64,000 bases of DNA from Ureibacillus acetophenoni (GTDB taxonomy: Bacteria; Bacillota; Bacilli; Bacillales_A; Planococcaceae). Of this stretch, positions 1 to 64,000 are shown in pieces. Numbering within the stretch: position 1 is the first letter of the stretch; each line of letters opens with the position of its first letter. The translations under genes were made by a program, and so were the position numbers. The notes beneath the pieces were generated by a model, which was not told where the DNA came from, ran no database searches, and saw nothing but the letters and a program-made list of their open reading frames with translations. The DNA lies in NCBI RefSeq assembly GCF_900220965.1, contig NZ_OBQC01000018.1, forward strand, positions 1 to 64,000, in the 5' to 3' direction.

Positions 1-92
1 ATACTCAAGTTATTGAACCGCCGTGTACGGAACCGTATGCACGGTGGTGTGAGAGGTCGACTAGCCAAATAATGGCTAGTCTCCTACTCGAT
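1..92 (+). mobile_element. 3' end of a group II intron (domains V and VI)
   Basis: The first 92 bases fold as the catalytic 3' part of a bacterial group II intron. Domain V spans about 17-48: a 9-bp lower stem (17-25 with 40-48), a two-base bulge at 38-39, and a short upper stem closed by a GAAC loop. Domain VI spans 51-89: outer pairs GAG/CTC and AGG/CCT flank a bulged A at 86, and an inner 8-bp stem pairs 59-66 with 74-81. The bulged A lies seven bases from an AT end at 91-92, the usual spacing of the branch-point adenosine from the 3' splice site. The catalytic body and any reverse transcriptase lie left of the window. The intron class cannot be decided from this piece. Confidence 0.8.
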
Positions 93-272
93 TGTACCGT
101 TAGAAACAGCTAAATATTTCGAAAATATCTTGAAATCAAACTAAATAAATCATATAATCCAATTAAACAAAGTAAAATACTATGTAATTAAGTATTGTTT
201 AACAATTAAAGAATGATGAGAAAATTAGTTTTTATTAAAAGTAGAAAATTACATTGAAAAGGGTGAATGGAA

Positions 273-1250
273 ATGGCGAATCCAGTTGAAGTAGACCAAA
301 AGGGGAAATTTAATAGGCAAACGAATCGTTTTACAATTCCTTTCGGAAATGGTGAAGGAGAATTACCGGTTGAGGCAGGAAGATATCGTTTAATATGGGC
401 AGAAATTTGTCCATGGGCACATCGTGCAGTTATTGTACGTAGTTTACTAGGATTAGAAAATGTTATTAGTTTAGGTACAGTAGCACCTATGCGCCCAGAC
501 GTACCGCGTGTTGACTGGGATTTCTCTTTAGACGAAGGTGGGGTCGATCCTGTACTTGGTATTCAATATTTAAGTGAAGTTTATTTGAAAACTGATCCAG
601 AATATACTGGGAGACCAACTGTACCAGCAATAGTCGATATAAATGAAGGCAAGGTTGTAAATAACGATTATTTCCGTCTAACAAACTATTTTGAAATTGA
701 TTGGGCTCCGTTCCATAAAGAAAATGCACCAAATTTATATCCAGAGAATCTACGCGAAGAAATAGATGCACTAAGTGAAGTGATTTTCCATGATGTTAAT
801 AATGGAGTTTACAAATGTGGGTTTGCTCGCTCGCAAGAAGCTTACGAAGAAGCCTATGATGTATTATTTGCAAGACTAGATCAATTAGAAGAGCGTTTAG
901 CGACAAATCGCTTCTTATTTGGAGACTATATTACAGATGCGGACGTTCGATTATATACAACTTTAGTAAGATTTGATGTTGCTTATTATGCGGCATTTAA
1001 AACAAATCGTAATCGCATTGTTGATTTCCCTAATCTTTGGGGCTATTTACGTGATTTATATGAAACACCTGGTTTTGGTGATACTACTAACTTCCATGCT
1101 ATTAAACAGCATTATCATTTGTCGAATCATATCGCAAGTGACGATCAAAAAAGTTTGAATATCCTACCAAAAGGTCCAGATACGTCAATTTTCAACACTC
1201 CACATAATCGAGAAGATATTAGTGGCAAAAAAGAAAAGTTCCTTATTTAA
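273..1250 (+). CDS. glutathione S-transferase family protein, glutathionyl-hydroquinone reductase-like (YqjG/ECM4)
   Basis: A 325-residue cytosolic protein of the Xi-class GST family (YqjG, PcpF, ECM4), whose members reduce glutathionyl-hydroquinones. The thioredoxin-fold segment carries the family motif CPWAH with the nucleophile at Cys46, and an all-helical GST C-terminal domain follows. The ATG at 273 is chosen over one at 267 because the ribosome site AAAGGGTG (258-265) is about 7 bases from 273 but touches 267. The GNAT gene follows after 12 bases, so the two are probably co-transcribed. Bacillales generally make bacillithiol instead of glutathione, so the true thiol substrate is uncertain. 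Confidence 0.82.
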   Translation: MANPVEVDQKGKFNRQTNRFTIPFGNGEGELPVEAGRYRLIWAEICPWAHRAVIVRSLLGLENVISLGTVAPMRPDVPRVDWDFSLDEGGVDPVLGIQYLSEVYLKTDPEYTGRPTVPAIVDINEGKVVNNDYFRLTNYFEIDWAPFHKENAPNLYPENLREEIDALSEVIFHDVNNGVYKCGFARSQEAYEEAYDVLFARLDQLEERLATNRFLFGDYITDADVRLYTTLVRFDVAYYAAFKTNRNRIVDFPNLWGYLRDLYETPGFGDTTNFHAIKQHYHLSNHIASDDQKSLNILPKGPDTSIFNTPHNREDISGKKEKFLI

Positions 1251-1262
1251 GGGGGATATAAA

Positions 1263-1766
1263 ATGATCATTCGTAATGCATTACAAAGTGAACACGAAAT
1301 TATTCGTGAATTACGATTACAAGCCTATGAAGAACATTCAACTAAAATTCCACAAGAGCATTGGAATGCATTGAAACACCAAATAGTGACAGATGACCAT
1401 ACGAATCCAGACATTGAGTATATTGTTGCAGAAATTGACGGGGAGATTCTGGGTACAGTCGTACTTTTCCCAGCTAAAATTCAAGGTTATGAAGGTTTAG
1501 TGGAAGATAAACTAGAATATCCCGAGCTTAGAAAGCTTGCGGTATCTAGTAAAGCAAGAGGGAAAGGTGTTGCAAAAGCCTTAGTAAAGGAATGTATTAA
1601 ACGTTCAAAAGAAAAAGGCTATTCAGCTATGGGATTACATACATCAGATTTCATGGAATCAGCAGTAAACCTGTACGAAAAAATGGGGTTTGTAAGAGTA
1701 CCTGGAAAAGATTTTATTCCCCTTGATGATGGAATTGTTGTAAAAGCATTTCAAATTAATTTCTAG
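1263..1766 (+). CDS. GNAT family N-acetyltransferase
   Basis: A 167-residue single-domain GNAT acetyltransferase, transferring an acetyl group from acetyl-CoA to an unknown amine. The acetyl-CoA pyrophosphate loop is visible as R-x-x-G-x-G/A (SKARGKGVAKALV, about residue 98), after a beta strand ending LRKLAV; the motif-B region reads LYEKMGFVRV near the C terminus. A strong AGGGGGA ribosome site precedes the ATG. It sits 12 bases behind the GST-like gene and ahead of a terminator, forming a two-gene unit. The substrate cannot be read from sequence. Confidence 0.85.
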   Translation: MIIRNALQSEHEIIRELRLQAYEEHSTKIPQEHWNALKHQIVTDDHTNPDIEYIVAEIDGEILGTVVLFPAKIQGYEGLVEDKLEYPELRKLAVSSKARGKGVAKALVKECIKRSKEKGYSAMGLHTSDFMESAVNLYEKMGFVRVPGKDFIPLDDGIVVKAFQINF

Positions 1767-1793
1767 TATTTAAATAATAATAAATATTAATTT

Positions 1794-1824
1794 AAGAGGT
1801 CTTTTCGAAGGCCTCTTTATTTTT
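1794..1824 (+). terminator. intrinsic terminator after the GST/GNAT unit
   Basis: A 10-bp stem (1794-1803 with 1808-1817, one G-T pair) with a short loop, followed by a T-rich run. It ends the 273-1766 unit. Confidence 0.85.
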
Positions 1825-1942
1825 ATAAATTTACATCGATTGTATACCTTTCCAACTATTTGTAAGTTTAATAAATCTTCTATTATCCACGGTTATATAA
1901 TTAATAGTAAGAAGGTTTTGAATTTGGCGAATGGAGGGGAAG

Positions 1943-2860
1943 ATGGTGAATCTGGTTGAAGTGAAAGGCCTAACTAAGAAATTTGGAAAGTTTACAGCTT
2001 TAAATAATATTCAGATGACTATTAATGAAGGTGAAATCTATGGATTTATTGGCCCGAATGGAGCTGGAAAATCAACAACTATTCGAATTTTATTAGGAAT
2101 GCTTAAAGCGACAAGTGGAGAGGTAAAGATCTTTGGTAAAGACGCGTGGAAGGATGCGGTTGAAATTCACAAACAAATTGCCTATGTTCCAGGGGATGCA
2201 AATCTTTGGCCAAATTTAACGGGTGGAGAAGTAATTGATATCTTTTTAAAGATGCGTGGAAATGGAAATAAAAACAGACGAGATGAATTAATTGAAAGGT
2301 TTAACTTAGATCCATCCAAAAAATGTAGAGCGTATTCAAAGGGGAATCGTCAAAAAATAGCTTTGATTTCGGCTTTTGCATCTGAGGCTCAATTTTATAT
2401 TTTTGATGAGCCTACTTCTGGACTTGATCCATTAATGGAAAGAACCTTTCAACAATGTGTGCTTGAAGTTAAAAATGAAGGTAAAAGTGTGCTTCTTTCA
2501 AGTCATATTCTATCCGAAGTTGAAAAGTTATGTGAAAAGATTTCAATTATTCGTGAAGGAAAAATTATTGAGACTGGAACTTTAAGTGAAATGCGACATC
2601 TTACACGTACAAACTTGATTGTTAAAACAATTAAACCGTTACCTCCTTTCGAAACCAAACAAGGTGTTCATAATGTTAATTACGAAAATGGAGAGATATC
2701 ATTTCAAGTTGATTCCGAAGAATTAGATTCAATTATTAAATTTATAAGTGAGTTTGGAATTCAAAAATTAGAAAGTTCTCCACCAACGCTTGAAGATTTA
2801 TTTTTACGTCACTATGAAAATGCAAAGTCGATTGCTTCTAATGGGGGCAAAGGGCAATGA
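1943..2860 (+). CDS. ABC transporter ATP-binding protein (antibiotic-exporter type)
   Basis: The nucleotide-binding subunit (305 residues) of a type 2 ABC exporter. Walker A is GPNGAGKST (about 37-45), Walker B is FYIFDEPTSGLD (about 151-162), and the H-loop lies in LLSSHILSEVE. The signature is YSKGNRQKI in place of LSGGQ, a common variant in drug/polyether exporters. About 90 C-terminal residues form an accessory domain. The ATG at 1943 is preferred over one at 1931 because the site GGAGGGGAAG lies between them; a GTG at 1946 is also possible. The stop overlaps the permease start by 4 bases, so the two are translationally coupled. Confidence 0.88.
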   Translation: MVNLVEVKGLTKKFGKFTALNNIQMTINEGEIYGFIGPNGAGKSTTIRILLGMLKATSGEVKIFGKDAWKDAVEIHKQIAYVPGDANLWPNLTGGEVIDIFLKMRGNGNKNRRDELIERFNLDPSKKCRAYSKGNRQKIALISAFASEAQFYIFDEPTSGLDPLMERTFQQCVLEVKNEGKSVLLSSHILSEVEKLCEKISIIREGKIIETGTLSEMRHLTRTNLIVKTIKPLPPFETKQGVHNVNYENGEISFQVDSEELDSIIKFISEFGIQKLESSPPTLEDLFLRHYENAKSIASNGGKGQ

Positions 2861-4467
2861 ATCTAACATTAATTAAAGGGACGGGTCAGTTAGTCAAAAT
2901 TATAATACGACAACATCGATTTCAGCTGATTGCGTGGCTAATTGGTATTGTTGGCGTTTCTCTAGCTGTTGCGTCGAGTTATCAATCCATCTATCAGACT
3001 GCCAATGACAAAACAGCATTTGCTTTAACAATGCAAAACCCTGCAATGGTAGCGATGTTAGGTCCTGGCTATGATGCAAAGGAATATTTAGTGACTGTTG
3101 GCACCCAATTTGCCCACGAAATGTTGTTATTCTCTGTAATCGCAGTTGCAATTATGAGCATTTTACTTGTAGGCAGCAGTACGAGAACAGATGAAGAAAC
3201 AGGAAGAATTGAAGTTATTCGTTCCCTTCCAGTGGGGCGACTATCCTATTTAGCAGCTTGTATAATTGTAGTAGGATTTGTGAATTTAATCATTACTCTT
3301 TTAATAGGGGTTGGGCTCCGCTTACTAAATATTGAAGGCATTACATTTGAAAGTTCTATACTTTATGGTGCTATATTAGGAACTGGTGGTTTTATATTTG
3401 GTTCCATTACTGCTTTCTTTGCACAACTCTCTGATACTTCAAGGGGTACAAAAGGGCTAGCATTCGGTGCACTTATAATTGCCTATTTAATAAGAGCGGT
3501 AGGCGACGTTGGCAATGAACAACTTGCGCTTATTTCACCACTAGGTTGGTCTGTTAGAACCGATGTGTTTATAGAAAATTACTGGTGGCCTATTAACATT
3601 TCAATCTTATTATCTGGCGTTGTATTAATCTTTGCTCTATATTTAAATTCTATTAGAGATATAGATTCAGGATTTTTACCAAAAAGAAAAGGTAAAACAA
3701 GTGCATCACCTTACATCATGACAACATTCGGATTAATTTATCTCATACAGCGGACAAAAATTGTTGCTTGGAGTATTGGAATATTTGCACTTGGAGCTGC
3801 CTTTGGAGCAGTACTTGGTGATATGGAGAAGTATTTTGCTGATAATGAATTTGTCCAAATGATGTTATCCCAAGTAGGCGACTTTTCAATAACAGAACAA
3901 TTTTTAACAATGCTAATGGGGATTATGTCTCTAATTTCAGCCATTCCAGTAATCATGACCATATTAAAATTAAAAAGCGAAGAAATTCATAATCGTACGG
4001 AGCATTTTTATAGTCGTTCTATTTCACGAAATCAGGTTTTAGGTAGCTATACTTTATTAGCAATAGTTGAAAGTATTATATATCTAATGGTACTTGCATT
4101 AGGTTTATGGTTAGCAGCACTAACGATGATGGATGATCCTATCTCATTTGGTACAGTCGTACAGTCTGCGTTAATATATTTACCTGCATTATGGGTAATG
4201 ATTGGAATTACTGTTCTTATTTTTGGATTTGTACCAAAGATTACAAGTGTCATTTGGTTGTATTACGCATTTTGCTATGTAGTTGCTTATGTTGGGGGTA
4301 TGTTAAAGTTCCCTGATTGGATGAAGAATGTTTCGGTATTTGAAGTAATACCTAAATTACCTGGAGAAGAGATTAATGTAATTGTCCTAGTATTAGTATT
4401 AGCAATCTCCATTGTCCTTCTTTTCATTGGATTCTTTGGTTACAAAAAGCGAGATATTGTGGGGTAA
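2857..4467 (+). CDS. ABC exporter permease, polyketide-antibiotic-exporter type (COG3559-like)
   Basis: A 536-residue polytopic membrane protein with about 12 hydrophobic segments in two similar halves, the layout of the 'exporter of polyketide antibiotics' permeases. It partners the preceding ATPase, overlapping it in an ATGA arrangement (2857-2860). A soluble loop with an SPYIMTTFGLIYLIQRTK-like amphipathic stretch opens the second half near residue 285. A drug or toxin efflux role is inferred from the family; the substrate is unknown and no adjacent regulator or biosynthetic gene is visible. The unit ends at a strong hairpin at 4497. Confidence 0.85.
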   Translation: MNLTLIKGTGQLVKIIIRQHRFQLIAWLIGIVGVSLAVASSYQSIYQTANDKTAFALTMQNPAMVAMLGPGYDAKEYLVTVGTQFAHEMLLFSVIAVAIMSILLVGSSTRTDEETGRIEVIRSLPVGRLSYLAACIIVVGFVNLIITLLIGVGLRLLNIEGITFESSILYGAILGTGGFIFGSITAFFAQLSDTSRGTKGLAFGALIIAYLIRAVGDVGNEQLALISPLGWSVRTDVFIENYWWPINISILLSGVVLIFALYLNSIRDIDSGFLPKRKGKTSASPYIMTTFGLIYLIQRTKIVAWSIGIFALGAAFGAVLGDMEKYFADNEFVQMMLSQVGDFSITEQFLTMLMGIMSLISAIPVIMTILKLKSEEIHNRTEHFYSRSISRNQVLGSYTLLAIVESIIYLMVLALGLWLAALTMMDDPISFGTVVQSALIYLPALWVMIGITVLIFGFVPKITSVIWLYYAFCYVVAYVGGMLKFPDWMKNVSVFEVIPKLPGEEINVIVLVLVLAISIVLLFIGFFGYKKRDIVG

Positions 4468-4496
4468 ATCAATAATTCAGCTATTAGGTTGATAGG

Positions 4497-4527
4497 AAAA
4501 GGCATCGAACCAATTCGATGCCTTTTT
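4497..4527. terminator. bidirectional terminator between convergent genes
   Basis: A 13-bp perfect stem (4497-4509 with 4514-4526) with loop CCAA. A/T-rich ends give a T-run in either direction, so it can serve the ABC pair (+) and the protease gene (-). Confidence 0.85.
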
Positions 4528-4533
4528 CGAGTT

Positions 4534-6438
4534 TTATTGAGCTTCGTAATAATACATGTCAGCAATTAAATAGTAACCAAATTCGTCGATGATTACGTAG
4601 TACTCTGCTGTTTCTGCGTAAGTAACATAATCACCATTTGCATCATATAAATCATACTCTTCATAAGTAGTGACTACAGCATATTCTTCTTCTTCAAAAA
4701 TATCGATTCCTGTAATTTCAGTATACCAATAATCGAAAGTATAGTTGGAGCCATAGTAGTCTTCAATTTGTCTTTCAATTTCAAGATAAGCATTACTGTC
4801 AGGTGAAATCATGTCTTGCACCCAGTAGAAATCTCCGTCATTTATAGCCCATTCATAATACTCAAAGTAGTATGTGATAAAATTCGTTAACGTTTCTTCA
4901 TCGAAATAGTAACCGTACGAATCTAAGTAATCATCAAAATCTACAGATTCGTCGGTTCCAGTACCATAATATTGTTCGTACCAATCCCAGAAATCTGAAT
5001 AATCTTCACCAAGATCACTTATATCCGTATCGTAACCTGCGTAGACATCTACTGCAACAATATCTGATGCTGACATTGGATTTTTAATCCAATCGTCAAA
5101 ATAATCTTTAACAGTATAAACTGGAATAGCAAAAGCGAAAGATTGATAATTTAAGTACACTATCGAATTAATCCCAATGACATTCCCAGTTGTTGCATCA
5201 AATAATGGCCCACCACTACTACCTTGGTCAATTTGAGCATCAATCTGATATAGTTCATCATAAACGAAATTATAACCATCAATGGACATTTCTCTATCTG
5301 TACCAGTTAAATATCCTATTGAAGCTGAGTTCTCGAAACCTTGAGGGCTACCAATTGCAATAACTTCTATTCCAATATCGGAAATCTTATTTTCAATTGG
5401 AAGTGGTTCTGTTTTTGCGTATTCTTCACTTTGAATAAGGGCGATATCTAACGTATCAGAAATACCAATCACTTTTCCCGGTGATTCTTGACCAGCACTA
5501 TTTCTAACAAGAACATCTGAGAAACCAGCAACAACGTGGGCATTTGTTACGATATATCCACCTTTTGCATAAAGGAAGCCAGAACCATGGCCATCTTGAG
5601 TTATAATTGTAAATACTTTTGGTAAAGATTCTTTAATAATTTGAGTTTTTTCTTTTTCTTCAACTACTTCTTTTTCTTTTTCTTCTTTGGTGTCTTTTCC
5701 ATTTATATCATCTTTTTCGTCTTTATCTTCGTTGTTAATATCTTTAACGATTTGTTCTACTTTATTATCGTCGTTAGGTTTTGCATTATTTTGACCATTA
5801 AAGTAAGTAAACAATCCATAACTAACAGCTAAAATCACAATAAGTAGTGCAGCTACGCCTGAGATAAGCCAAACTTTCTTATTCTTTTTTGGTGGCTGTG
5901 GATTAGATCTTTGCGGACTATTTGGTTGAAACGGACCGCTATTTGGTTGTTGATACTGATTCCCTGCTTGTTGGAATTGAGGTCCACCGGGCTGTTGAAA
6001 CTGGTTCCCTTGTTGTTGGAATTGAGGTCCACCGGGCTGTTGAAACTGGTTCCCTTGTTGTTGGAATTGTGGTCCATTAGGCTGTTGAAACCCTGGTTGT
6101 TGAAATTGCCCAGGTTGACCGTGTTGATTAGGTTGTGAGCCAGTATGTTGGTTAAATTGATCATTATTTGGTTGATGGAATTGTCCTTCAGAAGGTCTTT
6201 TGAACTGCTCGTTTCCTTGTTGTGGATAAGTACCTCTTTTTGGTTGTTGAAAGTTTTGATGATCTTGTTCAAAGTGAGAAGCATTTGGTTCTTCATAATA
6301 AGGATAAGATTGTTCGTCGTGTGACTGTATAGGTTCGCCACTTTGTTGGTTTCCCATTTGATTATTTAATGAGTGTCCACAATTTCCACAAAACTTAGCA
6401 TTTGAATCGTTACTTCCACCGCAATTTGGACAAAACAT
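4534..6438 (-). CDS. membrane-anchored trypsin-like (HtrA/DegP-type) serine protease with N-terminal zinc ribbon
   Basis: A 634-residue protein in clear blocks: a zinc ribbon with CxxC pairs (C3, C6, C17, C20); a Gln/Asn/Pro-rich low-complexity region (about 25-180) with 15-residue repeats; one membrane segment (about 190-212); a Lys/Glu/Asp-rich stretch (about 225-270); a trypsin-like domain with His301 in TNAHVV, Asp331 in DTLDIAL and Ser408 in QGSSGGP; and an acidic Tyr/Asp-rich C-terminal domain from about 445. No PDZ domain is seen. The topology predicts a cytosolic ribbon and Q-rich arm with an extracellular protease. The GGAGGTGGGGGA site directly before the ATG is very strong. A role in envelope stress or secreted-protein quality control is inferred only. 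Confidence 0.85.
   Translation of the reverse strand: MFCPNCGGSNDSNAKFCGNCGHSLNNQMGNQQSGEPIQSHDEQSYPYYEEPNASHFEQDHQNFQQPKRGTYPQQGNEQFKRPSEGQFHQPNNDQFNQHTGSQPNQHGQPGQFQQPGFQQPNGPQFQQQGNQFQQPGGPQFQQQGNQFQQPGGPQFQQAGNQYQQPNSGPFQPNSPQRSNPQPPKKNKKVWLISGVAALLIVILAVSYGLFTYFNGQNNAKPNDDNKVEQIVKDINNEDKDEKDDINGKDTKEEKEKEVVEEKEKTQIIKESLPKVFTIITQDGHGSGFLYAKGGYIVTNAHVVAGFSDVLVRNSAGQESPGKVIGISDTLDIALIQSEEYAKTEPLPIENKISDIGIEVIAIGSPQGFENSASIGYLTGTDREMSIDGYNFVYDELYQIDAQIDQGSSGGPLFDATTGNVIGINSIVYLNYQSFAFAIPVYTVKDYFDDWIKNPMSASDIVAVDVYAGYDTDISDLGEDYSDFWDWYEQYYGTGTDESVDFDDYLDSYGYYFDEETLTNFITYYFEYYEWAINDGDFYWVQDMISPDSNAYLEIERQIEDYYGSNYTFDYWYTEITGIDIFEEEEYAVVTTYEEYDLYDANGDYVTYAETAEYYVIIDEFGYYLIADMYYYEAQ
5936..6115 (-). 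repeat. 45-bp tandem repeat inside the protease gene
   Basis: Two near-identical 45-bp units (5981-6025, 6026-6070) are flanked by decayed copies on both sides. They encode the 15-residue repeat beginning PGGPQFQQQGNQFQQ in the low-complexity arm. Copy number is likely to vary between strains. Confidence 0.85.
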
Positions 6439-6936
6439 TCCCCCACCTCCAATATATAAAATTTAAATTAATACCCATTAACACTATTGTACTTTAAATC
6501 TATTAATTTGTTCTTTTGGATTTAATTGAGAAGAAGTGTTTGGTTGGAATAATTTGTTACACACATAATTACTATACATGATGAATTACAAACGAGAAAT
6601 AATAAAATCTTAAAGAGATTTTGGAAAACATAAATATTGCACAAAGTGAAGTGAATTGTAAAACAAGAGGAAAGAAGTATGGAAAGTAGTCGATGCGTCC
6701 AATGATTGAACAATAAAATGAGTAACCAATGGGGAAGATTTGTTTGTGACTTTTTGCTTACGAAAGTTCAGTAATGCATTATATGGTGAATTGAAAAGAA
6801 TATCCACAAGAAATTGTTAGAATGGAAAAAATTTTAATTAGGCGAGAAAAATATATGAAAATCATTGATGTACTTACATTGTAACGGCAGGTGCTTTTTT
6901 ATACCTATTTATGTAGAAAAAGAATTGTGATTGTAA
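6439..6936. other. AT-rich intergenic region, no gene recognised
   Basis: About 500 bases between the divergent protease and gamma-SASP genes. No open frame here has a convincing ribosome site, and no RNA family is recognisable. The right end holds the likely promoter of the SASP gene. Confidence 0.5.
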
Positions 6937-6966
6937 CTCATAATTAGTTGAGAATTTGGCATGATA
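6937..6966 (+). promoter_or_regulatory. possible sigma-G promoter of the gamma-SASP gene
   Basis: CATGATA at 6960-6966 fits the forespore sigma-G -10 pattern CATnnTA, with CTCATA at 6937-6942 as a weak -35 and a 17-base spacer. The position, about 20 bases before the ribosome site, suits a late forespore gene. The -35 match is poor. Confidence 0.35.
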
Positions 6967-6996
6967 AAAGACGTAACCATAAATGGAGGTGTTGAA

Positions 6997-7407
6997 ATGG
7001 AAAACAATAAAAATCGTACGGTTACAGGTACAGATATTAACGAGGTAAAACGTCAAAATGCTGGTGGAGCTTCAGGTAGCTCGTTTGGTGGGGCATTTTC
7101 TTCAAGTACTGATCCTCAAAAAGTAAGAGAAGAAATTGCTCAAGAAGCGGGCCCATTTGCTTCTGGTCAAGCAGCTTCACAATCAAGCCAGGCATTTGGT
7201 AGCCAATCAACATTTGGCAAAACAGCTTCAGGCACAGATATTCAAAAAGTGCGTGAAGAAATTGCTCAAGAAGCGGGTCCTTTTGGTACACAGGCTTCTC
7301 GCCAATCAAGTCAATCATCTGGTAACCAAACAGTTGCTGGAACAGATATAGACGAAGTAAAACGTCAAAATGCACAATCAAATCAAAATAAAAACTTCAA
7401 TCAATAA
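6997..7407 (+). CDS. sspE: gamma-type small acid-soluble spore protein
   Basis: A 136-residue Gln/Ser/Ala-rich hydrophilic protein with the repeat architecture of gamma-type SASPs: four T(D/N)-x-x-x-V-(K/R)-x-x repeats (TGTDINEVKRQN at both ends, TDPQKVREEIAQEAGPF and TDIQKVREEIAQEAGPF in the middle). Such proteins are amino-acid stores in the spore core, degraded by the GPR protease at germination. It is longer than B. subtilis SspE (84 residues) and lacks the exact EFASET cleavage motif; EIAQEA may be its equivalent. The ATG at 6997 is chosen because GGAGGTG lies 5-6 bases upstream. It is monocistronic, with its own terminator. Confidence 0.8.
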   Translation: MENNKNRTVTGTDINEVKRQNAGGASGSSFGGAFSSSTDPQKVREEIAQEAGPFASGQAASQSSQAFGSQSTFGKTASGTDIQKVREEIAQEAGPFGTQASRQSSQSSGNQTVAGTDIDEVKRQNAQSNQNKNFNQ

Positions 7408-7414
7408 GTAAAAT

Positions 7415-7446
7415 AAAACGCCTCTAACAATTAGGGGCGTTTTACT
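7415..7446 (+). terminator. intrinsic terminator after gamma-SASP
   Basis: A 12-bp stem (7415-7426 with 7432-7443, one G-T pair) beginning AAAACGCC and ending in TTTT. The A/T ends may let it also serve the opposing 7483-8043 gene. Confidence 0.85.
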
Positions 7447-7482
7447 ATTTAATATGTGTAAATATAAAAAGTAATGGTGAGA

Positions 7483-8043
7483 TTATTTTAAAACATCATG
7501 GTCAACATAACGTTCGCCATTTAATTCACTAATAATATTAATGGCAACCTTTGCACCGTCACCAGCAGTAATAATTGTATGAACACTTACTCCTGCACAA
7601 GTACCCGCTGCCCAAATTCCTTCAATGTTTGTTTTACCATTAGCATCCACATCAAAGATTGTTTTTACTCTTGGTTCTGTTCCTGGTTTTGTTGCAAGAC
7701 CAACTTGTTCAGCAAGGTCTGTTAAAAAACCTGTAGCTAAGATAACCTGTTTAGCTTCATATTCACCATTATCAGTAACTAATTTAAAGCCTTGATCTAG
7801 TTTAGTTATGTTCGTCACTTTTGACTCAACTAATTCAGCACCAAATTTTTTTGCTTGGTTTAATCCAGTTTCTACTAAGTCAGGACCCGTAATTTCTGCT
7901 ACACCATAGTGGTTATAAAGCATCGCGCGTTTTGTAACTCCTTGATTACTATCAATAATTACTGTTTTCTTGCCAGCCTTTGCTGTATAAATTGCTGCAC
8001 TACCACCAGCAGGTCCGCCACCAATAATTGCTACATCATACAT
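7483..8043 (-). CDS. short FAD-dependent oxidoreductase, thioredoxin-reductase-like
   Basis: A 186-residue protein matching the FAD-binding domain of thioredoxin reductases: the dinucleotide-binding motif GGGPAG (8-13) after a beta strand, an ATG-type motif (ILATGF, about 102-107), and the FAD ribityl motif GIWAAGTCAG near residue 145. The NADPH domain and redox CxxC of true TrxB (about 310 residues) are absent. Both ends are intact: there is a good AAAGGAGG site before the ATG and conserved C-terminal helices, so it looks like a genuine short family member, not a fragment. The electron donor and substrate are unknown. Confidence 0.8.
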   Translation of the reverse strand: MYDVAIIGGGPAGGSAAIYTAKAGKKTVIIDSNQGVTKRAMLYNHYGVAEITGPDLVETGLNQAKKFGAELVESKVTNITKLDQGFKLVTDNGEYEAKQVILATGFLTDLAEQVGLATKPGTEPRVKTIFDVDANGKTNIEGIWAAGTCAGVSVHTIITAGDGAKVAINIISELNGERYVDHDVLK

Positions 8044-8215
8044 ATGTATTCCTCCTTTAACTTCAATACTACAATTCTATCAAAAAATTCCCTACATATC
8101 CTATGAAAGTGACTTTTGTATATATTTGAAAGATCAAACCGAAGTTACTAAAATTAAAATATAAACTGTTCTCTTTAATCTTCTTAAAGATTAATAACTT
8201 AATTGGAGTCCACCT

Positions 8216-8329
8216 ATGTATGATAAAGATCTTATTCGCTTTGTTAAATCTTTAAATATTCCATTTAAAGTTATTGAATGTCCTAATAGAAGATGGAGAC
8301 AAAAAACTTATCATTATTTAATGGCATAA
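8216..8329 (+). CDS. possible small protein of 37 residues
   Basis: A short frame starting MYDKDLIRFV and ending YHYLMA, preceded by GGAG seven bases upstream of the ATG. It is basic, with one Cys, and has no membrane segment. It lies in an otherwise empty 340-base gap between divergent genes. There is no recognisable family and no terminator directly after it, so it may be spurious. Confidence 0.35.
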   Translation: MYDKDLIRFVKSLNIPFKVIECPNRRWRQKTYHYLMA

Positions 8330-8385
8330 TTGAAATGTATATTTAGAAAAACAAATAACACACTAATAAAAAGGAGTGTGTTGTC

Positions 8386-8619
8386 ATGAATAAGGATTCG
8401 ATTCCTGATACTAAAAAAGTGTTTATGGATTTACCTGTTCAAGATAAACCAGATATGGTCGATTCCGAAAACATAAGTCTCTTTGACTTACATGAAGATA
8501 TGCAAACAGTCGATGCAATTCCAGTAGAGGAGTTAAATAGAAAAGTAAAAACTGAGGGAGACGAATTGTTAGAAGAAGTTTGGAGAAAAGAGTCGCCTGA
8601 TGAAAAGAGACATTCATAA
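8386..8619 (+). CDS. conserved-looking small acidic protein, function unknown
   Basis: A 77-residue hydrophilic, acidic protein (start MNKDSIPDTKK) with no Cys, no membrane segment and no recognisable domain. An AAAAAGGAG ribosome site and a dedicated terminator at 8629 support expression as a single-gene unit. It is not recognised. Confidence 0.7.
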   Translation: MNKDSIPDTKKVFMDLPVQDKPDMVDSENISLFDLHEDMQTVDAIPVEELNRKVKTEGDELLEEVWRKESPDEKRHS

Positions 8620-8628
8620 TCTAATCTA

Positions 8629-8660
8629 AAATACCCTGAATATGAATTCGGGGTATTTTT
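8629..8660 (+). terminator. intrinsic terminator after the 77-residue gene
   Basis: A 12-bp stem (8629-8640 with 8647-8658, one G-T pair) followed by a T-run. Confidence 0.85.
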
Positions 8661-8767
8661 ATTTTGTGCTCTATTAACAAAACTATTAATAATAATTCTA
8701 AATCGTTTTACATTATATATTCGTTGCATATATATAACAAAGCATATTTTTGTTAGGGGGAAATGTG

Positions 8768-10258
8768 ATGACTATTATTGATGTTTTATACGATCATGCA
8801 TCAAAAAATCCTGATGCAACGGCAGTAGTATTTGAAAATAGTGAGTGGAGTTATAGTGAACTTTATAAACATTCAAAAAAAGTTGCTTCGTACTTACTAG
8901 AAAAGGGATATAAAAAGGGAGATATTATTGGTCAATTTATGCTAAATTCCGATATCTTCCTAGCTGTCTATTACGGTGCTCAATTAGCTGGATTGACAAT
9001 TATGCCCGTTAATACGAAATTAGCTCCACCAGAAATTGATTATATTTTTAACCATTCAGAAGCAAAAGCTTTATTCTACGATGAAAAACTCTCCAACATC
9101 ATCGATCGAACATCCTACATTTTCCAAGAAAAAATAAATACTACTGAAATTAAAGAAATTTTAGAAGGAGAAACGACACTTAATCGAACAATCGACCTTG
9201 ATGAAAATGATACGGCTGTAGTAATGTACACATCTGGGACTACAGGTAAACCAAAAGGAGTTATGCTTTCTCATAAAAATTTATATTCCACTGCAGAAAT
9301 TTGGTCAGAATCGATGAGAATGACAGAAAATGACCGTATGTATATTTGTACACCTTTATTCCATTGTGCTGGTAGTCATGTCTTTGCAGTGCCAATGATG
9401 TATAAGGGTGGGGCAGTTGTGGTAGAAGAAGCATTTTCCCCAGATCGCACCTTGAGAAAACTAGTAGAAACAAAAAGTACCATTTTCTTTGGTGTACCAG
9501 CAATGTATGCAATTTTGTTAAACAAACCTGAGATTAAAAACTACGATTTTAGTAACTTAAGGCTATTCTGTTATGGTGCAGCACCTATGCCTTATGAATT
9601 AGTGAAGAGATTAAAAGATACTTTCCCTCAAGTAAAAGTGCAAAATCTATATGGTCAAACTGAAAATACTCCTGCTGCAACATCTTTAGTGGACGAATTT
9701 GCACTGAACAAAATTGGTTCTGTAGGAAAACCATTATCTAATACGGAAGTACAATTAGTGGATGCTGAAGGTGTACAAGTACCACTTGGTGAAGTTGGGG
9801 AAATTTGTGTAAAAGGTCCTCAAGTGATGAAGGGGTATTTACGTAACCCAGAAGAAACTGCAAGAACGATTCAAAATGGTTGGTTATTAACAGGAGATTT
9901 AGGTCGCTTTGATGAAGAGGGATTCCTTTATATTGTCGACCGTAAAAAGGATATGATTATCCGTGGCGGAGAAAACATTTACCCAATTGAAATAGAGGAA
10001 GTATTGTATCAAATTCCACAACTGCTAGAATCAGCTGTTGTTGGGGTACCACACGAAGTGTATGGTGAAGTACCTAAAGCATATGTCGTATTAAAAGAAG
10101 GCGAATCCATAACTGGAGAAGAAATTTTAACTTATTGTGCATCCCAATTAGCGAAATATAAGGTGCCATATGAAGTGGAGTTTTTAGAACAGTTACCTCG
10201 AAATGCATCTGGAAAGGTATTGAAACATACGCTTAGATCCGAAGTTAAAATGAATTAA
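8768..10258 (+). CDS. acyl-CoA synthetase (AMP-forming), fatty-acid-CoA ligase type
   Basis: A 496-residue member of the ANL adenylating superfamily, predicted to activate a carboxylic (probably fatty) acid to acyl-AMP and then acyl-CoA. The motifs are intact: the P-loop YTSGTTGKPKG (about residue 155), YGQTE in A5, GWLLTGDLG in A7, the hinge DRKKDMIIRGGENIYP, and the catalytic lysine in NASGKVLK near the C terminus. Start: ATG 8768 with an AGGGGGAAA site; the GTG just before it is less likely. It stands alone between two terminators, with no beta-oxidation neighbours, so the chain length of its substrate is open. Confidence 0.88.
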   Translation: MTIIDVLYDHASKNPDATAVVFENSEWSYSELYKHSKKVASYLLEKGYKKGDIIGQFMLNSDIFLAVYYGAQLAGLTIMPVNTKLAPPEIDYIFNHSEAKALFYDEKLSNIIDRTSYIFQEKINTTEIKEILEGETTLNRTIDLDENDTAVVMYTSGTTGKPKGVMLSHKNLYSTAEIWSESMRMTENDRMYICTPLFHCAGSHVFAVPMMYKGGAVVVEEAFSPDRTLRKLVETKSTIFFGVPAMYAILLNKPEIKNYDFSNLRLFCYGAAPMPYELVKRLKDTFPQVKVQNLYGQTENTPAATSLVDEFALNKIGSVGKPLSNTEVQLVDAEGVQVPLGEVGEICVKGPQVMKGYLRNPEETARTIQNGWLLTGDLGRFDEEGFLYIVDRKKDMIIRGGENIYPIEIEEVLYQIPQLLESAVVGVPHEVYGEVPKAYVVLKEGESITGEEILTYCASQLAKYKVPYEVEFLEQLPRNASGKVLKHTLRSEVKMN

Positions 10259-10270
10259 TTATTGAATGTA

Positions 10271-10300
10271 GTACAATCCGGTTATTGGATTGTACTTTTT
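10271..10300 (+). terminator. intrinsic terminator after the acyl-CoA synthetase
   Basis: A perfect 9-bp stem (10271-10279 with 10287-10295), 7-base loop, T-run. Confidence 0.88.
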
Positions 10301-10564
10301 CTTTTAAATAATATATAAAATTTTTCTATTAATGACTGTATTGCAAATGTTTACCACCGATGTTAGTATTATCGAAAATGATAACCGATAATTCCTATAT
10401 TAAAAATAGGTTTTATCAAAAATGGAATCAATCAGATTGGAGGGTAAGAATAGACATAAGACTTAAAGTGCCTTTAATAAGGTTCGTTAATTAAATGGGA
10501 TGGGTTTATGATTGTTTAAAACTAAGTAAAAAACTAAGAATACTATGGATAAGGGGATGTCATT
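10301..10564. other. upstream region of the amino-acid-binding lipoprotein gene
   Basis: About 260 bases without a gene. TTATC (10369-10373) and two GATAA copies (10380-10384, 10387-10391) cluster here. No riboswitch or T-box signature is recognisable. Confidence 0.4.
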
Positions 10565-11380
10565 TTGAAAAAAGTATGGCTTTTGTTTGTTAGTTCTTTA
10601 GTTCTTTTATTAGCTGCGTGTTCATCGAATGCTACAAATGTTAGTGGTACAACTGAAGTTTCAGCAGCTGGTAAAGTTCAAAAAATTATTGTAGGAACAG
10701 GTACTCAATTTCCGAATGTTTGTTTTATTGACGAAAATGGAGAGCTAACAGGTTATGATATTGAACTTGTAAAAGCGATTGATGAAAAATTACCAGAGTA
10801 CGAGTTTGAATTTAAAACGATGGATTTTACTAATTTAATTATTAGTTTAGAGACGAACAAAATTGATTTTATAGCCCATCAAATGGAGGTTAATAAAGAA
10901 AGGGAGGAAAAATTCTTATTCAACAAAGAACCATATAATATATTTCCTTTAAAAGTAACTGTTCATAAAGATAATAATGAGATTCAATCCATTGAGGACT
11001 TAAAAGGAAAGAAAGTTGGGGTTACACCTACTAGTAGTGCAGCTGTTGTCATTGAGGACTACAATAAAAATCAAGGCATTGGTGCAGAGGTTGTATACGG
11101 ATCTGGTTCTGTAGACTTCCAGGAACAATTAAAAACAGGAAGAATCGACGCTATCATTTCTACACCTTTTGCTGTTGATCTTGTCAATGAAATGGCGGAT
11201 GCACAACAAAAAGTAGTCGGAGACCAGTTAACAAACTCAAAAGTATACTTTTTATTCCAAAAAGATGGATCGGAACTGGCTGACCGCATTGATGAAGCTT
11301 TAGTTGAATTGAAAAAAGAAGGTGTGCTTAGTGATTTGAGTCTTAAATGGCTTGGAGCTGACTATACATCTGACTTTTAA
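10565..11380 (+). CDS. amino-acid ABC transporter substrate-binding lipoprotein (orphan)
   Basis: A 271-residue periplasmic-binding-protein-like (SBP_bac_3) lipoprotein. The signal peptide ends in the lipobox LAAC (Cys at about 19), predicting anchoring to the outer face of the membrane. The mature domain has the family's GYDIELVKAI and DFIAHQM segments. The start is TTG (10565) with an AAGGGGATG site. No permease or ATPase gene is adjacent on either side, which is unusual; it must share a transporter encoded elsewhere or act as a sensor. A polar amino acid or cystine is the most likely ligand, by family only. Confidence 0.85.
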   Translation: MKKVWLLFVSSLVLLLAACSSNATNVSGTTEVSAAGKVQKIIVGTGTQFPNVCFIDENGELTGYDIELVKAIDEKLPEYEFEFKTMDFTNLIISLETNKIDFIAHQMEVNKEREEKFLFNKEPYNIFPLKVTVHKDNNEIQSIEDLKGKKVGVTPTSSAAVVIEDYNKNQGIGAEVVYGSGSVDFQEQLKTGRIDAIISTPFAVDLVNEMADAQQKVVGDQLTNSKVYFLFQKDGSELADRIDEALVELKKEGVLSDLSLKWLGADYTSDF

Positions 11381-11474
11381 GATAGATGGTATCAATAGGA
11401 CATTTGAATAGTTCAGGAAGTCGAAAATGGATAGTTTTCTATATTAGATGTTAATTTACGGAGGAGGTTGAAAT

Positions 11475-11990
11475 ATGGTAAATACCATTTTTATTGATAC
11501 ACTGTTAGAACAGGATAAAGACGCTACGCGTGAAGTGTTAGTTGAAAGCTATAAACAGTATAAAGAGAAGTTTGACAAAATAGAAGATTACAATGAATAT
11601 CTTGAACAAATTAGTAATTCTCTAGATAATCCTGCTATTGCAAAAGTATTAGTAGCTAAAGAACAAGAGGGTAATGTACTAGGGACTTTACAAATTTATT
11701 TAAACTCCAGTGATGCTTATGGAAAACCAGAATTGGATATTAATGCACCAATTGTTCGATTACTAGGTGTACACCCGAATGCTAGGGGGAAGGGAGTTGC
11801 AAGAAAACTAATCCAGGCAAGTATCGACTTCGCTAGTGATCAGCGCTCTCCCCATCTTTACTTGCATACGGGAGAATTTATGAAGGATGCTATTCGTTTA
11901 TATGAGACCTATGGATTTGAGAGAAGTTATGATAAAGATTTTAAAGTGGAAGAAAGAAACGTAATTTGTTATAGAATAGATATTGAGTAA
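11475..11990 (+). CDS. GNAT family N-acetyltransferase
   Basis: A 171-residue GNAT protein. The acetyl-CoA loop reads RGKGVARKLIQ after VRLLGVHPNA, and LYETYGFERS marks the C-terminal motif B. The ribosome site GGAGGAGG precedes the ATG by about 7 bases. It lies 94 bases behind the lipoprotein gene with no terminator between, so co-transcription is possible. It resembles the 1263-1766 protein in layout (RGKGVA loop, LYE-x-x-GF) and may be a distant paralogue. The substrate is unknown. Confidence 0.84.
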   Translation: MVNTIFIDTLLEQDKDATREVLVESYKQYKEKFDKIEDYNEYLEQISNSLDNPAIAKVLVAKEQEGNVLGTLQIYLNSSDAYGKPELDINAPIVRLLGVHPNARGKGVARKLIQASIDFASDQRSPHLYLHTGEFMKDAIRLYETYGFERSYDKDFKVEERNVICYRIDIE

Positions 11991-12047
11991 TACCTTAAAA
12001 AAATAAGAAACAAAAAAATAATGTAGATTTAATATCAATTTTCACCT

Positions 12048-12087
12048 AACGCCAGCTAAAATAGATTTAGCTGGTGTTATTATTTTT
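12048..12087 (+). terminator. intrinsic terminator after GNAT
   Basis: A 13-bp stem (12048-12060 with 12066-12078, one G-T pair) around loop ATAGA, then a T-rich tail. Confidence 0.85.
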
Positions 12088-12194
12088 CGAAAAACAATAG
12101 TATATGAGAATATATATGTATGAATACTTAATAACAAATAAAAAATATGCTAAACTTTTTTCATTACTAAATATATTAAAGTGAGTTGAAATTA

Positions 12195-13415
12195 ATGGAA
12201 CAACCATTTTTACCAATATTACTAGGATCAGATATGAATGCTTATGGAATGGCTCGTGCATTTTATGAAGCATATGGTATTAAACCTCTTGTACTAGGAC
12301 GTTCTCATCTTACCGCGACACAAGATAGCAATATTTTACACTTCAAACAAATATCAAATTTAAACGAACAAGAAACATTTGTACCTGCAATGGAAAAAAT
12401 TGCACAAGAATATAGTGATCAAAAGTTATTACTATTAGCTTGTGGCGATGACTATGCAAAACTAATTATTAAAAATAAGCCTGAATTACAAAAATACTTC
12501 ACGGTTCCTTATATAAATGAATCCTTAATGGACAAGATTTTATTGAAAGAAAACTTTTATAAAATGTGTGATCAATACAATTTCAAATATCCAGGAACAA
12601 CTACGGTAACGGCAGAAAATTATGAGGAATTTACTCCACCTTTTGACTATCCGATTATTTTAAAAGCCTCTAACTCCGTTGAATATTGGGCGTGTTCATT
12701 CCCTGGGAAAAAGAAAGTGTTTGTTGCTCACGATGAAGCAGAGAAGACTGCAATTTTAAAGGCTATTTACGCTTCTACTTATCAAGACACAATGATCGTT
12801 CAAGAATTTATCCCTGGTGATGACTCTTACATGCGCGTATTAAACGCTTATGTCGGGAAAGATGGAAAAGTGAAATTAATGTGTTTAGGTAATCCAATTT
12901 TAGAAGAACATTCTCCAGAAGGAATTGGAAGTTACGCAGCGATTATTACAACATACGATGAACAATTAATGGATAAAGTTCGCTTTTTCCTAGAAGACAT
13001 CGGCTACACTGGTTTTGCAAATTTTGATATGAAATACGATGCCCGTGATGGTGAATATAAACTATTTGAAATTAACTTACGTAATGGACGTTCAAGCTAT
13101 TATGTAACTGCGGCTGGATATAACTTAATGAAGTATGTGGCAGATGACCATATGTTAAATGTCCAACAAGAATTAACATATGCTAAAAACAAACACCTAT
13201 GGACAATCATTCCTAATGGAGTTTTGTTTAAGTATGCATCAAATCAAAAATTAAAGCTTGAAGCAAAAAAGTTAATTTCAGAAGGAAAATGTACAAACTC
13301 TCTATTCTTCAAAGAGGATATGAATCCGAAACGTTGGGCTAAATTGACATTAAATAATTTAAATTATTATCGCAAATATAAGAAATACTTTAATAAAAAG
13401 GGTTTGGCTGAATAA
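12195..13415 (+). CDS. ATP-grasp carboxylate-amine ligase, D-aspartate ligase-like
   Basis: A 406-residue ATP-grasp enzyme. The N-terminal part binds substrate (LLGSDMNAYGMARAF); the ATP-grasp core has PIILKASNS, the strand MIVQEFIPGDDSYM and the metal-binding end FEINLRNGRSS. Family members include Aslfm of Enterococcus faecium, which adds D-Asp to the peptidoglycan stem-peptide lysine. The directly abutting Asp/Glu racemase gene (TAA then ATG, no gap) supplies the D-amino acid and supports this reading. ATG 12195 is preferred to an in-frame TTG at 12186 because the AAGTGAG site touches the TTG. D-Glu ligation is the main alternative. Confidence 0.75.
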   Translation: MEQPFLPILLGSDMNAYGMARAFYEAYGIKPLVLGRSHLTATQDSNILHFKQISNLNEQETFVPAMEKIAQEYSDQKLLLLACGDDYAKLIIKNKPELQKYFTVPYINESLMDKILLKENFYKMCDQYNFKYPGTTTVTAENYEEFTPPFDYPIILKASNSVEYWACSFPGKKKVFVAHDEAEKTAILKAIYASTYQDTMIVQEFIPGDDSYMRVLNAYVGKDGKVKLMCLGNPILEEHSPEGIGSYAAIITTYDEQLMDKVRFFLEDIGYTGFANFDMKYDARDGEYKLFEINLRNGRSSYYVTAAGYNLMKYVADDHMLNVQQELTYAKNKHLWTIIPNGVLFKYASNQKLKLEAKKLISEGKCTNSLFFKEDMNPKRWAKLTLNNLNYYRKYKKYFNKKGLAE

Positions 13416-14138
13416 ATGAAAAAGACATTAGGTATTATCGGTGGTGTCGGTCCACTAGCAACTATGTTTCTTGGCGAGATGATTGTTCGCCAAACGAAAG
13501 CATCTAAAGATCAGGAACATGTACACACAATCATTGATAATGATACAACAATACCTGATAGAACAGCGTATATACTTGATCAGTCAAAGGAAAATCCAAT
13601 CCCGTACCTAATTCGAGATGCAAAAAAATTAGCAACTGCTGGTGCTGATATTATTTGTATACCATGTAATACGGCTCATACATTTTATGATGATTTACAG
13701 TATTCTTCCCCAGTTCCGGTGATTCATATGATTCGTGAAACAGCAAGAAGGGCATCAAGTTTAGAAGCAAAACGAGTAGGAATACTTGCAACGGATGGCA
13801 CTATTGCAGCAGGTGTGTATCAGCGTGCATTATTAGAAGTAGGGATTGAGCCAATTATTCCAGATGAACGTACTCAAAAAGAGGTAATGTCCTTGATTTA
13901 TGATTACGTCAAGGCTGGAATTAGTGTGACCTATGAACAATGGTATAAAATCGAACAAGCCATGTGGGCATTAAAGTGCGATAACATTATTTTAGGTTGT
14001 ACAGAACTTTCAATTATTAATAAAGAGCTAAAACTAAATAAACGGTATATCGATTCATTAATTGTTTTAGCAGAAAGTGCTATTGTTTACTGCGGTTACG
14101 AATTAATAGATCACAACGTACCGTCAAAAAGTGTATAA
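13416..14138 (+). CDS. aspartate/glutamate racemase family protein
   Basis: A 240-residue cofactor-independent amino-acid racemase. Both catalytic cysteines are present: IPCNTAH (near residue 88) and LGCTELS (near residue 195), with the N-terminal LGIIGGVGPLAT typical of aspartate racemases. Its ATG follows the ligase stop codon immediately, so the two are translationally coupled. The coupled ligase points to making D-Asp for the wall cross-bridge, as in the racfm-aslfm pair of E. faecium. Aspartate over glutamate is inferred from context. Confidence 0.82.
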   Translation: MKKTLGIIGGVGPLATMFLGEMIVRQTKASKDQEHVHTIIDNDTTIPDRTAYILDQSKENPIPYLIRDAKKLATAGADIICIPCNTAHTFYDDLQYSSPVPVIHMIRETARRASSLEAKRVGILATDGTIAAGVYQRALLEVGIEPIIPDERTQKEVMSLIYDYVKAGISVTYEQWYKIEQAMWALKCDNIILGCTELSIINKELKLNKRYIDSLIVLAESAIVYCGYELIDHNVPSKSV

Positions 14139-14149
14139 AAATTAAAAGG

Positions 14150-14187
14150 TCCTTGATTAGGGAATACTCTAATCGAGGATTTTTTTT
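14150..14187 (+). terminator. intrinsic terminator after the ligase/racemase operon
   Basis: An 11-bp stem (14150-14160 with 14169-14179, one G-T pair) followed by eight T's. Confidence 0.88.
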
Positions 14188-14286
14188 GCGGATTGAAAAT
14201 CGATCTATGTGGGAGAATTGTGTTTTTCAGTAAAATTAATCTAAAATATGGTACACTAAACGCGAAGATGTAAAGGTGGGAAATAG

Positions 14287-15429
14287 ATGTCAGTAATTAG
14301 CTTATTAAATGAAACATTACAAAGTAAATGGAAGTTTGAAACAACGATGAAAGTGCAAGATGAAATGATTCCAGCGATGTTAGAAGGAAAAGACATTGTC
14401 GCAGAATCACCAACAGGTTCAGGGAAAACTCTTGCATATGTTTTACCTATATTAAATAAAGTAAATGGTAGTAAAAAACAAACCCAAGCTCTAATCGTTG
14501 CACCTTCACAAGAACTTGCTATGCAAATTGTAGAAGTGATACGTGAGTGGATAATAGGAACTGATATTACTGTGCAACAATTAATTGGAGGAGCAAACTC
14601 AGCACGTCAAATTGAGAAGTTGAAGAAAAAACCAACTATCGTTGTAGGAACACCGGGTCGTTTAAATGAGCTAGCAAGAGCAAACAAATTAAAACTAAAA
14701 GAAATTGAAACAATTGTATTAGATGAATGTGACCAATTATTAAGTCGAGATTATCGTGTCGTTGTAAAATCCTTTATTGAAGGAGCGGCATATGGTCGAC
14801 AAGTTGTTGTCGTATCAGCAACAATTACAGATGAAATTAAACTTGTAGCAAGTCGTATGATGTTTGAACCAATTCTTATCAAGATTAAACCTGAAGATAT
14901 GGTAAAGGTTGGAAAAGTCGTTCATTCATTTATTAAAGTAGATGAGCGAGATAAGACTGACATGCTAAGAAGATTAGCGAATATTGAGGGATTTAGAGGG
15001 CTTGCATTTAGTAATAATGTGGACCAAGTAATCATGAAAGAATCAAAGCTAAAATATCGTGATGCAAAAGTAGTAACTTTACATTCAGATATGAAAAAAG
15101 AGGAAAGAAAAAAGGCGTTGGATTCCTTTAGAAAAGGTGAAGCAAGAATTCTTATTGCTACAGATTTAGCAGCGCGGGGATTAGATATTGGGGGATTAAC
15201 ACATGTAATACATGTTGATGTTCCACACACGATTGAACAATATACTCATCGTTCAGGTCGTACTGGCCGTGCTGGGGCAGATGGCGAAGTATTAACTTTA
15301 CTATCTTATAAAGACGAAAAAACATACAAAAAATTAACAAGAGAATTAGAAATAAAAGCTGTTCAAAAGGTATGGAGTCAACGTGAGATAATAGAGGGTA
15401 ACTCCAAGACAGTTGCAAAACGGGGGTAA
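14287..15429 (+). CDS. yfmL: DEAD-box RNA helicase, YfmL-like
   Basis: A 380-residue two-domain RNA helicase without a long C-terminal extension. Motif Q is replaced by a short N-terminal stretch; motif I is SPTGSGKT, Ia PSQELA, Ib TPGRL, II DECD (in place of DEAD), III SAT, V ATDLAARGLD and VI HRSGRTGR. Size and motif II fit B. subtilis YfmL, linked to 50S ribosome assembly and cold growth. AAGGTGGG precedes the ATG. The aminopeptidase gene starts 5 bases after its stop and is likely coupled. Confidence 0.85.
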   Translation: MSVISLLNETLQSKWKFETTMKVQDEMIPAMLEGKDIVAESPTGSGKTLAYVLPILNKVNGSKKQTQALIVAPSQELAMQIVEVIREWIIGTDITVQQLIGGANSARQIEKLKKKPTIVVGTPGRLNELARANKLKLKEIETIVLDECDQLLSRDYRVVVKSFIEGAAYGRQVVVVSATITDEIKLVASRMMFEPILIKIKPEDMVKVGKVVHSFIKVDERDKTDMLRRLANIEGFRGLAFSNNVDQVIMKESKLKYRDAKVVTLHSDMKKEERKKALDSFRKGEARILIATDLAARGLDIGGLTHVIHVDVPHTIEQYTHRSGRTGRAGADGEVLTLLSYKDEKTYKKLTRELEIKAVQKVWSQREIIEGNSKTVAKRG

Positions 15430-15433
15430 ATTG

Positions 15434-16663
15434 ATGGAATTTCAAGAAAAACTAGAACAATATGCTGATTTGGCGGTTAAAATAGGTGTAAATATTCAAC
15501 AAGGGCAATATCTATTAATTAATACGTCAACAGATGCTCTTGATTTTGCTCGAATTGTAGTTAAAAAAGCATACGAGGCTGGAGCAGGAAGAGTACATGT
15601 TCAACTAACAGATTCATTTATTACACGTGAATTTTATGAACATGGAGCTGAAGAAGAGTTTAGCAATTATCCAAAATGGATCGTTGCTCAACGAGAAGAG
15701 TTGATTGAGAAAAAGGGTGCACTACTTTGGATTGATGATGAAGATCCAGATTTACTTGCAGGTATTTCTGTATCTCGAATTTCTGCAAATCAAAAAGCAG
15801 GTGGGCAAGCTTTAGTCAATTATCGTAAAGCGGTTATGAACGATGATATCGCATGGTCAATTATTGCAGTACCATCGCCAAAGTGGGCTGCAAAAGTGTT
15901 CCCTAACTTACCAGGTGCAGAACAAGTACCTGCTTTATGGGAAGCAATTTTCAAAACAGTGCGCATTGGTGAAGGTAGCGCGGTTGAAAAATGGCAAGCA
16001 CATATTAAGCACTTAGATGAAAGAGCTTTAAAGTTAAACGAACGAAAATTTGCAAAGCTTCATTATAAAGCACCTGGAACAGATTTAACAATCGAACTTC
16101 CAGAAAAACATATTTGGGTTTCAGGTAGTAGTCGAACTCCTGAAGGTACGGTATTTATTGCAAATATGCCAACAGAAGAAGTATTTACATTACCATCGAA
16201 ATACGGTGTAAATGGCTATGTAAGTAATACGAAACCATTAGCGTATCAAGGGAATATAATCGACCAATTCAAACTAACATTTGAAAATGGAAAGATTGTA
16301 AAAGCTGAAGCAGAATTAGGAAATGAACTATTACAAGAGTTAATTACGGCTGATGAGAACTCTTGTTATTTAGGTGAAGTAGCATTAGTTCCCCATGAAT
16401 CACCAATTTCAAATTCTGGAATTTTGTATTACAATACGCTTTTCGATGAGAATGCTTCAAACCATTTAGCAATTGGGGAAGCGTACCCTACTTGTTATGA
16501 AGGTGGTCGCGAATTGGATGAAAGAGAGTTTGATTCACTAGGAATTAATAATTCTATCACTCACGAAGACTTTATGATTGGTAGTGCTGAGATGGATATC
16601 GATGGAATCCTGCCAGATGGATCTTCCGTGCCGATTTTCAGAAATGGAAACTGGGCATTTTAA
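15434..16663 (+). CDS. M29 family metallo-aminopeptidase (AmpS-like)
   Basis: A 409-residue cytosolic leucyl-type aminopeptidase of family M29. Likely ligands of the two-metal site are visible: Glu in MPTEEVF, Glu and His in LGEVALVPHESP, His in NASNHLAIGEAY, and His and Asp in THEDFMIGSAEMDIDG. The ATG at 15434 is chosen because GGGGGT (15422-15427) lies six bases upstream. It is transcribed with the helicase gene and ends at a terminator. Role: trimming N-terminal residues from peptides. Confidence 0.9.
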   Translation: MEFQEKLEQYADLAVKIGVNIQQGQYLLINTSTDALDFARIVVKKAYEAGAGRVHVQLTDSFITREFYEHGAEEEFSNYPKWIVAQREELIEKKGALLWIDDEDPDLLAGISVSRISANQKAGGQALVNYRKAVMNDDIAWSIIAVPSPKWAAKVFPNLPGAEQVPALWEAIFKTVRIGEGSAVEKWQAHIKHLDERALKLNERKFAKLHYKAPGTDLTIELPEKHIWVSGSSRTPEGTVFIANMPTEEVFTLPSKYGVNGYVSNTKPLAYQGNIIDQFKLTFENGKIVKAEAELGNELLQELITADENSCYLGEVALVPHESPISNSGILYYNTLFDENASNHLAIGEAYPTCYEGGRELDEREFDSLGINNSITHEDFMIGSAEMDIDGILPDGSSVPIFRNGNWAF

Positions 16664-16678
16664 ATAACTGTTAATTTG

Positions 16679-16713
16679 ACTGTCGAAGCTTAATAGCTTT
16701 GGCAGTTTTTTTA
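16679..16713 (+). terminator. intrinsic terminator after the aminopeptidase
   Basis: A stem of about 12 bp (ACTGTCGAAGCT from 16679, loop TAAT, pairing to 16707, with mismatch) followed by a T-run. Confidence 0.82.
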
Positions 16714-16847
16714 TTTTTCGTTAGAAATATTCGGTCTAATATGGGAATAATTTTGCAATGAAATAATACGAACATATGTACCGATTTTGTGGATGTTTTA
16801 TGAGATAAATGGTAGAATTAAAACACTAAAAGCGAGGAGGTTACATA

Positions 16848-18023
16848 GTGAAAATCTTTCATACCGCAGATTGGCATTTAGGTAAACTTGTTCAAGGTGT
16901 TTATATGACAGAGGATCAAGAGTATGTATTAAATCAGTTCTTAGAAGCCATTGATGAAGAGCAACCAGATGTAGTAATTATTGCAGGAGATTTATATGAT
17001 CGTGCAGTACCTCCAGTAGAAGCAGTAAATTTACTAGATTCCATTCTAGCTAAAATTGTACTGAAGAGAAAAATTCCTGTGTTAAGTATTGCAGGAAATC
17101 ATGATAGCCCTACCCGAGTAGGCTTTGGACAGAAATTACTAATGGAAAGTGGATTATATATCGTTGGGGAACAAAGTGAAAATATTGAGCCAGTCATTAT
17201 TAATGATGAGTACGGAGAGGTTCATTTTCATTTAATTCCTTTTAGCGAACCTTCTACTGTGAAGCATGTTTTTGGTGATGACTCAATCAGTAATTATAAC
17301 GATGCAATGAAGAAAATAGTAGATGTGATTGAACAAAAAATGGACAAGTCTAAACGACATGTTTTTATTGGACATGCATTTGTAACGCCACATGGTGAAA
17401 TGGAAGAGAATACGAGTGAATCAGAGCGACCGCTTTCAATTGGGGGTTCAGAATATGTGAGTGCGGAAATTTTTAAGCCGTTTAATTATACAGCTTTAGG
17501 GCATTTGCATAAGGCGCATTATGTGCTAAACGAAACCATTCGCTACTCAGGATCGCCATTAAAATATTCCTCATCCGAAGCAAACCATGAAAAGGGTTTT
17601 TTAATTGTCAATTTGGATGCTGAAGGACAAGTTTCTGTTGAAAAAAGACCGTTCAAACCAAGAAGAGATTTGAGAATCATTGAGGGTTCTATGCAAGAAA
17701 TATTAAGACATGACATAAGCGAGGATTACGTTTTTGTGCGTTTAACAGACTTAACACCAGTTGTCGGTGCTATGGAACAAATTCGTACAGTCTATCCTAA
17801 TGCAATGCATGTTGAACGAAAAGCCCTACAGCACCAAAGTATTACGGCGGAAGGTGAAGTAATTCACCGCGAACAGATGGATGATTTATCTTTATTTAAG
17901 GCGTTTTACCAAGAAATTTTAGATGATTCCCCAACTGAATTACAAATAAAGCTGTTTGAAGAAGTATTAGATGAAATGTTGACAGAAGAACGAGAAACAA
18001 AAGTGGCGGTGGTGAACCAATGA
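16848..18023 (+). CDS. sbcD: exonuclease SbcCD, nuclease subunit D
   Basis: A 391-residue Mre11-type metallophosphoesterase. The phosphoesterase motifs are in order: HTADWHLG, AGDLYDRA, GNHDSP, GHAFV and GHLHKAH. With SbcC it forms a double-strand exonuclease / hairpin endonuclease that trims blocked DNA ends and cleaves palindromic hairpins. The start is GTG 16848 with the site GAGGAGG. The stop overlaps the sbcC start (ATGA, 18020-18023), giving tight coupling of subunit synthesis. Confidence 0.95.
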   Translation: MKIFHTADWHLGKLVQGVYMTEDQEYVLNQFLEAIDEEQPDVVIIAGDLYDRAVPPVEAVNLLDSILAKIVLKRKIPVLSIAGNHDSPTRVGFGQKLLMESGLYIVGEQSENIEPVIINDEYGEVHFHLIPFSEPSTVKHVFGDDSISNYNDAMKKIVDVIEQKMDKSKRHVFIGHAFVTPHGEMEENTSESERPLSIGGSEYVSAEIFKPFNYTALGHLHKAHYVLNETIRYSGSPLKYSSSEANHEKGFLIVNLDAEGQVSVEKRPFKPRRDLRIIEGSMQEILRHDISEDYVFVRLTDLTPVVGAMEQIRTVYPNAMHVERKALQHQSITAEGEVIHREQMDDLSLFKAFYQEILDDSPTELQIKLFEEVLDEMLTEERETKVAVVNQ

Positions 18024-21000
18024 AGCCGATTAAACTAACGATGCGTGCTTTCGGACCATATAAAAATGAAGAAACAATTGATTTTACAAAATTACATGAC
18101 AATCGCCTATTTGTTATTTCTGGTTCAACTGGAGCAGGGAAGACAACGATTTTTGATGGAATTTGTTTTGCTTTGTACGGTTCGGCAAGTGGCTCTGATC
18201 GAAAAGATGTAAAAATGTTGCGAAGTGATTTTGCAGATGATGACATTCATACAGCAGTCGAATTTGTTTTTGAACTACACGGTAAAAAATATCGTGTCTT
18301 AAGACAAGTTCCTCATGTGAAAAAAGGGAGAAAAGGTGCAACAGGTGAAAAATATGAGTTGTTTGAAGTTCTATCTAACAATGAAGAAGTTCCCGCAGTA
18401 GAACGGCAGAAAGTTACTGACATTAACAAGAAAATTCAAGATTTAATCGGACTCAACTTTGATCAGTTCAGTCAAATTGTCATGCTACCCCAAGGAGAGT
18501 TTCGAAAATTACTAACCTCTCAAACAGAAAACAAGGAAGAAATTTTACGTAAGATCTTTAAAACAGATCGTTATGGACAAATTGCAAATAAATTAGAAAC
18601 AAAAAAGCAACAAGCTGAACAAAAACTTAACGAAGCTAAAGTTTTAAAAAATAGCTACCTAAGCCACATATCAGGTGCTTTACCATACCGTGAGTCAAAT
18701 TTATTTACACTATTAGATAGAAATTCGAATATTTATCAAATCCAAGAGGCTCTTCAAGAAGAGTTAAATTATTATCAACAGAAAATTGAAGAAGATCGAA
18801 CGCTTTATGAGAAAACGTATCATCTTCATAAACAAAAGTATGAAAATTATTTAGCCAATAAATCATTAAATGAACGAATTGATACCTTTCACCAAAAAGT
18901 TCTAAGATTACAGAAACTTGAAGAGCAGAAAACGTTCTATGAAACGTTGAAATTAGAATATGATTCTGCTATCAGAGTAAGTCAAATTGAACCACTCTAT
19001 AAACAAATTGTTTCAGTAGAGATTGAATACAAAGGGAAACAAAAGAAGCTAATTGATGTCCAACACCAACTAGACCAATCAAAAGAAAAGTTAATAGAAG
19101 CTAAGGCAATTTATGAAGAAGAACTACAAAACCAACCTGTTCGAGAGGAATCAATTAAGAGGGTAATGGATTTAGAAAAACTTCTACCATTATTCGAAGA
19201 GATAGAAAAACACACAAAGATTGTGGAACGATTACAAATTGACGTGGAAACGAAGAAAGCAGAATATACGAAGTTAGTTAGTATGTTCAATGAAAAGAAA
19301 TCTTCAATTCAATTGATCAATCAATCGATTGAACAACTTGAAGAAAAAACAGAGAACATCCAATCCGCAGTGGATGAACAAAATCGTTTAAAGGATATTG
19401 TACAAGCATTTAATCAGTACAATGAAGTTCAACTCCACTTAAATAAACTAAACGAAGAGTTTACTAATGCTTCACAACAGTTTAAAGAAGCAGAACGTGA
19501 ATACGAGCTGGAAGAATCAAAGTGGTTAAGCAATCAAGCCGCGATTCTGGCAACGAAGTTAATACCAGGTGAAGCATGTCCAGTATGTGGAAGCACTGAC
19601 CACCAACTAACTAGCCAAGAATTAACCGAAATGATTGATGAAAATGCTCTCAAACAGTTAAAACAAATACGAAGTAAAAAAGAACAACGTGTATTTGAAA
19701 TAAAAGCAAGTTTAAATTCAACAAATGAACGACTTGAATCAATTAATAACGAGCTTAAAAAGTTGAATGCATCGATTGATGAAAAGGAATCTATTCAATT
19801 AAAATATGATGAAAGCATTAAATTAGTAGCATCCTTACAAAAAGATATTCAGCAACTATCTGAACAAAGAAAACAATTAAAGAAATTAATGCTCGAAGAA
19901 CAAGAGCTTGAAATTCAAAAAACGCAAGCAGAGAAACAATATCGTGAAAAGAGCAATCAATTATTAGAACAATCGACAATTCTAGAACAACAACAATTAT
20001 CAATACCAGTAGAAATCCATAATTTAAACGAGTTGCAAGTAGCATTAATTGAAGCACAAAATGCAAAATCGGTGCTATTGAAGAAATGGGAAAATGCCCA
20101 AAATGCTTATCAAGAATCACAAACCGAACTTGCAAAAAACGAAGAGATATTAAACTTAACTTCACAACAAGTTATAGAGCTTTCTTCTAAATTACTGCAC
20201 TCAAAAGAAGATTTTGAAAGAGCATTAGAAACTGCAGGTTTTGAAGATATTGAACAATTCCAAAATGCGAAGAGAACAGAAATTGAGCAAAAGCATTTAT
20301 ACGAACAGTTTATGAACTATACGAAGGAACTGCATTCTATTACAGCTCAAGTAAATGAGGAAAAAGAGCAGTTAAAGGATAAAGAAAAAATCGATTTAAG
20401 TGAGTTGGAAGAACAATTAGATCTATTAAAAAGAGATTATGAAAGAGCGTTACAACATCTAAATTCGTCGACGAACTACGCTGATATTTGTTTAGATTAT
20501 GCGGAGAAATTAGAGAAAATCGCAAATGACATCATTCAATTGGAGGAAACATCCAGCCAAATTGTTGATTTATATAATTTACTTCGTGGTCAAAACAATA
20601 AGAAAATTTCGTTTGAGCGTTATATACAAATGGGTTACCTTGAACAAATTACAGAAGCTGCGAACATTCGATTAAGAAATTTATCAAATGGTCAGTTCTA
20701 TCTACAATGTTCCGATCGTCAGGAATCGCATGGTCGCCAAAGCGGTTTAAGTTTAGATGTCTACGATACGTATACTGGTCAATCTCGAGATGTAAAATCT
20801 TTATCAGGTGGAGAAAAATTTAATGCCTCTCTTTGTTTAGCATTAGGGATGGCAGATGTCATTCAAAGCTACCAAGGAAATGTACAAATTGATACCATGT
20901 TTATCGACGAAGGGTTTGGCTCATTAGATGAAGAATCATTAATGAAAGCTATCGATACATTAATTGATATTCAAAAATCTGGTCGAATGATTGGGGTCAT

Positions 21001-21097
21001 TTCCCATGTTGCAGAACTAAAAGCTGCTATGCCTGCAATACTTCAAGTGGAGAAGTTAAAAGAGGGTTATAGTAAAACTTCTATTATAGTTAAGTAA
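18020..21097 (+). CDS. sbcC: exonuclease SbcCD, ATPase subunit C (Rad50-like)
   Basis: A 1025-residue SMC-like ATPase. The N-terminal Walker A reads GSTGAGKTT; long coiled coils flank a zinc hook CPVCGS near residue 520; the C-terminal ATPase lobe has the signature SLSGGEKF, Walker B TMFIDEGFGSLD and a terminal ISHVAEL H-loop. Length and order match full-length bacterial SbcC. It overlaps sbcD by four bases and ends at a hairpin shared with the convergent DUF4870-like gene. Confidence 0.96.
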   Translation: MKPIKLTMRAFGPYKNEETIDFTKLHDNRLFVISGSTGAGKTTIFDGICFALYGSASGSDRKDVKMLRSDFADDDIHTAVEFVFELHGKKYRVLRQVPHVKKGRKGATGEKYELFEVLSNNEEVPAVERQKVTDINKKIQDLIGLNFDQFSQIVMLPQGEFRKLLTSQTENKEEILRKIFKTDRYGQIANKLETKKQQAEQKLNEAKVLKNSYLSHISGALPYRESNLFTLLDRNSNIYQIQEALQEELNYYQQKIEEDRTLYEKTYHLHKQKYENYLANKSLNERIDTFHQKVLRLQKLEEQKTFYETLKLEYDSAIRVSQIEPLYKQIVSVEIEYKGKQKKLIDVQHQLDQSKEKLIEAKAIYEEELQNQPVREESIKRVMDLEKLLPLFEEIEKHTKIVERLQIDVETKKAEYTKLVSMFNEKKSSIQLINQSIEQLEEKTENIQSAVDEQNRLKDIVQAFNQYNEVQLHLNKLNEEFTNASQQFKEAEREYELEESKWLSNQAAILATKLIPGEACPVCGSTDHQLTSQELTEMIDENALKQLKQIRSKKEQRVFEIKASLNSTNERLESINNELKKLNASIDEKESIQLKYDESIKLVASLQKDIQQLSEQRKQLKKLMLEEQELEIQKTQAEKQYREKSNQLLEQSTILEQQQLSIPVEIHNLNELQVALIEAQNAKSVLLKKWENAQNAYQESQTELAKNEEILNLTSQQVIELSSKLLHSKEDFERALETAGFEDIEQFQNAKRTEIEQKHLYEQFMNYTKELHSITAQVNEEKEQLKDKEKIDLSELEEQLDLLKRDYERALQHLNSSTNYADICLDYAEKLEKIANDIIQLEETSSQIVDLYNLLRGQNNKKISFERYIQMGYLEQITEAANIRLRNLSNGQFYLQCSDRQESHGRQSGLSLDVYDTYTGQSRDVKSLSGGEKFNASLCLALGMADVIQSYQGNVQIDTMFIDEGFGSLDEESLMKAIDTLIDIQKSGRMIGVISHVAELKAAMPAILQVEKLKEGYSKTSIIVK

Positions 21098-21106
21098 TAT
21101 TTAAAT

Positions 21107-21140
21107 AAGGGGTATCTAGAAAGCTTCTAGACACCCCTTT
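21107..21140. terminator. bidirectional terminator between sbcC and the DUF4870-like gene
   Basis: AAGGGGT and TCTAGAA (from 21107) pair with TTCTAGA and ACCCCTT (to 21139) with one A/C mismatch. A/T-rich flanks lie on both sides. Confidence 0.8.
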
Positions 21141-21151
21141 AGTATTTCATT

Positions 21152-21475
21152 TTATCGATATACTTTTACCGCTTGCACTAAATTCCAAATAACAATAGCG
21201 ATGGAAATGACAAAATAGACAGACATCCAAACCATAAAGTTAGAATAGAATGATGCATCATAAATAGTGCCGTTGAAAGAAAATAGACTAATTAGTGCAA
21301 CAAATGAAATGACTACACCGATTATTGTGGGGATAAGATGTGAAATGGATGCACGTTTCGCATGGTACTTCACTTCTTTTTCTTTTGAAACAAAAAATAG
21401 GATAACTGGAAGTATAAATGGTGCGAAAAAAATGCTTAAATAGCTAACAGCAGATAATGTCTTCGGATTAAACAT
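21152..21475 (-). CDS. DUF4870-like small membrane protein
   Basis: A 107-residue protein with three to four hydrophobic segments and the DUF4870 pattern: an N-terminal AVSYLSIFFAPFILPVILF segment followed by the charged KEKEVKYHAKRA turn and two further helices. The ATG at 21475 is selected because GGAGGGA lies 5-6 bases upstream on the minus strand; the open frame extends upstream but has no ribosome site. Function unknown. Confidence 0.78.
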   Translation of the reverse strand: MFNPKTLSAVSYLSIFFAPFILPVILFFVSKEKEVKYHAKRASISHLIPTIIGVVISFVALISLFSFNGTIYDASFYSNFMVWMSVYFVISIAIVIWNLVQAVKVYR

Positions 21476-21642
21476 AAAAATCCCTCCATCGTAGATAGTA
21501 GTAATGCTACTTCTATTCCGTACGTAATATTTATTACAATTATTGTTATTTAAACTAAATTTTATTCTCAAGAAATTTTCTAAAGCTTTATATACTATTT
21601 TCGTATTCTAATTGGAACGGGACTTTAAAATGTATTGCCTAA

Positions 21643-22455
<813 letters not shown>

Positions 22456-22506
22456 AAAAACCCTGTTTCCTCTAAAAATTTATCTAGAGGAAACAGGATT
22501 TTTTTT
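22456..22506. terminator. bidirectional terminator between map and the TspO-like gene
   Basis: A 13-bp perfect stem (22462-22474 with 22485-22497) with A's to the left and eight T's to the right. It overlaps the 3' end of the opposing gene. Confidence 0.9.
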
Positions 22507-23211
22507 CATAAATAACATACCAACAACCATGACGCCACTTAAGAAAAGTGCAGCAGTAGCTACAAGTAATTCGTCAAAACCATTATCAATTGCTATCCCA
22601 ACGTAACACCAAATGAAAACAACTGGTGATACTAAATCGTAATGATGATAGCGGAGATGCATAATGACTGCAGTACCGATTGTCATTGCTAATACACACC
22701 ATAAAGCATTGCTCAACCCAAACCCGTTCCATTGTATATGTACTAATACATAACAGATACTTAAAATTAGTAAAAAGAATGTCCAACTTAAATAAGCTGC
22801 AATAGGAAAACGATTTTGAATAGATTTCCCGTTTAATGGATATGTCAAATATAATAAAAATAATAAAACAAATTGCAATGCTATAAGTATTACTGAAGCA
22901 AAAAATTGTTCATAATGCCAACTTACAATTGAAATCAATTGAAATATTATAATAGCAACAAAAAGATACGTTTGTTTGGAAGTGACAGCCTCGTTTAACC
23001 GTTGTAATTTAAAGAGTTTTAAGACCCAAATTAGAAGTAAAATATAAAGAATAATCCAAATGCTAAAGACGTAATTAGAAGGTGCGAATAAAACGGGTAA
23101 ACGATTAATAATATCAATTGTAGAAACTCCATTTAATTGTAGCCAAAATGCATTAATTGTAAAAACAGCTGCTACAATTGTGGATAATAATATGGTGATT
23201 AATCGAGCCAT
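22480..23211 (-). CDS. TspO/MBR-related integral membrane protein
   Basis: A 243-residue membrane protein with about seven hydrophobic segments. The stretch FAPSNYVFSIWIILYILL (about 42-59) matches the P-x-x-x-VF-x-x-W-x-x-(L/I)Y signature of tryptophan-rich sensory (TspO/MBR) proteins, but the protein is some 80 residues longer than classical TspO, like the extended Bacillales members. The role, perhaps tetrapyrrole or lipid binding, is inferred from family. An AAAGGAG site precedes the ATG. Confidence 0.65.
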   Translation of the reverse strand: MARLITILLSTIVAAVFTINAFWLQLNGVSTIDIINRLPVLFAPSNYVFSIWIILYILLLIWVLKLFKLQRLNEAVTSKQTYLFVAIIIFQLISIVSWHYEQFFASVILIALQFVLLFLLYLTYPLNGKSIQNRFPIAAYLSWTFFLLILSICYVLVHIQWNGFGLSNALWCVLAMTIGTAVIMHLRYHHYDLVSPVVFIWCYVGIAIDNGFDELLVATAALFLSGVMVVGMLFMKKNPVSSR

Positions 23212-23614
23212 GCATTCACTCCTTTCAATAAAATTATATACATAGTGTTACGATTCAAACAACAGTTTCCAATAACATACAAATATTTGTAAAATATTAA
23301 CGAAAAAAATGCAGAAATGATAGTCATTGATACTAATAGGGAAGAATGAATTCTTAATTCCTTTAGTGAAAAAAATCTTAAAAAACTAGTTTTTTCTGGA
23401 CAAATTAGTGTTTTTGACCGTTCCTGGTATGATAGAGTATTTGTATAAAGAATTAAAAAATTTTCATTGTAAATATAATGCATAAGTTTAAATTAATCTT
23501 TTTGAAAAAACGTAACCCATACCGTATAACAATTATGGTAAATGAATTTTTTATAGAAGAACATATAAAATATTAAAAAATACCACGAAATATATTGCAA
23601 AGATAAGGTGGGGC
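23212..23614. other. AT-rich intergenic region, no gene recognised
   Basis: About 400 bases between divergent genes. Nothing here has a ribosome site with a plausible frame, and no RNA family or clear promoter was recognised. Confidence 0.5.
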
Positions 23615-24211
23615 ATGGTGAGAAAGTTTCTTAATTTACTTCAGAAAAAAGGTGATCAAGTGGTAAAAATTGAGGGGGATCGGCTGTTTTTAAGAACATT
23701 TATTGAGACTGATGCTAGGAATCTGTCCGAATTATTAAGAAATAATAAATACTTTTGGTCACAATACGAACCTTTACACGAGGAATATTTTTATACAGAA
23801 GATGCACAGTTAAGAAAGATTTTAGAAAGTTTACAGTTGATGCGAGTGAACAGAGAATATTCTTTTGGAATTTATACAAAAGGTAGACAGCAGCTAATCG
23901 GTCATATTTCTTTGTACGCTATTAAAAATCTGCCTTATTCTAGTGCGTTTATTGGCTATTCGATCGATGAACGGTTTACAAGAAAGGGAATCGCATCAGA
24001 AGCAGTTAATCACCTAGTACACTTTGCATTTAATGAGTTAAATATACATCGTGTAGAAGCTTATGTATCGCCAAGAAATATAGGTAGCATTAAAGTATTA
24101 GAAAAAGCAAATTTTGTTCGTGAAGGTTTGCTAAGAAAATTACTGTATATTAATGGTGTTTGGGAAGACCATTATATGTATGCTATTTTACAAGAGGATT
24201 ATAAGATGTAA
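23615..24211 (+). CDS. GNAT acetyltransferase, RimJ/RimL type
   Basis: A 198-residue Acetyltransf_3-type GNAT. The core starts at GDRLFLRTFIETDA, continues through GHISLYAI and IGYSIDERFTRKGIASEAV (acetyl-CoA loop R-K-G-I-A), and ends with the conserved N-I-G-S-I-K-V-L-E-K-A-N-F segment typical of ribosomal-protein and spermidine N-acetyltransferases. AAGGTGGGG sits tightly before ATG 23615; GTG 23618 may be the real start. The target is unknown. Confidence 0.84.
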   Translation: MVRKFLNLLQKKGDQVVKIEGDRLFLRTFIETDARNLSELLRNNKYFWSQYEPLHEEYFYTEDAQLRKILESLQLMRVNREYSFGIYTKGRQQLIGHISLYAIKNLPYSSAFIGYSIDERFTRKGIASEAVNHLVHFAFNELNIHRVEAYVSPRNIGSIKVLEKANFVREGLLRKLLYINGVWEDHYMYAILQEDYKM

Positions 24212-24219
24212 AAGAAAAA

Positions 24220-24250
24220 GGGAGCTCAATAAGAGACTCCCGATTTTTTA
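24220..24250. terminator. short terminator between convergent genes
   Basis: GGGAG (24220-24224) pairs with CTCCC (24237-24241), with two further pairs inside, then ATTTTTTA. It is weaker than its neighbours and touches the 3' end of the carbonic anhydrase gene. Confidence 0.6.
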
Positions 24251-24823
24251 TAGCTCTTTTAAAAATTCTCCACCATCAGAAAGTAAATCAAGTTTTCCTG
24301 TACCTGGATCCATAACTAATCCATGAACTGGAACACTTTTTGGCATAAGTGGGTGGTTACGTACAATTTCAACACTTTTTAATACGCTAGTGCTTACATC
24401 ACCAAATCCTCGCAGCCATTCAACTAGGTCAATACCAGTATAATTTACGATGTTAATAATATCATTATTCACACCACGTTCAATCATCTTATCAATCATT
24501 TGACCGGGTTCAACAGAACTCATTCCACAATCATGATGGCCAATAATGTATACTTCGTCAGCTTTTAATTCATACACAGCTACGAGAATACTTCTCATAA
24601 CTGCTCCAAAGGGGTGACTCACTTGTGCTCCAGCACTTTTTACGACCTTCACATCACCATTTCTCATATTCATTGCTTTAGGTAACAGTTCAACTAATCT
24701 TGTATCCATACAAGTTAAAATAACAATTTTCTTATCTGGAAATTTTGATGTTATGTAAGGCTCGTATTGTTTAAATTTAACAAAGGATTCGTTAAAACTT
24801 AAAATATCATGTAAAGATGACAT
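24248..24823 (-). CDS. beta-class carbonic anhydrase
   Basis: A 191-residue zinc enzyme interconverting CO2 and bicarbonate. The Zn ligands and gating residues are seen in LTCMDTRL (Cys, with the Asp-Arg dyad) and GHHDCGM (His and Cys). The length fits the short YtiB-like beta-CA group of Bacillales. Preceded by AAGGGAGAA. It is monocistronic, with a terminator for the upstream small gene lying just before its promoter region. Confidence 0.92.
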   Translation of the reverse strand: MSSLHDILSFNESFVKFKQYEPYITSKFPDKKIVILTCMDTRLVELLPKAMNMRNGDVKVVKSAGAQVSHPFGAVMRSILVAVYELKADEVYIIGHHDCGMSSVEPGQMIDKMIERGVNNDIINIVNYTGIDLVEWLRGFGDVSTSVLKSVEIVRNHPLMPKSVPVHGLVMDPGTGKLDLLSDGGEFLKEL

Positions 24824-24872
24824 ACTATGTTCTCCCTTACTATTTATTTTTTAATACTATAACAAAAAAGCA

Positions 24873-24915
24873 TAAAAAAAGTCGACAAATTCTTTTTAGT
24901 GAAGTTGTCGACTTT
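24873..24915 (-). terminator. intrinsic terminator after the 46-residue membrane protein gene
   Basis: An 11-bp perfect stem (24878-24888 with 24905-24915), followed on the minus strand by seven T's. Its polarity supports the small gene at 24923-25063. Confidence 0.85.
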
Positions 24916-24922
24916 AACATTA

Positions 24923-25063
24923 TTAATATTTTTCAGTTGGTTTAGGATCAATTTCTACTGAAGAATGTGAATTTAAACCCATTCGTAAATAATTGATAAA
25001 CATTGCAAGACTAATCATTAAAACTACAAAGAATCCAGCTACTGTTGAAATATATAAGCCCAT
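24923..25063 (-). CDS. single-pass small membrane protein, 46 residues
   Basis: A short gene encoding MGLYISTVAG, then a hydrophobic helix (about residues 5-23) and a polar C-terminal tail ending PTEKY. AAAGGGG lies about 8 bases before the ATG, and a minus-strand terminator follows the stop within 10 bases, so this is a complete transcription unit. No family is recognised. A short membrane-associated regulator is possible but not shown. Confidence 0.7.
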   Translation of the reverse strand: MGLYISTVAGFFVVLMISLAMFINYLRMGLNSHSSVEIDPKPTEKY

Positions 25064-25180
25064 AGTTAAACCCCTTTCTAGTAAGCAAGTAATCTAAAAA
25101 TATTATACTACAAAGTCCACGATAAATGTTAGGAAATCCAGTAAAATCTCTTTCCAATATGATGCATATGAGTCGGATTT

Positions 25181-25209
25181 TTGACATTGCAATACAATGA
25201 GTATGTTAT
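25181..25209 (+). promoter_or_regulatory. likely sigma-A-type promoter upstream of motA
   Basis: A perfect -35 TTGACA (25181-25186), 17-base spacer, and -10 TGTTAT (25204-25209, 4 of 6). It leaves a leader of about 150 bases before motA. No clear sigma-D (flagellar) promoter was found, unlike many stator genes. Confidence 0.45.
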
Positions 25210-25366
25210 TATGCAATATATTATACCAAATTTTCCTATATAGTTCATGTGTAGATTTCATAATTTCGTCGAAATATAGAGAATTACCACTTATATTTAA
25301 ACTATATAGTTAATAAAGTTATAAAATTGACGAAATAAATGGTAGTGAGTAATTGGAGGTAAACAT

Positions 25367-26170
25367 ATGGATATTTCTTCATTAATAGGGATTATACTTG
25401 CTTTTGTTGCTATAGTTCTAGGAATGTACTTCAAAGGCGTTACACCCGATGTATTAATTAACCCTGCCGCAATACTAATCATTATCTTGGGGACAATTGC
25501 TGCGGTAACAATTGCATTCCCTATGAAAGAGTTAAAACGTGTTCCGAGATTATTTGGAATATTATTTAAAGAAAGAAAATTAACGAGTGACTTTGAAATT
25601 ATTAAAATGTTTTCAAGTTGGGCTGATTTAGCACGTAGAGAAGGTCTACTCGCTCTTGAAAGTAGAGCTGCTGATATTCAAGATCCATTCCTAAAAAACG
25701 GCTTATCATTGGCTATTGATGGTCAAAATGCAGATTACATACGTGATGTTTTGACGGAAGAAGTAGAAGCGATGGAGGAACGTCATGCTGCAGGTGCAGC
25801 GATTTTCACTCAAGCAGGTACATATGCCCCAACTTTAGGGGTACTTGGAGCAGTTGTCGGTTTAATAGCCGCATTAAAAGATATGAACGATATTGAAGCA
25901 CTAGGCTACGCAATTTCAGCAGCTTTCGTTGCCACTTTGCTTGGTATTTTTACTGGTTATGTACTTTGGCATCCTTTTGCCAATAAATTAAAACGTAAAT
26001 CTGCTGAAGAAGTGAGACAAAAAAGAATGATGATTGAAGGTGTTTTATCTGTTCTCGAAGGGGAAGCTCCTCGCGTAATTGAACAAAAGTTAGCATCTTA
26101 CTTAACGATGGAAGAACGTAGAAAAATAACGGCTGAAAGCGGGGCGAACGGCCTTGGCAAAGAAAACTAA
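25367..26170 (+). CDS. motA: flagellar motor stator protein MotA
   Basis: A 267-residue stator subunit with four membrane helices (two before about residue 60, two around 150-200) and a large cytoplasmic loop. Sequence landmarks are very close to B. subtilis MotA: INPAAILIIILGTIAAVTIA, FSSWADLARREGLLALES, and TQAGTYAPTLGVLGAVVGL. With MotB it forms the proton channel that drives flagellar rotation. TTGGAGGT precedes the ATG. The motB start lies 17 bases inside this gene. Confidence 0.95.
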   Translation: MDISSLIGIILAFVAIVLGMYFKGVTPDVLINPAAILIIILGTIAAVTIAFPMKELKRVPRLFGILFKERKLTSDFEIIKMFSSWADLARREGLLALESRAADIQDPFLKNGLSLAIDGQNADYIRDVLTEEVEAMEERHAAGAAIFTQAGTYAPTLGVLGAVVGLIAALKDMNDIEALGYAISAAFVATLLGIFTGYVLWHPFANKLKRKSAEEVRQKRMMIEGVLSVLEGEAPRVIEQKLASYLTMEERRKITAESGANGLGKEN

Positions 26171-26909
26171 TCGTAGGAAGAAAGAAGAAGAAAATATTTC
26201 AGAATCATGGCTAGTACCTTACGCTGATATATTAACCCTATTATTAGCCTTGTTTATCGTACTGTTTGCCTCAAGTAATGTTGATCAAGAAAAGATGGAC
26301 CGTATGTCGCAAGTATTTAGCCAAATATTTGATGGTGGCACAGGTTTTCTAGATGAACAAGCTGTTATTGAACAAACAAGAATGGGAAACAATTTTACAA
26401 AAGAGGAAAAAGCATATATAGAAGAACAAGAGGCCCTGAAAGAAATACAAGGTCAAGTTGATAATTTTATCGCTGTCAATGAATTAGAAAACACATTTGT
26501 AACTTCTATGACAGATAACGGTTTATTAATAACTATACGTGATAGCATACTATTTGACCCTGGGAAAGCGGATATAAAACCAGAGTACCTACCGATTGCA
26601 GAAGAGTTATCTAAAATTCTTGAAATGGATCCTCCACGTTATATAGTGATTACAGGTCATACCGATAATGTCCCTCATAATGGTGTAGTATTTAATTCCA
26701 ATTGGGACTTATCCGTTATGCGTGCAGTAAATTTACTTGAAATAATTGTAGAAGGTAATCCAAATCTTGATCCGCGATATTTTAGTGCAAAAGGTTATGG
26801 CGAATATAATCCAATTGCATCAAACGAAACAGCAGAAGGTAGAGCACAAAATCGACGAGTAGAAGTATTGATACAACAATTAGTTAATGAAGATGGAACA
26901 ACAAATTAG
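26154..26909 (+). CDS. motB: flagellar motor stator protein MotB
   Basis: A 251-residue protein with a short basic N terminus, one membrane helix with the proton-binding Asp in VPYADILTLL, and an OmpA-like peptidoglycan-binding domain (ITGHTDNVP, NWDLSVMRAVN, FSAKGYGEYNPIASN, RRVEVLI). The start is TTG 26154, inside motA, giving a 17-base overlap and translational coupling. The serine-containing LFASS after the helix and overall likeness favour the proton-type MotB over Na+ MotS. Confidence 0.95.
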   Translation: MAKKTNRRKKEEENISESWLVPYADILTLLLALFIVLFASSNVDQEKMDRMSQVFSQIFDGGTGFLDEQAVIEQTRMGNNFTKEEKAYIEEQEALKEIQGQVDNFIAVNELENTFVTSMTDNGLLITIRDSILFDPGKADIKPEYLPIAEELSKILEMDPPRYIVITGHTDNVPHNGVVFNSNWDLSVMRAVNLLEIIVEGNPNLDPRYFSAKGYGEYNPIASNETAEGRAQNRRVEVLIQQLVNEDGTTN

Positions 26910-26921
26910 TTAGAATAAATT

Positions 26922-26972
26922 AAAGACAAAATCTCAAGCTAAAAAAAGAATTGAGATTTCGTCTTTTTTTCT
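26922..26972 (+). terminator. intrinsic terminator after motAB
   Basis: A long stem (about 26922-26937 with 26951-26966) with an A-rich loop, then seven T's. Confidence 0.88.
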
Positions 26973-26981
26973 TTATTTTTA

Positions 26982-27017
26982 TTAAACAACTGTTTATAAT
27001 GGTAAACAGTTGTTTAA
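26982..27017 (+). promoter_or_regulatory. operator of the HTH-psuK operon, double dyad over the -10 box
   Basis: A perfect 15-bp inverted repeat, TTAAACAACTGTTTA (26982-26996) with its complement at 27003-27017, separated by TAATGG. Each arm also contains a near-palindrome, AAACA-nn-TGTTT (26984-26995 and 27004-27015), and their centres are exactly 20 bp apart. A consensus TATAAT (26995-27000) lies across the middle, so bound protein would block the promoter. The obvious candidate ligand is the winged-helix domain of the PsuK encoded 22 bases downstream. Confidence 0.75.
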
Positions 27018-27038
27018 ACTTGTTGGAAGGAGGGCTGT

Positions 27039-28130
27039 GTGTTGTCAGATAAAGAACTTCAAATATTAGAAATGATTAAAACTAATCCATACTTATCTCA
27101 ACAAGATATGGCAAAGCAGTTAAACATCTCACGACCAACATTAGCCAATATTATTTCTGGATTAATGAAAAAAGGTGAAATCATAGGACGTGCGTATATT
27201 TTACCTGAAAAAAATTCAGTTATTGTTGTTGGTGGAGCAAACGTTGACCGTAAATTTCACCTAAATGAAGTAGTGCAATATGGTACATCGAATCCATCTG
27301 ATATCTCAATTAGTGTAGGTGGAGTTGCCAGAAATGTTGCGGAGAATTTAGGAAGACTTGGTTCAAACGTAAAACTCATTACTCTAATGGGGAAAGATCA
27401 AGATGCTCTATTTATTGAAGAGGCGAGTAAAGCCTATGTAGATCTTGATTTAGTTGTAAAGCTAGACGAAGAAAAGACTGGTTCATATTCGGCCATACTA
27501 AATCCAGATGGTGAATTAGTATTAGGTCTTGCAAATATGTCAATATACGATTTACTCCTACCTAATGTTTTAAAACAATTTGAGGTGACGTTGCTAAATA
27601 CGTCATGTATTATTGCAGATTTAAACTGTCCAAAAGAGACTGTAGAATATTTACGTGAAATTGCTATTAATAGAGATATTAAATTTACAATTGTCCCTGT
27701 TTCCTCTTCAAAGATGAAAAATATGCCTGATGACTTAAAAGGTGTTGCATATTTCATATGTAATTTGGACGAAGCAGAAAGTTACTTAAATATTCGAATA
27801 GAAAAAGACGAAGATTATAAAAAGGCTGTTCAACTATTACTTGAAGATGGTGCAGAAAACGTTGTGCTAACCCTCGGGGAACGAGGTGTCTATATTGGAA
27901 ATTCTTCTGGTATTAAACATCTTAAGCCAATAAGAGTCAATAAAGTGCAAGATGTAACAGGTGCTGGGGATGCTTTTGTAGGTGCTACTATGTATGGTGT
28001 TTTAGCAGGAGAATCTTTTGAGGATGCTGTTCGATTAGGTTTATATAATGCATCAAAAACGATCGAATCAGACTATACGGTAAGACATGATTTAACGATC
28101 GAGGAATTAACAAATTGGAGGAATTCATAA
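27039..28130 (+). CDS. psuK: pseudouridine kinase with N-terminal winged-helix domain (PfkB family)
   Basis: A 363-residue fusion. Residues 1-55 form a winged helix-turn-helix ([21 protein letters not shown]). From about residue 60 a PfkB/ribokinase domain follows, with [24 protein letters not shown] and the catalytic VTGAGDAF near residue 307. Pairing with psuG identifies the substrate as pseudouridine, phosphorylated to pseudouridine 5'-phosphate. The start is GTG 27039, with TTG 27042 as alternative; the site GGAAGGAGGG lies just upstream. The HTH plus the upstream dyads suggests the enzyme represses its own operon. It overlaps psuG (TAATG). Confidence 0.88.
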
Positions 28131-29044
28131 TGGAAAAATATTTATCATATTCACAAGAAGTATTAGAAGCAAAAGAAAAAGGACTACCGATTGTAGCTTT
28201 AGAATCAACAATTATCTCTCATGGTATGCCATATCCACAAAACGTTCAAACGGCTCGTGAGGTAGAAGACATTGTACGTTCTTATGGAGCAGTACCTGCT
28301 ACTATCGCAATTATCGATGGGAAAATTAAAATCGGTTTAACAGACGAAGAACTTGAAATGTTTGGTAATGCAAAAGATGTAGCTAAAGCTTCAAGAAGAG
28401 ATTTAGGCTACTTAGTAGCTACTAAAAAATTAGGAGCAACAACAGTTGCTGCTACAATGATTGCTGCGGAATTAGCAGGAATTGAATTGTTCGTAACTGG
28501 AGGAATCGGTGGGGTACACCGCGGCGCAGAAACAACAATGGATATTTCAGCTGACTTAGAAGAATTAGCACAAACAAATGTAGCTGTAGTATGTGCAGGT
28601 GCTAAATCAATCTTAGATATTGGTTTAACTCTTGAATATCTTGAAACTAAAGGGGTACCTGTAATTGGATATGCTACAGATACATTACCAGCCTTCTTCA
28701 CTCGTGAAAGTGAATTCGGATTAAATTTAAGAGCAGACTCTCCAGAAGAAGTAGCAGATACAATGCGTGCAAAATGGGATCTTGGATTAAAAGGTGGAGC
28801 TGTAATTGCAAATCCAATTCCTGAAGCAGATGCAATGGAATCTTCATTTATCAATGGAATTATTGAAAATGCATTAAAAGAAGCAGATGAAAAAGGTATT
28901 AAAGGTAAAGATGTAACACCATTCTTACTAGGTAAAGTAAAGGATTTAACTGAAGGGAAATCTTTAGAAGCAAATATTGCGTTAGTAAAAAATAATGCTG
29001 TAGTTGGTTCACAAATTGCAGTAGCTTTACAAAAAAATAAATAA
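28130..29044 (+). CDS. psuG: pseudouridine-5'-phosphate glycosidase
   Basis: A 304-residue enzyme cleaving pseudouridine 5'-phosphate reversibly to uracil and ribose 5-phosphate. The family opening [16 protein letters not shown], the [14 protein letters not shown] segment, and the conserved Lys regions of the fold are intact. ATG 28130 overlaps the psuK stop by one base and has TTGGAGGA 8-10 bases upstream. Together psuK-psuG salvage pseudouridine from RNA turnover. Confidence 0.95.
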
Positions 29045-29091
29045 TAATAATGTTTCATACTATTGGTGCGATTCTTAAATAAATCCACAAA

Positions 29092-29177
29092 AAAAGAAGT
29101 TCTTAAAGGGTGTAAAATACTCTGTGTTGGCAAAAGCTAAGACAGGTAAGTATGTATCCCTTTTTAGAACTTCTTTT
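29092..29177. terminator. long hairpin with structured 47-base loop between convergent genes
   Basis: A 19-bp stem (29092-29110 with 29158-29177, one bulge) with A-runs and T-runs at its ends, so it can terminate psuG (+) and the DUF1128 gene (-). The 47-base loop is unusually long for a terminator and can itself form a small hairpin, TTGGC-AAAA-GCTAA. Confidence 0.75.
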
Positions 29178-29186
29178 ATTTTGTAT

Positions 29187-29408
29187 TTACTTTCTTAAAG
29201 AACCTAATTCAGAAACAATCGCTTGCATTTCACTTGGGCTAAAGGAGTTTCGTTTCATTACCATTTCATAAAGGTAGTGGATATCTTCATAATTTTCATC
29301 AGTGAAATGTTCTGATTTCATAGCATCAACGTTAACCATACGAAGTTTTTCTTTAATTTGCTCAATCATGAAAACAACATTTTCTTTTGTTGGGTTTGAT
29401 AAATCCAT
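29187..29408 (-). CDS. DUF1128 family protein (YfkK-like)
   Basis: A 73-residue cytosolic protein matching the DUF1128 (UPF0435, B. subtilis YfkK) family: central [13 protein letters not shown], then the near-invariant C terminus [18 protein letters not shown]. The size is the full family length. The biochemical role is unknown. A ribosome site AAAGGCGG lies before the ATG. It is convergent with psuG. Confidence 0.88.
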
Positions 29409-29590
29409 TTCATAATCCGCCTTTCAAAGTTTACTTATTAATCATTTCATTTCAACATAAAGAAGTCAATAAAAAGGTGACCCATTAGGCCATACGCTTT
29501 CAAAAAGTGTTAACATTCATTAAAATGGAAATACAAAGGTTTATACCCAAATTGAGGATTTCCCTTTCAAAACTAGGAGGTATTATAAAT

Positions 29591-29914
29591 ATGAGTCAAA
29601 GTAAATTATTAAAATCAATGCTTGCTGGTGCTATTATTGGTGCTGCTTTAAGTATGTTGGACCGAAAAACAAGAGAACATACGATGAATAACATAAAAAA
29701 GGCATCTGAAACTGTCCAATATTATGCGGCACATCGCGATGAACTACAACAAATGATTGAACAAAAAGTTCAACAAGTTCAGAAGCTTTATGAGACAACA
29801 CAAGATAATGTAAGTTTTATTAAAGATAAAATTACCGAAGTATCAGAAATTCCGGTTGCAGTTCAAGATATAGTGGAAGAAACAAAAACAACTTTTACAA
29901 ACCCAATTAACTAA
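29591..29914 (+). CDS. YtxH-like small protein
   Basis: A 107-residue protein with one N-terminal glycine/alanine-rich membrane segment (SMLAGAIIGAALSML, about 8-22) followed by a long amphipathic, probably coiled-coil, tail. This is the YtxH-domain layout, often seen in general-stress proteins. The ATG at 29591 is chosen because AGGAGGT lies 8-9 bases upstream. It precedes the YihY gene by about 95 bases, and the two may be co-transcribed. Confidence 0.72.
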   Translation: MSQSKLLKSMLAGAIIGAALSMLDRKTREHTMNNIKKASETVQYYAAHRDELQQMIEQKVQQVQKLYETTQDNVSFIKDKITEVSEIPVAVQDIVEETKTTFTNPIN

Positions 29915-30010
29915 ATAACATTGGCGGATTATTTTTATTTCCGTATAAGAAAATCATCAATGCATCTTTTGTCACTATTCGTGATGTATTAGTGAAAGGA
30001 AGTGAGCTTT

Positions 30011-30946
30011 TTGGTAAGTGAAGACAAAAAAGTACCAAATAAAAAAGGTCTAAACTTTATCTTCTCTTTCCTTTTTCCTGAAAAGTCAAAAGTTGATATT
30101 ACAACATCTAAGGGATTGGTACAGGATTTGTTGTTACGTATGTATGCTGTTGACGTTTCAGGATTAGGCGCTCAATTAGCATACTTCTTTTTACTATCTT
30201 TTTTTCCACTTTTGATTTTTTTAGTCGCTTTACTTCCTTTATTAAATTTAAATCAAGAACACGTTTTTGATTTTATGCAAAGTGTTGTTCCTACAGAAGT
30301 GTTTTTATTAACTCAAGGAACTCTTGTTGATATTTTAACGAGTAATAACAATGGCGGAATACTATCATTAAGTATTATAGGCACGATGTGGTCAGCGTCA
30401 AGAGGTGTTAATGCACTAATAAAAGCACTAAATGAAGCTTATGATACGAAACCAAAAATAGGAATTATAGTCCGTGGGTGGTCCATTGTATTTACAATTG
30501 CTTTAGTGATTATTATATTAATCGCTCTAACTTTACCAATTATTGGATTAAGATATGGTTATCAATTATTCGACTATTTAGGGTTTGAAAAGTCATTTAT
30601 TACAATATGGATGTATGTTCAGTGGATACTTCCTCCTTTACTCATATTTATTGTGCTTTTATTAATTTACTGGATAATACCGAATACAGATCCACGTTTA
30701 AAAATTTTAAGTGTCCTACCTGGAGCAATTTTTTCGTCAGTTGCATGGGTTGTTTTAATTTATGCTTTTTCATATTACATTAATAACTTTGGTAATATTT
30801 TTTCTACTTATGGAAGTATTGCAAGTGTAATTGTTTTAATGCTTTGGCTGTACTTTACTGGAATGATCTTAATTTTTGGAGGGTTGTTAAATGCAACATT
30901 CCAAAGTCGAAGGTTGGCAATGAGGAGAAAAAAGAGACTAAGTTAA
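30011..30946 (+). CDS. YihY/BrkB family inner-membrane protein
   Basis: A 311-residue polytopic protein with about six membrane segments and the YihY (UPF0761) landmarks: LGAQLAYFFLLSFFPLLIFL near the N terminus, GTMWSASRGVNALIKALNEAYD, and a terminal LWLYFTGMILIFGGLLNA. B. subtilis YfkH is the likely relative. The start is uncertain: AAAGGAAGTGAG overlaps a GTG at 30002, so the TTG at 30011 is preferred. Function is not established, and annotations as ribonuclease BN for this family are obsolete. Confidence 0.85.
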   Translation: MVSEDKKVPNKKGLNFIFSFLFPEKSKVDITTSKGLVQDLLLRMYAVDVSGLGAQLAYFFLLSFFPLLIFLVALLPLLNLNQEHVFDFMQSVVPTEVFLLTQGTLVDILTSNNNGGILSLSIIGTMWSASRGVNALIKALNEAYDTKPKIGIIVRGWSIVFTIALVIIILIALTLPIIGLRYGYQLFDYLGFEKSFITIWMYVQWILPPLLIFIVLLLIYWIIPNTDPRLKILSVLPGAIFSSVAWVVLIYAFSYYINNFGNIFSTYGSIASVIVLMLWLYFTGMILIFGGLLNATFQSRRLAMRRKKRLS

Positions 30947-30989
30947 AACAGCTTTCGTAAAGGGATTCCTTGCGAAAGTTGTTTTTTTA
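30945..30989 (+). terminator. intrinsic terminator after the YihY gene
   Basis: A 12-13-bp stem (30946-30957 with 30972-30984), inner AAGG/CCTT pairs, then seven T's. It starts at the stop codon. Confidence 0.85.
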
Positions 30990-31045
30990 TCCAATTGGCA
31001 GCAACTAATAATCTATAATGATTTACAAATGTAAGTTATTAGTAG

Positions 31046-31073
31046 TTGCAATTATAATTTATTTATATATAAT
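31046..31073 (+). promoter_or_regulatory. sigma-A-type promoter of the TetR gene
   Basis: TTGCAA (31046-31051), 16-base spacer, perfect TATAAT (31068-31073). The operator at 31084 begins just after the expected transcription start. Confidence 0.65.
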
Positions 31074-31083
31074 AATGACTGGT

Positions 31084-31106
31084 TGACCGTACTTGGATTT
31101 TGGTCA
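31084..31106 (+). promoter_or_regulatory. TetR operator copy 1: TGACC-N13-GGTCA
   Basis: A 23-bp dyad, TGACC (31084-31088) and GGTCA (31102-31106), between the promoter and the ribosome site of the TetR gene. The same arms at the same spacing recur before yhgE (31741-31763), which makes chance unlikely. Confidence 0.75.
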
Positions 31107-31123
31107 CTTTTGGAGGGATACTT

Positions 31124-31699
31124 GTGGATCGTAGACAAGAAATTTTACTCGGTGCGGCAAAGTCATTTTCCATGTTTGGATATAAAGCTACAACTATGGA
31201 GCAAGTAGCGAAAATTTCGAACGTTGGAAAAGGAACAATCTATAATTTTTTTACGAATAAGGAAGAACTTTTGCAAGAAGTTGTTATTTCAATGATTCGT
31301 GACATGAAAGCTGAGGCAGACCAAACGATATCGTCTGATGTGAGTTTTATCGAAAATGCTCACAATGGGTTAATGAAGATGCTTCAATTTAGAGAACAGC
31401 ATTTATTGTTCGCAAAGTTAATCGAAGAAGAAAAGGCTATGCAAACTCCAGCTGTAAAACAGATGCTCGTGAAAATTGAAGAAGAGATTGTTACTTATAT
31501 AGGCAAACGTATTCAAATAGGGATTAATAAGAACGAAATACGACCATGTAATACTCAGCTTGTTGGTTATTTATTATTAAAATCTTATTTAGCGATGGTT
31601 GTTGATTGGCAACTAACTCATGAAGAAGCGCTTCAAGAAGAGGAAATTTTGGGGCTTTTTAAAGAAACGATATTTCGAGGGCTTGCCATAGCACCTTAA
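31124..31699 (+). CDS. yhgD: TetR family transcriptional regulator (YhgD-like)
   Basis: A 191-residue regulator with the TetR N-terminal HTH (ILLGAAKSFSMFGYKATTME ... GTIYNFFTNKEELL) and a helical ligand-binding domain. The start is GTG 31124, since TTTGGAGGG lies 7 bases upstream; a longer frame from TTG 31100 would bury the operator and ribosome site. B. subtilis has the same pair yhgD-yhgE. Matching operators before this gene and yhgE imply autoregulation plus control of yhgE. The inducer is unknown. Confidence 0.86.
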   Translation: MDRRQEILLGAAKSFSMFGYKATTMEQVAKISNVGKGTIYNFFTNKEELLQEVVISMIRDMKAEADQTISSDVSFIENAHNGLMKMLQFREQHLLFAKLIEEEKAMQTPAVKQMLVKIEEEIVTYIGKRIQIGINKNEIRPCNTQLVGYLLLKSYLAMVVDWQLTHEEALQEEEILGLFKETIFRGLAIAP

Positions 31700-31700
31700 A

Positions 31701-31729
31701 TTTGTTTTCTATAGGAAAACAAATTTTTT
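31701..31729 (+). terminator. terminator between yhgD and yhgE
   Basis: A 9-bp perfect stem (31701-31709 with 31715-31723) and six T's. It limits read-through, so yhgE probably also has its own promoter or depends on partial read-through. Confidence 0.8.
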
Positions 31730-31740
31730 ATCCAATAATG

Positions 31741-31763
31741 TGACCAAATGACAAAATTGGTCA
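31741..31763 (+). promoter_or_regulatory. TetR operator copy 2: TGACC-N13-GGTCA
   Basis: TGACC (31741-31745) and GGTCA (31759-31763) with a 13-base spacer, the same length as copy 1; here the arms extend to 7 bp (TGACCAA/TTGGTCA). It lies 23 bases before the yhgE start. Confidence 0.75.
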
Positions 31764-31786
31764 TTTAGTTTTAGGGAGATGATATT

Positions 31787-33982
31787 TTGTTAAAGGCAGA
31801 ATGGTTGAAAATTTTTAATACGAGAAAAATGCTCATTTCAGTAATCGCTATTTTATTTATTCCGGTATTATATAGTGGCATGTTCCTGTGGGCATTTTGG
31901 GACCCATATGCAAACTTAAATAGCATGCCCGTTGCCATACTTAACGAAGATACTGGCGCAACAATGGAAGGAGAGCAACTTGCACTTGGTGATGAGGTAA
32001 CAAAAAAACTTATAGATAGTGAACAATTTCATTTTATAGAAGTTGATGCAAATAAAGCAGATGAACAATTAAAGAATCAGGAATATTATATTTTAATAAA
32101 AATTCCTGAGAACTTTTCACAACATGCCACAACTTTACTTGATGAAAATCCAGAGAAGTTAACGATTGAGTACATTCCAAACGAAGGGTATAACTTCTTA
32201 GGTGCACAAATCGGTGATACAGCAATGGAACGAGTGAAGTCAGAGGTAAATACGCAAGTTTCAAAAACATATGCTGAAAAACTATTTACATCAATTACTG
32301 AATTAGGTGATGGAGTAATAGAGGCTGCAGATGGCGCGGGAAAAATCGATGACGGAGCTCAAAAAGTTACTGATGGTGCAGAAGAGTTACATGGTTATTT
32401 AGAACAATTGGCTGCAAGTTCAATTGAGCTTTCTGATGGCTCTAACACTTTACAAGACGGTATGCAATCAGCTGCAATTGGCTCATCTCAGTTGTTAGAT
32501 GGTATTAAGCAACTTCAAAACGGTACATCTCCTTTAATGGATGGTGCAAATGCAGCAAGTGAAGGTTCCAAACAATTACAACAAGGTGTAACAGATTATA
32601 CAAATGGAGTGGCACAGCTGTCAGAGGGACAAAAATCAGTTACTGCTGGTGGTCAAGAATTAGCTACAAATTTACAATTACTAGCTAATGGAACTGAAAA
32701 TATGGACGACAAAATTGCATCTCTAGCTGAAGGTTCTGAAGGGGTCACAAGTGGGATTGAACAGCTTACTACAGCGCTACAACCGGTACTAGCAAACTTG
32801 CCAGAGGCGAATAAACAAGAACTATTACAAACATTGGCTCAAATTCAAGCGGGTAGTTCGCAAGTTAGTAATGGATTAGGTCAACTAAAAGAAGGTACGG
32901 TTGATATTGATGATAACATCGCAGCCCTATCACAAGGTGCAATAAATTTAACTGAAGGTCATTTACAAGTTTCTTTAGGTATTGAGCAATTGATGAATAA
33001 TTCAAACGCGTTAGTATCAGGTGTGACAAAACTAGCTGATGGAAATGCAAAACTAGCTAGCGGATTACAACAATTAGCATCAGGTGCTGATAGTGCAGTA
33101 GCAGGTGCTAATGACTTAACATCTGGTATTAGCCAATTAGTAGATGGAACAAATCAAATTTCAGATGGTACAACTTTACTTTCAGAAAAAACAGGTGAGC
33201 TTGCTGAAGGATCTACATTATTAGTTGACGGTTCAAAAGAATTAGCAAATGGTACATCAACGTTATCAGGAAAACTTTCGGAAGCTAGTGGAAATGTAGA
33301 CATTAATGTATCCGATGATAATTACGATATGATGGCTGCACCGGTGGAAGTGGAGAAAACTTCTGTAAATCATGTTCCAAACTATGGTACCGGTTTTGCA
33401 CCATATTTTATCTCTTTGGGCTTATTTGTTGGGGCATTAGTAGTTTCCATTGTGTTCCCATTAGTGGAACCAGCAATTCGTCCAACTAGTGGATTTAAGT
33501 GGTTTATTAGTAAAGTATCAGTATTGGCGGTAATTGGTATTATCCAAGCAGTAATTACAGCAATAGTTGTAATTGGTGCATTAGGCTTAGAAGTCAACAA
33601 TTTACCGTTATTCATGGGCACAAGTATTCTTACTAGCTTTACATTCTTAGCATTGATTCAGCTATTAGTATCTGTTTTGGGTGACCCTGGACGATTCATT
33701 GCAATACTGATTTTAATTTTACAATTAACAACTAGTGCAGGTACATTCCCATTAGAATTAGTTCCTAGTCAATTGCACATCTTTAATGCTTTCTTACCGA
33801 TGACATTCTCAGTACAAGCATTTAAAGCGGCAATTTCAACTGGCGATACATCATTCTTAATATATAACTGGTCAATTTTAGGTATTTATGCAGTGGCATG
33901 TTTAGCAATATCTTTAGGTTATTTCACATTGCTAGTTAAAAAACGTTACTCTAGACAAGCTAATGTTGAACAACAAGCATAA
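31787..33982 (+). CDS. yhgE: YhgE/Pip domain membrane protein
   Basis: A 731-residue envelope protein: one N-terminal membrane helix (about 17-37), a long extracellular domain with many degenerate repeats of the type L-x-(D/N/S)-G-(x)3-L-x-x-G (about 170-510), and five to six C-terminal helices with ABC-2-like features. This is the YhgE/Pip family, related to the Lactococcus phage-infection protein Pip and to ESX/type VII-associated proteins. The start is TTG 31787 with TTAGGGAGATGA upstream. It is controlled by the adjacent TetR protein via the operator at 31741. An export role is possible but unproven. Confidence 0.88.
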   Translation: MLKAEWLKIFNTRKMLISVIAILFIPVLYSGMFLWAFWDPYANLNSMPVAILNEDTGATMEGEQLALGDEVTKKLIDSEQFHFIEVDANKADEQLKNQEYYILIKIPENFSQHATTLLDENPEKLTIEYIPNEGYNFLGAQIGDTAMERVKSEVNTQVSKTYAEKLFTSITELGDGVIEAADGAGKIDDGAQKVTDGAEELHGYLEQLAASSIELSDGSNTLQDGMQSAAIGSSQLLDGIKQLQNGTSPLMDGANAASEGSKQLQQGVTDYTNGVAQLSEGQKSVTAGGQELATNLQLLANGTENMDDKIASLAEGSEGVTSGIEQLTTALQPVLANLPEANKQELLQTLAQIQAGSSQVSNGLGQLKEGTVDIDDNIAALSQGAINLTEGHLQVSLGIEQLMNNSNALVSGVTKLADGNAKLASGLQQLASGADSAVAGANDLTSGISQLVDGTNQISDGTTLLSEKTGELAEGSTLLVDGSKELANGTSTLSGKLSEASGNVDINVSDDNYDMMAAPVEVEKTSVNHVPNYGTGFAPYFISLGLFVGALVVSIVFPLVEPAIRPTSGFKWFISKVSVLAVIGIIQAVITAIVVIGALGLEVNNLPLFMGTSILTSFTFLALIQLLVSVLGDPGRFIAILILILQLTTSAGTFPLELVPSQLHIFNAFLPMTFSVQAFKAAISTGDTSFLIYNWSILGIYAVACLAISLGYFTLLVKKRYSRQANVEQQA

Positions 33983-34021
33983 GAGCTAAGGACATATGTC
34001 TTTAATCGCTTAAGAAGCAAG

Positions 34022-34075
34022 CTGAACTATTTAACGAAACTCTATATCAGTGTTTCGTAATAGTTCGGTTTTTTT
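34022..34075 (+). terminator. intrinsic terminator after yhgE
   Basis: A long stem with arms 34022-34040 and 34052-34068 (a mismatch inside) followed by seven T's. Confidence 0.85.
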
Positions 34076-34148
34076 CATTTTATCTTCACTTCTCTTTATA
34101 GTGTCACGTAATCTGACGTATTCCCTGGAATAAATCCTTCGGAGATTA

Positions 34149-34184
34149 TAAAAAAACTCGTAAGAAATTAAATTTCTTACGAGT
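34149..34184 (-). terminator. intrinsic terminator after the fumarase gene
   Basis: A 14-bp perfect inverted repeat starting ACTCGTAAG (34156) and ending at 34184, followed on the minus strand by seven T's. Confidence 0.88.
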
Positions 34185-34224
34185 AAATTACAGTCTCTGT
34201 CAAAAAAAAATCTTACTTTATAAA

Positions 34225-35775
34225 TTAGAATACACGCTCTTTGTATTGAGAGAGTTTTTCTAATGAAGATTTCTCAACGTCTGCATGTAATGAATTACCG
34301 TGTGAATCCATTGTTACAACTGCTGTGAAGTCTTCCACAGTTAAATGCCACATTGCTTCTGGAATACCAAATTCCATTAAATCTACGCCATCTACTGATT
34401 TAATACAGTCAGCATAGTATTGAGCAGCTCCACCGATAGCATTTAAGTAAACACCGCCATGTTCTTTAAGTGCAGCAAGTGTTTTTGGTCCCATTCCGCC
34501 TTTACCAATAACAGCGCGGATACCGAATTTTTTCATAATATCGCCTTGGTATGGCTCCTCACGAATAGATGTAGTTGGACCAGCAGCTTTAACAGTCCAG
34601 TTACCCTCTTCATCTTTTGCCATTACAGGACCACAGTGGTAAATAATGTGTCCATTTAAATCAACTGGAGCATCATTGCTCATTAAGTGATGGTGGATTG
34701 CGTCACGGCCAGTGTACATACGTCCACTGATTTTAACAACATCCCCAACTTTTAACTCACGAATTTGCTCTTCTGTAATAGGAGCTTTAAGTTCTACAAC
34801 TTTACTATCTGAATTTGTTTCAGTTTTTGGCTCATCACGGAAAGTAACTCTTTCACCGTCTTGATAATGCCATTTTTTAATTTCACCAGTCGTTGCATCG
34901 ATATCTATTGCCATACGACGGTAAGCCCAACAGTTATAAGCTACCGATACGTAGAATGAAGCTGGGATACGGTCCATCACACCAATTTTACAGCCTAGTA
35001 ATGTTGCTTCACCACCGAAGCCCATTGTACCAACACCGAATGTGTTTGATTTTTCAACAATATATTCTTCTAATTTTGCAAGGTCTTCATTTGGGTTTAC
35101 GTCATCAACAGAACGGAATAATTGTTCTTTTGCTAGGTCATAGCCAGAAGAACGATCTCCTCCAATTCCTACTCCGATGAAACCTGCAGAACAGCCTTGC
35201 CCTTGTGCTTGCCATACAGAGTGAAGGATACATTTACGAATACCATCTAAGTCACGACCTGCACGACCAAGACCTTCTAATTCAGTAGGTAAGCTGTACT
35301 GGATGTTTTTATTTTCACAGCCGCCACCTTTAAGGATTAGCTTCACTTCAATGTAATCGTTTTCCCATTGTTCAAACTTAATAACAGGAACGCCTTCACC
35401 TAAGTTATCTCCACTGTTTTTACCAGTTAAAGAGTCTACAGAGTTCGGACGTAATTTTGCATCTTTAGTAGCTTGTACGATGGCATTTTTAATTACAGCT
35501 TTAATTTCTAATTGGTTTACGCCAATTGGAGTTTTTACTTTAAAAGTAGGTAAGCCTGTATCTTGGCAAATTGGAGATACATTATCTTCAGCCATAACGA
35601 TATTGTTAGTAATAGTGTCTAAGCTCATTGCAGCACGAGTACCAGCATTTTCAGCCTCTTTTGCTTTTTTAATTGCGCGACGAACATCAGTAGGTAAGTT
35701 TGTAGATGTTTCACTCACTAAATCATAAAGACTTTTTTCTAAAGTCTGTAAATAAGAAGTTGCAACTTGCGACAT
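34225..35775 (-). CDS. fumarate hydratase class I (iron-sulfur type)
   Basis: A 516-residue fused enzyme converting fumarate to malate. The N-terminal alpha-type domain has the [4Fe-4S] cysteine regions (SPICQDTGLP, GGGCENK, and a third Cys in GFGGEATLLGCK); the C-terminal beta-type domain has the GRDAIHHH and GKGGMGPKT motifs. B. subtilis relies on the unrelated class II enzyme, so the class I form marks a lineage difference and implies an oxygen-sensitive cluster. AGGGGGA lies before the ATG. Monocistronic. Confidence 0.93.
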   Translation of the reverse strand: MSQVATSYLQTLEKSLYDLVSETSTNLPTDVRRAIKKAKEAENAGTRAAMSLDTITNNIVMAEDNVSPICQDTGLPTFKVKTPIGVNQLEIKAVIKNAIVQATKDAKLRPNSVDSLTGKNSGDNLGEGVPVIKFEQWENDYIEVKLILKGGGCENKNIQYSLPTELEGLGRAGRDLDGIRKCILHSVWQAQGQGCSAGFIGVGIGGDRSSGYDLAKEQLFRSVDDVNPNEDLAKLEEYIVEKSNTFGVGTMGFGGEATLLGCKIGVMDRIPASFYVSVAYNCWAYRRMAIDIDATTGEIKKWHYQDGERVTFRDEPKTETNSDSKVVELKAPITEEQIRELKVGDVVKISGRMYTGRDAIHHHLMSNDAPVDLNGHIIYHCGPVMAKDEEGNWTVKAAGPTTSIREEPYQGDIMKKFGIRAVIGKGGMGPKTLAALKEHGGVYLNAIGGAAQYYADCIKSVDGVDLMEFGIPEAMWHLTVEDFTAVVTMDSHGNSLHADVEKSSLEKLSQYKERVF

Positions 35776-35875
35776 TGATCTATTCCCCCTAAATAGTTAG
35801 AAAAAATGTAATACCATGTTCATTATACCCTTTTAAATCTATTAAAAAAAGACTCGTAGTTTTATATGTAAGTAA

Positions 35876-35912
35876 AATAAAAACAACAGAACCTGTTTAA
35901 GATTCTGTTGTT
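35876..35912 (-). terminator. intrinsic terminator after the 65-residue gene
   Basis: A 10-bp perfect stem (35882-35891 with 35903-35912), T-rich on the minus-strand exit side. Confidence 0.82.
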
Positions 35913-35916
35913 CGTA

Positions 35917-36114
35917 TTATTGGTCTAGTAATTTTTCCCGGTTATTGAAAATTTCTATTTTTTCTTCAACATCGGTAATCATTTGAATTAATCGATCAAT
36001 ATCTTCAAGGCTTGTTGTTTCTGGATCAATTGATTCTAATACTTCCAAAAACATATGAAGACGTTCTTTTAGATAGCTAATTTGCTGATCTTTATCTGTT
36101 ATGGAGTTGGACAT
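35917..36114 (-). CDS. small helical protein, SE1561 family-like
   Basis: A 65-residue acidic protein predicted to be two or three helices (YLKERLHMFLEVLESIDPET then DIDRLIQMITDVEEKIE). It resembles the short SE1561-type proteins of staphylococci and Bacillaceae, recalled from memory and not checked. Function unknown. It has its own terminator. Confidence 0.7.
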   Translation of the reverse strand: MSNSITDKDQQISYLKERLHMFLEVLESIDPETTSLEDIDRLIQMITDVEEKIEIFNNREKLLDQ

Positions 36115-36228
36115 GGATACACCTCATTCAATTTTTTCACATCGTTAATTATAGCATGTACAATTGTTTCAGAAGAATAAGTAATTAAATAACAATCAAT
36201 AATTTTGAAATTATTTATTATCAGAATA

Positions 36229-36257
36229 TTTACAAAATTAAGATAATGTGTTAAAGT
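36229..36257 (+). promoter_or_regulatory. candidate promoter of a short transcription unit
   Basis: TTTACA (36229-36234), 17-base spacer, TAAAGT (36252-36257). A strong terminator 145 bases downstream brackets a short transcript. Confidence 0.45.
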
Positions 36258-36294
36258 AATTACAAATATAACGAAGGAGATGGTCGAAGAAAAG

Positions 36295-36375
36295 ATGAAG
36301 ATGCTCACTCTAAATCGAAAGGGAGGGAGTTTAAACAGTATTCGGCTATCTGTGTATGCTGAATTTTTAGTTTAA
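36295..36375 (+). CDS. possible 26-residue peptide in the short transcript
   Basis: The frame starts MKMLTLNRKGGSLNS and ends EFLV. A strong AAGGAGATGG lies upstream, but 13-15 bases from this ATG, too far for a good start; the ATG at 36280 overlaps the site itself. The peptide could be a leader, or the unit could be a non-coding RNA. Not recognised. Confidence 0.3.
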   Translation: MKMLTLNRKGGSLNSIRLSVYAEFLV

Positions 36376-36402
36376 CTTTATGATGGAGATAATTATGATG
36401 TA

Positions 36403-36441
36403 ACCCTAGTGAATGATTGATTCATTGCTAGGGTTTTTTTG
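36403..36441 (+). terminator. strong intrinsic terminator of the short unit
   Basis: A 14-bp stem (36403-36416 with 36421-36434, one mismatch), loop TTGA, seven T's. No known gene lies upstream on this strand, so it must end an unannotated transcript. Confidence 0.88.
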
Positions 36442-36464
36442 TGGAGATTTTTAAATTTTGTTCG

Positions 36465-36723
36465 TGGCAAATAAACTGATATTTTGGCCAATAAGTCTTT
36501 GTTGGTGGCGATTAAATGCTTAGTGGATACTATAACGCTAGTAAGTGGCGAATATCTTTGTAGTTTCGACCAATAACATGTGCAAAAATGGCGGATAAGT
36601 CTACCTAATTGGCGAATAAAAGTTGCAATGAACTCATGAACTCTAACAGGTGGCGAATAACCTTTAAGTTCTGGAGAATATTAACTACGGAATGGCGAAT
36701 AAGTTAATTAAATTGGCGATTAA
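36465..36723 (+). repeat. 21-bp-period decamer array A (core TGGCGAATAA)
   Basis: Copies of TGGCGAATAA or close variants start at 36465, 36485, 36506, 36546, 36567, 36589, 36610, 36651, 36672, 36693 and 36714, with decayed positions near 36524 and 36631. Steps are mostly 20-22 bp, and missing units leave about 40. The intervening bases are unrelated. Three copies are exact and most others have one mismatch. All copies point the same way. The array fills the space between the terminator at 36403 and the MFS gene's upstream region. Confidence 0.85.
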
Positions 36724-36811
36724 GGTTCTAGAATTGTAAAATTCATAAGTTAAATAATAGAACGAATAGCCATGCTAAATAAATGCTCAATTCTTTATAA
36801 TCCGAAAATGA

Positions 36812-36866
36812 CATACGACATATTCAGAATTAAGCGCAATTACACATAATTTTAGTTATGTCGTAT
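36812..36866 (+). repeat. inverted repeat upstream of the MFS transporter
   Basis: ATACGACATA (36812-36821) and its complement TATGTCGTAT (36857-36866), 35 bases apart, lie about 150 bases before the transporter start. It may be a paired operator. Confidence 0.45.
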
Positions 36867-37014
36867 ATGAAATACGTCAATGAACGAATTTCAAAAGTTA
36901 AAATAACGATAAATTTTAAAATGGATATAAACGAAATATTGTCGGAAAATAAGGAATTCCGTACTCGGTATGTTAACATAATTAAGGAACATAACATATG
37001 TGCGGAGGACATGC

Positions 37015-38211
37015 ATGAACACTGTAGTAAGACACGATCGACGTTGGTTTTTAACGTTGGTTATTATTGTAGGTATCTCAGGATTTTCCCAAGGGATGTT
37101 ACTACCCCTTATCTCAATTATTTTTGAGACAGATGGAGTTTCTACCACATTAAATGGATTAAATGCAACGGGTTTATACATAGGTACGTTATTAATTTCC
37201 CCATTTGTCGAACAACCATTACGAAAATTTGGATATAAACCAATTATCATTGTTGGTGGAGCAATTGTCTTTGTATCTCTTTTAATGTTTCCACTATGGA
37301 AACATGTCGTTTTCTGGTTTGTTTTGAGATTATTAATTGGGATTGGCGATCATTGTTTGCATTTCGCTACGCAAACTTGGCTAACAAGCTCAGCTCCACA
37401 AGGAAAGTTAGGAAAGAGTATGGCAATTTACGGATTGTCCTTTGGAGTAGGGTTTGCTGTTGGCCCATTAATGACACCACTTCTAAGAATCTCTGAGTCA
37501 TTGCCATTTATCGTTTCATCTATTTTATGTTTAATGGCATGGTCGCTTGTATTTTTTATCCACAATGAGCACCCTGCAGTTCTTGCAGGTGATGCGAAGC
37601 AATCAAATAGCTTTACAAGATATAAGTTAAGCTTTAAATATGCGTGGTTTGCATTTTTACCACCTTTTGCTTATGGTGCTCTAGAAACTTCTTTGAACGC
37701 ATTATTCCCTGTATACGCATTACGTATGGATTTTGATCTAACAATGGTGTCGATTATTATTTCATCCTTTTCAATTGGCGGAATAATTACCCAGGTACCA
37801 CTTGGTCTACTTGGTGATCGTATTGGAAGAAGAAAAGTAATTTTAATAAGTATTTTTGTAGGAACTATAGGTTTTGGAGTTGGAAGTTTCCTTGAAGACT
37901 CGGAAATTTTAGTAGCATTTGTATTTTTAACTTGTGGAATGTTCCTTGGATCCATATTCTCATTAGGTATAACTTATATGGCAGATTTAACACCTAAAGA
38001 ATTACTTCCTACAGGGAATCTGTTGTGTGGAATATTTTTCAGTTTAGGAAGCCTACTTGGACCATTTGTTGGTGGCTTATATTTACAAGTTGTCGAAGGG
38101 ATTAGTTTTTTAATTTTCATGTCTTCTGTATTATTAATTATTTTTATTATTTTAATAATCTTTAGTAAAGAAACCAATATTGCAGAAACAAAAGGTAGTG
38201 AGGCAAAGTAA
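37015..38211 (+). CDS. MFS transporter (drug/metabolite efflux type)
   Basis: A 398-residue 12-helix major facilitator. The loop 2-3 motif is partly kept (LRKFGYKP), and the second-half equivalent GDRIGRRK is clear near residue 270. Similar in size to B. subtilis YfkF, an MFS protein of unknown substrate. ATG 37015 is chosen because GGAGG (37004-37008) lies six bases upstream; a second ATG at 37011 is out of frame. The upstream 300 bases hold an inverted repeat (36812-36866) and array A. Confidence 0.88.
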   Translation: MNTVVRHDRRWFLTLVIIVGISGFSQGMLLPLISIIFETDGVSTTLNGLNATGLYIGTLLISPFVEQPLRKFGYKPIIIVGGAIVFVSLLMFPLWKHVVFWFVLRLLIGIGDHCLHFATQTWLTSSAPQGKLGKSMAIYGLSFGVGFAVGPLMTPLLRISESLPFIVSSILCLMAWSLVFFIHNEHPAVLAGDAKQSNSFTRYKLSFKYAWFAFLPPFAYGALETSLNALFPVYALRMDFDLTMVSIIISSFSIGGIITQVPLGLLGDRIGRRKVILISIFVGTIGFGVGSFLEDSEILVAFVFLTCGMFLGSIFSLGITYMADLTPKELLPTGNLLCGIFFSLGSLLGPFVGGLYLQVVEGISFLIFMSSVLLIIFIILIIFSKETNIAETKGSEAK

Positions 38212-38230
38212 TTGCTTCCTACCTTTTTTA
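38191..38230 (+). terminator. terminator overlapping the end of the MFS gene
   Basis: An AAAGGTAG-type stem starts within the last codons (38191-38206) and pairs with 38212-38226 with mismatches, followed by a T-run. The stop codon sits in the loop region. Confidence 0.75.
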
Positions 38231-38240
38231 AATTGTCTAC

Positions 38241-38258
38241 AATTGTCAGAATTGTTTG
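38241..38258 (+). repeat. 18-bp direct repeat, left copy
   Basis: AATTGTCAGAATTGTTTG, identical to 42836-42853 and in the same orientation. Both copies are followed within a few bases by a GGTAC-containing segment. The pair brackets the five-gene symporter/dehydrogenase cluster. Confidence 0.8.
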
Positions 38259-38338
38259 GGTGACAGGTACACATACAACAACATAATTTTCTGAATATTC
38301 ACATAAGGTGTTAGAAAACTTTGTATGGGGGGGATTTT

Positions 38339-39778
38339 ATGTTAGTTACTTGGACCTGGGTCGTGACGATTGTTTTGAGTGCGGGATTCATTATTATGTC
38401 CCTTGTTTTTAGGAAGAAATCTAGTGAAAGCTTTATGCAATTTGCTATTGCAGGTGGGACTCTTCCATTCTTTCTAATTCTATTTACTGACATTGCGACA
38501 ATTATGGGTGTCGGGAACTTTATTGGTCATTCATCTAAAGGGTTTGAGACAGGGGTTGCCAATATTGTCTTTATCGTTGGGGAACAAGGATCGAAAATTA
38601 TTTTTGCATTATTGTTTGCAGGGTTTGCAGCTAGATTTACTTATAAGAGTATTGGGGAATTGCTAAATGATTTAATTCTTCGGGACAAAGTATCAAGGGC
38701 ATTGATCGGTATACTCACTTCTGCAATTATGATTGCATGGATTGGCGGTCAAGCAAAAGGAATGGGAGCTCTATTTGGGACATTTACCGGGATGGATCCA
38801 ATGCCATTAATTTTCTTCTTCTCGGCGGTATTCATCGCTTATACAATGATCGGCGGAATGTATTCGGTTGTATGGACTGATTTAATACAAGGTGCAGGAC
38901 TAACAATTCTTGCTATATGGTTTTACTACGTTGTGTTTGGAAAAATTGATTTTAGTTATGGAAAACTTACGCAAATGCTATCAGATGTTGGTGCAGCAGA
39001 ACTAACAACGTTAAATATTTCATTCTTTGAAGTTCTTACATTGTTTGTCACAGGATGTTTTGGTATTTTGGCAGCACAAGTATACTGGCAACGTAGTTTT
39101 GCTGCTAAAAATCCAAAAGCTGCGAGTCGTGCAATGCTTTATAGTGGATTCTTTGCAATTGGATTTACGGCATTAGCTTCTATTTCGGGGATGGTTATAA
39201 AGGCTTTAAATCCGGATGTGGAATCTGCAAATGCTATTTCATGGTTAATTATGAGTGAAATGTCTCAATTTGCAGCTGTGTTGTTCTTTATTCTAATTTT
39301 CTTAGCTGCGATTTCAAGTGCGTCTTCTCAATTACATTCAGCAGCGGTTGTAATTGTAAATGACTTAGTGATGCCATTTAAACCAGGAATGAAGGATAAA
39401 GCATTAGTTTCTTTATCGAAATGGCTAGTAGTCGTAGTTGGTGTATTTTCAATTTTGGCAGCATTATATTCTCAATCGATTATTAGCTTATTCGCCTTTG
39501 CCTACACGATGACAGGTGGTGGGGTTGTACCGGTATTAATCGTTGGTTTACTTTGGAAAACTAGAAAAGGCGAACAATTTGAAATGGGTTATCAAAACAG
39601 TAGAGTTTCCGTTTGGGGTGGAAGAATCGGCTTAGTATCTGGAGCTGTAGTATCAGTTGTATTCGGAATTTTATGGGGAGTATTAGTTTCAGCACTTTTA
39701 ACAATTATCGTTTCTTTAATATTACCGAACAAAAAAGATCCGAATGAAATTAACGCTAACGAAGTGGCAAAAGCTTAA
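38339..39778 (+). CDS. sodium:solute symporter family protein (SSS)
   Basis: A 479-residue Na+-coupled transporter with about 13 membrane helices. Family marks include GVGNFIGHSSKGFETG near residue 60, the WTDLIQG segment and the GxxxQxYWQR-type loop (AAQVYWQRSFAAK). It leads an operon of flavin and iron-sulfur oxidoreductase subunits, so it most likely imports their substrate (a proline-, glycine- or opine-like amine). A GGGGGG site lies just before ATG 38339. Confidence 0.88.
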   Translation: MLVTWTWVVTIVLSAGFIIMSLVFRKKSSESFMQFAIAGGTLPFFLILFTDIATIMGVGNFIGHSSKGFETGVANIVFIVGEQGSKIIFALLFAGFAARFTYKSIGELLNDLILRDKVSRALIGILTSAIMIAWIGGQAKGMGALFGTFTGMDPMPLIFFFSAVFIAYTMIGGMYSVVWTDLIQGAGLTILAIWFYYVVFGKIDFSYGKLTQMLSDVGAAELTTLNISFFEVLTLFVTGCFGILAAQVYWQRSFAAKNPKAASRAMLYSGFFAIGFTALASISGMVIKALNPDVESANAISWLIMSEMSQFAAVLFFILIFLAAISSASSQLHSAAVVIVNDLVMPFKPGMKDKALVSLSKWLVVVVGVFSILAALYSQSIISLFAFAYTMTGGGVVPVLIVGLLWKTRKGEQFEMGYQNSRVSVWGGRIGLVSGAVVSVVFGILWGVLVSALLTIIVSLILPNKKDPNEINANEVAKA

Positions 39779-39818
39779 TAACATAATAGTTTATGTGAGT
39801 AATTAGGAGGCCGGCAAG

Positions 39819-40970
39819 TTGAAACAAAAAGTGATAGTCATCGGTGGAGGAATTATAGGAACTTCAATCGCCTATTACCTTTCAAAAAATGAAGTAGATG
39901 TTACATTGTTTGAGTCAAAAGATATTGCTGCAGGTTCCTCTGGTTCTTGTGATCGAGCTATTATGATCCAGTCTAAAAAACCAGGACCAACTTTAGATTT
40001 AGCTTTAAAAAGCGCAGAAATGTACAAGACCCTTGAATTAGAATTGGAAGAAGATCTGGAGTACCGAAAAGGTGGAGGAATGATTTTAATTGAAAATGAA
40101 TTTGAACTAGAAGTCATTCAAGAAATGGTAGAAAGGCAAAATCAGGCTGGATTAGATGTCTCCATTATTAGTGGGGAAGATGCGAGAGAAAAAGTTCCTT
40201 TACTTTCCAAAAGTATCATTGCTTCAACTTGGTGGTCAGAAGATGCGGAAATAAATCCTATGGGGACAGCCTTTGCTTTTGCAAGGGCTGCCCAAAAAAG
40301 AAATGCAAAGATGGAATTAAATTATATCGTTCAAGGATTTCTAATTGAAAATGGTCGTGTTGTCGGAGTAAAAGCGAATAATGAGAACTTCTATGCAGAT
40401 GGCGTTGTAGTTTGTACAGGTGTTTGGACAAAAAGCCTACTTCAATCCATTAACATTGATGTACCAATTGTTCCGAGGAAAGGTGAGATTCTAGTAACAG
40501 AACGATTACCGAAAGTAATAGATTGCAATATTTTAAGCGGTTCTTATATTGCATCAAAGCTACAAAAAGGTAATGATAACCCTTATGGGATTGGGTTGGC
40601 AATTGGACAGACGAAGAGTGGAACTCTGTTAATCGGTGGATCTCGTGAATTCGTCGGTTTTGACAGTTCAACAAATAGTACAGTAATTAGAGAAATTGCA
40701 AAAAGGGCCGTACAAGCTTTTCCTTTTTTAAAAAATGTCAATTTAATTAGGACGTTTTCTGGTCTAAGGCCATTTACTCCAGACAATTTACCTATTTTAG
40801 GTGAGATTCCTAGTGTGGAAGGTTTATTTATAGCTGCAGGGCATGAGGGAGATGGAATAGCTTTAGCACCAATAACAGGAAAATTAATGGCAGAGATCAT
40901 CTGTGGACAAAATACAGATTTTGATATGGAACCTTTTAGTATTCAACGATTTGCGAATATGAAAATTTAA
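39819..40970 (+). CDS. FAD-dependent amine dehydrogenase, beta-type subunit (DAO family)
   Basis: A 383-residue D-amino-acid-oxidase-fold flavoprotein: N-terminal VIGGGIIGTSIAYYL binds FAD, and C-terminal GLRPFTPDNLPILGE and AAGHEGDGIALAP close the site. This matches the catalytic beta subunits of HcnC, sarcosine oxidase and LhpB (D-hydroxyproline dehydrogenase) types. The start is TTG 39819 with AGGAGG. The following small Fe-S protein, alpha-like flavoprotein and BFD-like protein supply the rest of the complex. The substrate is unknown. Confidence 0.85.
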   Translation: MKQKVIVIGGGIIGTSIAYYLSKNEVDVTLFESKDIAAGSSGSCDRAIMIQSKKPGPTLDLALKSAEMYKTLELELEEDLEYRKGGGMILIENEFELEVIQEMVERQNQAGLDVSIISGEDAREKVPLLSKSIIASTWWSEDAEINPMGTAFAFARAAQKRNAKMELNYIVQGFLIENGRVVGVKANNENFYADGVVVCTGVWTKSLLQSINIDVPIVPRKGEILVTERLPKVIDCNILSGSYIASKLQKGNDNPYGIGLAIGQTKSGTLLIGGSREFVGFDSSTNSTVIREIAKRAVQAFPFLKNVNLIRTFSGLRPFTPDNLPILGEIPSVEGLFIAAGHEGDGIALAPITGKLMAEIICGQNTDFDMEPFSIQRFANMKI

Positions 40971-41003
40971 AGTAGTTTGTATTATTTCTTTAGGAGAATC
41001 GTA

Positions 41004-41309
41004 ATGAAAAGGAAAGAAATACCATATAAAGACCTGAAATCAGATAAAGTCAGTTTCATCTTTAATGATATAACTGTTACAGGTGTTAGGGGACAACCTA
41101 TAGCGGTTGCTTTAATGTCTAATGGTATTTATACAATTAGACATTGTGAAGTTACTGGTGAGCCAAGAGGAATCTATTGTGGAATCGGACATTGCTACGA
41201 ATGTAGGGCTACTGTCAATGGGATTCCAAGCAAACGAACATGTTTAACTTTAATAGAAGAAGGTATGATCGTCTCGAGTGATACAGACATTAGCTATGGA
41301 GCTGAATAA
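41004..41309 (+). CDS. small 2Fe-2S ferredoxin-like subunit (HcnA/LhpF type)
   Basis: A 101-residue protein with one plant-type [2Fe-2S] motif, C-G-I-G-H-C-Y-E-C followed by a distal Cys in KRTC about 16 residues later. It corresponds to the gamma subunit of multi-subunit amine dehydrogenases, passing electrons between flavins. ATG 41004 has TTAGGAGAA upstream. The next gene starts two bases after its stop. Confidence 0.86.
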   Translation: MKRKEIPYKDLKSDKVSFIFNDITVTGVRGQPIAVALMSNGIYTIRHCEVTGEPRGIYCGIGHCYECRATVNGIPSKRTCLTLIEEGMIVSSDTDISYGAE

Positions 41310-41311
41310 AG

Positions 41312-42541
41312 ATGGATGTGGATGTATTAATAGTAGGAGCAGGTCCAGCAGGTATAGTATCTTCAATTGAACTTGCAAAACGAGGTCTTAAGGTAGTCGT
41401 CATAGATGAATACTACAAACCTGGAGGCCGCCTGTTAGGTCAACTATATGAAGATCCAAATCTTCCAAAGGAAAATAATCTTTGGGATGGTAAAGTAATC
41501 GCATCAAAATTAACGGAGGAAGCAGTTGCGCTAGGTGTCACTATTCTATGTGAAACAACTGCCTGGAAGATTGAAGAACAATTTATAGTTTATATAACGG
41601 ATACTACTGTAAAAGAAATTCATACTAAAGCAATTATATTAGCTACCGGAGCTATAGAAAAAGCTTTACCAGTTAAAGGGTGGACTAAAGTAGGGGCAAT
41701 AAGTGTCGGAGCAGCCCAGACATTTACGAATCTTCATAATGTGAAAGTAGGAAGTAATGTAGTTTTTGTTGGAATTGACCCACTTTCAATTTCTGTTGCA
41801 TTAGAAATGAAACATGCAGGTATTAATGTGCTAGGAATGTTTTTACCGGCTCCTTCAATGCTAGTTAGTGAGAAGAGTAACCCAAAAATAACGTTAGAAA
41901 CCCTAGCTTTAGCATCTAATTTAGCACCAAATAAACTATTTCGGATTTTCGGGAAATTTGTAAAAGGAAAAATATCAAATTTAGTACTGAGTATGTTGAA
42001 GTTTAATTTAATAAAAATTAATGGAATTCCTATTTATTTAAGAAAGGCAGTTACGGAAATAAATGGGAAACGGAAAGTTGAAAGTGTAACGATAAAGAAA
42101 CTCTCAGTAAAAGGTCAAATAAACCGAGATCAAGAAAAGACCCTTTATGTTAATACTGTTTGCTTGTCAGGAGGTTTATTACCTTTAGTTGATAGTTCAC
42201 AGTTAGTTAACTGCGAGATGGTAGACATTCCGAAATTGGGCGGTATTGTCCCTTTACATAACCAATTTTTAAAAACGACGATTGATGGTGTGTATGTAGC
42301 CGGTAATATAACTGGTATAGAGGGTGCAAAAGTAGCGATGGCCCAAGGTAAACTTGCTGCTTTAAGTTTGTTATATGATCTTCAATTAGTGGAGCAAGAT
42401 GAGGTTATAGAGGCCTTTGAATCTGTTGAAGTAGCTAGAATTGAATCACCATTACAATTCTATCCTGAAATTAAAATAGGAAGACAAATTATGAAAGACA
42501 AATGGGAAGAGTTTCAGGGAGTAAGGGGCGTTGTTAATTGA
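41312..42541 (+). CDS. FAD/NAD(P)-dependent oxidoreductase, alpha-type subunit lacking its BFD tail
   Basis: A 409-residue flavoprotein of the sarcosine-oxidase-alpha/HcnB/OoxA type. N-terminal LIVGAGPAGIVSSIEL binds FAD, a GRLLGQ segment follows, ILATGAIEKALPVKGW is the classical second motif, and YVAGNITGIEGAKVA is the C-terminal FAD contact. Relatives of this type usually carry a BFD-like [2Fe-2S] domain at the C terminus. Here that domain is a separate gene whose TTG start overlaps this stop (TTGA). Confidence 0.85.
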   Translation: MDVDVLIVGAGPAGIVSSIELAKRGLKVVVIDEYYKPGGRLLGQLYEDPNLPKENNLWDGKVIASKLTEEAVALGVTILCETTAWKIEEQFIVYITDTTVKEIHTKAIILATGAIEKALPVKGWTKVGAISVGAAQTFTNLHNVKVGSNVVFVGIDPLSISVALEMKHAGINVLGMFLPAPSMLVSEKSNPKITLETLALASNLAPNKLFRIFGKFVKGKISNLVLSMLKFNLIKINGIPIYLRKAVTEINGKRKVESVTIKKLSVKGQINRDQEKTLYVNTVCLSGGLLPLVDSSQLVNCEMVDIPKLGGIVPLHNQFLKTTIDGVYVAGNITGIEGAKVAMAQGKLAALSLLYDLQLVEQDEVIEAFESVEVARIESPLQFYPEIKIGRQIMKDKWEEFQGVRGVVN

Positions 42542-42786
42542 GCGATATAATCATTTGTCGTTGTGAAGGGGTTCGTTTACACGAAATTCTAGCTTCAATT
42601 GAAGATGGTGCAAATTCAGTTCAAGGAATAAAAAAACGTTGCAGAGTTGGAATGGGTTATTGCCAAGGTAGAACATGTCAACCTGTAATTAGAGAAGTGC
42701 TAATTAATAAATTAGGTTCAAACCCAATAGACCGAACTTCAAAAATTCAATCCCCTATTCGACCGGTACTATTGAGGGATTTATAA
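42538..42786 (+). CDS. BFD-like [2Fe-2S]-binding protein, split tail of the alpha subunit
   Basis: An 82-residue protein with the BFD fingerprint: CRCEG near the N terminus and CRVGMGYCQGRTC about 30 residues later, giving the four cluster cysteines. The start is TTG 42538, overlapping the previous stop by four bases, with AAGGGGCG upstream. Its length and content match the C-terminal domain of OoxA/HcnB-like alpha subunits, so the pair probably arose by gene fission and works as one unit. Confidence 0.82.
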   Translation: MSDIIICRCEGVRLHEILASIEDGANSVQGIKKRCRVGMGYCQGRTCQPVIREVLINKLGSNPIDRTSKIQSPIRPVLLRDL

Positions 42787-42824
42787 AAAAGAGAAGGCTC
42801 TACCGACAAAATCGAGTAGAGCCT
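42787..42824 (-). terminator. intrinsic terminator after nspC
   Basis: A 9-bp stem (42795-42803 with 42816-42824) plus inner CGA/TCG pairs; the T-run lies on the minus-strand exit. It may also stop the convergent plus-strand operon. Confidence 0.75.
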
Positions 42825-42835
42825 AAATTGTATTG

Positions 42836-42853
42836 AATTGTCAGAATTGTTTG
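42836..42853 (+). repeat. 18-bp direct repeat, right copy
   Basis: Identical to 38241-38258. It is followed by TGTACCTGGTAC, where the left copy has GGTGACAGGTAC. Confidence 0.8.
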
Positions 42854-42869
42854 TGTACCTGGTACAACC

Positions 42870-44009
42870 TTAAGACAATCTATTTCGATAATCTTCATAA
42901 CTGAAGCTGCGAACGACTTTAACGCCCTCTTCTTCGTTATATAAGCAAATGCTTGGTAAGTTGACACCATTAAACATATGGTTTTTCACCATTGTGTAAT
43001 GGGCCATATCAGTGAAGACAACTTTGTCTCCTGCCTTTAATGGTTGATCGAAAGAGTAATCCCCGATCACATCTCCAGCCAGACAAGTCATTCCACCTAA
43101 ACGATATGTATGTGCTTTATCGTTTGGTGTACTTGCACCGATAATTTGTGGGCGATATGGCATTTCTAGAACGTCTGGCATATGACATGTTGCAGAACTA
43201 TCTAAAATCGCGATATCCATACCATTTTTCACAACATCTAGAACTGTTGTTACTAGGTAACCAGTATTTAAAGCAATCGCTTCACCTGGCTCTAAAATGA
43301 CATGTACATCATATTTCTCTTTAATATAGTTAATTAAGTTAACTAACTTATCCACATCATAATCTGGGCGAGTAATATGGTGGCCACCACCAAAGTTTAC
43401 CCACTTCATTTGATGTAGGTAAGGACCGTACTTTTCCTCAAAGTGAGGAAGGATACGTTCTAAAACATCAGAGTTTTGCTCACACATCGCATGGAAATGA
43501 ATTCCTTCAACACCGTCTAATTCGTCGGGACGGAATTGGTCAAATGGAATACCTAAGCGAGAGTTTAGCGCACAAGGATCATATAATTCTGTTTCAACTT
43601 CAGAGTATCCCGGGTTTACACGTAATCCAATAGAAACGTGTTTATCTAAACTTTGGACTTTTTCTTTGTATTTATTTAATTGATCAAATGAGTTAAATAC
43701 AATATGATCTACGTATTTTAAATACTCATCAATTTCATGCTCTGCATATGCAGGTGCGTATGCATGCACTTCTTTTCCAAACTCTTCGTACCCTAAGCGT
43801 GCCTCGAATAATGAGCTAGATGTGATCCCTTTTAGATATTGATTTACCATTGGGAAAGTTGAAAACATCGAAAATCCCTTTAATGCTAATAAAATATCGC
43901 AACCAGTTCGATCTTGAACAGATTTTAAAATTTCTAAATTACGTTTAAGCAAGCGCTCGTCTACAATATAGCTAGGTGAAGGCACTTGTGTCCAATCGAT
44001 TTGTTTCAT
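42870..44009 (-). CDS. nspC: carboxynorspermidine/carboxyspermidine decarboxylase
   Basis: A 379-residue PLP enzyme of the alanine-racemase-fold decarboxylases. The PLP lysine is in LLALKGFSMF, the glycine-rich phosphate site in VNFGGGHH, and the active-site cysteine region in SSATCHMPD. It decarboxylates carboxy(nor)spermidine, the last step of the aspartate-semialdehyde route to spermidine or norspermidine. The ATG abuts the dehydrogenase stop codon, forming a two-gene operon. The product made here cannot be decided from sequence. Confidence 0.92.
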   Translation of the reverse strand: MKQIDWTQVPSPSYIVDERLLKRNLEILKSVQDRTGCDILLALKGFSMFSTFPMVNQYLKGITSSSLFEARLGYEEFGKEVHAYAPAYAEHEIDEYLKYVDHIVFNSFDQLNKYKEKVQSLDKHVSIGLRVNPGYSEVETELYDPCALNSRLGIPFDQFRPDELDGVEGIHFHAMCEQNSDVLERILPHFEEKYGPYLHQMKWVNFGGGHHITRPDYDVDKLVNLINYIKEKYDVHVILEPGEAIALNTGYLVTTVLDVVKNGMDIAILDSSATCHMPDVLEMPYRPQIIGASTPNDKAHTYRLGGMTCLAGDVIGDYSFDQPLKAGDKVVFTDMAHYTMVKNHMFNGVNLPSICLYNEEEGVKVVRSFSYEDYRNRLS

Positions 44010-45236
44010 TTATTTAGCCTCTTCTTTTTCAAGATCAAGGTCGATTAGTTCAGGATTGAAGCTTTCTTGCCATGGTAGACCCCATTTGTTTAATGCTTCC
44101 ATGAATGGATCTGGATCGAACTCTTCTACATTATATACACCAGGTTTTTGCCAAGTACCGTTCATTACAAGCATTGCACCAATCATAGCTGGTACACCTG
44201 TTGTGTAAGAAATTGCTTGTGAACCAACTTCGCGATAACATTCTTCATGGTCACAAACGTTATATACATAGTACGTTTTTTCTTCGCCGTCTTTAATACC
44301 GCGTGCAATAACACCGATATTTGTTTTCCCTTTTGTACGTGGCCCAAGAGAAGCTGGATCTGGTAATACTGCTTTTAAGAATTGTAATGGTTGAATCATT
44401 TTACCTTCGAATTCGATAGGCTCAATGGATGTCATACCAACATTTTCTAAAACATTTAAGTGAGTGATATATTTTTGGGAGAACGTCATCCAGAAGCGGA
44501 TTTGTTTAATTCCCGTAATGTTTTTTGCTAAAGATTCTAATTCTTCGTGGTATAGAAGGTACATATCTTTAGGTCCAATTTCAGGGAAGTTATATACCTC
44601 TTTGTATTCTAAAGGTTCAGTTTCAACCCATTCTCCTTCTTTCCAGTAACGGCCATTCGCTGTAATTTCACGAATATTAATTTCTGGGTTGAAGTTTGTA
44701 GCGAAAGGATACCCGTGGTCACCCGCATTCGCATCTAAAATATCGATATAGTGGATTTCATCGAAATAGTGTTTTAGTGCGTATGCACTGAATACACCTG
44801 TTACACCTGGGTCAAATCCGCTACCTAATAGTGCAGTAAGACCAGCTTTTTCGAATTTTTCTTTATATGCCCATTGCCATTTATATTCAAACTTAGCTGT
44901 TTCAGGTGGCTCGTAGTTTGCAGTATCTACGTAGTGAACACCTGTTGCTAAACATGCATCCATAATTGTTAAGTCTTGATATGGTAAAGCTACGTTAATT
45001 ACCACATCTGGTTTAAATCCATTGATTAATTCAATTAGTTCGTCCACATTATCCGCATCTACTTGAGCTGTATGGATAATTGTTTTACCGCCGTCTAATT
45101 TTTCTTTTAAAGCGTCACATTTTGACTTCGTTCGACTAGCGATCATAATCTCCTCGAACACTTCTGAATTTTGTACACATTTGTGCACGACTACACTAGC
45201 TACACCGCCAGCACCAATAATCAATGCTTTACCCAA
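44010..45236 (-). CDS. carboxynorspermidine/carboxyspermidine dehydrogenase (saccharopine-dehydrogenase-like)
   Basis: A 408-residue NAD(P)H-dependent enzyme joining aspartate beta-semialdehyde to a diamine. N-terminal ALIIGAGGVASVVVHKC binds the nucleotide, and TALLGSGFDPGVTGVF, in the saccharopine dehydrogenase fold, lies near residue 140. The start is TTG 45236 with AAGGAGGT nine bases upstream. Its stop is contiguous with the nspC start. This route avoids the S-adenosylmethionine decarboxylase and aminopropyltransferase of B. subtilis. Confidence 0.9.
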   Translation of the reverse strand: MGKALIIGAGGVASVVVHKCVQNSEVFEEIMIASRTKSKCDALKEKLDGGKTIIHTAQVDADNVDELIELINGFKPDVVINVALPYQDLTIMDACLATGVHYVDTANYEPPETAKFEYKWQWAYKEKFEKAGLTALLGSGFDPGVTGVFSAYALKHYFDEIHYIDILDANAGDHGYPFATNFNPEINIREITANGRYWKEGEWVETEPLEYKEVYNFPEIGPKDMYLLYHEELESLAKNITGIKQIRFWMTFSQKYITHLNVLENVGMTSIEPIEFEGKMIQPLQFLKAVLPDPASLGPRTKGKTNIGVIARGIKDGEEKTYYVYNVCDHEECYREVGSQAISYTTGVPAMIGAMLVMNGTWQKPGVYNVEEFDPDPFMEALNKWGLPWQESFNPELIDLDLEKEEAK

Positions 45237-45466
45237 TTCCTTATTACCTCCTTAATGAGATCGTCTATATTATGTGCTACAAATATTCGCACAATAAAAC
45301 AGATTATACAGAATTTACTTTTTCGTATCAATGACTTTTTTTCAAAATATTACATGAAATGTAGAACATTTTCTACTAGTTGTTCACTTTCTATTATCCC
45401 TACGAAATTATAGGTTAAACCAAATGAATGAAATTATGTTTCATTTATTGATTCGAGATGGAAATA

Positions 45467-45539
45467 TGTCCGATAAATCCAAAATAGTGTCCGATATTCC
45501 AAACAAAGTGTCCAATAAACTCTGAAAACTGTCCGATAA
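45467..45539 (+). repeat. 21-bp-period decamer array C (core TGTCCGATAA)
   Basis: Four copies start at 45467, 45488, 45509 and 45530, exactly 21 bp apart: TGTCCGATAA, TGTCCGATAT, TGTCCAATAA, TGTCCGATAA. Filler sequences differ. The core shares its TG-x-C frame and ATAA end with arrays A and B but has a different centre. It lies between the divergent polyamine and GntR operons. Confidence 0.85.
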
Positions 45540-45566
45540 CCATAAAAATACAAGAAACAAGAATTT

Positions 45567-45612
45567 TGTTCTAGTCAATATAGAACACATTTGTTATAAT
45601 GAATATAGAACA
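45567..45612 (+). promoter_or_regulatory. promoter and operator of the GntR operon
   Basis: -35 TAGTCA (45572-45577), 17-base spacer, -10 TATAAT (45595-45600). A perfect inverted repeat TGTTCTA (45567-45573) / TAGAACA (45581-45587) covers the -35, and a third half-site TAGAACA (45606-45612) lies just past the -10. This layout suits autorepression by the GntR protein. Confidence 0.68.
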
Positions 45613-45647
45613 GATACAAAGAAACAAACAGATTGGAGAGTCTAAAT

Positions 45648-46028
45648 ATGATGATTCAGATTGAGCCTGATACAGATATACCAATTTATACACAACTAAC
45701 GAATCAAATTATTGAGGGAATTGCTCGTGGCCATATTAAGCCGGGGGATTCATTACCTTCTGTTAGATCTTTTGCTGCAGACCTTGGTGTTAATATGCAC
45801 ACTGTGAATAAAAGTTATCATGAGCTTGAGAAAAAGGGAATTATTCAAATTGTTCCTAAATCAGGTGCAGTCATTATTAAACACGAAGGAATCGATGATG
45901 TAACATATCAAAAACTGAAGGAAGATGTAAAGCCGCATATTGCAGAGGCAATGGTGTTTGGTATGACAGAAGAGGATATTCAACAATTAGTGAAATCAAT
46001 TATAGTTGAACTTAAAGAAAAAAATTAA
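45648..46028 (+). CDS. GntR family transcriptional regulator, YtrA subfamily
   Basis: A 126-residue regulator with a winged HTH (QIIEGIARGHIKPGDSLPSV ... LGVNMHTVNKSYHELEKKGII) and only a short C-terminal dimerisation helix pair, as in YtrA-type members. ATG 45648 has TTGGAGAG seven bases upstream; ATG 45651 is also possible. Two membrane-protein genes follow in the same operon and are its likely targets. Confidence 0.9.
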   Translation: MMIQIEPDTDIPIYTQLTNQIIEGIARGHIKPGDSLPSVRSFAADLGVNMHTVNKSYHELEKKGIIQIVPKSGAVIIKHEGIDDVTYQKLKEDVKPHIAEAMVFGMTEEDIQQLVKSIIVELKEKN

Positions 46029-46055
46029 AAAAACAACAAAGAAGGAGGACGTTCA

Positions 46056-47162
46056 ATGTCAGTTTCATTAGTAATAAGTGCGGTTATAATTTTATTTCTT
46101 GTAATTGTGCAAACGGTAGTTCCTTATTTAGTGAAGAGAACTGTAGTATTTGGTGTGACGATTCCAGAGCAATATCTTCGAGACACCAAACTTACACAAT
46201 ATAAAAAACAGTATTCAATATTCACAATAGTTGTAGGGCTGATCGCCTTAGCAGCATATATTGGATGGGCAGCTAATAATCAACTAACTGAAGAACAGAT
46301 TATTATTGTTGGTACATTTATTGAATTTGGAATCATTATTATTAGCTTGTCTTTATATTTTTATTTTCACGGGAAAATTAAACAACTTAAACAGGTAAAT
46401 AAATGGACGGAAAATTTAAAGCAGGTGAAGGTAACGGATTTATCTATCCGCTCTCAAGATGAAATGCTACCGTGGTTTGTGTTTTTACTTCCGATGATCA
46501 TCACAATTGGTTTAATGATATATACGATAATGAATTACCATTTATTGCCTGATCTAATCCCTACACATTGGGGTCCAACTGGTGAACCTGATGCCTTTAC
46601 GGCTAAAACACCATTTACAGCAGTGCAAATGCCCGGAATGCTACTGTTAATGCAAATAATGTTTATATTCGTTCATATAGGGACAAAAAAGTCTGGCATA
46701 AAATTAAGTGCAACGAATGCATTGGCTTCGAAAAGACGACAACTTGGTATGCGAAAATATTCAAGCTGGTTATTGTTCTTTGTCAGTTTCGCAGTAACAA
46801 TCATGTTTTCTTATTTCCAACTATCAACGATTCATCCGAACTTGTTTGAAGGAACATCATTACAACTTATTATTCCATTTGGATTTTTAGCATTAGTCTT
46901 AATCGCTACGATTATCTTTTCCATTAAGGTCGGGCGATCAGATAAAGAAATTGAACCTATTATAGAGGGGGACATTACAGATATTGATGAAGATCGCTAT
47001 TGGAAGGGTGGTCTATGGTATTTCAATAAGAACGATCCATCTATTTTTGTAGAAAAGCGTTTTGGTATAGGATACACTTTAAACTTTGCAAATCCGCTAG
47101 GCTATTTAATCGTTTTAGTTCCGCTTGTAATTATCTTATTGGTTTCGTTTTTCTTAAACTGA
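46056..47162 (+). CDS. DUF1648/DUF5808-type membrane protein
   Basis: A 368-residue protein with about eight hydrophobic segments. The DUF1648 signature appears as LPDLIPTHWGPTGEPDAF near residue 170, and the DUF5808 segment WKGGLWYFNKNDPSIFVEKRFG near residue 312. Such proteins often sit behind short GntR regulators, as here (27 bases apart, AAGGAGGAC site). Relatives include SdpI-type immunity proteins, which share the DUF1648 region; a protective role against a membrane toxin is speculative. Confidence 0.82.
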   Translation: MSVSLVISAVIILFLVIVQTVVPYLVKRTVVFGVTIPEQYLRDTKLTQYKKQYSIFTIVVGLIALAAYIGWAANNQLTEEQIIIVGTFIEFGIIIISLSLYFYFHGKIKQLKQVNKWTENLKQVKVTDLSIRSQDEMLPWFVFLLPMIITIGLMIYTIMNYHLLPDLIPTHWGPTGEPDAFTAKTPFTAVQMPGMLLLMQIMFIFVHIGTKKSGIKLSATNALASKRRQLGMRKYSSWLLFFVSFAVTIMFSYFQLSTIHPNLFEGTSLQLIIPFGFLALVLIATIIFSIKVGRSDKEIEPIIEGDITDIDEDRYWKGGLWYFNKNDPSIFVEKRFGIGYTLNFANPLGYLIVLVPLVIILLVSFFLN

Positions 47163-47178
47163 TATAGGGGAGATTGCC

Positions 47179-47973
47179 TTGAAATTGAAACTAGACTTCA
47201 AGATTGCTTTATTGTTAGCTGTAATTTGTTTTATCGGGGGATTGTTAATAATCCCCTACTCATTTAATGCATTACAGAGTCTTTTACCTGCAGAATTTGA
47301 AAAAGCAATCGCTTCAATTACAATGCCTTTTCCGATTCTAATGTTAGTTAGTGCTCTTCAGGTGGGAATCGTAACTTTAATTCTTGCTTTTATAGGGTTA
47401 AAAGTAGCTCGTAAAGCTGGATTTTCTATTGCTATATTAGATGCTCTCTTTAATAAAGAAAAGATTCTTATCGATAAAGCGGGAATGCTATTAGCCATTG
47501 TGTTTGGTGCTATTACAGCGTTTACCCTTTCAGGTGGGGATTATTTCTACTTTCAATACAAAATTGAGGCAATTGCTCAAACTGAACAAAAATTTTCCCT
47601 CATTGGTTTAGCAGCAGGTGCTTTATACGGTGGGGTATTTGAGGAAGTATTGTTAAGATTGTTGTTTATGAGTATAGTTATTTGGATCTTCTTAATAATC
47701 ACAAGAAAAACTTTTGGTACGTTAAATCCTGCATTTTTCTGGTTTGCTATCATTCTAGCAGCAGTGCTATTTGCAGTGGGTCATTTACCAGCAACAGAAG
47801 TTTACTTTGGAGAATTGAACAGTACCTTAATTGTTCGAAGTTTATTATTAAATGGTATTGGTGGAATCTTTTTTGGTTACCTTTATTGGAAAAAAGGTTT
47901 GGAATATGCAATAGTAGCCCATATGTTTTCGCATATTTGGTTACAAATCGTCTTCATCCCTATCTTCTATTAA
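47179..47973 (+). CDS. CPBP family intramembrane metalloprotease
   Basis: A 264-residue protein with about seven membrane helices and the Abi/CPBP (CAAX-protease-like) motifs: EEVLLR (Glu-Glu-x-x-x-Arg, near residue 155), FAVGHL and a C-terminal HMFSHIW. The start is TTG 47179 with AGGGGAGA. It is the last gene of the GntR operon, 16 bases after the DUF1648 gene. Some CPBP proteins give bacteriocin immunity, which would fit the SdpI-like neighbour. Confidence 0.85.
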   Translation: MKLKLDFKIALLLAVICFIGGLLIIPYSFNALQSLLPAEFEKAIASITMPFPILMLVSALQVGIVTLILAFIGLKVARKAGFSIAILDALFNKEKILIDKAGMLLAIVFGAITAFTLSGGDYFYFQYKIEAIAQTEQKFSLIGLAAGALYGGVFEEVLLRLLFMSIVIWIFLIITRKTFGTLNPAFFWFAIILAAVLFAVGHLPATEVYFGELNSTLIVRSLLLNGIGGIFFGYLYWKKGLEYAIVAHMFSHIWLQIVFIPIFY

Positions 47974-47981
47974 ATTTTTAA

Positions 47982-48024
47982 AAAACATCCTACTTACTAG
48001 ATTAATAGCAGGTAGGATGTTTTA
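47982..48024. terminator. bidirectional terminator between convergent genes
   Basis: A 12-bp stem (47982-47993 with 48012-48023) starting AAAACATCC and ending GGATGTTTT. Confidence 0.85.
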
Positions 48025-48027
48025 TTT

Positions 48028-49290
48028 TTATGAAATTGTAGAAACATCTCCGATTTGAGTTGCGTTCTCTTTTTGTTGTTGTTTCTTTAATTTTCTTACA
48101 TCAAAGCGAATCCACAATGAAATACATAATGAAATACCGATTAATAATGAGAATAAATAGAATACAGGCACGTAACTATTTGTTGCATTACGGATTGTTG
48201 TAACGATAATTGGACCGAAAATTCCACCTAAAGACCAAGTCGTTAATAAGTAACCGTGAATAACGCCAAGTTGTTTTGTACCAAATAAATCACTTGCAAA
48301 TGCAGGAAGATTTGAGAATCCTCCGCCATAACAGCTAACTACAAGGAAAATGAATAATTGGAATAGAATGACGTTCGTTGTAAATGGAAGTGTAACGAAA
48401 GTAATTAACTGAATGACAAAGAAAATTACGAATACGTTATGTCTTCCGATATAATCTGAAGCGGCAGCCCAAAGTAATCGGCCCCCTCCATTGAATAAGC
48501 CCATTAAACCAACCATTGTTGCAGCTCCTGCCACAGATAACCCTACAATTTCTTGAGCCATTGGAGACGCTACAGAAATCATCATAATACCTGCTGTTAC
48601 ATTCACCAAGTGCATAGACCAAAGCATCCAGAAATGTTTAGTTTTCACAGCTTCTCTTGCAGAAAGTTGTCCAAGTGGTTGAATCCCCTTAGATGAACTT
48701 GCGTACTTATCTACTGAAGTGTTCACAGCTGGCGGTGCGATATAAAGAGCACCAATTATCATTAAAACAAAGTAACTAATACCTAAAATGAAGTAAGTAT
48801 TTGAAATACTAACAGTTTCCATTAAATATGTAGCAACAGGTGCTGTAAGTAGTGCGCCTGATCCAAAACCAAGTACTGCCATCCCAGTTGCTAACCCTCT
48901 GCGATCTGGGAACCATTTTACTAAAGTTGAAACTGGAGCGATGTAACCAATACCCATACCTAAACCACTTAACACCCCATATGTTAACCAATAAAGGACT
49001 ATAGAGTCTGATAGAATTGCGATCCCTGAACCTGCTTGTCCAGCTCCAAAAAGTACAGCTGCGACCATTGCTGATTTACGTGGCCCTAATTTCTCTACCA
49101 AACTACCGAATAGTGCTGCAGCAAATCCTGCTAACCCCATCATTATCGTAAATGCGATCGTTACTTCTGTAGTTCCCCATCCCATTTGCTCCGTAATTGG
49201 ATTTTTATAAACGCTATATGCGTATGCACCACCAATAGATAAATGAATAGCAATAGCTGAAAGTGCAATTAACCATCTATTTTTATTCAT
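48028..49290 (-). CDS. OFA (oxalate/formate antiporter) family MFS transporter
   Basis: A 420-residue 12-helix transporter. The N terminus IHLSIGGAYAYSVYKNPI, VEKLGPRKS in loop 2-3, and the GLGMGIGYIAPVSTLVKWFPDRRGLATG segment are hallmarks of the OxlT-like OFA family, which moves small carboxylates (oxalate/formate, lactate, pyruvate). The substrate is not determinable. It is monocistronic, with an unusual inverted repeat in its upstream region. Confidence 0.9.
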   Translation of the reverse strand: MNKNRWLIALSAIAIHLSIGGAYAYSVYKNPITEQMGWGTTEVTIAFTIMMGLAGFAAALFGSLVEKLGPRKSAMVAAVLFGAGQAGSGIAILSDSIVLYWLTYGVLSGLGMGIGYIAPVSTLVKWFPDRRGLATGMAVLGFGSGALLTAPVATYLMETVSISNTYFILGISYFVLMIIGALYIAPPAVNTSVDKYASSSKGIQPLGQLSAREAVKTKHFWMLWSMHLVNVTAGIMMISVASPMAQEIVGLSVAGAATMVGLMGLFNGGGRLLWAAASDYIGRHNVFVIFFVIQLITFVTLPFTTNVILFQLFIFLVVSCYGGGFSNLPAFASDLFGTKQLGVIHGYLLTTWSLGGIFGPIIVTTIRNATNSYVPVFYLFSLLIGISLCISLWIRFDVRKLKKQQQKENATQIGDVSTIS

Positions 49291-49327
49291 AGTTTCTCTT
49301 TCAACCCCTTATTTTCTAACATTGGAA

Positions 49328-49401
49328 TTTTTCGCGAATAATTCTTGTATAAAAACATAACATTTTTCAAAATAACATTGCAACAAGAATTTTCGCAAAA
49401 A
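49328..49401 (-). promoter_or_regulatory. long inverted repeat in the OFA transporter upstream region
   Basis: A 21-base arm at 49328-49348 and a 19-base arm at 49383-49401 are near-perfect complements (two extra bases in the left arm), separated by 34 AT-rich bases that hold two ATAACATT copies. The left arm contains the palindrome TTCGCGAA. It could be a looped operator or a leader hairpin. Confidence 0.5.
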
Positions 49402-49682
49402 TACTTTCCTTAAATAGAAATTTTATAGATTGAAAGAGAAAATATCTGTTTTACTGTTTTATAACAGTATGTGAATAGGGTGGTCGAAACCTTATGTATA
49501 GCGGTGTTTCATTGTACTATTTGAAGAATGGTACAGGGGCGGATAGGTCTAAAGTAGAAAAAATAAGTTTTAGGTAAAAAATAATGATTTTTTCTAGAGT
49601 ATTTACTAGTAATATAATTTTAAGTGTTGGATATAAATGTAAAACACTATACTATAATCACGTTTTATAGATGTATAAAAAT
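49402..49682. other. intergenic region, no gene recognised
   Basis: About 280 AT-rich bases between two minus-strand genes. A small dyad ACTGTT-TTAT-AACAGT lies at 49453-49468. Nothing else was identified. Confidence 0.4.
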
Positions 49683-49721
49683 ACAAAAGGTGGAAATGAA
49701 ATTGTATAATTTATCTCCACC
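49683..49721 (-). terminator. intrinsic terminator after rlmD
   Basis: AGGTGGA (49688-49694) pairs with TCCACCT (49715-49721), with AAATT/AATTT inside; T-rich on the minus-strand exit. Confidence 0.7.
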
Positions 49722-49731
49722 TGTTAGATAT

Positions 49732-51111
49732 TTATTTATTTTTTAAATGCATCTTAGCAACAATTTCTACCCTTGCAGTTTGAGGGAACATATCTACTGG
49801 TTGAATGTATTCAACAGTATATAGTTTTGTTAATTCAGCCAAATCCTTCGCAAAAGTGGAAGGGTTGCAAGACGTATATACGAAACGTTTAGGTTTTATT
49901 TTTAACACAGTTTTAATAAAGCTAGGAGCAAGACCTGTGCGCGGAGGGTCAACTGTGATCACATCTGGAACAAAACCTTCGCGACGCCATTTTTCAAGCC
50001 ATTCTTCTGCAGTACCTGTATAGTATTTAGCGTGTTTAAATCCATGATTACGAGCATTCTTCTTCGCATCGATAATACTTTCAGGAACAACGTCCATGCC
50101 TCGAACTTCTTTTGCATCTTTAGCTAGCCATAATCCAATTGTTCCCACACCACAATATGCATCAACGACTGTTTCTTTTCCTGTCAGTTCAGCAGCTTTT
50201 TTGATTTCATCATATAAATGGACAGTTTGCTCTGGGTTAAGCTGGAAAAATGCTCTTGATGAAAGATCGAATGCAAGCTCACCTAGTTTTTCATGTATTG
50301 TTTCTTTCCCGTATAAGGTAATTGTTTCATCACCAAAAATAAGCGATGTCTTTTCTCGATTCACATTTTGTGTGATTGACACGATGCTAGGGTCAATTTT
50401 TAACATTCTTTCAATGAGTTCCTCTTTATGTGGTAGTTCTTTTCTAGTTGTCACAAGACAAACTTGAGTTTCACCTGTTGAAATACCTGTTCGTACAACA
50501 ATTGTACGAACTAAACCATTTAAAGATTTTCCGTCATATATGGAGATATTTAATTTTTGTAGAATTTTACGTGTGCCAACTGTAATTTTTGATGTAAGCG
50601 GATGTTGAACTGCACAATCGTTAATGTTTAGTAATTTATTTGTCCCTTCTACATATAGACCGGCATATACTCGTTTTCCTTCTTTGCGAACTTGGAAAGA
50701 GCTTTTATTTCGGTAGTGCCAAGGATCGTCCATACCAATTGTTGGTCGAACATCTAGTGAATCTGCAATTGGCTTCACATATTTTTCCAGAGATTGAACG
50801 ACCATGTCACGCTTTTCTTTTAATTGACCTTCATATGTTAAGTGCTGAAGTTGACATCCTCCACATTCTGCATATACCGGACAACTTGGTTCTTGTCGAT
50901 ATGGTGATGTCGTTCGTATGTTTAAGACTTCTGCTTCTGCAAAGCTTCGTTGTACGTTCGTAACTTTTACAGTTACTACTTCACCTGGTAAAGCTCCTTT
51001 CACAAACACAACATTGCGTTTGAAAAAGCCTACACCTTCACCATTTATTCCTAATCGTTTTATCGTTAAAGGAAATTTTTGACCAATTTCCATTATTACT
51101 TTGTTACTCAA
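49732..51111 (-). CDS. rlmD: 23S rRNA (uracil-C5)-methyltransferase, RlmD/RlmCD family
   Basis: A 459-residue SAM-dependent RNA methyltransferase. An N-terminal TRAM domain (about 10-65) is followed by [4Fe-4S] cysteines ([10 protein letters not shown] plus a Cys near 165), SAM motifs ([16 protein letters not shown]) and the catalytic cysteine in [12 protein letters not shown] near the C terminus. Length equals B. subtilis RlmCD (YefA), which methylates both U747 and U1939, but this could be the paralogue YfjO type. The start is TTG 51111 with GAAGGACG upstream; ATG 51093 is the alternative. Confidence 0.88.
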
Positions 51112-51279
51112 GCTTTTTCACGTCCTTCATTTGAACTTCTTCTACTTTATATCGGAAATATAGACTAAAGCAAGTGAAGAAAATTCTCCAAATATTATTA
51201 AAAGTATAATATTACTCAAGTATTTATACTCGCATTTACTTCGATTTCGTGATATTGTAATAGCAATCGAATATTATTG

Positions 51280-51403
51280 TCCTTCGGGGTCGGGTGAAAT
51301 TCCCAATCGACGGTGATGAAGCAATTCTAAGCCCGTGAGCTCTATTCGAGCAGGATTTGGTGCGAATCCAAAGCCGACAGTTAAAGTCTGGATGGGAGAA
51401 GGA
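51280..51403 (+). promoter_or_regulatory. FMN riboswitch (RFN element)
   Basis: All conserved blocks of the RFN aptamer are present in order: CCTTCGGGGTCGGGTGAAAT at 51281, a CGACGGTGAT block, AAGCCCGTGAGC, GCAGGATTTGGTG, CCAAAGCCGACAG, and the closing GGATGGGAGAAGG at 51390-51402, which pairs back to the start. It controls the ribE-ribB-ribH operon by FMN-dependent attenuation through the hairpin at 51478. Confidence 0.97.
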
Positions 51404-51477
51404 TGTAAATGTAAAAAGCTATTAATCATTTATTAATGGTTTAATTTCTTATTGCATTTTAGCATGTAACGGACACT

Positions 51478-51506
51478 CCCACTTAATTTTTTTAAGTGGG
51501 CTTTTG
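51478..51506 (+). terminator. riboswitch-controlled terminator
   Basis: A perfect 9-bp stem, CCCACTTAA (51478-51486) with TTAAGTGGG (51492-51500), then CTTTTGTTTG. A second hairpin of the CTTTTTGAA/TTCAAAAAG type follows at about 51521-51546 with its own T-run. Confidence 0.82.
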
Positions 51507-51711
51507 TTTGTTTTAAAACTCTTTTTGAATGTATTTCAAAAAGGCTTTTTAGTCATGCAAGTATTTAATAAACTCCCAAAACCTCTTAGGCAAACAATGC
51601 TTAAGTGGTTTTTATTTTGCTTTTTTGTAAATACAAAGAAAAGCAAGGGAGACAATGGTATTTCGGTCAATCGTTAAACACCAATTTACAAAATTAAGTA
51701 GAGGTGAAGTT

Positions 51712-52350
51712 ATGTTTACGGGAATTATAGAAGAGATAGGAAAAGTAACTGCAATTAAAAAAGATTCAACAAGCATGGAACTTACACTACATTGTCCCAA
51801 AATATTAACAGATGCCCACCTAGGAGATAGTATTTCGGTTAATGGTGTTTGCCTAACGATAACCAATTTACAAAATGAGCAAATGACTGTGGATGTTATG
51901 CCAGAGACTGTAAAAGCTACGAATATACATCAACTTAAAATTGGTGATCCAGTTAATTTAGAACGAGCGATGGCAGCCAATGGTCGATTTGGAGGACATT
52001 TTGTTTCAGGACATGTTGATGGATCAGGAATAATCCGTGGTATTAAACCTGTATCTAATGCGGTTTATATTGAAATTGGCATATCAAAGGAACTTGCTGA
52101 AAATTGCATTCCAAGAGGGTCAATTACAATAGACGGTACAAGTTTGACGATTTTTAATGTGACGGAGCAAAGTGTAACAATCTCACTGATTCCACATACT
52201 TTCTCTGAGACGATATTAGGAATGAAAAAAGTCGGAGATCAAGTAAATATTGAAACAGATTTACTTGGTAAATATATACAACATCATATAAAAAATAAAG
52301 AAAATCAATCAAATATTACGCTCGATTTTCTAAGACAGCATGGATTCTAA
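51712..52350 (+). CDS. ribE: riboflavin synthase, alpha chain
   Basis: A 212-residue enzyme that dismutates two 6,7-dimethyl-8-ribityllumazines to riboflavin. It has two repeated lumazine-binding barrels (MFTGIIEEIGKV ... GVCLTI, then GHVDGSGII ... TIDGTSLTI). ATG 51712 is used because the conserved N terminus MFTGIIEE begins there and AGAGGTGA lies upstream; the frame is open from 51655 with a poorly spaced site. No ribD precedes it, unlike the B. subtilis operon. Confidence 0.95.
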   Translation: MFTGIIEEIGKVTAIKKDSTSMELTLHCPKILTDAHLGDSISVNGVCLTITNLQNEQMTVDVMPETVKATNIHQLKIGDPVNLERAMAANGRFGGHFVSGHVDGSGIIRGIKPVSNAVYIEIGISKELAENCIPRGSITIDGTSLTIFNVTEQSVTISLIPHTFSETILGMKKVGDQVNIETDLLGKYIQHHIKNKENQSNITLDFLRQHGF

Positions 52351-52365
52351 AAGGTGGTGGCTTGT

Positions 52366-52980
52366 GTGTTAGATAATATTAAAGATGCTATAGAAGACTT
52401 AAAACAAGGAAAGTTAATAATAGTTGTAGATGATGAAAATCGTGAAAATGAAGGCGATCTAGTCGCTTTAGCTGAATTTGCAACACCGGAAAATATTAAT
52501 TTCATGGCAACTTATGGACGAGGATTAATTTGTACACCGATAACAGAAGAGTTAGCAAATCAACTTCACTTTAATTCAATGGTAGAAAATAATACAGATA
52601 ATCACCAAACAGCATTTACAGTGAGTATTGATCATATCGAAACGACAACAGGAATTAGTGCGTATGAGCGTTCATTTACGATTCAACAATTAATGAATCT
52701 AAGTGCAAAACCTGAACATTTTCGTAGACCAGGTCATGTATTTCCGCTTGTAGCAAAACCGAATGGAGTAATCGAAAGACCAGGACATACAGAAGCAGCT
52801 GTAGATTTAGCAACACTTTGTGGAAGTTTCCCAGCAGGTGTTATTTGTGAAATTATGGCGGATGATGGCACGATGTTACGTCTAGATGGTTTATTGGAAT
52901 ACGCTAAAAAACACGATTTAAAAATAATTTCGATTGCTGATTTAGTTCAGTATCGTTTACGAAATGAAAACTTAGTATAA
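52366..52980 (+). CDS. ribB: 3,4-dihydroxy-2-butanone-4-phosphate synthase (RibB only)
   Basis: A 204-residue enzyme converting ribulose 5-phosphate to the four-carbon riboflavin precursor. The acidic loop [17 protein letters not shown]-type [11 protein letters not shown], and [11 protein letters not shown] motifs are intact. The GTP cyclohydrolase II domain that forms RibBA in B. subtilis is missing; the protein stops right after the RibB domain. GTG 52366 is preferred, with AAGGTGG eight bases upstream. It lies between ribE and ribH with short gaps. Confidence 0.93.
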
Positions 52981-52996
52981 AAGGAGACATAAAAAA

Positions 52997-53464
52997 ATGG
53001 GTAGAACATTTGAAGCACAATTAATAGGTACAGATTTAAAAGTTGGAATTGTAGTAGGTCGATTTAATGAGTTTATAACATCAAAATTAGTATCTGGTGC
53101 ATTAGATGGTTTAAAAAGACATGGAGTAAATGAAGAAAATATAGACGTTGCGTGGGTTCCAGGTGCATTTGAACTACCATTTATCGCAAAACAGATGGTG
53201 GAGACAGGAAATTACGATGCAGTAATTGCGTTAGGTACAGTTATTCGTGGAGCTACTAGTCATTACGATTATGTAAATAACGAAGCAGCTAAAGGAATTG
53301 CTAAAGTATCATTGGACGCAAATGTACCTGTAATTTTTGGTTTAGTGACAACTGAAAACATCGAGCAAGCGATTGAACGTGCAGGAACAAAAGCAGGAAA
53401 TAAGGGATATGATTCAGCTGTATCCGCTATTGAAATGGCAAACTTAAAGAAAATGTTTAAGTAA
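52997..53464 (+). CDS. ribH: 6,7-dimethyl-8-ribityllumazine synthase
   Basis: A 155-residue lumazine synthase, condensing the RibB product with the ribitylaminopyrimidine; it normally assembles as a 60-mer capsid. Key segments: [35 protein letters not shown] (catalytic His) and [20 protein letters not shown] lies before the ATG, 16 bases after ribB. Last gene of the FMN-controlled operon. Confidence 0.96.
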
Positions 53465-53466
53465 GT

Positions 53467-53499
53467 AAAAAAGGGATCTTATCGTAAGGTCCCTTTTTC
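53467..53499. terminator. terminator between ribH and pdaA
   Basis: AAAAAGGGA (from 53467) and CTTA pair with TAAG and TCCCTTTTT (to about 53498), with a central TCG loop; usable in both directions. Confidence 0.85.
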
Positions 53500-53509
53500 T
53501 ATGCTGTAT

Positions 53510-54310
53510 TTAATTCTTTTTAGTTTCCAATGCATGATCTAGTACAAGATTATCTAGAGAATCAAATGTATACCCTTGTTTCTTCGCTTCTTGAATAAAC
53601 TTCGGTAAACCTTCTGCATTGTGCTTTGCTACGGTATGCAATAAAATGACAGCACCCGGATGCAATTGTTTCATAAGTTCGTTATATGCGTAATCTCCGC
53701 TTTTCGTTGAATTTCGATCCCAATCTACAAAAGCGATGGACCAGAAAATGTGACGGTACCCGTGTTTATTACCAACTTCAAGAACTTTTTCGCTAAAGAT
53801 TCCCTCTGGCGGTCGGGCATAGTGAGTGCGTTCAACGCCAGTATATTCTTTTAGGACATTATCAAAGTCTTCCCATTCTTTTACCATTTCTTCTTCTGAA
53901 AGTCTCGCCATATTCGGGTGGCCATAAGAATGATTCCCAATTATGTGTCCATCATCGACCATTCTTTTCACGAGATCAGTTGCGCTTTTTACATAATGTC
54001 CAGTTAAGAAAAATGTTGCAGGTACATTTTCTTGTTTCAATGTATCAAGAATACTTTCGGTATAACCATTTTCAAAACCGTTATCGAATGTTAAGTAAAT
54101 GACTTTTTTGTCTGGTTTTCCTTTGTACAGTGAGTCATGCTTTTTTAGAACAGACTCTAGTTCACCACCAACATTTACAGGTTCGCCATTCGTCGATTTT
54201 TTAAATCCCCAACTGTATTCTTTTGCGTTTGCGACGGATGGATTTGATACAAATGCAATTATAACTGTAATGATTATAAGTAAAGTATTTATTATATGTT
54301 TTTTCCGCAT
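53510..54310 (-). CDS. pdaA: polysaccharide deacetylase PdaA, delta-lactam-biosynthetic de-N-acetylase
   Basis: A 266-residue secreted NodB-fold enzyme that removes the N-acetyl group from muramic acid, needed for muramic delta-lactam in spore cortex. It has a signal peptide (about 1-30, ending SVANA), then YSWGFK, the NodB motif TFDNGFENG (Asp-Asn, as in PdaA), NHSYGHPN metal histidines, ARPPEG and LLHT. ATG 54310 has AAAGGAGGTCC upstream. It implies an endospore former; sigma-G control is expected but no promoter was resolved. Confidence 0.92.
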   Translation of the reverse strand: MRKKHIINTLLIIITVIIAFVSNPSVANAKEYSWGFKKSTNGEPVNVGGELESVLKKHDSLYKGKPDKKVIYLTFDNGFENGYTESILDTLKQENVPATFFLTGHYVKSATDLVKRMVDDGHIIGNHSYGHPNMARLSEEEMVKEWEDFDNVLKEYTGVERTHYARPPEGIFSEKVLEVGNKHGYRHIFWSIAFVDWDRNSTKSGDYAYNELMKQLHPGAVILLHTVAKHNAEGLPKFIQEAKKQGYTFDSLDNLVLDHALETKKN

Positions 54311-54457
54311 AGTAAATGGACCTCCTTTTGTCAAAATTAGATTGTGCTAAAAATGAATCATTATGCGGTGCTACATTGGTAGGAAAAAATACCAAGGAAT
54401 ACTTCAAATGAAACATCAGAAAAAACAATGTATACTAGGCTTTAAAGGAGTGTTTCT

Positions 54458-55258
54458 ATGCAAGTTATTTCAAAGATTACTCGGCAGAAAAAAAATGACC
54501 AGCGATATAATATATATTTAAATGAACAATATGCCTTTGCAGTCGATGAATCTACTCTTATAAAGTTTGGTTTAACAAAAGGAAAAATACTCGAGCCATT
54601 TGATATCGATGAAATTACATATGAAGATGAAATTGCCAAAGCGTTCAATAGAGGTTTGAATTTTTTAAGTTATCAAATGCGTAGTGAATATGAAGTAAAA
54701 AAGAAGTTGTTGGATGCAGGCTTTGGAGAAGCAGTAGTGCTAGAAGCGATTCGAAAACTTGAGAAACTTGGATTTTTGAATGACGAAACATATTCAAAAG
54801 CACTTCTTGAAACGAAAAAGAAAACAGCAAAAAAGGGTCCTAAAGCGATTAAGCAAGATTTAATTAAAAAGGGAATCGATAAAGAAACCCAAGAAAAAGT
54901 GCTAAACACCTTTACATATGATGAACAACTAAAAATTGCATTGTCTCTAGCAGAGAAAACAGCTAAAGCAAATGCAAAAAAAACTCCGATGCAAGTAAAA
55001 CAAAAAATCCAAGAGTTTTTGTCTCGAAAAGGATACTCTTTTGATATTATCAATGAGATACTTGACCAAATTGACCTAGAGCGAGAAGATGATGATTGGC
55101 AACATATCGTTAGTCTTCAAGGGGAAAAAATATGGAAGAAATATAGTGCGAAATTTACAGATAATGAACTTCGGATGAAAGTTAAACAAGCCTTATATCA
55201 AAAAGGTTTTCCTATAGAGGTAATTGATCAGTTTATAGAGGAAAAGGAGAGCGAATAG
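54458..55258 (+). CDS. recX: recombination regulator RecX
   Basis: A 266-residue, nearly all-helical modulator of RecA filaments. The triple-helix RecX repeats are seen as LNFLSYQMRSEYEVKKKLLDAGF, GFLNDETYSKALLE and later KQALYQKGFPIEVIDQFI. The length is the long Bacillales form. AAAGGAG precedes the ATG. yfhH follows after one base and yfhJ after that, so the three form an operon in the same order as B. subtilis. Confidence 0.93.
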   Translation: MQVISKITRQKKNDQRYNIYLNEQYAFAVDESTLIKFGLTKGKILEPFDIDEITYEDEIAKAFNRGLNFLSYQMRSEYEVKKKLLDAGFGEAVVLEAIRKLEKLGFLNDETYSKALLETKKKTAKKGPKAIKQDLIKKGIDKETQEKVLNTFTYDEQLKIALSLAEKTAKANAKKTPMQVKQKIQEFLSRKGYSFDIINEILDQIDLEREDDDWQHIVSLQGEKIWKKYSAKFTDNELRMKVKQALYQKGFPIEVIDQFIEEKESE

Positions 55259-55259
55259 T

Positions 55260-55586
55260 ATGGAAAAAAGTTATGCGTCAATGACGGAACAAGAACTCCG
55301 TGAAGAAATTGCAAATTTAAAAGAAAAAGCTCGTAAAGCGGAACAATTAGGAATTGTAAATGAATTTGCTGTGTATGAAAGAAAAGCAGTAATGGCTGCT
55401 GCATATTTAATTGACCCGGACACAATTGAAAAAGGTGAAATCTATCGTCTAGATGGATCACCTGGTGAGTATTTCAAAGTAGAGTATTTAAAAGGTCGTT
55501 TTGCTTGGGGCTATCGTCTTGGTGGAGAACAGTTCGAAGAAGCTTTACCTATTTCGTTATTATTACCAGTGAAAGCAGGAAAATAG
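55260..55586 (+). CDS. yfhH: YfhH family protein (DUF1811)
   Basis: A 108-residue protein: an N-terminal helical pair (MTEQELREEIANLKEKARKA) and a C-terminal small beta-barrel (GEIYRLDGSPGEYFKVEYLKG), the DUF1811 layout. Function unknown. It starts one base after the recX stop and ends one base before yfhJ, consistent with tight translational coupling. Confidence 0.9.
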   Translation: MEKSYASMTEQELREEIANLKEKARKAEQLGIVNEFAVYERKAVMAAAYLIDPDTIEKGEIYRLDGSPGEYFKVEYLKGRFAWGYRLGGEQFEEALPISLLLPVKAGK

Positions 55587-55587
55587 A

Positions 55588-55863
55588 ATGGATGCAAATG
55601 TAATTATTGAACAGTTAACTCAGGATCTTTTGTCAAAGAACACTCATTTATCTGTTGGGAAGGCTAGAACGTGGATAGAATTACTTTGGAGTGATTTCGA
55701 AACGACTTATGCAAAAGCTGGTTATGAATATCGAGGAGCAGAATATACTGAGCGAATTATTCGTCAATGGATAGAAAGTTATGGAGATAAAATTCATGAA
55801 TTCGCTGGACGAAATCCAAAGTATGCACATTTATTGGATGAAAGTGATGAGTCATTGAATTAA
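55588..55863 (+). CDS. yfhJ: YfhJ family protein (WVELL-type)
   Basis: A 91-residue protein with the family segment GKARTWIELLWSDFETTYAKAG and ERIIRQWIESYG. The role is unknown; it is conserved next to recX and yfhH in Bacillales. It ends about 50 bases before a bidirectional terminator; a single array-like decamer, TGGCGGATAC, lies at 55890. Confidence 0.88.
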   Translation: MDANVIIEQLTQDLLSKNTHLSVGKARTWIELLWSDFETTYAKAGYEYRGAEYTERIIRQWIESYGDKIHEFAGRNPKYAHLLDESDESLN

Positions 55864-55913
55864 TGAGGGCTTAACTTTTGACCAATTTTTGGCGGATACT
55901 AATAATCATTGAA

Positions 55914-55956
55914 AAAACACAAGAATGCTCAGCTACAAGAACATTCTTGTGTTTTA
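55914..55956. terminator. bidirectional terminator between yfhJ and yfhP
   Basis: A perfect 14-bp stem (55914-55927 with 55942-55955), A-run on one side and TTTT on the other. Confidence 0.88.
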
Positions 55957-55969
55957 CTTATTGTTAAAA

Positions 55970-56953
55970 TCAACTAGAACCAATCTGTAATTTTCTTTGT
56001 AATTTATCTTCACTAAAAATCCAGCCTGTATATGAATTAACAATATTCAACTCATCATCTAAATGGGCAACGGCAACAAAAGGGTAACGATCGTTACTTC
56101 GGTATCGTAAGTCAATTAAACGGACTTCCGTTAATCCACTCGGAAGTTCGGAAATCTCCCAATTGTACAATGGGGAGAATGAGACAAATGCTGCTAAATT
56201 TGTATCACTTAAAGCTTTTTCCACTAAAGGAGTTTTAGGAATGGGACGAATTTCAATCTTGTCGTGAATATTTACAGTTCGACCATATGCTCGTCCAACA
56301 TAATAGTGGGTTTTTGACTTTGCAGCAACCCGCCAATAAAAGAACCGCAATGTTGGAGCGACAATGACATAGTCTTCATCTTGTATGGTATTGCTAACTG
56401 CATTTTTTACAGCAGATTGAATAGCAAATCTTAAAAGATAATAAATAAAAATGATAAAATACATAATGCCGAAAGTAACTACTGGATTTGCTCCAAAAGC
56501 CCAAAGCAAAATACCGATACAATGGAGTCCGAAAATAATGGGGTCAAACGTATTTATGACACCCAATGCAACCCACTTTTTTGAAAAAGGTCGTAGTGCT
56601 TGTGTTCCATAGGCATTAAATATATCAACAAAAACATGGAGAAAGACCGCTAAAAAAGTCCAAAGCCATAAGTGAAAAATATTCGCATTTTCTACAATAA
56701 GTGACAATAAACCTGTAATTGCAAGTGGCCATAAGATGACAGCTGGAATTGAATGCGTAATTCCACGATGATGTCTTATATAAACCGCATTATTTCTTAA
56801 TTTTAAAACAGTATCGACATCAGGAGCTTGAGAACCTAAGATTGTACCTGCCATTACGGCACCAAATGTCATGGAATTTTGAGCCACAACAGGATCTACA
56901 AGTGCAAGGCCACCTAAAGCAACACCCATTACAAGATGTGTACCAGAATCCAT
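55970..56953 (-). CDS. yfhP: YfhP family membrane-bound metal-dependent hydrolase-like protein
   Basis: A 327-residue DUF457/YdjM-type protein. Metal-binding motifs lie near the N terminus (GTHLVMGVALGG, GSQAPDVDT, HHRGITHS) and four to five membrane segments follow; the C-terminal half is a soluble domain. B. subtilis YfhP has the same length and position, divergent from mutY, and is reported to repress its neighbours. ATG 56953 has AAGGAG eight bases upstream. Confidence 0.88.
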   Translation of the reverse strand: MDSGTHLVMGVALGGLALVDPVVAQNSMTFGAVMAGTILGSQAPDVDTVLKLRNNAVYIRHHRGITHSIPAVILWPLAITGLLSLIVENANIFHLWLWTFLAVFLHVFVDIFNAYGTQALRPFSKKWVALGVINTFDPIIFGLHCIGILLWAFGANPVVTFGIMYFIIFIYYLLRFAIQSAVKNAVSNTIQDEDYVIVAPTLRFFYWRVAAKSKTHYYVGRAYGRTVNIHDKIEIRPIPKTPLVEKALSDTNLAAFVSFSPLYNWEISELPSGLTEVRLIDLRYRSNDRYPFVAVAHLDDELNIVNSYTGWIFSEDKLQRKLQIGSS

Positions 56954-57074
56954 ATTTATCAACTCCTTATGTCGGAGATTTACTATAAGACTATTATATT
57001 GGATAAATACCCACTTATCCTCAATCTTATTATACCCTTTTTACGTAAAATTAAATCTGTTCAAGGAGGATGTC

Positions 57075-58139
57075 GTGAAATATCCATATAAAAATGAATT
57101 TACCTCGAATCTTGTGGAATGGTACCACGGTGAAAAACGTGATCTTCCATGGAGGCGTACAAATGATCCATACAAAATTTGGGTTTCTGAAGTAATGCTG
57201 CAGCAAACGCGCGTTGATACAGTAATCCCTTATTATAATAGATTTTTAGAAAAATACCCAACACCACAATCATTAGCTTATGCCCCACAAGAAGAACTAT
57301 TGAAAATGTGGGAAGGTTTAGGTTATTACTCCAGAGCACGAAATTTACAATCTGGAGTAAGGGAAGTCGTTGAAAAATATGATGGACAAGTTCCAAATAA
57401 CCGTCATGACCTATCAAAATTAAAAGGAATCGGCCCCTATACAGCTGGAGCCATATTAAGTATTGCATTTAATGAACCTGAACATGCGGTTGATGGTAAT
57501 GTAATGAGAGTACTAAGTCGAGTGCTACATATTAAAGAAGATATTGCTGTAACTAAGACGAAAAAAATATTTGAAGAAGCAGTAATGGATTTAATTGACC
57601 AAGATGATCCAGGTGCGTTTAATCAAGGTTTAATGGATCTAGGAGCGCAAATATGTACACCAACATCGCCAAAATGTCTTCTTTGCCCTGTCAGAGAATA
57701 TTGTATGGCGTTTCAGGAAGGGCATCCAGAAGAACTGCCTATAAAATCAAAAAAGACAAAATCAAAAACAATCCAGTACAATGTGTTTGTCATTAAAGAT
57801 GGTAACGGACATTACTTGGTAGAGAAGAGACCTGATGAAGGGTTACTTGCAAGTATGTGGCAGTTTCCAATGCTTGAGAAACTAAAGAATCAATCATCGG
57901 AAAAGATTTATGAGGCGTTGGAAAATAATTATAATGTTAAGTTAAAAGGCAATTTAGATAATCCGATTCTTGAATTTAAACATATCTTTTCTCACTTAAC
58001 GTGGGAGATGGCATATTATCTTGTTGAAGCTGAGCACGAAGGAGACCGTTCAGAAATATGTGGTTTCTATAGCCTTGAAGAGATTGGACAATTACCGATG
58101 TCAGTACCAATGTTGAAGGTTTTGAATAGTCTGAAATAA
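57075..58139 (+). CDS. mutY: adenine DNA glycosylase MutY
   Basis: A 354-residue repair enzyme removing adenine mispaired with 8-oxoguanine. It has the HhH-GPD core with catalytic Glu in MLQQTRVDTV, the HhH loop LKGIGPYTAGAI, catalytic Asp in AVDGNVMRVLSR, the [4Fe-4S] loop CTPTSPKCLLCPVREYC and a C-terminal NUDIX-like 8-oxoG recognition domain. The start is GTG 57075 with AAGGAGGA upstream. Confidence 0.95.
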   Translation: MKYPYKNEFTSNLVEWYHGEKRDLPWRRTNDPYKIWVSEVMLQQTRVDTVIPYYNRFLEKYPTPQSLAYAPQEELLKMWEGLGYYSRARNLQSGVREVVEKYDGQVPNNRHDLSKLKGIGPYTAGAILSIAFNEPEHAVDGNVMRVLSRVLHIKEDIAVTKTKKIFEEAVMDLIDQDDPGAFNQGLMDLGAQICTPTSPKCLLCPVREYCMAFQEGHPEELPIKSKKTKSKTIQYNVFVIKDGNGHYLVEKRPDEGLLASMWQFPMLEKLKNQSSEKIYEALENNYNVKLKGNLDNPILEFKHIFSHLTWEMAYYLVEAEHEGDRSEICGFYSLEEIGQLPMSVPMLKVLNSLK

Positions 58140-58210
58140 TTAATTTGAGAATTTGTCGAATAATCTCTATCCAATCAGCCCACAATAGTTTATGTGGAGG
58201 TGAAATAGAG

Positions 58211-58384
58211 ATGGCAAAAAACAATAACAACCGTAACAACAATAACAACAATAATAACAACAACAACAACAATGCTGAGTTCGCAGCAGAGCAAGATTTT
58301 GCTCAACAAAACAACAAACAAAAACAACAAAATAACCAACGCAACAACAACCGCAACAACAACAATAACAACAATAACCGATAA
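58211..58384 (+). CDS. Asn-rich gamma-type small acid-soluble spore protein-like
   Basis: A 57-residue protein, nearly all Asn, Gln, Arg and Lys, with one unique segment AEFAAEQDFAQQ. EFAAEQ resembles the EFASET protease site of gamma-SASPs, and B. subtilis sspE occupies the matching position beyond mutY. The poly-Asn tracts are coded by runs of AAC/AAT, which behave as a trinucleotide repeat and probably vary in length. GGAGGTGAAA lies upstream of ATG 58211. A divergent SASP is the best guess. Confidence 0.65.
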   Translation: MAKNNNNRNNNNNNNNNNNNNAEFAAEQDFAQQNNKQKQQNNQRNNNRNNNNNNNNR

Positions 58385-58571
58385 GTTTTAACTTCATTAA
58401 AGTAAAAACCTCCAACGTCTTAAAGCGGAAATATGAAATGCAATCATAAACCCCTTTCTGTTGGATTCAAATGAAGTTAAAGCCTGCGGTGGGTGCAACA
58501 GATATTTACCGAGCGTGCTCGATAAAAATCTGGCTGCTAATACGCCAATGGCATTGATTAAATGGTTACAT
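58385..58571. other. unassigned segment of less AT-rich sequence before a strong terminator
   Basis: About 190 bases, with the stretch 58470-58560 clearly richer in G and C than the flanks. No frame on either strand has a ribosome site. The terminator just downstream is separated from the spore gene by this whole segment, so it may be a long 3' UTR, a small RNA or a decayed gene. Confidence 0.4.
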
Positions 58572-58614
58572 TTAGGTATAGACAATTGCAAATTGTCTAT
58601 ACCTAATATTTTTT
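58572..58614 (+). terminator. strong intrinsic terminator
   Basis: A perfect 16-bp stem (58572-58587 with 58591-58606), loop GCA, followed by a T-rich run. Confidence 0.9.
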
Positions 58615-58733
58615 ATTGTGAAATTGTCCGTTCTTCCTGCTACAAGTTTTGGTAATCCATTGCTATAATATAATTGGAATATATATTATTTAACTTCGAA
58701 AATTTTATAGCAAAGATAAAGGTGGGCTTTTAT

Positions 58734-59282
58734 ATGGCAATACCGGTAGAAGGAGAAAAGATACAAATACATAGCTATAAACATAATGGACAGATTCACC
58801 GAGTTTGGCAGGAAACGACGGTGTTAAAAGGAACGAAAAATATATTTATTGGTGCGAATGAGAGAACGCTTGTTACCGAATCAGATGGACGAACATGGTT
58901 AACAAGGGAACCATCAATCTGTTACTTCCATGCTGAGCATTGGTTTAATATAATTTGCATGTTAAGAGAAGATGGTGTTTACTATTACTGTAATATGAGT
59001 TCTCCATATGTGTTTGATAACAATGCAATTAAATATATTGATTACGATCTTGATATTAAGGTGTTTCCAGATATGACTTATACTTTGTTAGATGAAGACG
59101 AATACAATCAACATAAAAAAGAAATGGGTTATCCCGAAGTGATCGATAAGATATTGAAGCGCAATGTTCAAAAACTAATTAGTTGGATTAAACAAAGAAG
59201 AGGTCCTTTTGCGCAAGATTTTATCGAAGTGTGGACAAATCGTTATCAATTTATGAAAGAAATGCAATCATCCAATGAATAA
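58734..59282 (+). CDS. ntdP: nucleoside tri-/diphosphate phosphatase NtdP (DUF402, YgaC-like)
   Basis: A 182-residue DUF402 protein that hydrolyses nucleoside tri- and diphosphates in characterised staphylococcal and Bacillus relatives. Family marks: [37 protein letters not shown], and [16 protein letters not shown] 58734 is chosen because AAGGTGGGC lies upstream and the conserved N terminus [10 protein letters not shown] starts there. It precedes ygaD, as in B. subtilis. Confidence 0.92.
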
Positions 59283-59290
59283 GTAAATGC

Positions 59291-59320
59291 GCCTATTGGT
59301 CGAATTGCCAATAGGCTTTT
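59291..59320 (+). terminator. intrinsic terminator after ntdP
   Basis: A perfect 9-bp stem, GCCTATTGG (59291-59299) with its complement (59308-59316), then TTTTCT. The T-run is short, so read-through into ygaD is possible. Confidence 0.75.
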
Positions 59321-59398
59321 CTAAGGTTATGAATAGTTATGGATTCATGGAGGCAAAACATAACTTGCAGCACGATGAAAGGAAGTGAATTCAAAACC

Positions 59399-61144
59399 TT
59401 GGGTAGTATGCGGCGTTATATGAGGTTTGTTAAACCTTACAAATGGGAAATTTTTGTAACATTATTAATTGGAATTTTAAAATTTGCAATACCATTATTT
59501 ATTCCGTTTCTTACAAAGATCGTCATTGACGATATTATTTTAGAAGAATCTTTATCCTCAGGTGAAAAAATCACACAGTTAGTTTATTGGCTTGGTGGAA
59601 CGGTCATTTTATTCTTCATCATTCGTCCCCCTATTGAATATTACCGTCAATATTTCGCCCAACATGTAGGAAATAAAGTGTTGTTCGATATTCGTAAAGA
59701 ACTATTTGGTCATCTTCAAAAGTTAAGTTTAAAGTATTATGCGAATACGCGAGCAGGGGAAGTTATTTCCCGAGTAATAAATGATGTCGAACAAACGAAG
59801 AACTTCATTATGATTGGATTAATGAACTTGTGGCTCGATATGGCGACAATTCTAATCGTCATCGGCATTATGCTTTCAATGGACGTTGGTTTAACGCTTG
59901 TTGCAATTATTTCATTACCTCTTTTTGCAATCAGTGTTAAGTATTTTTTCGGAAAGCTACGAGACTTAACAAGAAAACGATCTCAAGCTTTAGCTGGAGT
60001 TCAAAGTTATTTACATGAACGGGTAAGTGGTATAAGCATTATTAAAAGCTTTGCCCTTGAAAAACATGAACAACAAATTTTTGATAAGGAAAACGGTGAA
60101 TTTTTAGACCGTTCCCTTGATCATACCGTTTGGAATGCAAAATCCTTTGCTGTGGTCAATACGATTACTGATATTGCGCCACTTTTAGTTATTGGTTGGG
60201 CAGGTTATGAAGTAATTAATGGGAATTTAACTGTAGGAACAGTGGCTGCTTTTATGGGATATATTGAACGTTTATACGCACCATTACGAAGATTAATGAA
60301 CTCTTCTACGACTTTAACGCAGTCCATAGCATCTATGGATCGTATGTTTGAGTTAATGGATGAAAAATATGATGTCACTGACAAAACAGATGCTAGAAAT
60401 TTGCCTGCTATTAAGGGACAAGTGGACTTTGAAAAAGTGACTTTTAAATATGATGAGGATGGGCAAACCATATTAAATCATATAGATTTTCAAATTAAAC
60501 CTGGAGAAACAGCTGCTTTTGTTGGAATGAGTGGTGGAGGAAAATCCACGATAGTTAGCTTAATTCCACGATTTTATGATGTGACAAGCGGAGCAGTTAA
60601 AATTGATGGGGTGAATGTAGCAGATATTACCCAGCGTTCGTTACGTTCTCAAATTGGGATCGTTTTACAGGACAATATTTTGTTCAGCGACTCAGTAAAG
60701 CAAAATATCCTAATGGGTAGACCTGATGCGACAGATGAAGAGGTCATTGAGGCTGCAAAGGCGGCAAATGCACATGATTTCATCATGTCATTACCTGATG
60801 GTTATGATACTAAAGTGGGAGAGCGCGGTGTGAAGCTATCTGGCGGACAAAAACAACGTGTGGCAATTGCACGAGTGTTCCTGAAAAATCCACCAATCTT
60901 AGTTTTAGACGAGGCGACTTCAGCATTAGATTTAGAAAGTGAAGCTTTAATTCAAGAGTCTTTAGAACAACTAGCTCACAATCGTACAACAATTATGATT
61001 GCCCACCGTCTATCTACAATTACTCATGCAGATAAAATTTTTGTAATCGATCATGGTGAGTTAGTGGAACAAGGTACACATGATGAATTAATGGAAAAGC
61101 AAGGTATTTATTACGACCTGTTCCAAATACAGAAGTTAGATTAA
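59399..61144 (+). CDS. ygaD: ABC exporter, fused permease/ATPase (YgaD-like)
   Basis: A 581-residue half-transporter of the MsbA/BmrA type: six membrane helices (about 20-300) followed by an ATPase with Walker [11 protein letters not shown]-loop IVLQDNILF, signature [12 protein letters not shown], Walker [13 protein letters not shown] and switch IAHRLST. It works as a dimer exporting lipids or drugs. The TTG at 59399 is preferred because AAAGGAAGTG lies about 10 bases upstream and the length then equals B. subtilis YgaD; ATG 59408 is possible. Confidence 0.9.
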
Positions 61145-61156
61145 TAAGTAAAATGA

Positions 61157-61193
61157 AATGCTCAATTCCCGTCAGTGGAATTGGGCATTTTTT
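61157..61193 (+). terminator. intrinsic terminator after ygaD
   Basis: A 13-bp stem (61157-61169 with 61177-61189, one G-T pair), then a T-run. It lies immediately left of array B. Confidence 0.88.
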
Positions 61194-61243
61194 AATTACT
61201 TGATTTTAGGAAAAAGGGCTAGATTCTAATCAGTTTTTAATAT

Positions 61244-61521
61244 TGGCGAATAACATGCTAGTTTTGGCGAATAAGCATATTAAAATGGCGAATAACTCAT
61301 CAGAAATGGCGAATAACGCCCCATGAAAATCCCTAGTTCTTAATATTGGCGAATAACATGCTCGAAATGGCGAATAAACATATTAAACTGGCGAATACCT
61401 CATCAGATTTGGCGAATAATGTTCCATGAAAAGCTCTAGTTATAATATTGGCGAATACCTTGCTAGAATTGGCGAATAAACATATTAAATTGGCGAATAA
61501 TTCTTCAGATTTGGCGAATAT
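61244..61521 (+). repeat. 21-bp-period decamer array B (core TGGCGAATAA, three super-repeats)
   Basis: Twelve copies start at 61244, 61265, 61286, 61307 | 61347, 61368, 61389, 61410 | 61449, 61470, 61491, 61512. Within each group of four the step is exactly 21 bp; groups are separated by 39-40 bp, giving super-repeats of 103 and 102 bp. TGGCGAATA is invariant in all twelve, and nine are TGGCGAATAA. Filler is partly shared between super-repeats (CATATTAAA, CATCAGA). All copies have one orientation, and the array lies between two convergent terminators. Confidence 0.92.
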
Positions 61522-61583
61522 CATTATAAAATGAAGTTGGATCAGGAAGTTTTCCAAATTATATTGATTTACACCAATAAAAG

Positions 61584-61627
61584 TTAAAAAGGGTAAAGCT
61601 TTGCACTTATATTGCAAGCTTTACCCT
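61584..61627 (-). terminator. intrinsic terminator after ygaE
   Basis: A long stem, AGGGTAAAGCTTTGCA (61590-61605) with 61613-61627 (one-base difference), T-rich on the minus-strand exit. It closes the right side of array B. Confidence 0.88.
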
Positions 61628-61667
61628 AAACTATCATTTCAGTTTAATCCGCGAGTATTATTTTATT

Positions 61668-62762
61668 CTAGTAGAACTGTTCTTCCAAATCTTCGTTTGA
61701 TTCCTTACTATGATAGCTTCGATAAGAGACTATTAATGTATCAAGGTGTTCCAAGTTTTCCTCGTAGTCTAAAATCCGTGAGAATGTATAAAATAAATGA
61801 TAGCTTGAAAAATCCTCTTCACCTTCACGCATACTATCATCAAGGACAATTTGTTCGATTATATTTTTCATAACAGCAGATCGATCTAAATGTTCTTCAC
61901 TTACTGTCCACTTTGAATGTTCAGGCTTTAGTTTCCCTGTAAACTTTAACAATAATTGCTCATGGTAGGTAAGTAAGAAATCTAATCGTTCTAAAAACAT
62001 ACTACGAAAAGAATCAGGCAAGTTCCCAATTGCATTTTCATGTTTGTAAACCCTTGATAGTAATTCCATACTCTTCTGTGTTGTGATCATCATTTGACGA
62101 TATACTACAAGCTTTCTTGCATGGACAAATCGTTTACTTTTCGTATAATTACGTTCTTCCTTGAAAAATTCATATATCTTTTCCAAATCAGTATATCGAC
62201 TATGAATTTTACTAATAGCTGTTTTTGTTGAATTATGTTCCGATGCATTTCTAACAGCCAGACGAGTCCAGCGAATAATATCATCCTGCAATGTGTGAAT
62301 CGCTTTAAACAATTTCACTTCATATCGTGGTGGTAAGAAAATCATATTAACGATAAATGCAGCGAGTACACCAACCATCACAGTTCCAAAACGAATCAAA
62401 CTAAATCCTAAAAAGTCGTCTCCTTCATAGACCATAATGGCCACAACTGTAACAAGTGCTAACGATAAAGAGCTATCTAGCTTCATTTTTAGCATAATTC
62501 CAATGACAATTATGGCAGCGATCCCAATCGCGACAATGTGATGACCGAATAGTAAACCAAATAATACGGCAATTGCAGCACCGATAATATTCCCTTGTAT
62601 TTGTTCTAGGATGGATAAATAGGAACGATAAATCGATGGCTGAATCGCAAATATTGCAGCAATCCCTGCAAAAACGGGTGATGGTAAATTTAATAGTTCA
62701 GCTAAAAATAGTGAAAATACAATGGCAACTCCCGTTTTTAAAACGCGGGCACCTACTTGCAT
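61668..62762 (-). CDS. ygaE: aromatic acid exporter family protein (YgaE-like)
   Basis: A 364-residue protein with about five to six membrane helices in the first 150 residues (FUSC/ArAE-type fold: GARVLKTGVAIVFSLFLAE, ALVTVVAIMVYEGDDFL, GVLAAFIVNMIFLPPRYE) and a long helical cytoplasmic domain. It resembles B. subtilis YgaE in position and layout. An efflux role for aromatic acids is a family prediction only. Confidence 0.85.
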   Translation of the reverse strand: MQVGARVLKTGVAIVFSLFLAELLNLPSPVFAGIAAIFAIQPSIYRSYLSILEQIQGNIIGAAIAVLFGLLFGHHIVAIGIAAIIVIGIMLKMKLDSSLSLALVTVVAIMVYEGDDFLGFSLIRFGTVMVGVLAAFIVNMIFLPPRYEVKLFKAIHTLQDDIIRWTRLAVRNASEHNSTKTAISKIHSRYTDLEKIYEFFKEERNYTKSKRFVHARKLVVYRQMMITTQKSMELLSRVYKHENAIGNLPDSFRSMFLERLDFLLTYHEQLLLKFTGKLKPEHSKWTVSEEHLDRSAVMKNIIEQIVLDDSMREGEEDFSSYHLFYTFSRILDYEENLEHLDTLIVSYRSYHSKESNEDLEEQFY

Positions 62763-62866
62763 AAATGAGAGCCCTCTCTTTCTCTTTAGAAAAAATCAAT
62801 AACAATATCCCATTTCACCGAGGATAATTATGACTACATACTGCGGCTTTCCATAAAACTTTTAAC

Positions 62867-64000
62867 TTAAGCTAGTTTTGAAAACGCGTAATCAGCTGCA
62901 GCGATTGTTTCAATTATATCCTCTTCTTTATGTTCTGTCGTTAAGAACCATGCTTCGTATTTTGAAGGAGCTAAGTTAACCCCTTTTTCAAGCATTAATT
63001 TGAAGAAACGGCCAAACATCTCTCCGTCTGATTTTTCCGCTTGTTCATAGTTTTCTACTTTTTCGTTTGTAAAGTATACCGATAATGCACCTTTAATACG
63101 GTTGATAGTAATCGTTATACCATGTTTCTCAGCAGCTTCTAATAAGCCTTTTTCTAAAATTGCACCTAGACGATCCATTTCTTCATAAATCCCTGGTTGT
63201 TTTAATACTTCTAAACAAGCAATTCCAGCTAACATAGACGCAGGATTTCCCGCCATCGTTCCTGCTTGATATGCAGGACCAAGTGGTGCGACAGTATCCA
63301 TAATTTCTTTGCGTCCTCCATAAGCTCCAATTGGAAGACCACCACCAATAATTTTACCCATTGCCGTTAAATCAGGTTTTAAGCCAAGTAGATCTTGTGC
63401 AGCACCATAATGGAATCTAAATGCAGTAATTACTTCATCGTGAATTGTTAGAGCACCTTTTTCTTTTGCAACTTCATGGACAAACTCTAAAAACCCTGGA
63501 TTTGGCATAACCATTCCGAAGTTTCCAACGATTGGTTCAATTAAAATTGCTGCTACTTCGTCTCCCCATTTATCAATTGCCATTTTGAATTCTTCCTTAT
63601 TGTTAAATGGAACAGTAATTACTTCAGTTGCAACAGCTACTGGTACACCAGCAGAATCTGGGGAGCCTAATGTTGCGGGTCCAGAACCAGCCGCAACTAG
63701 CACTTGGTCGAAGTGGCCGTGATAACATCCAGCAAATTTAATTATTTTAGTACGTCCTGTGTATGCACGAGCAACGCGAACAGTAGTCATAACTGCTTCT
63801 GTACCAGAGTTTGTAAAACGTACTTTATCTAACGAAGGAATTGCATCTTTTAACATTTTCGCAAAACGAACTTCATGCGCCGTTGGTGTGCCAAAAAGTA
63901 CTCCTGTTTCTGCTGCGTGTGAAATCGCCTGAGCAATATGAGGATGTCCAAAACCTGTAATAATTGGACCGTAGGCAGCTAGGTAATCAATGTAACGATT
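62867..64000 (-). CDS. hemL: glutamate-1-semialdehyde 2,1-aminomutase (5' end outside window)
   Basis: A PLP enzyme converting glutamate-1-semialdehyde to 5-aminolevulinate for haem synthesis. The frame is open to the window edge (377 residues visible, from [11 protein letters not shown]), so the start and about 50 residues lie beyond 64000; the internal ATG at 63856 is not the start. Seen: [44 protein letters not shown] and the PLP lysine in [17 protein letters not shown]. Its place after ygaE suggests it is the gsaB-type second copy of B. subtilis. Confidence 0.93.

Follow-up and report, generated by a model that had tools for sequence, protein, structure and literature searches.

Array B is one of at least 12 arrays of a dispersed, noncoding satellite built on a 103-bp unit in the Ureibacillus acetophenoni genome (G000), and its cores may well be docking sites for a DNA-binding protein lined up along the DNA, with four subunits per unit. 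The array was found in a stretch of 64,000 nucleotides, here called the window. A constant word at a constant spacing stands beside free fillers, which argues for a row of protein sites rather than a structural RNA or a peptide. A putative cooperative protein-binding site, as proposed in the preliminary description, is still the best reading.

Array B and its surroundings in the window

The 9-bp core TGGCGAATA is exact in 12 of 12 copies of array B, arranged in three four-core blocks with starts at 61244, 61265, 61286, 61307, 61347, 61368, 61389, 61410, 61449, 61470, 61491 and 61512; the chance expectation of this word over the whole 64 kb window is 0.41. All nine intervals within blocks are 21 bp, exactly as first described, those between blocks are 40 and 39 bp, and the super-repeats measure 103 and 102 bp. 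Tandem Repeats Finder reported positions 61235-61520, with a period of 103, 2.8 copies and 86% matches. An invariant decamer with an 11-bp filler had been proposed, but 9 of the 12 copies have the 10-mer TGGCGAATAA (the base after the core is A in 9/12), which leaves an invariant unit of 9 bp and a 12-bp filler. Similarly, the placement of all cores on one face of B-DNA holds within each block of four, but not along the array, as the 40/39-bp step rotates the following block by ~2-3 bp, or 70-100 degrees (by arithmetic, at 10.5 bp per turn).

Table 1. Coordinates of array B, its parts and neighbours, and the other arrays of the window (R1, model of the repeat unit; G010, a related genome).
Feature	Positions	Strand	Basis or remark
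ABC transporter gene (ABC_membrane, ABC_tran), left convergent gene	59339..61144	+	ORF list, domains
Terminator hairpin and T tract after the ABC transporter gene, left of array B	61155..61193	+	Fold z -6.3
AGGAA at the left boundary of the sequence missing in G010	61208..61212	+	Comparison with G010
Array B, three blocks of exact TGGCGAATA cores (12 in all) with 40- and 39-bp steps between them	61244..61520	+	Core positions, Tandem Repeats Finder
103-bp unit 1, four cores and 40-bp step	61244..61346	+	R1 match 61244-61355, 69 bits
Core-free 31 bp of the 40-bp step, between cores 4 and 5	61316..61346	+	Barely conserved between arrays
102-bp unit 2	61347..61448	+	R1 match 61359-61457, 58.7 bits
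Unit 3, four cores only, array end	61449..61520	+	R1 match 61461-61532, 47 bits
AGGAA at the right boundary of the sequence missing in G010	61544..61548	+	One copy in G010
Terminator hairpin and T tract after the exporter gene, right of array B	61585..61627	-	Fold z -4.5
Aromatic acid exporter family gene (ArAE_1, FUSC), right convergent gene	61668..62762	-	ORF list, domains
Array A, degenerate family member, 10 cores at <=1 mismatch	36465..36722	+	Steps 20,21,40,43,21,41,21,21,21; R1 matches
Four TGTCC(G/A)ATA words, 21-bp steps (45467, 45488, 45509, 45530)	45467..45538	+	Starts counted by hand; period 21

The array had been placed between the terminators of two convergent operons, where promoter or operator function was considered unlikely. 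Hairpins with T tracts were found on both sides, behind the two convergent genes (Table 1); a consensus terminator scan found 0 and missed these two. Promoter-like sites between 60900 and 61900 number 4, against a shuffle mean of 4.8, which together with the position between terminators agrees with that view. At the gathering score, Rfam gave no match for array B in the window, only an FMN riboswitch (51276-51407) and a group II intron (16-92). An Asn/Gln-rich open frame at 58208-58384 resembles, by eye, a gamma-type small acid-soluble spore protein.

Two further 21-bp arrays map to the window. Array A is located upstream of a major facilitator gene and is the sole divergent-gap case among the G000 arrays scored. 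The array at 45467-45538 has a different core and occupies a gap between open frames.

Palindromes in the array are limited to AT-rich arms of 8-9 nt, the repeats being direct only. A function in RNA, with arrays read through from neighbouring genes to give repeated RNAs or sponges, is highly improbable. The 52-nt repeats of B. coagulans are reported as transcribed in the main text of PMC8161180 and in PMC8625621, but array B folds worse than its shuffles on both strands (z +1.75 and +2.40), as do five of six unit stretches of other arrays (z 0.88 to 1.85; one at -0.31), a terminator stands before array B on either side, and the orientation of arrays relative to neighbouring genes is mixed. 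The chance that the arrays encode heptad repeats, 21 bp being 7 codons, is practically negligible: a minus-strand open frame of 94 codons (61333-61617) covers part of array B, but each unit shifts the reading frame because 103 is not a multiple of 3, and the longest stop-free run in nine arrays of 257-1345 bp is 116 codons.

The array family in this genome and in relatives

Exact cores number 162 in the genome (97 on the plus and 65 on the minus strand), compared with 6 (4 and 2) for a reversed control, so array B is not the sole occurrence of the core. The 21-bp spacing is enriched: 71 of the 73 core pairs with 30 or fewer bases between them are 21 bp apart, and the other two are at 17 and 39 bp. 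Twelve clusters of at least four cores (<=1 mismatch) were found, two of them, A and B, in the window. In every cluster, three 21-bp steps adjoin a longer one of 40-42 bp or, in a single case, of 61 bp, the latter corresponding to 40+21 with one core lost. Their 188 core-to-core intervals comprise 136 of 21 bp, 32 of 40, 6 of 61 and 14 others. Counting from any block of four, with 98-108 bp allowed, the distance to the next core is 103 bp for 33 of 36 blocks, 104 for two and 102 for one. Recent tandem amplification had been suggested for array B; amplification within the array is apparent, but the 103-bp layout is present in all 12 clusters and in seven other species and is thus not only local.

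Two further G000 arrays, which contain no pair of exact cores, were found with R1, a sequence-only model of the unit made from 14 units (12 GAATA-type and 2 TAATA-type); one of them has a TGGCTAATA-like core. In array C25a a short step of 20 bp precedes a long one of 41 bp, which keeps the sum; this was seen twice, and the two occurrences are probably copies of one event. A further place, on contig C6, probably belongs to the C28 array as its broken end, since both end at contig ends and have 60 bp in common at 98%. Arrays were also observed at or near contig ends of drafts in L069, L077, L181, L183, L184, L185, L186, L190 and L221; given these locations, arrays probably break assemblies and are under-counted. 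A second repeat (CTACCTTATCAGGATCA-like) was noticed by eye on both sides of the C11 array (L070 ~4898-4977 and 5333-5400).

Arrays were compared through a consensus 103-bp unit for each, those of A and C35 being drawn from one unit each. Mean identity between arrays was 0.93 for the core, 0.42 for the filler and 0.32 for the core-free interval (66 pairs, 12 arrays), with units cut in an assumed 103-bp frame and the last ones running into the flanks. Both restrictions are lifted by the 36-block count above and by the analysis of complete units, which gave 0.94, 0.44 and 0.35 (45 pairs, 10 arrays); composition alone would give ~0.29. A further conserved motif within the 40-bp step was ruled out, as its identity of 0.32-0.35 compares with this chance value. 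The fillers of C11, C19a and C25a are 81-86% alike, while those of other array pairs are near chance, with the steps still kept. The flanks of these three loci showed no homology when compared with the arrays masked, and the similar fillers within unrelated flanks therefore indicate that arrays get copied to new sites. Array loci had before been compared at the nucleotide level with three matches retained for each pair, and the masked repeat covered the three loci.

At E 0.001 or better, R1 matches at least 18 of the genus's 25 genomes (G000 among them); among the matches listed, the other 7 have none, so that the arrays seem dispensable. The scan beyond the genus covered the 261 genomes of the family, at E 0.0001, and matched at least 39: at least 17 of 25 in the own genus, at least 9 of 16 in the genus that includes Solibacillus merdavium (to which G177 is linked by a 400-nt stretch in common with the named record L035) and at least 13 scattered. 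NCBI places Solibacillus in Caryophanaceae.

Autocorrelation, which is independent of the core word, gave 103 (once 206) as the best lag in 13 of 18 array regions from seven other species, 102 or 104 in three and another lag in two. The 21,21,21,40 layout is found in eight species, G000, G010, G014, G017, G019, G020, G021 (represented by 7 array regions) and G022. For layout and gene gaps, cores were located as a TGRCKDWTW-like word, and for core types as a TGRCNNNTW-like word, each required to have a partner 20-22 or 39-41 bp away. Other layouts also occur: G001 has mostly plain 21-bp runs together with a 21,21,60 form, the one Solibacillus array examined consists of plain 21-bp runs, and G022 also contains runs with 19, 30 and 72-bp steps. 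More distant members of the family, G159 and G160, contain 21-bp arrays of another word, ATAATCGGTCGGT.

Arrays of ATAATCGGTCGGT and ATAAGCGGTGATAGA at 21 bp were encountered in L110-L130 (G159, G160 and G207) as matches of the reversed control pattern. The triple core was also seen in Chitinophagales, Treponema and Chloroflexota records, as tandem repeats of the same word in other phyla. Viral contigs with the exact triple-core pattern numbered 0, and array B had no match among plasmids and phages at E 0.001.

The preliminary description noted the convergent setting, which stands as a tendency but not as a rule. The 40 array-bearing gene gaps in the eight species, some of them orthologous, comprise 16 convergent, 21 tandem and 3 divergent gaps, and 259 comparison gaps of at least 60 bp at the same loci comprise 38, 152 and 69 (gaps defined by open frames of >=100 codons). 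Convergent gaps are thus enriched (16/40 vs 38/259, p 0.0005) and divergent ones depleted (3/40 vs 69/259, p 0.009), and arrays lie a median of 107 bp away from the 3' end of a gene. These figures would also suit supercoil-handling sites resembling BIME arrays, located behind terminators or between convergent genes and loading a wrapping protein, gyrase or the like; one wrapped complex would then correspond to the 103-bp unit, and its gate segment to the core-free interval. We consider this unlikely, as it leaves the core variation between and within species unexplained by a conserved enzyme such as gyrase, and the arrays lack palindromes. Arrays are distributed over the chromosome, and in three single-contig genomes 18 of 40 are co-directional with the leading strand (one zero-skew and one unfetched locus left out). 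A polar replication guide of the KOPS or Chi type was rejected, as orientation does not follow replication.

Array sites and core types in related genomes

G010 contains this convergent gene pair without array B, and the stretch that it lacks is bounded by AGGAA on both edges (Table 1). At the same site G016 retains three degenerate cores with exact 21-bp steps. A fresh insertion with a 5-bp target duplication was set aside, since with the G016 relic a loss in G010 via AGGAA is at least as likely. Array B therefore probably predates this species and disappeared from G010, with insertion as the alternative.

This history bears on the possibility that the arrays are a selfish or neutral satellite without host function, in which an ancestral 103-bp unit would spread by slippage, unequal recombination and occasional copying, and survive where it is least harmful. 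Several observations agree with it, namely the patchy occurrence (at least 18 of 25 genus genomes), the absence of array B in G010, the degenerate state of array A, the relic in G016, and the three arrays with 81-86% filler identity whose masked flanks lack homology. We regard it as possible but rather doubtful: neutral decay should hit cores like fillers, yet cores are kept at 0.93 while fillers are near chance, and it should alter lengths, yet 33 of 36 blocks keep 103 bp. Against the docking-site reading, the shared 103-bp frame as such could come from descent alone, some fillers being recognisably related, and a common ancestral unit explains part of it.

Core types differ between genomes. 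The dominant core was GAATA in 12/12 arrays of G000, GATTA in 4/4 of G010, and TAATA in 5/5 of G001 and 3/3 of G014, the uniformity in G000 and G001 being partly a search choice, as their loci were mostly found via the core. G022 has TGATA in 3 arrays and GAATA in 1. Mixtures were found in G020 (GATTA 5, TATTA 2 and GGATA 1 over 8 arrays) and in G017 (five dominant types over 10 arrays: GGATA 4, GGATT 3 and three others), which ruled out one core per genome. With G000 and G001 left out, 33 R1-found arrays of five genomes (L045 equals L185 and was counted once) have the same dominant core in 40 of 106 within-genome pairs compared with 46 of 422 between-genome pairs, an excess reached by 2 of 20000 label shuffles. 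On species specificity, the core types show an enrichment within genomes, with mixtures in G017 and G020.

G000 and G010 have two arrays in common, one with both flanks homologous and the other with one, at ~80-84% identity of the flanking DNA. In these arrays cores are 0.86-0.89 identical, fillers 0.53-0.64 and intervals 0.39-0.45 (consensus of 8 vs 2 units and of 2 vs 2 units). Of the nine core differences, six are one recurrent substitution, A to T at base 7 of the core, which sits in three of the four slots in each array; the fourth slot of both arrays in G000 stays GATTA or GATTT. At another locus, next to a JetC3-like gene, three species have an array whose main core is TGACTATTA, with both flanks homologous. 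Together, these sites indicate that arrays persist in place while their cores change or stay.

The JetC3-like (Wadjet) gene adjoins the orthologous array in G017 and G020 (L203:4405-8301, L173:4401-8300, L191:4337-8200), and the gene at this position in G019 is 99% identical. Elsewhere, G001 has an array (L056:1413-1582) where G000 has none (L076:3428-3450), with homologous flanks.

What may read the arrays, and comparison with known repeats

In the docking-site reading, a trans-acting protein would read the core, and protomers two helical turns apart could touch each other along one face of the DNA. The 40-bp step would close one four-site complex and rotate the next; the groups of four with a phase-breaking step suggest a complex of limited size and not an endless filament. 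The enrichment of core types within a genome suggests that the reader acts in trans and is able to drift. Arrays would grow and shrink by unequal recombination, be copied elsewhere occasionally, and survive best behind terminators. Chromosome condensing or bridging and the insulation of convergent operons are candidate cellular roles. Several observations speak against this reading: the multiple core types in G017 and G020, the TGGCTAATA-type array of G000, the other layouts in G001 and G022, the seven congeners lacking a listed match, and the missing array B in G010.

Going further, we tentatively propose a fixed ruler of 103 bp, or ten turns, on whose four-core blocks a fast-evolving protein would sit; the cores would follow a shift in its specificity genome-wide while layout and positions stay, much as centromere satellites and their proteins co-evolve. 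The Spo0A box is TGNCGAA; it fits TGGCGAA but not the TGGCTAATA arrays, and was discarded as the source of the core.

Plasmid iterons and partition sites are direct repeats about two turns apart, with protomers seated on one face. Unlike plasmid iterons, the present arrays occupy many sites in a chromosome-size genome, and the neighbours of array B are transporters. REP/BIME elements, as described in PMC2817692 and PMC8266576, are likewise dispersed and intergenic, with several sequence families and some regular clusters, and are bound by host proteins. In contrast to them, the arrays here are direct repeats with no palindromic unit, and the fold z of array B is positive. A literature text search by the 9-mer gave, among the matches listed, tick rickettsiae, viruses and primers and nothing on repeats, and a search for intergenic tandem repeats in Planococcaceae found nothing.

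The closest counterparts are the tandem repeats of Bacillus, a class reportedly first described in a J Bacteriol paper of 2020. The preliminary description knew of no repeat family of this form, but noncoding 20-21-nt tandem repeats with a conserved signal were published in 2021 (Subirana and Messeguer; PMC8161180). The main text of that paper covers 176 Bacillus genomes with 4029 tandem repeats. Lengths of 20-21 or 51-53 nt account for 66% of these, and the repeats of these lengths are mostly noncoding and species-specific and contain short conserved signals, such as TCGCGG in the 21-nt repeats of B. weihaiensis. The text counts arrays of at least 4 repeats with at least 60% of the same length within 1 nt, and proposes either small RNAs or a protein that polymerises and thereby stabilises the nucleoid.

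By this length rule array B belongs to the class, with 9 of its 11 intervals at 21 bp, as it does by the 12 clusters in the genome, the noncoding location and the 9-bp core in 12/12 copies. Like the 20-21-nt repeats of that main text, the present arrays have a two-turn length, several arrays per genome, a noncoding setting and a conserved signal beside variable sequence. They differ from them in having cores in fours on a 103-bp unit common to eight species, cores that differ at arrays shared by two species, and positions behind gene 3' ends. The 52-nt repeats described there are similar in their constant length near whole turns and several short signals per unit, and 103 is about 2x52, but a 51-52-bp lag is absent from the eight best lags of all 18 array regions, the periods observed being 21 and 103. 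The 103-bp four-core unit, its conservation across the genus and the core change at shared arrays appear neither in the main text of PMC8161180, supplements aside, nor among the matches listed in the literature searches.

The arrays of U. acetophenoni are therefore a variant of the noncoding 20-21-nt Bacillus repeats, which have been termed enigmatic because their length is conserved and their sequence is not. Here the length, the groups of four and the 103-bp unit are kept while fillers are nearly unrelated, and cores have changed at arrays common to two species, which makes the question of what reads the arrays testable: the layout predicts the size and geometry of a complex, and species with different cores provide specificity controls.
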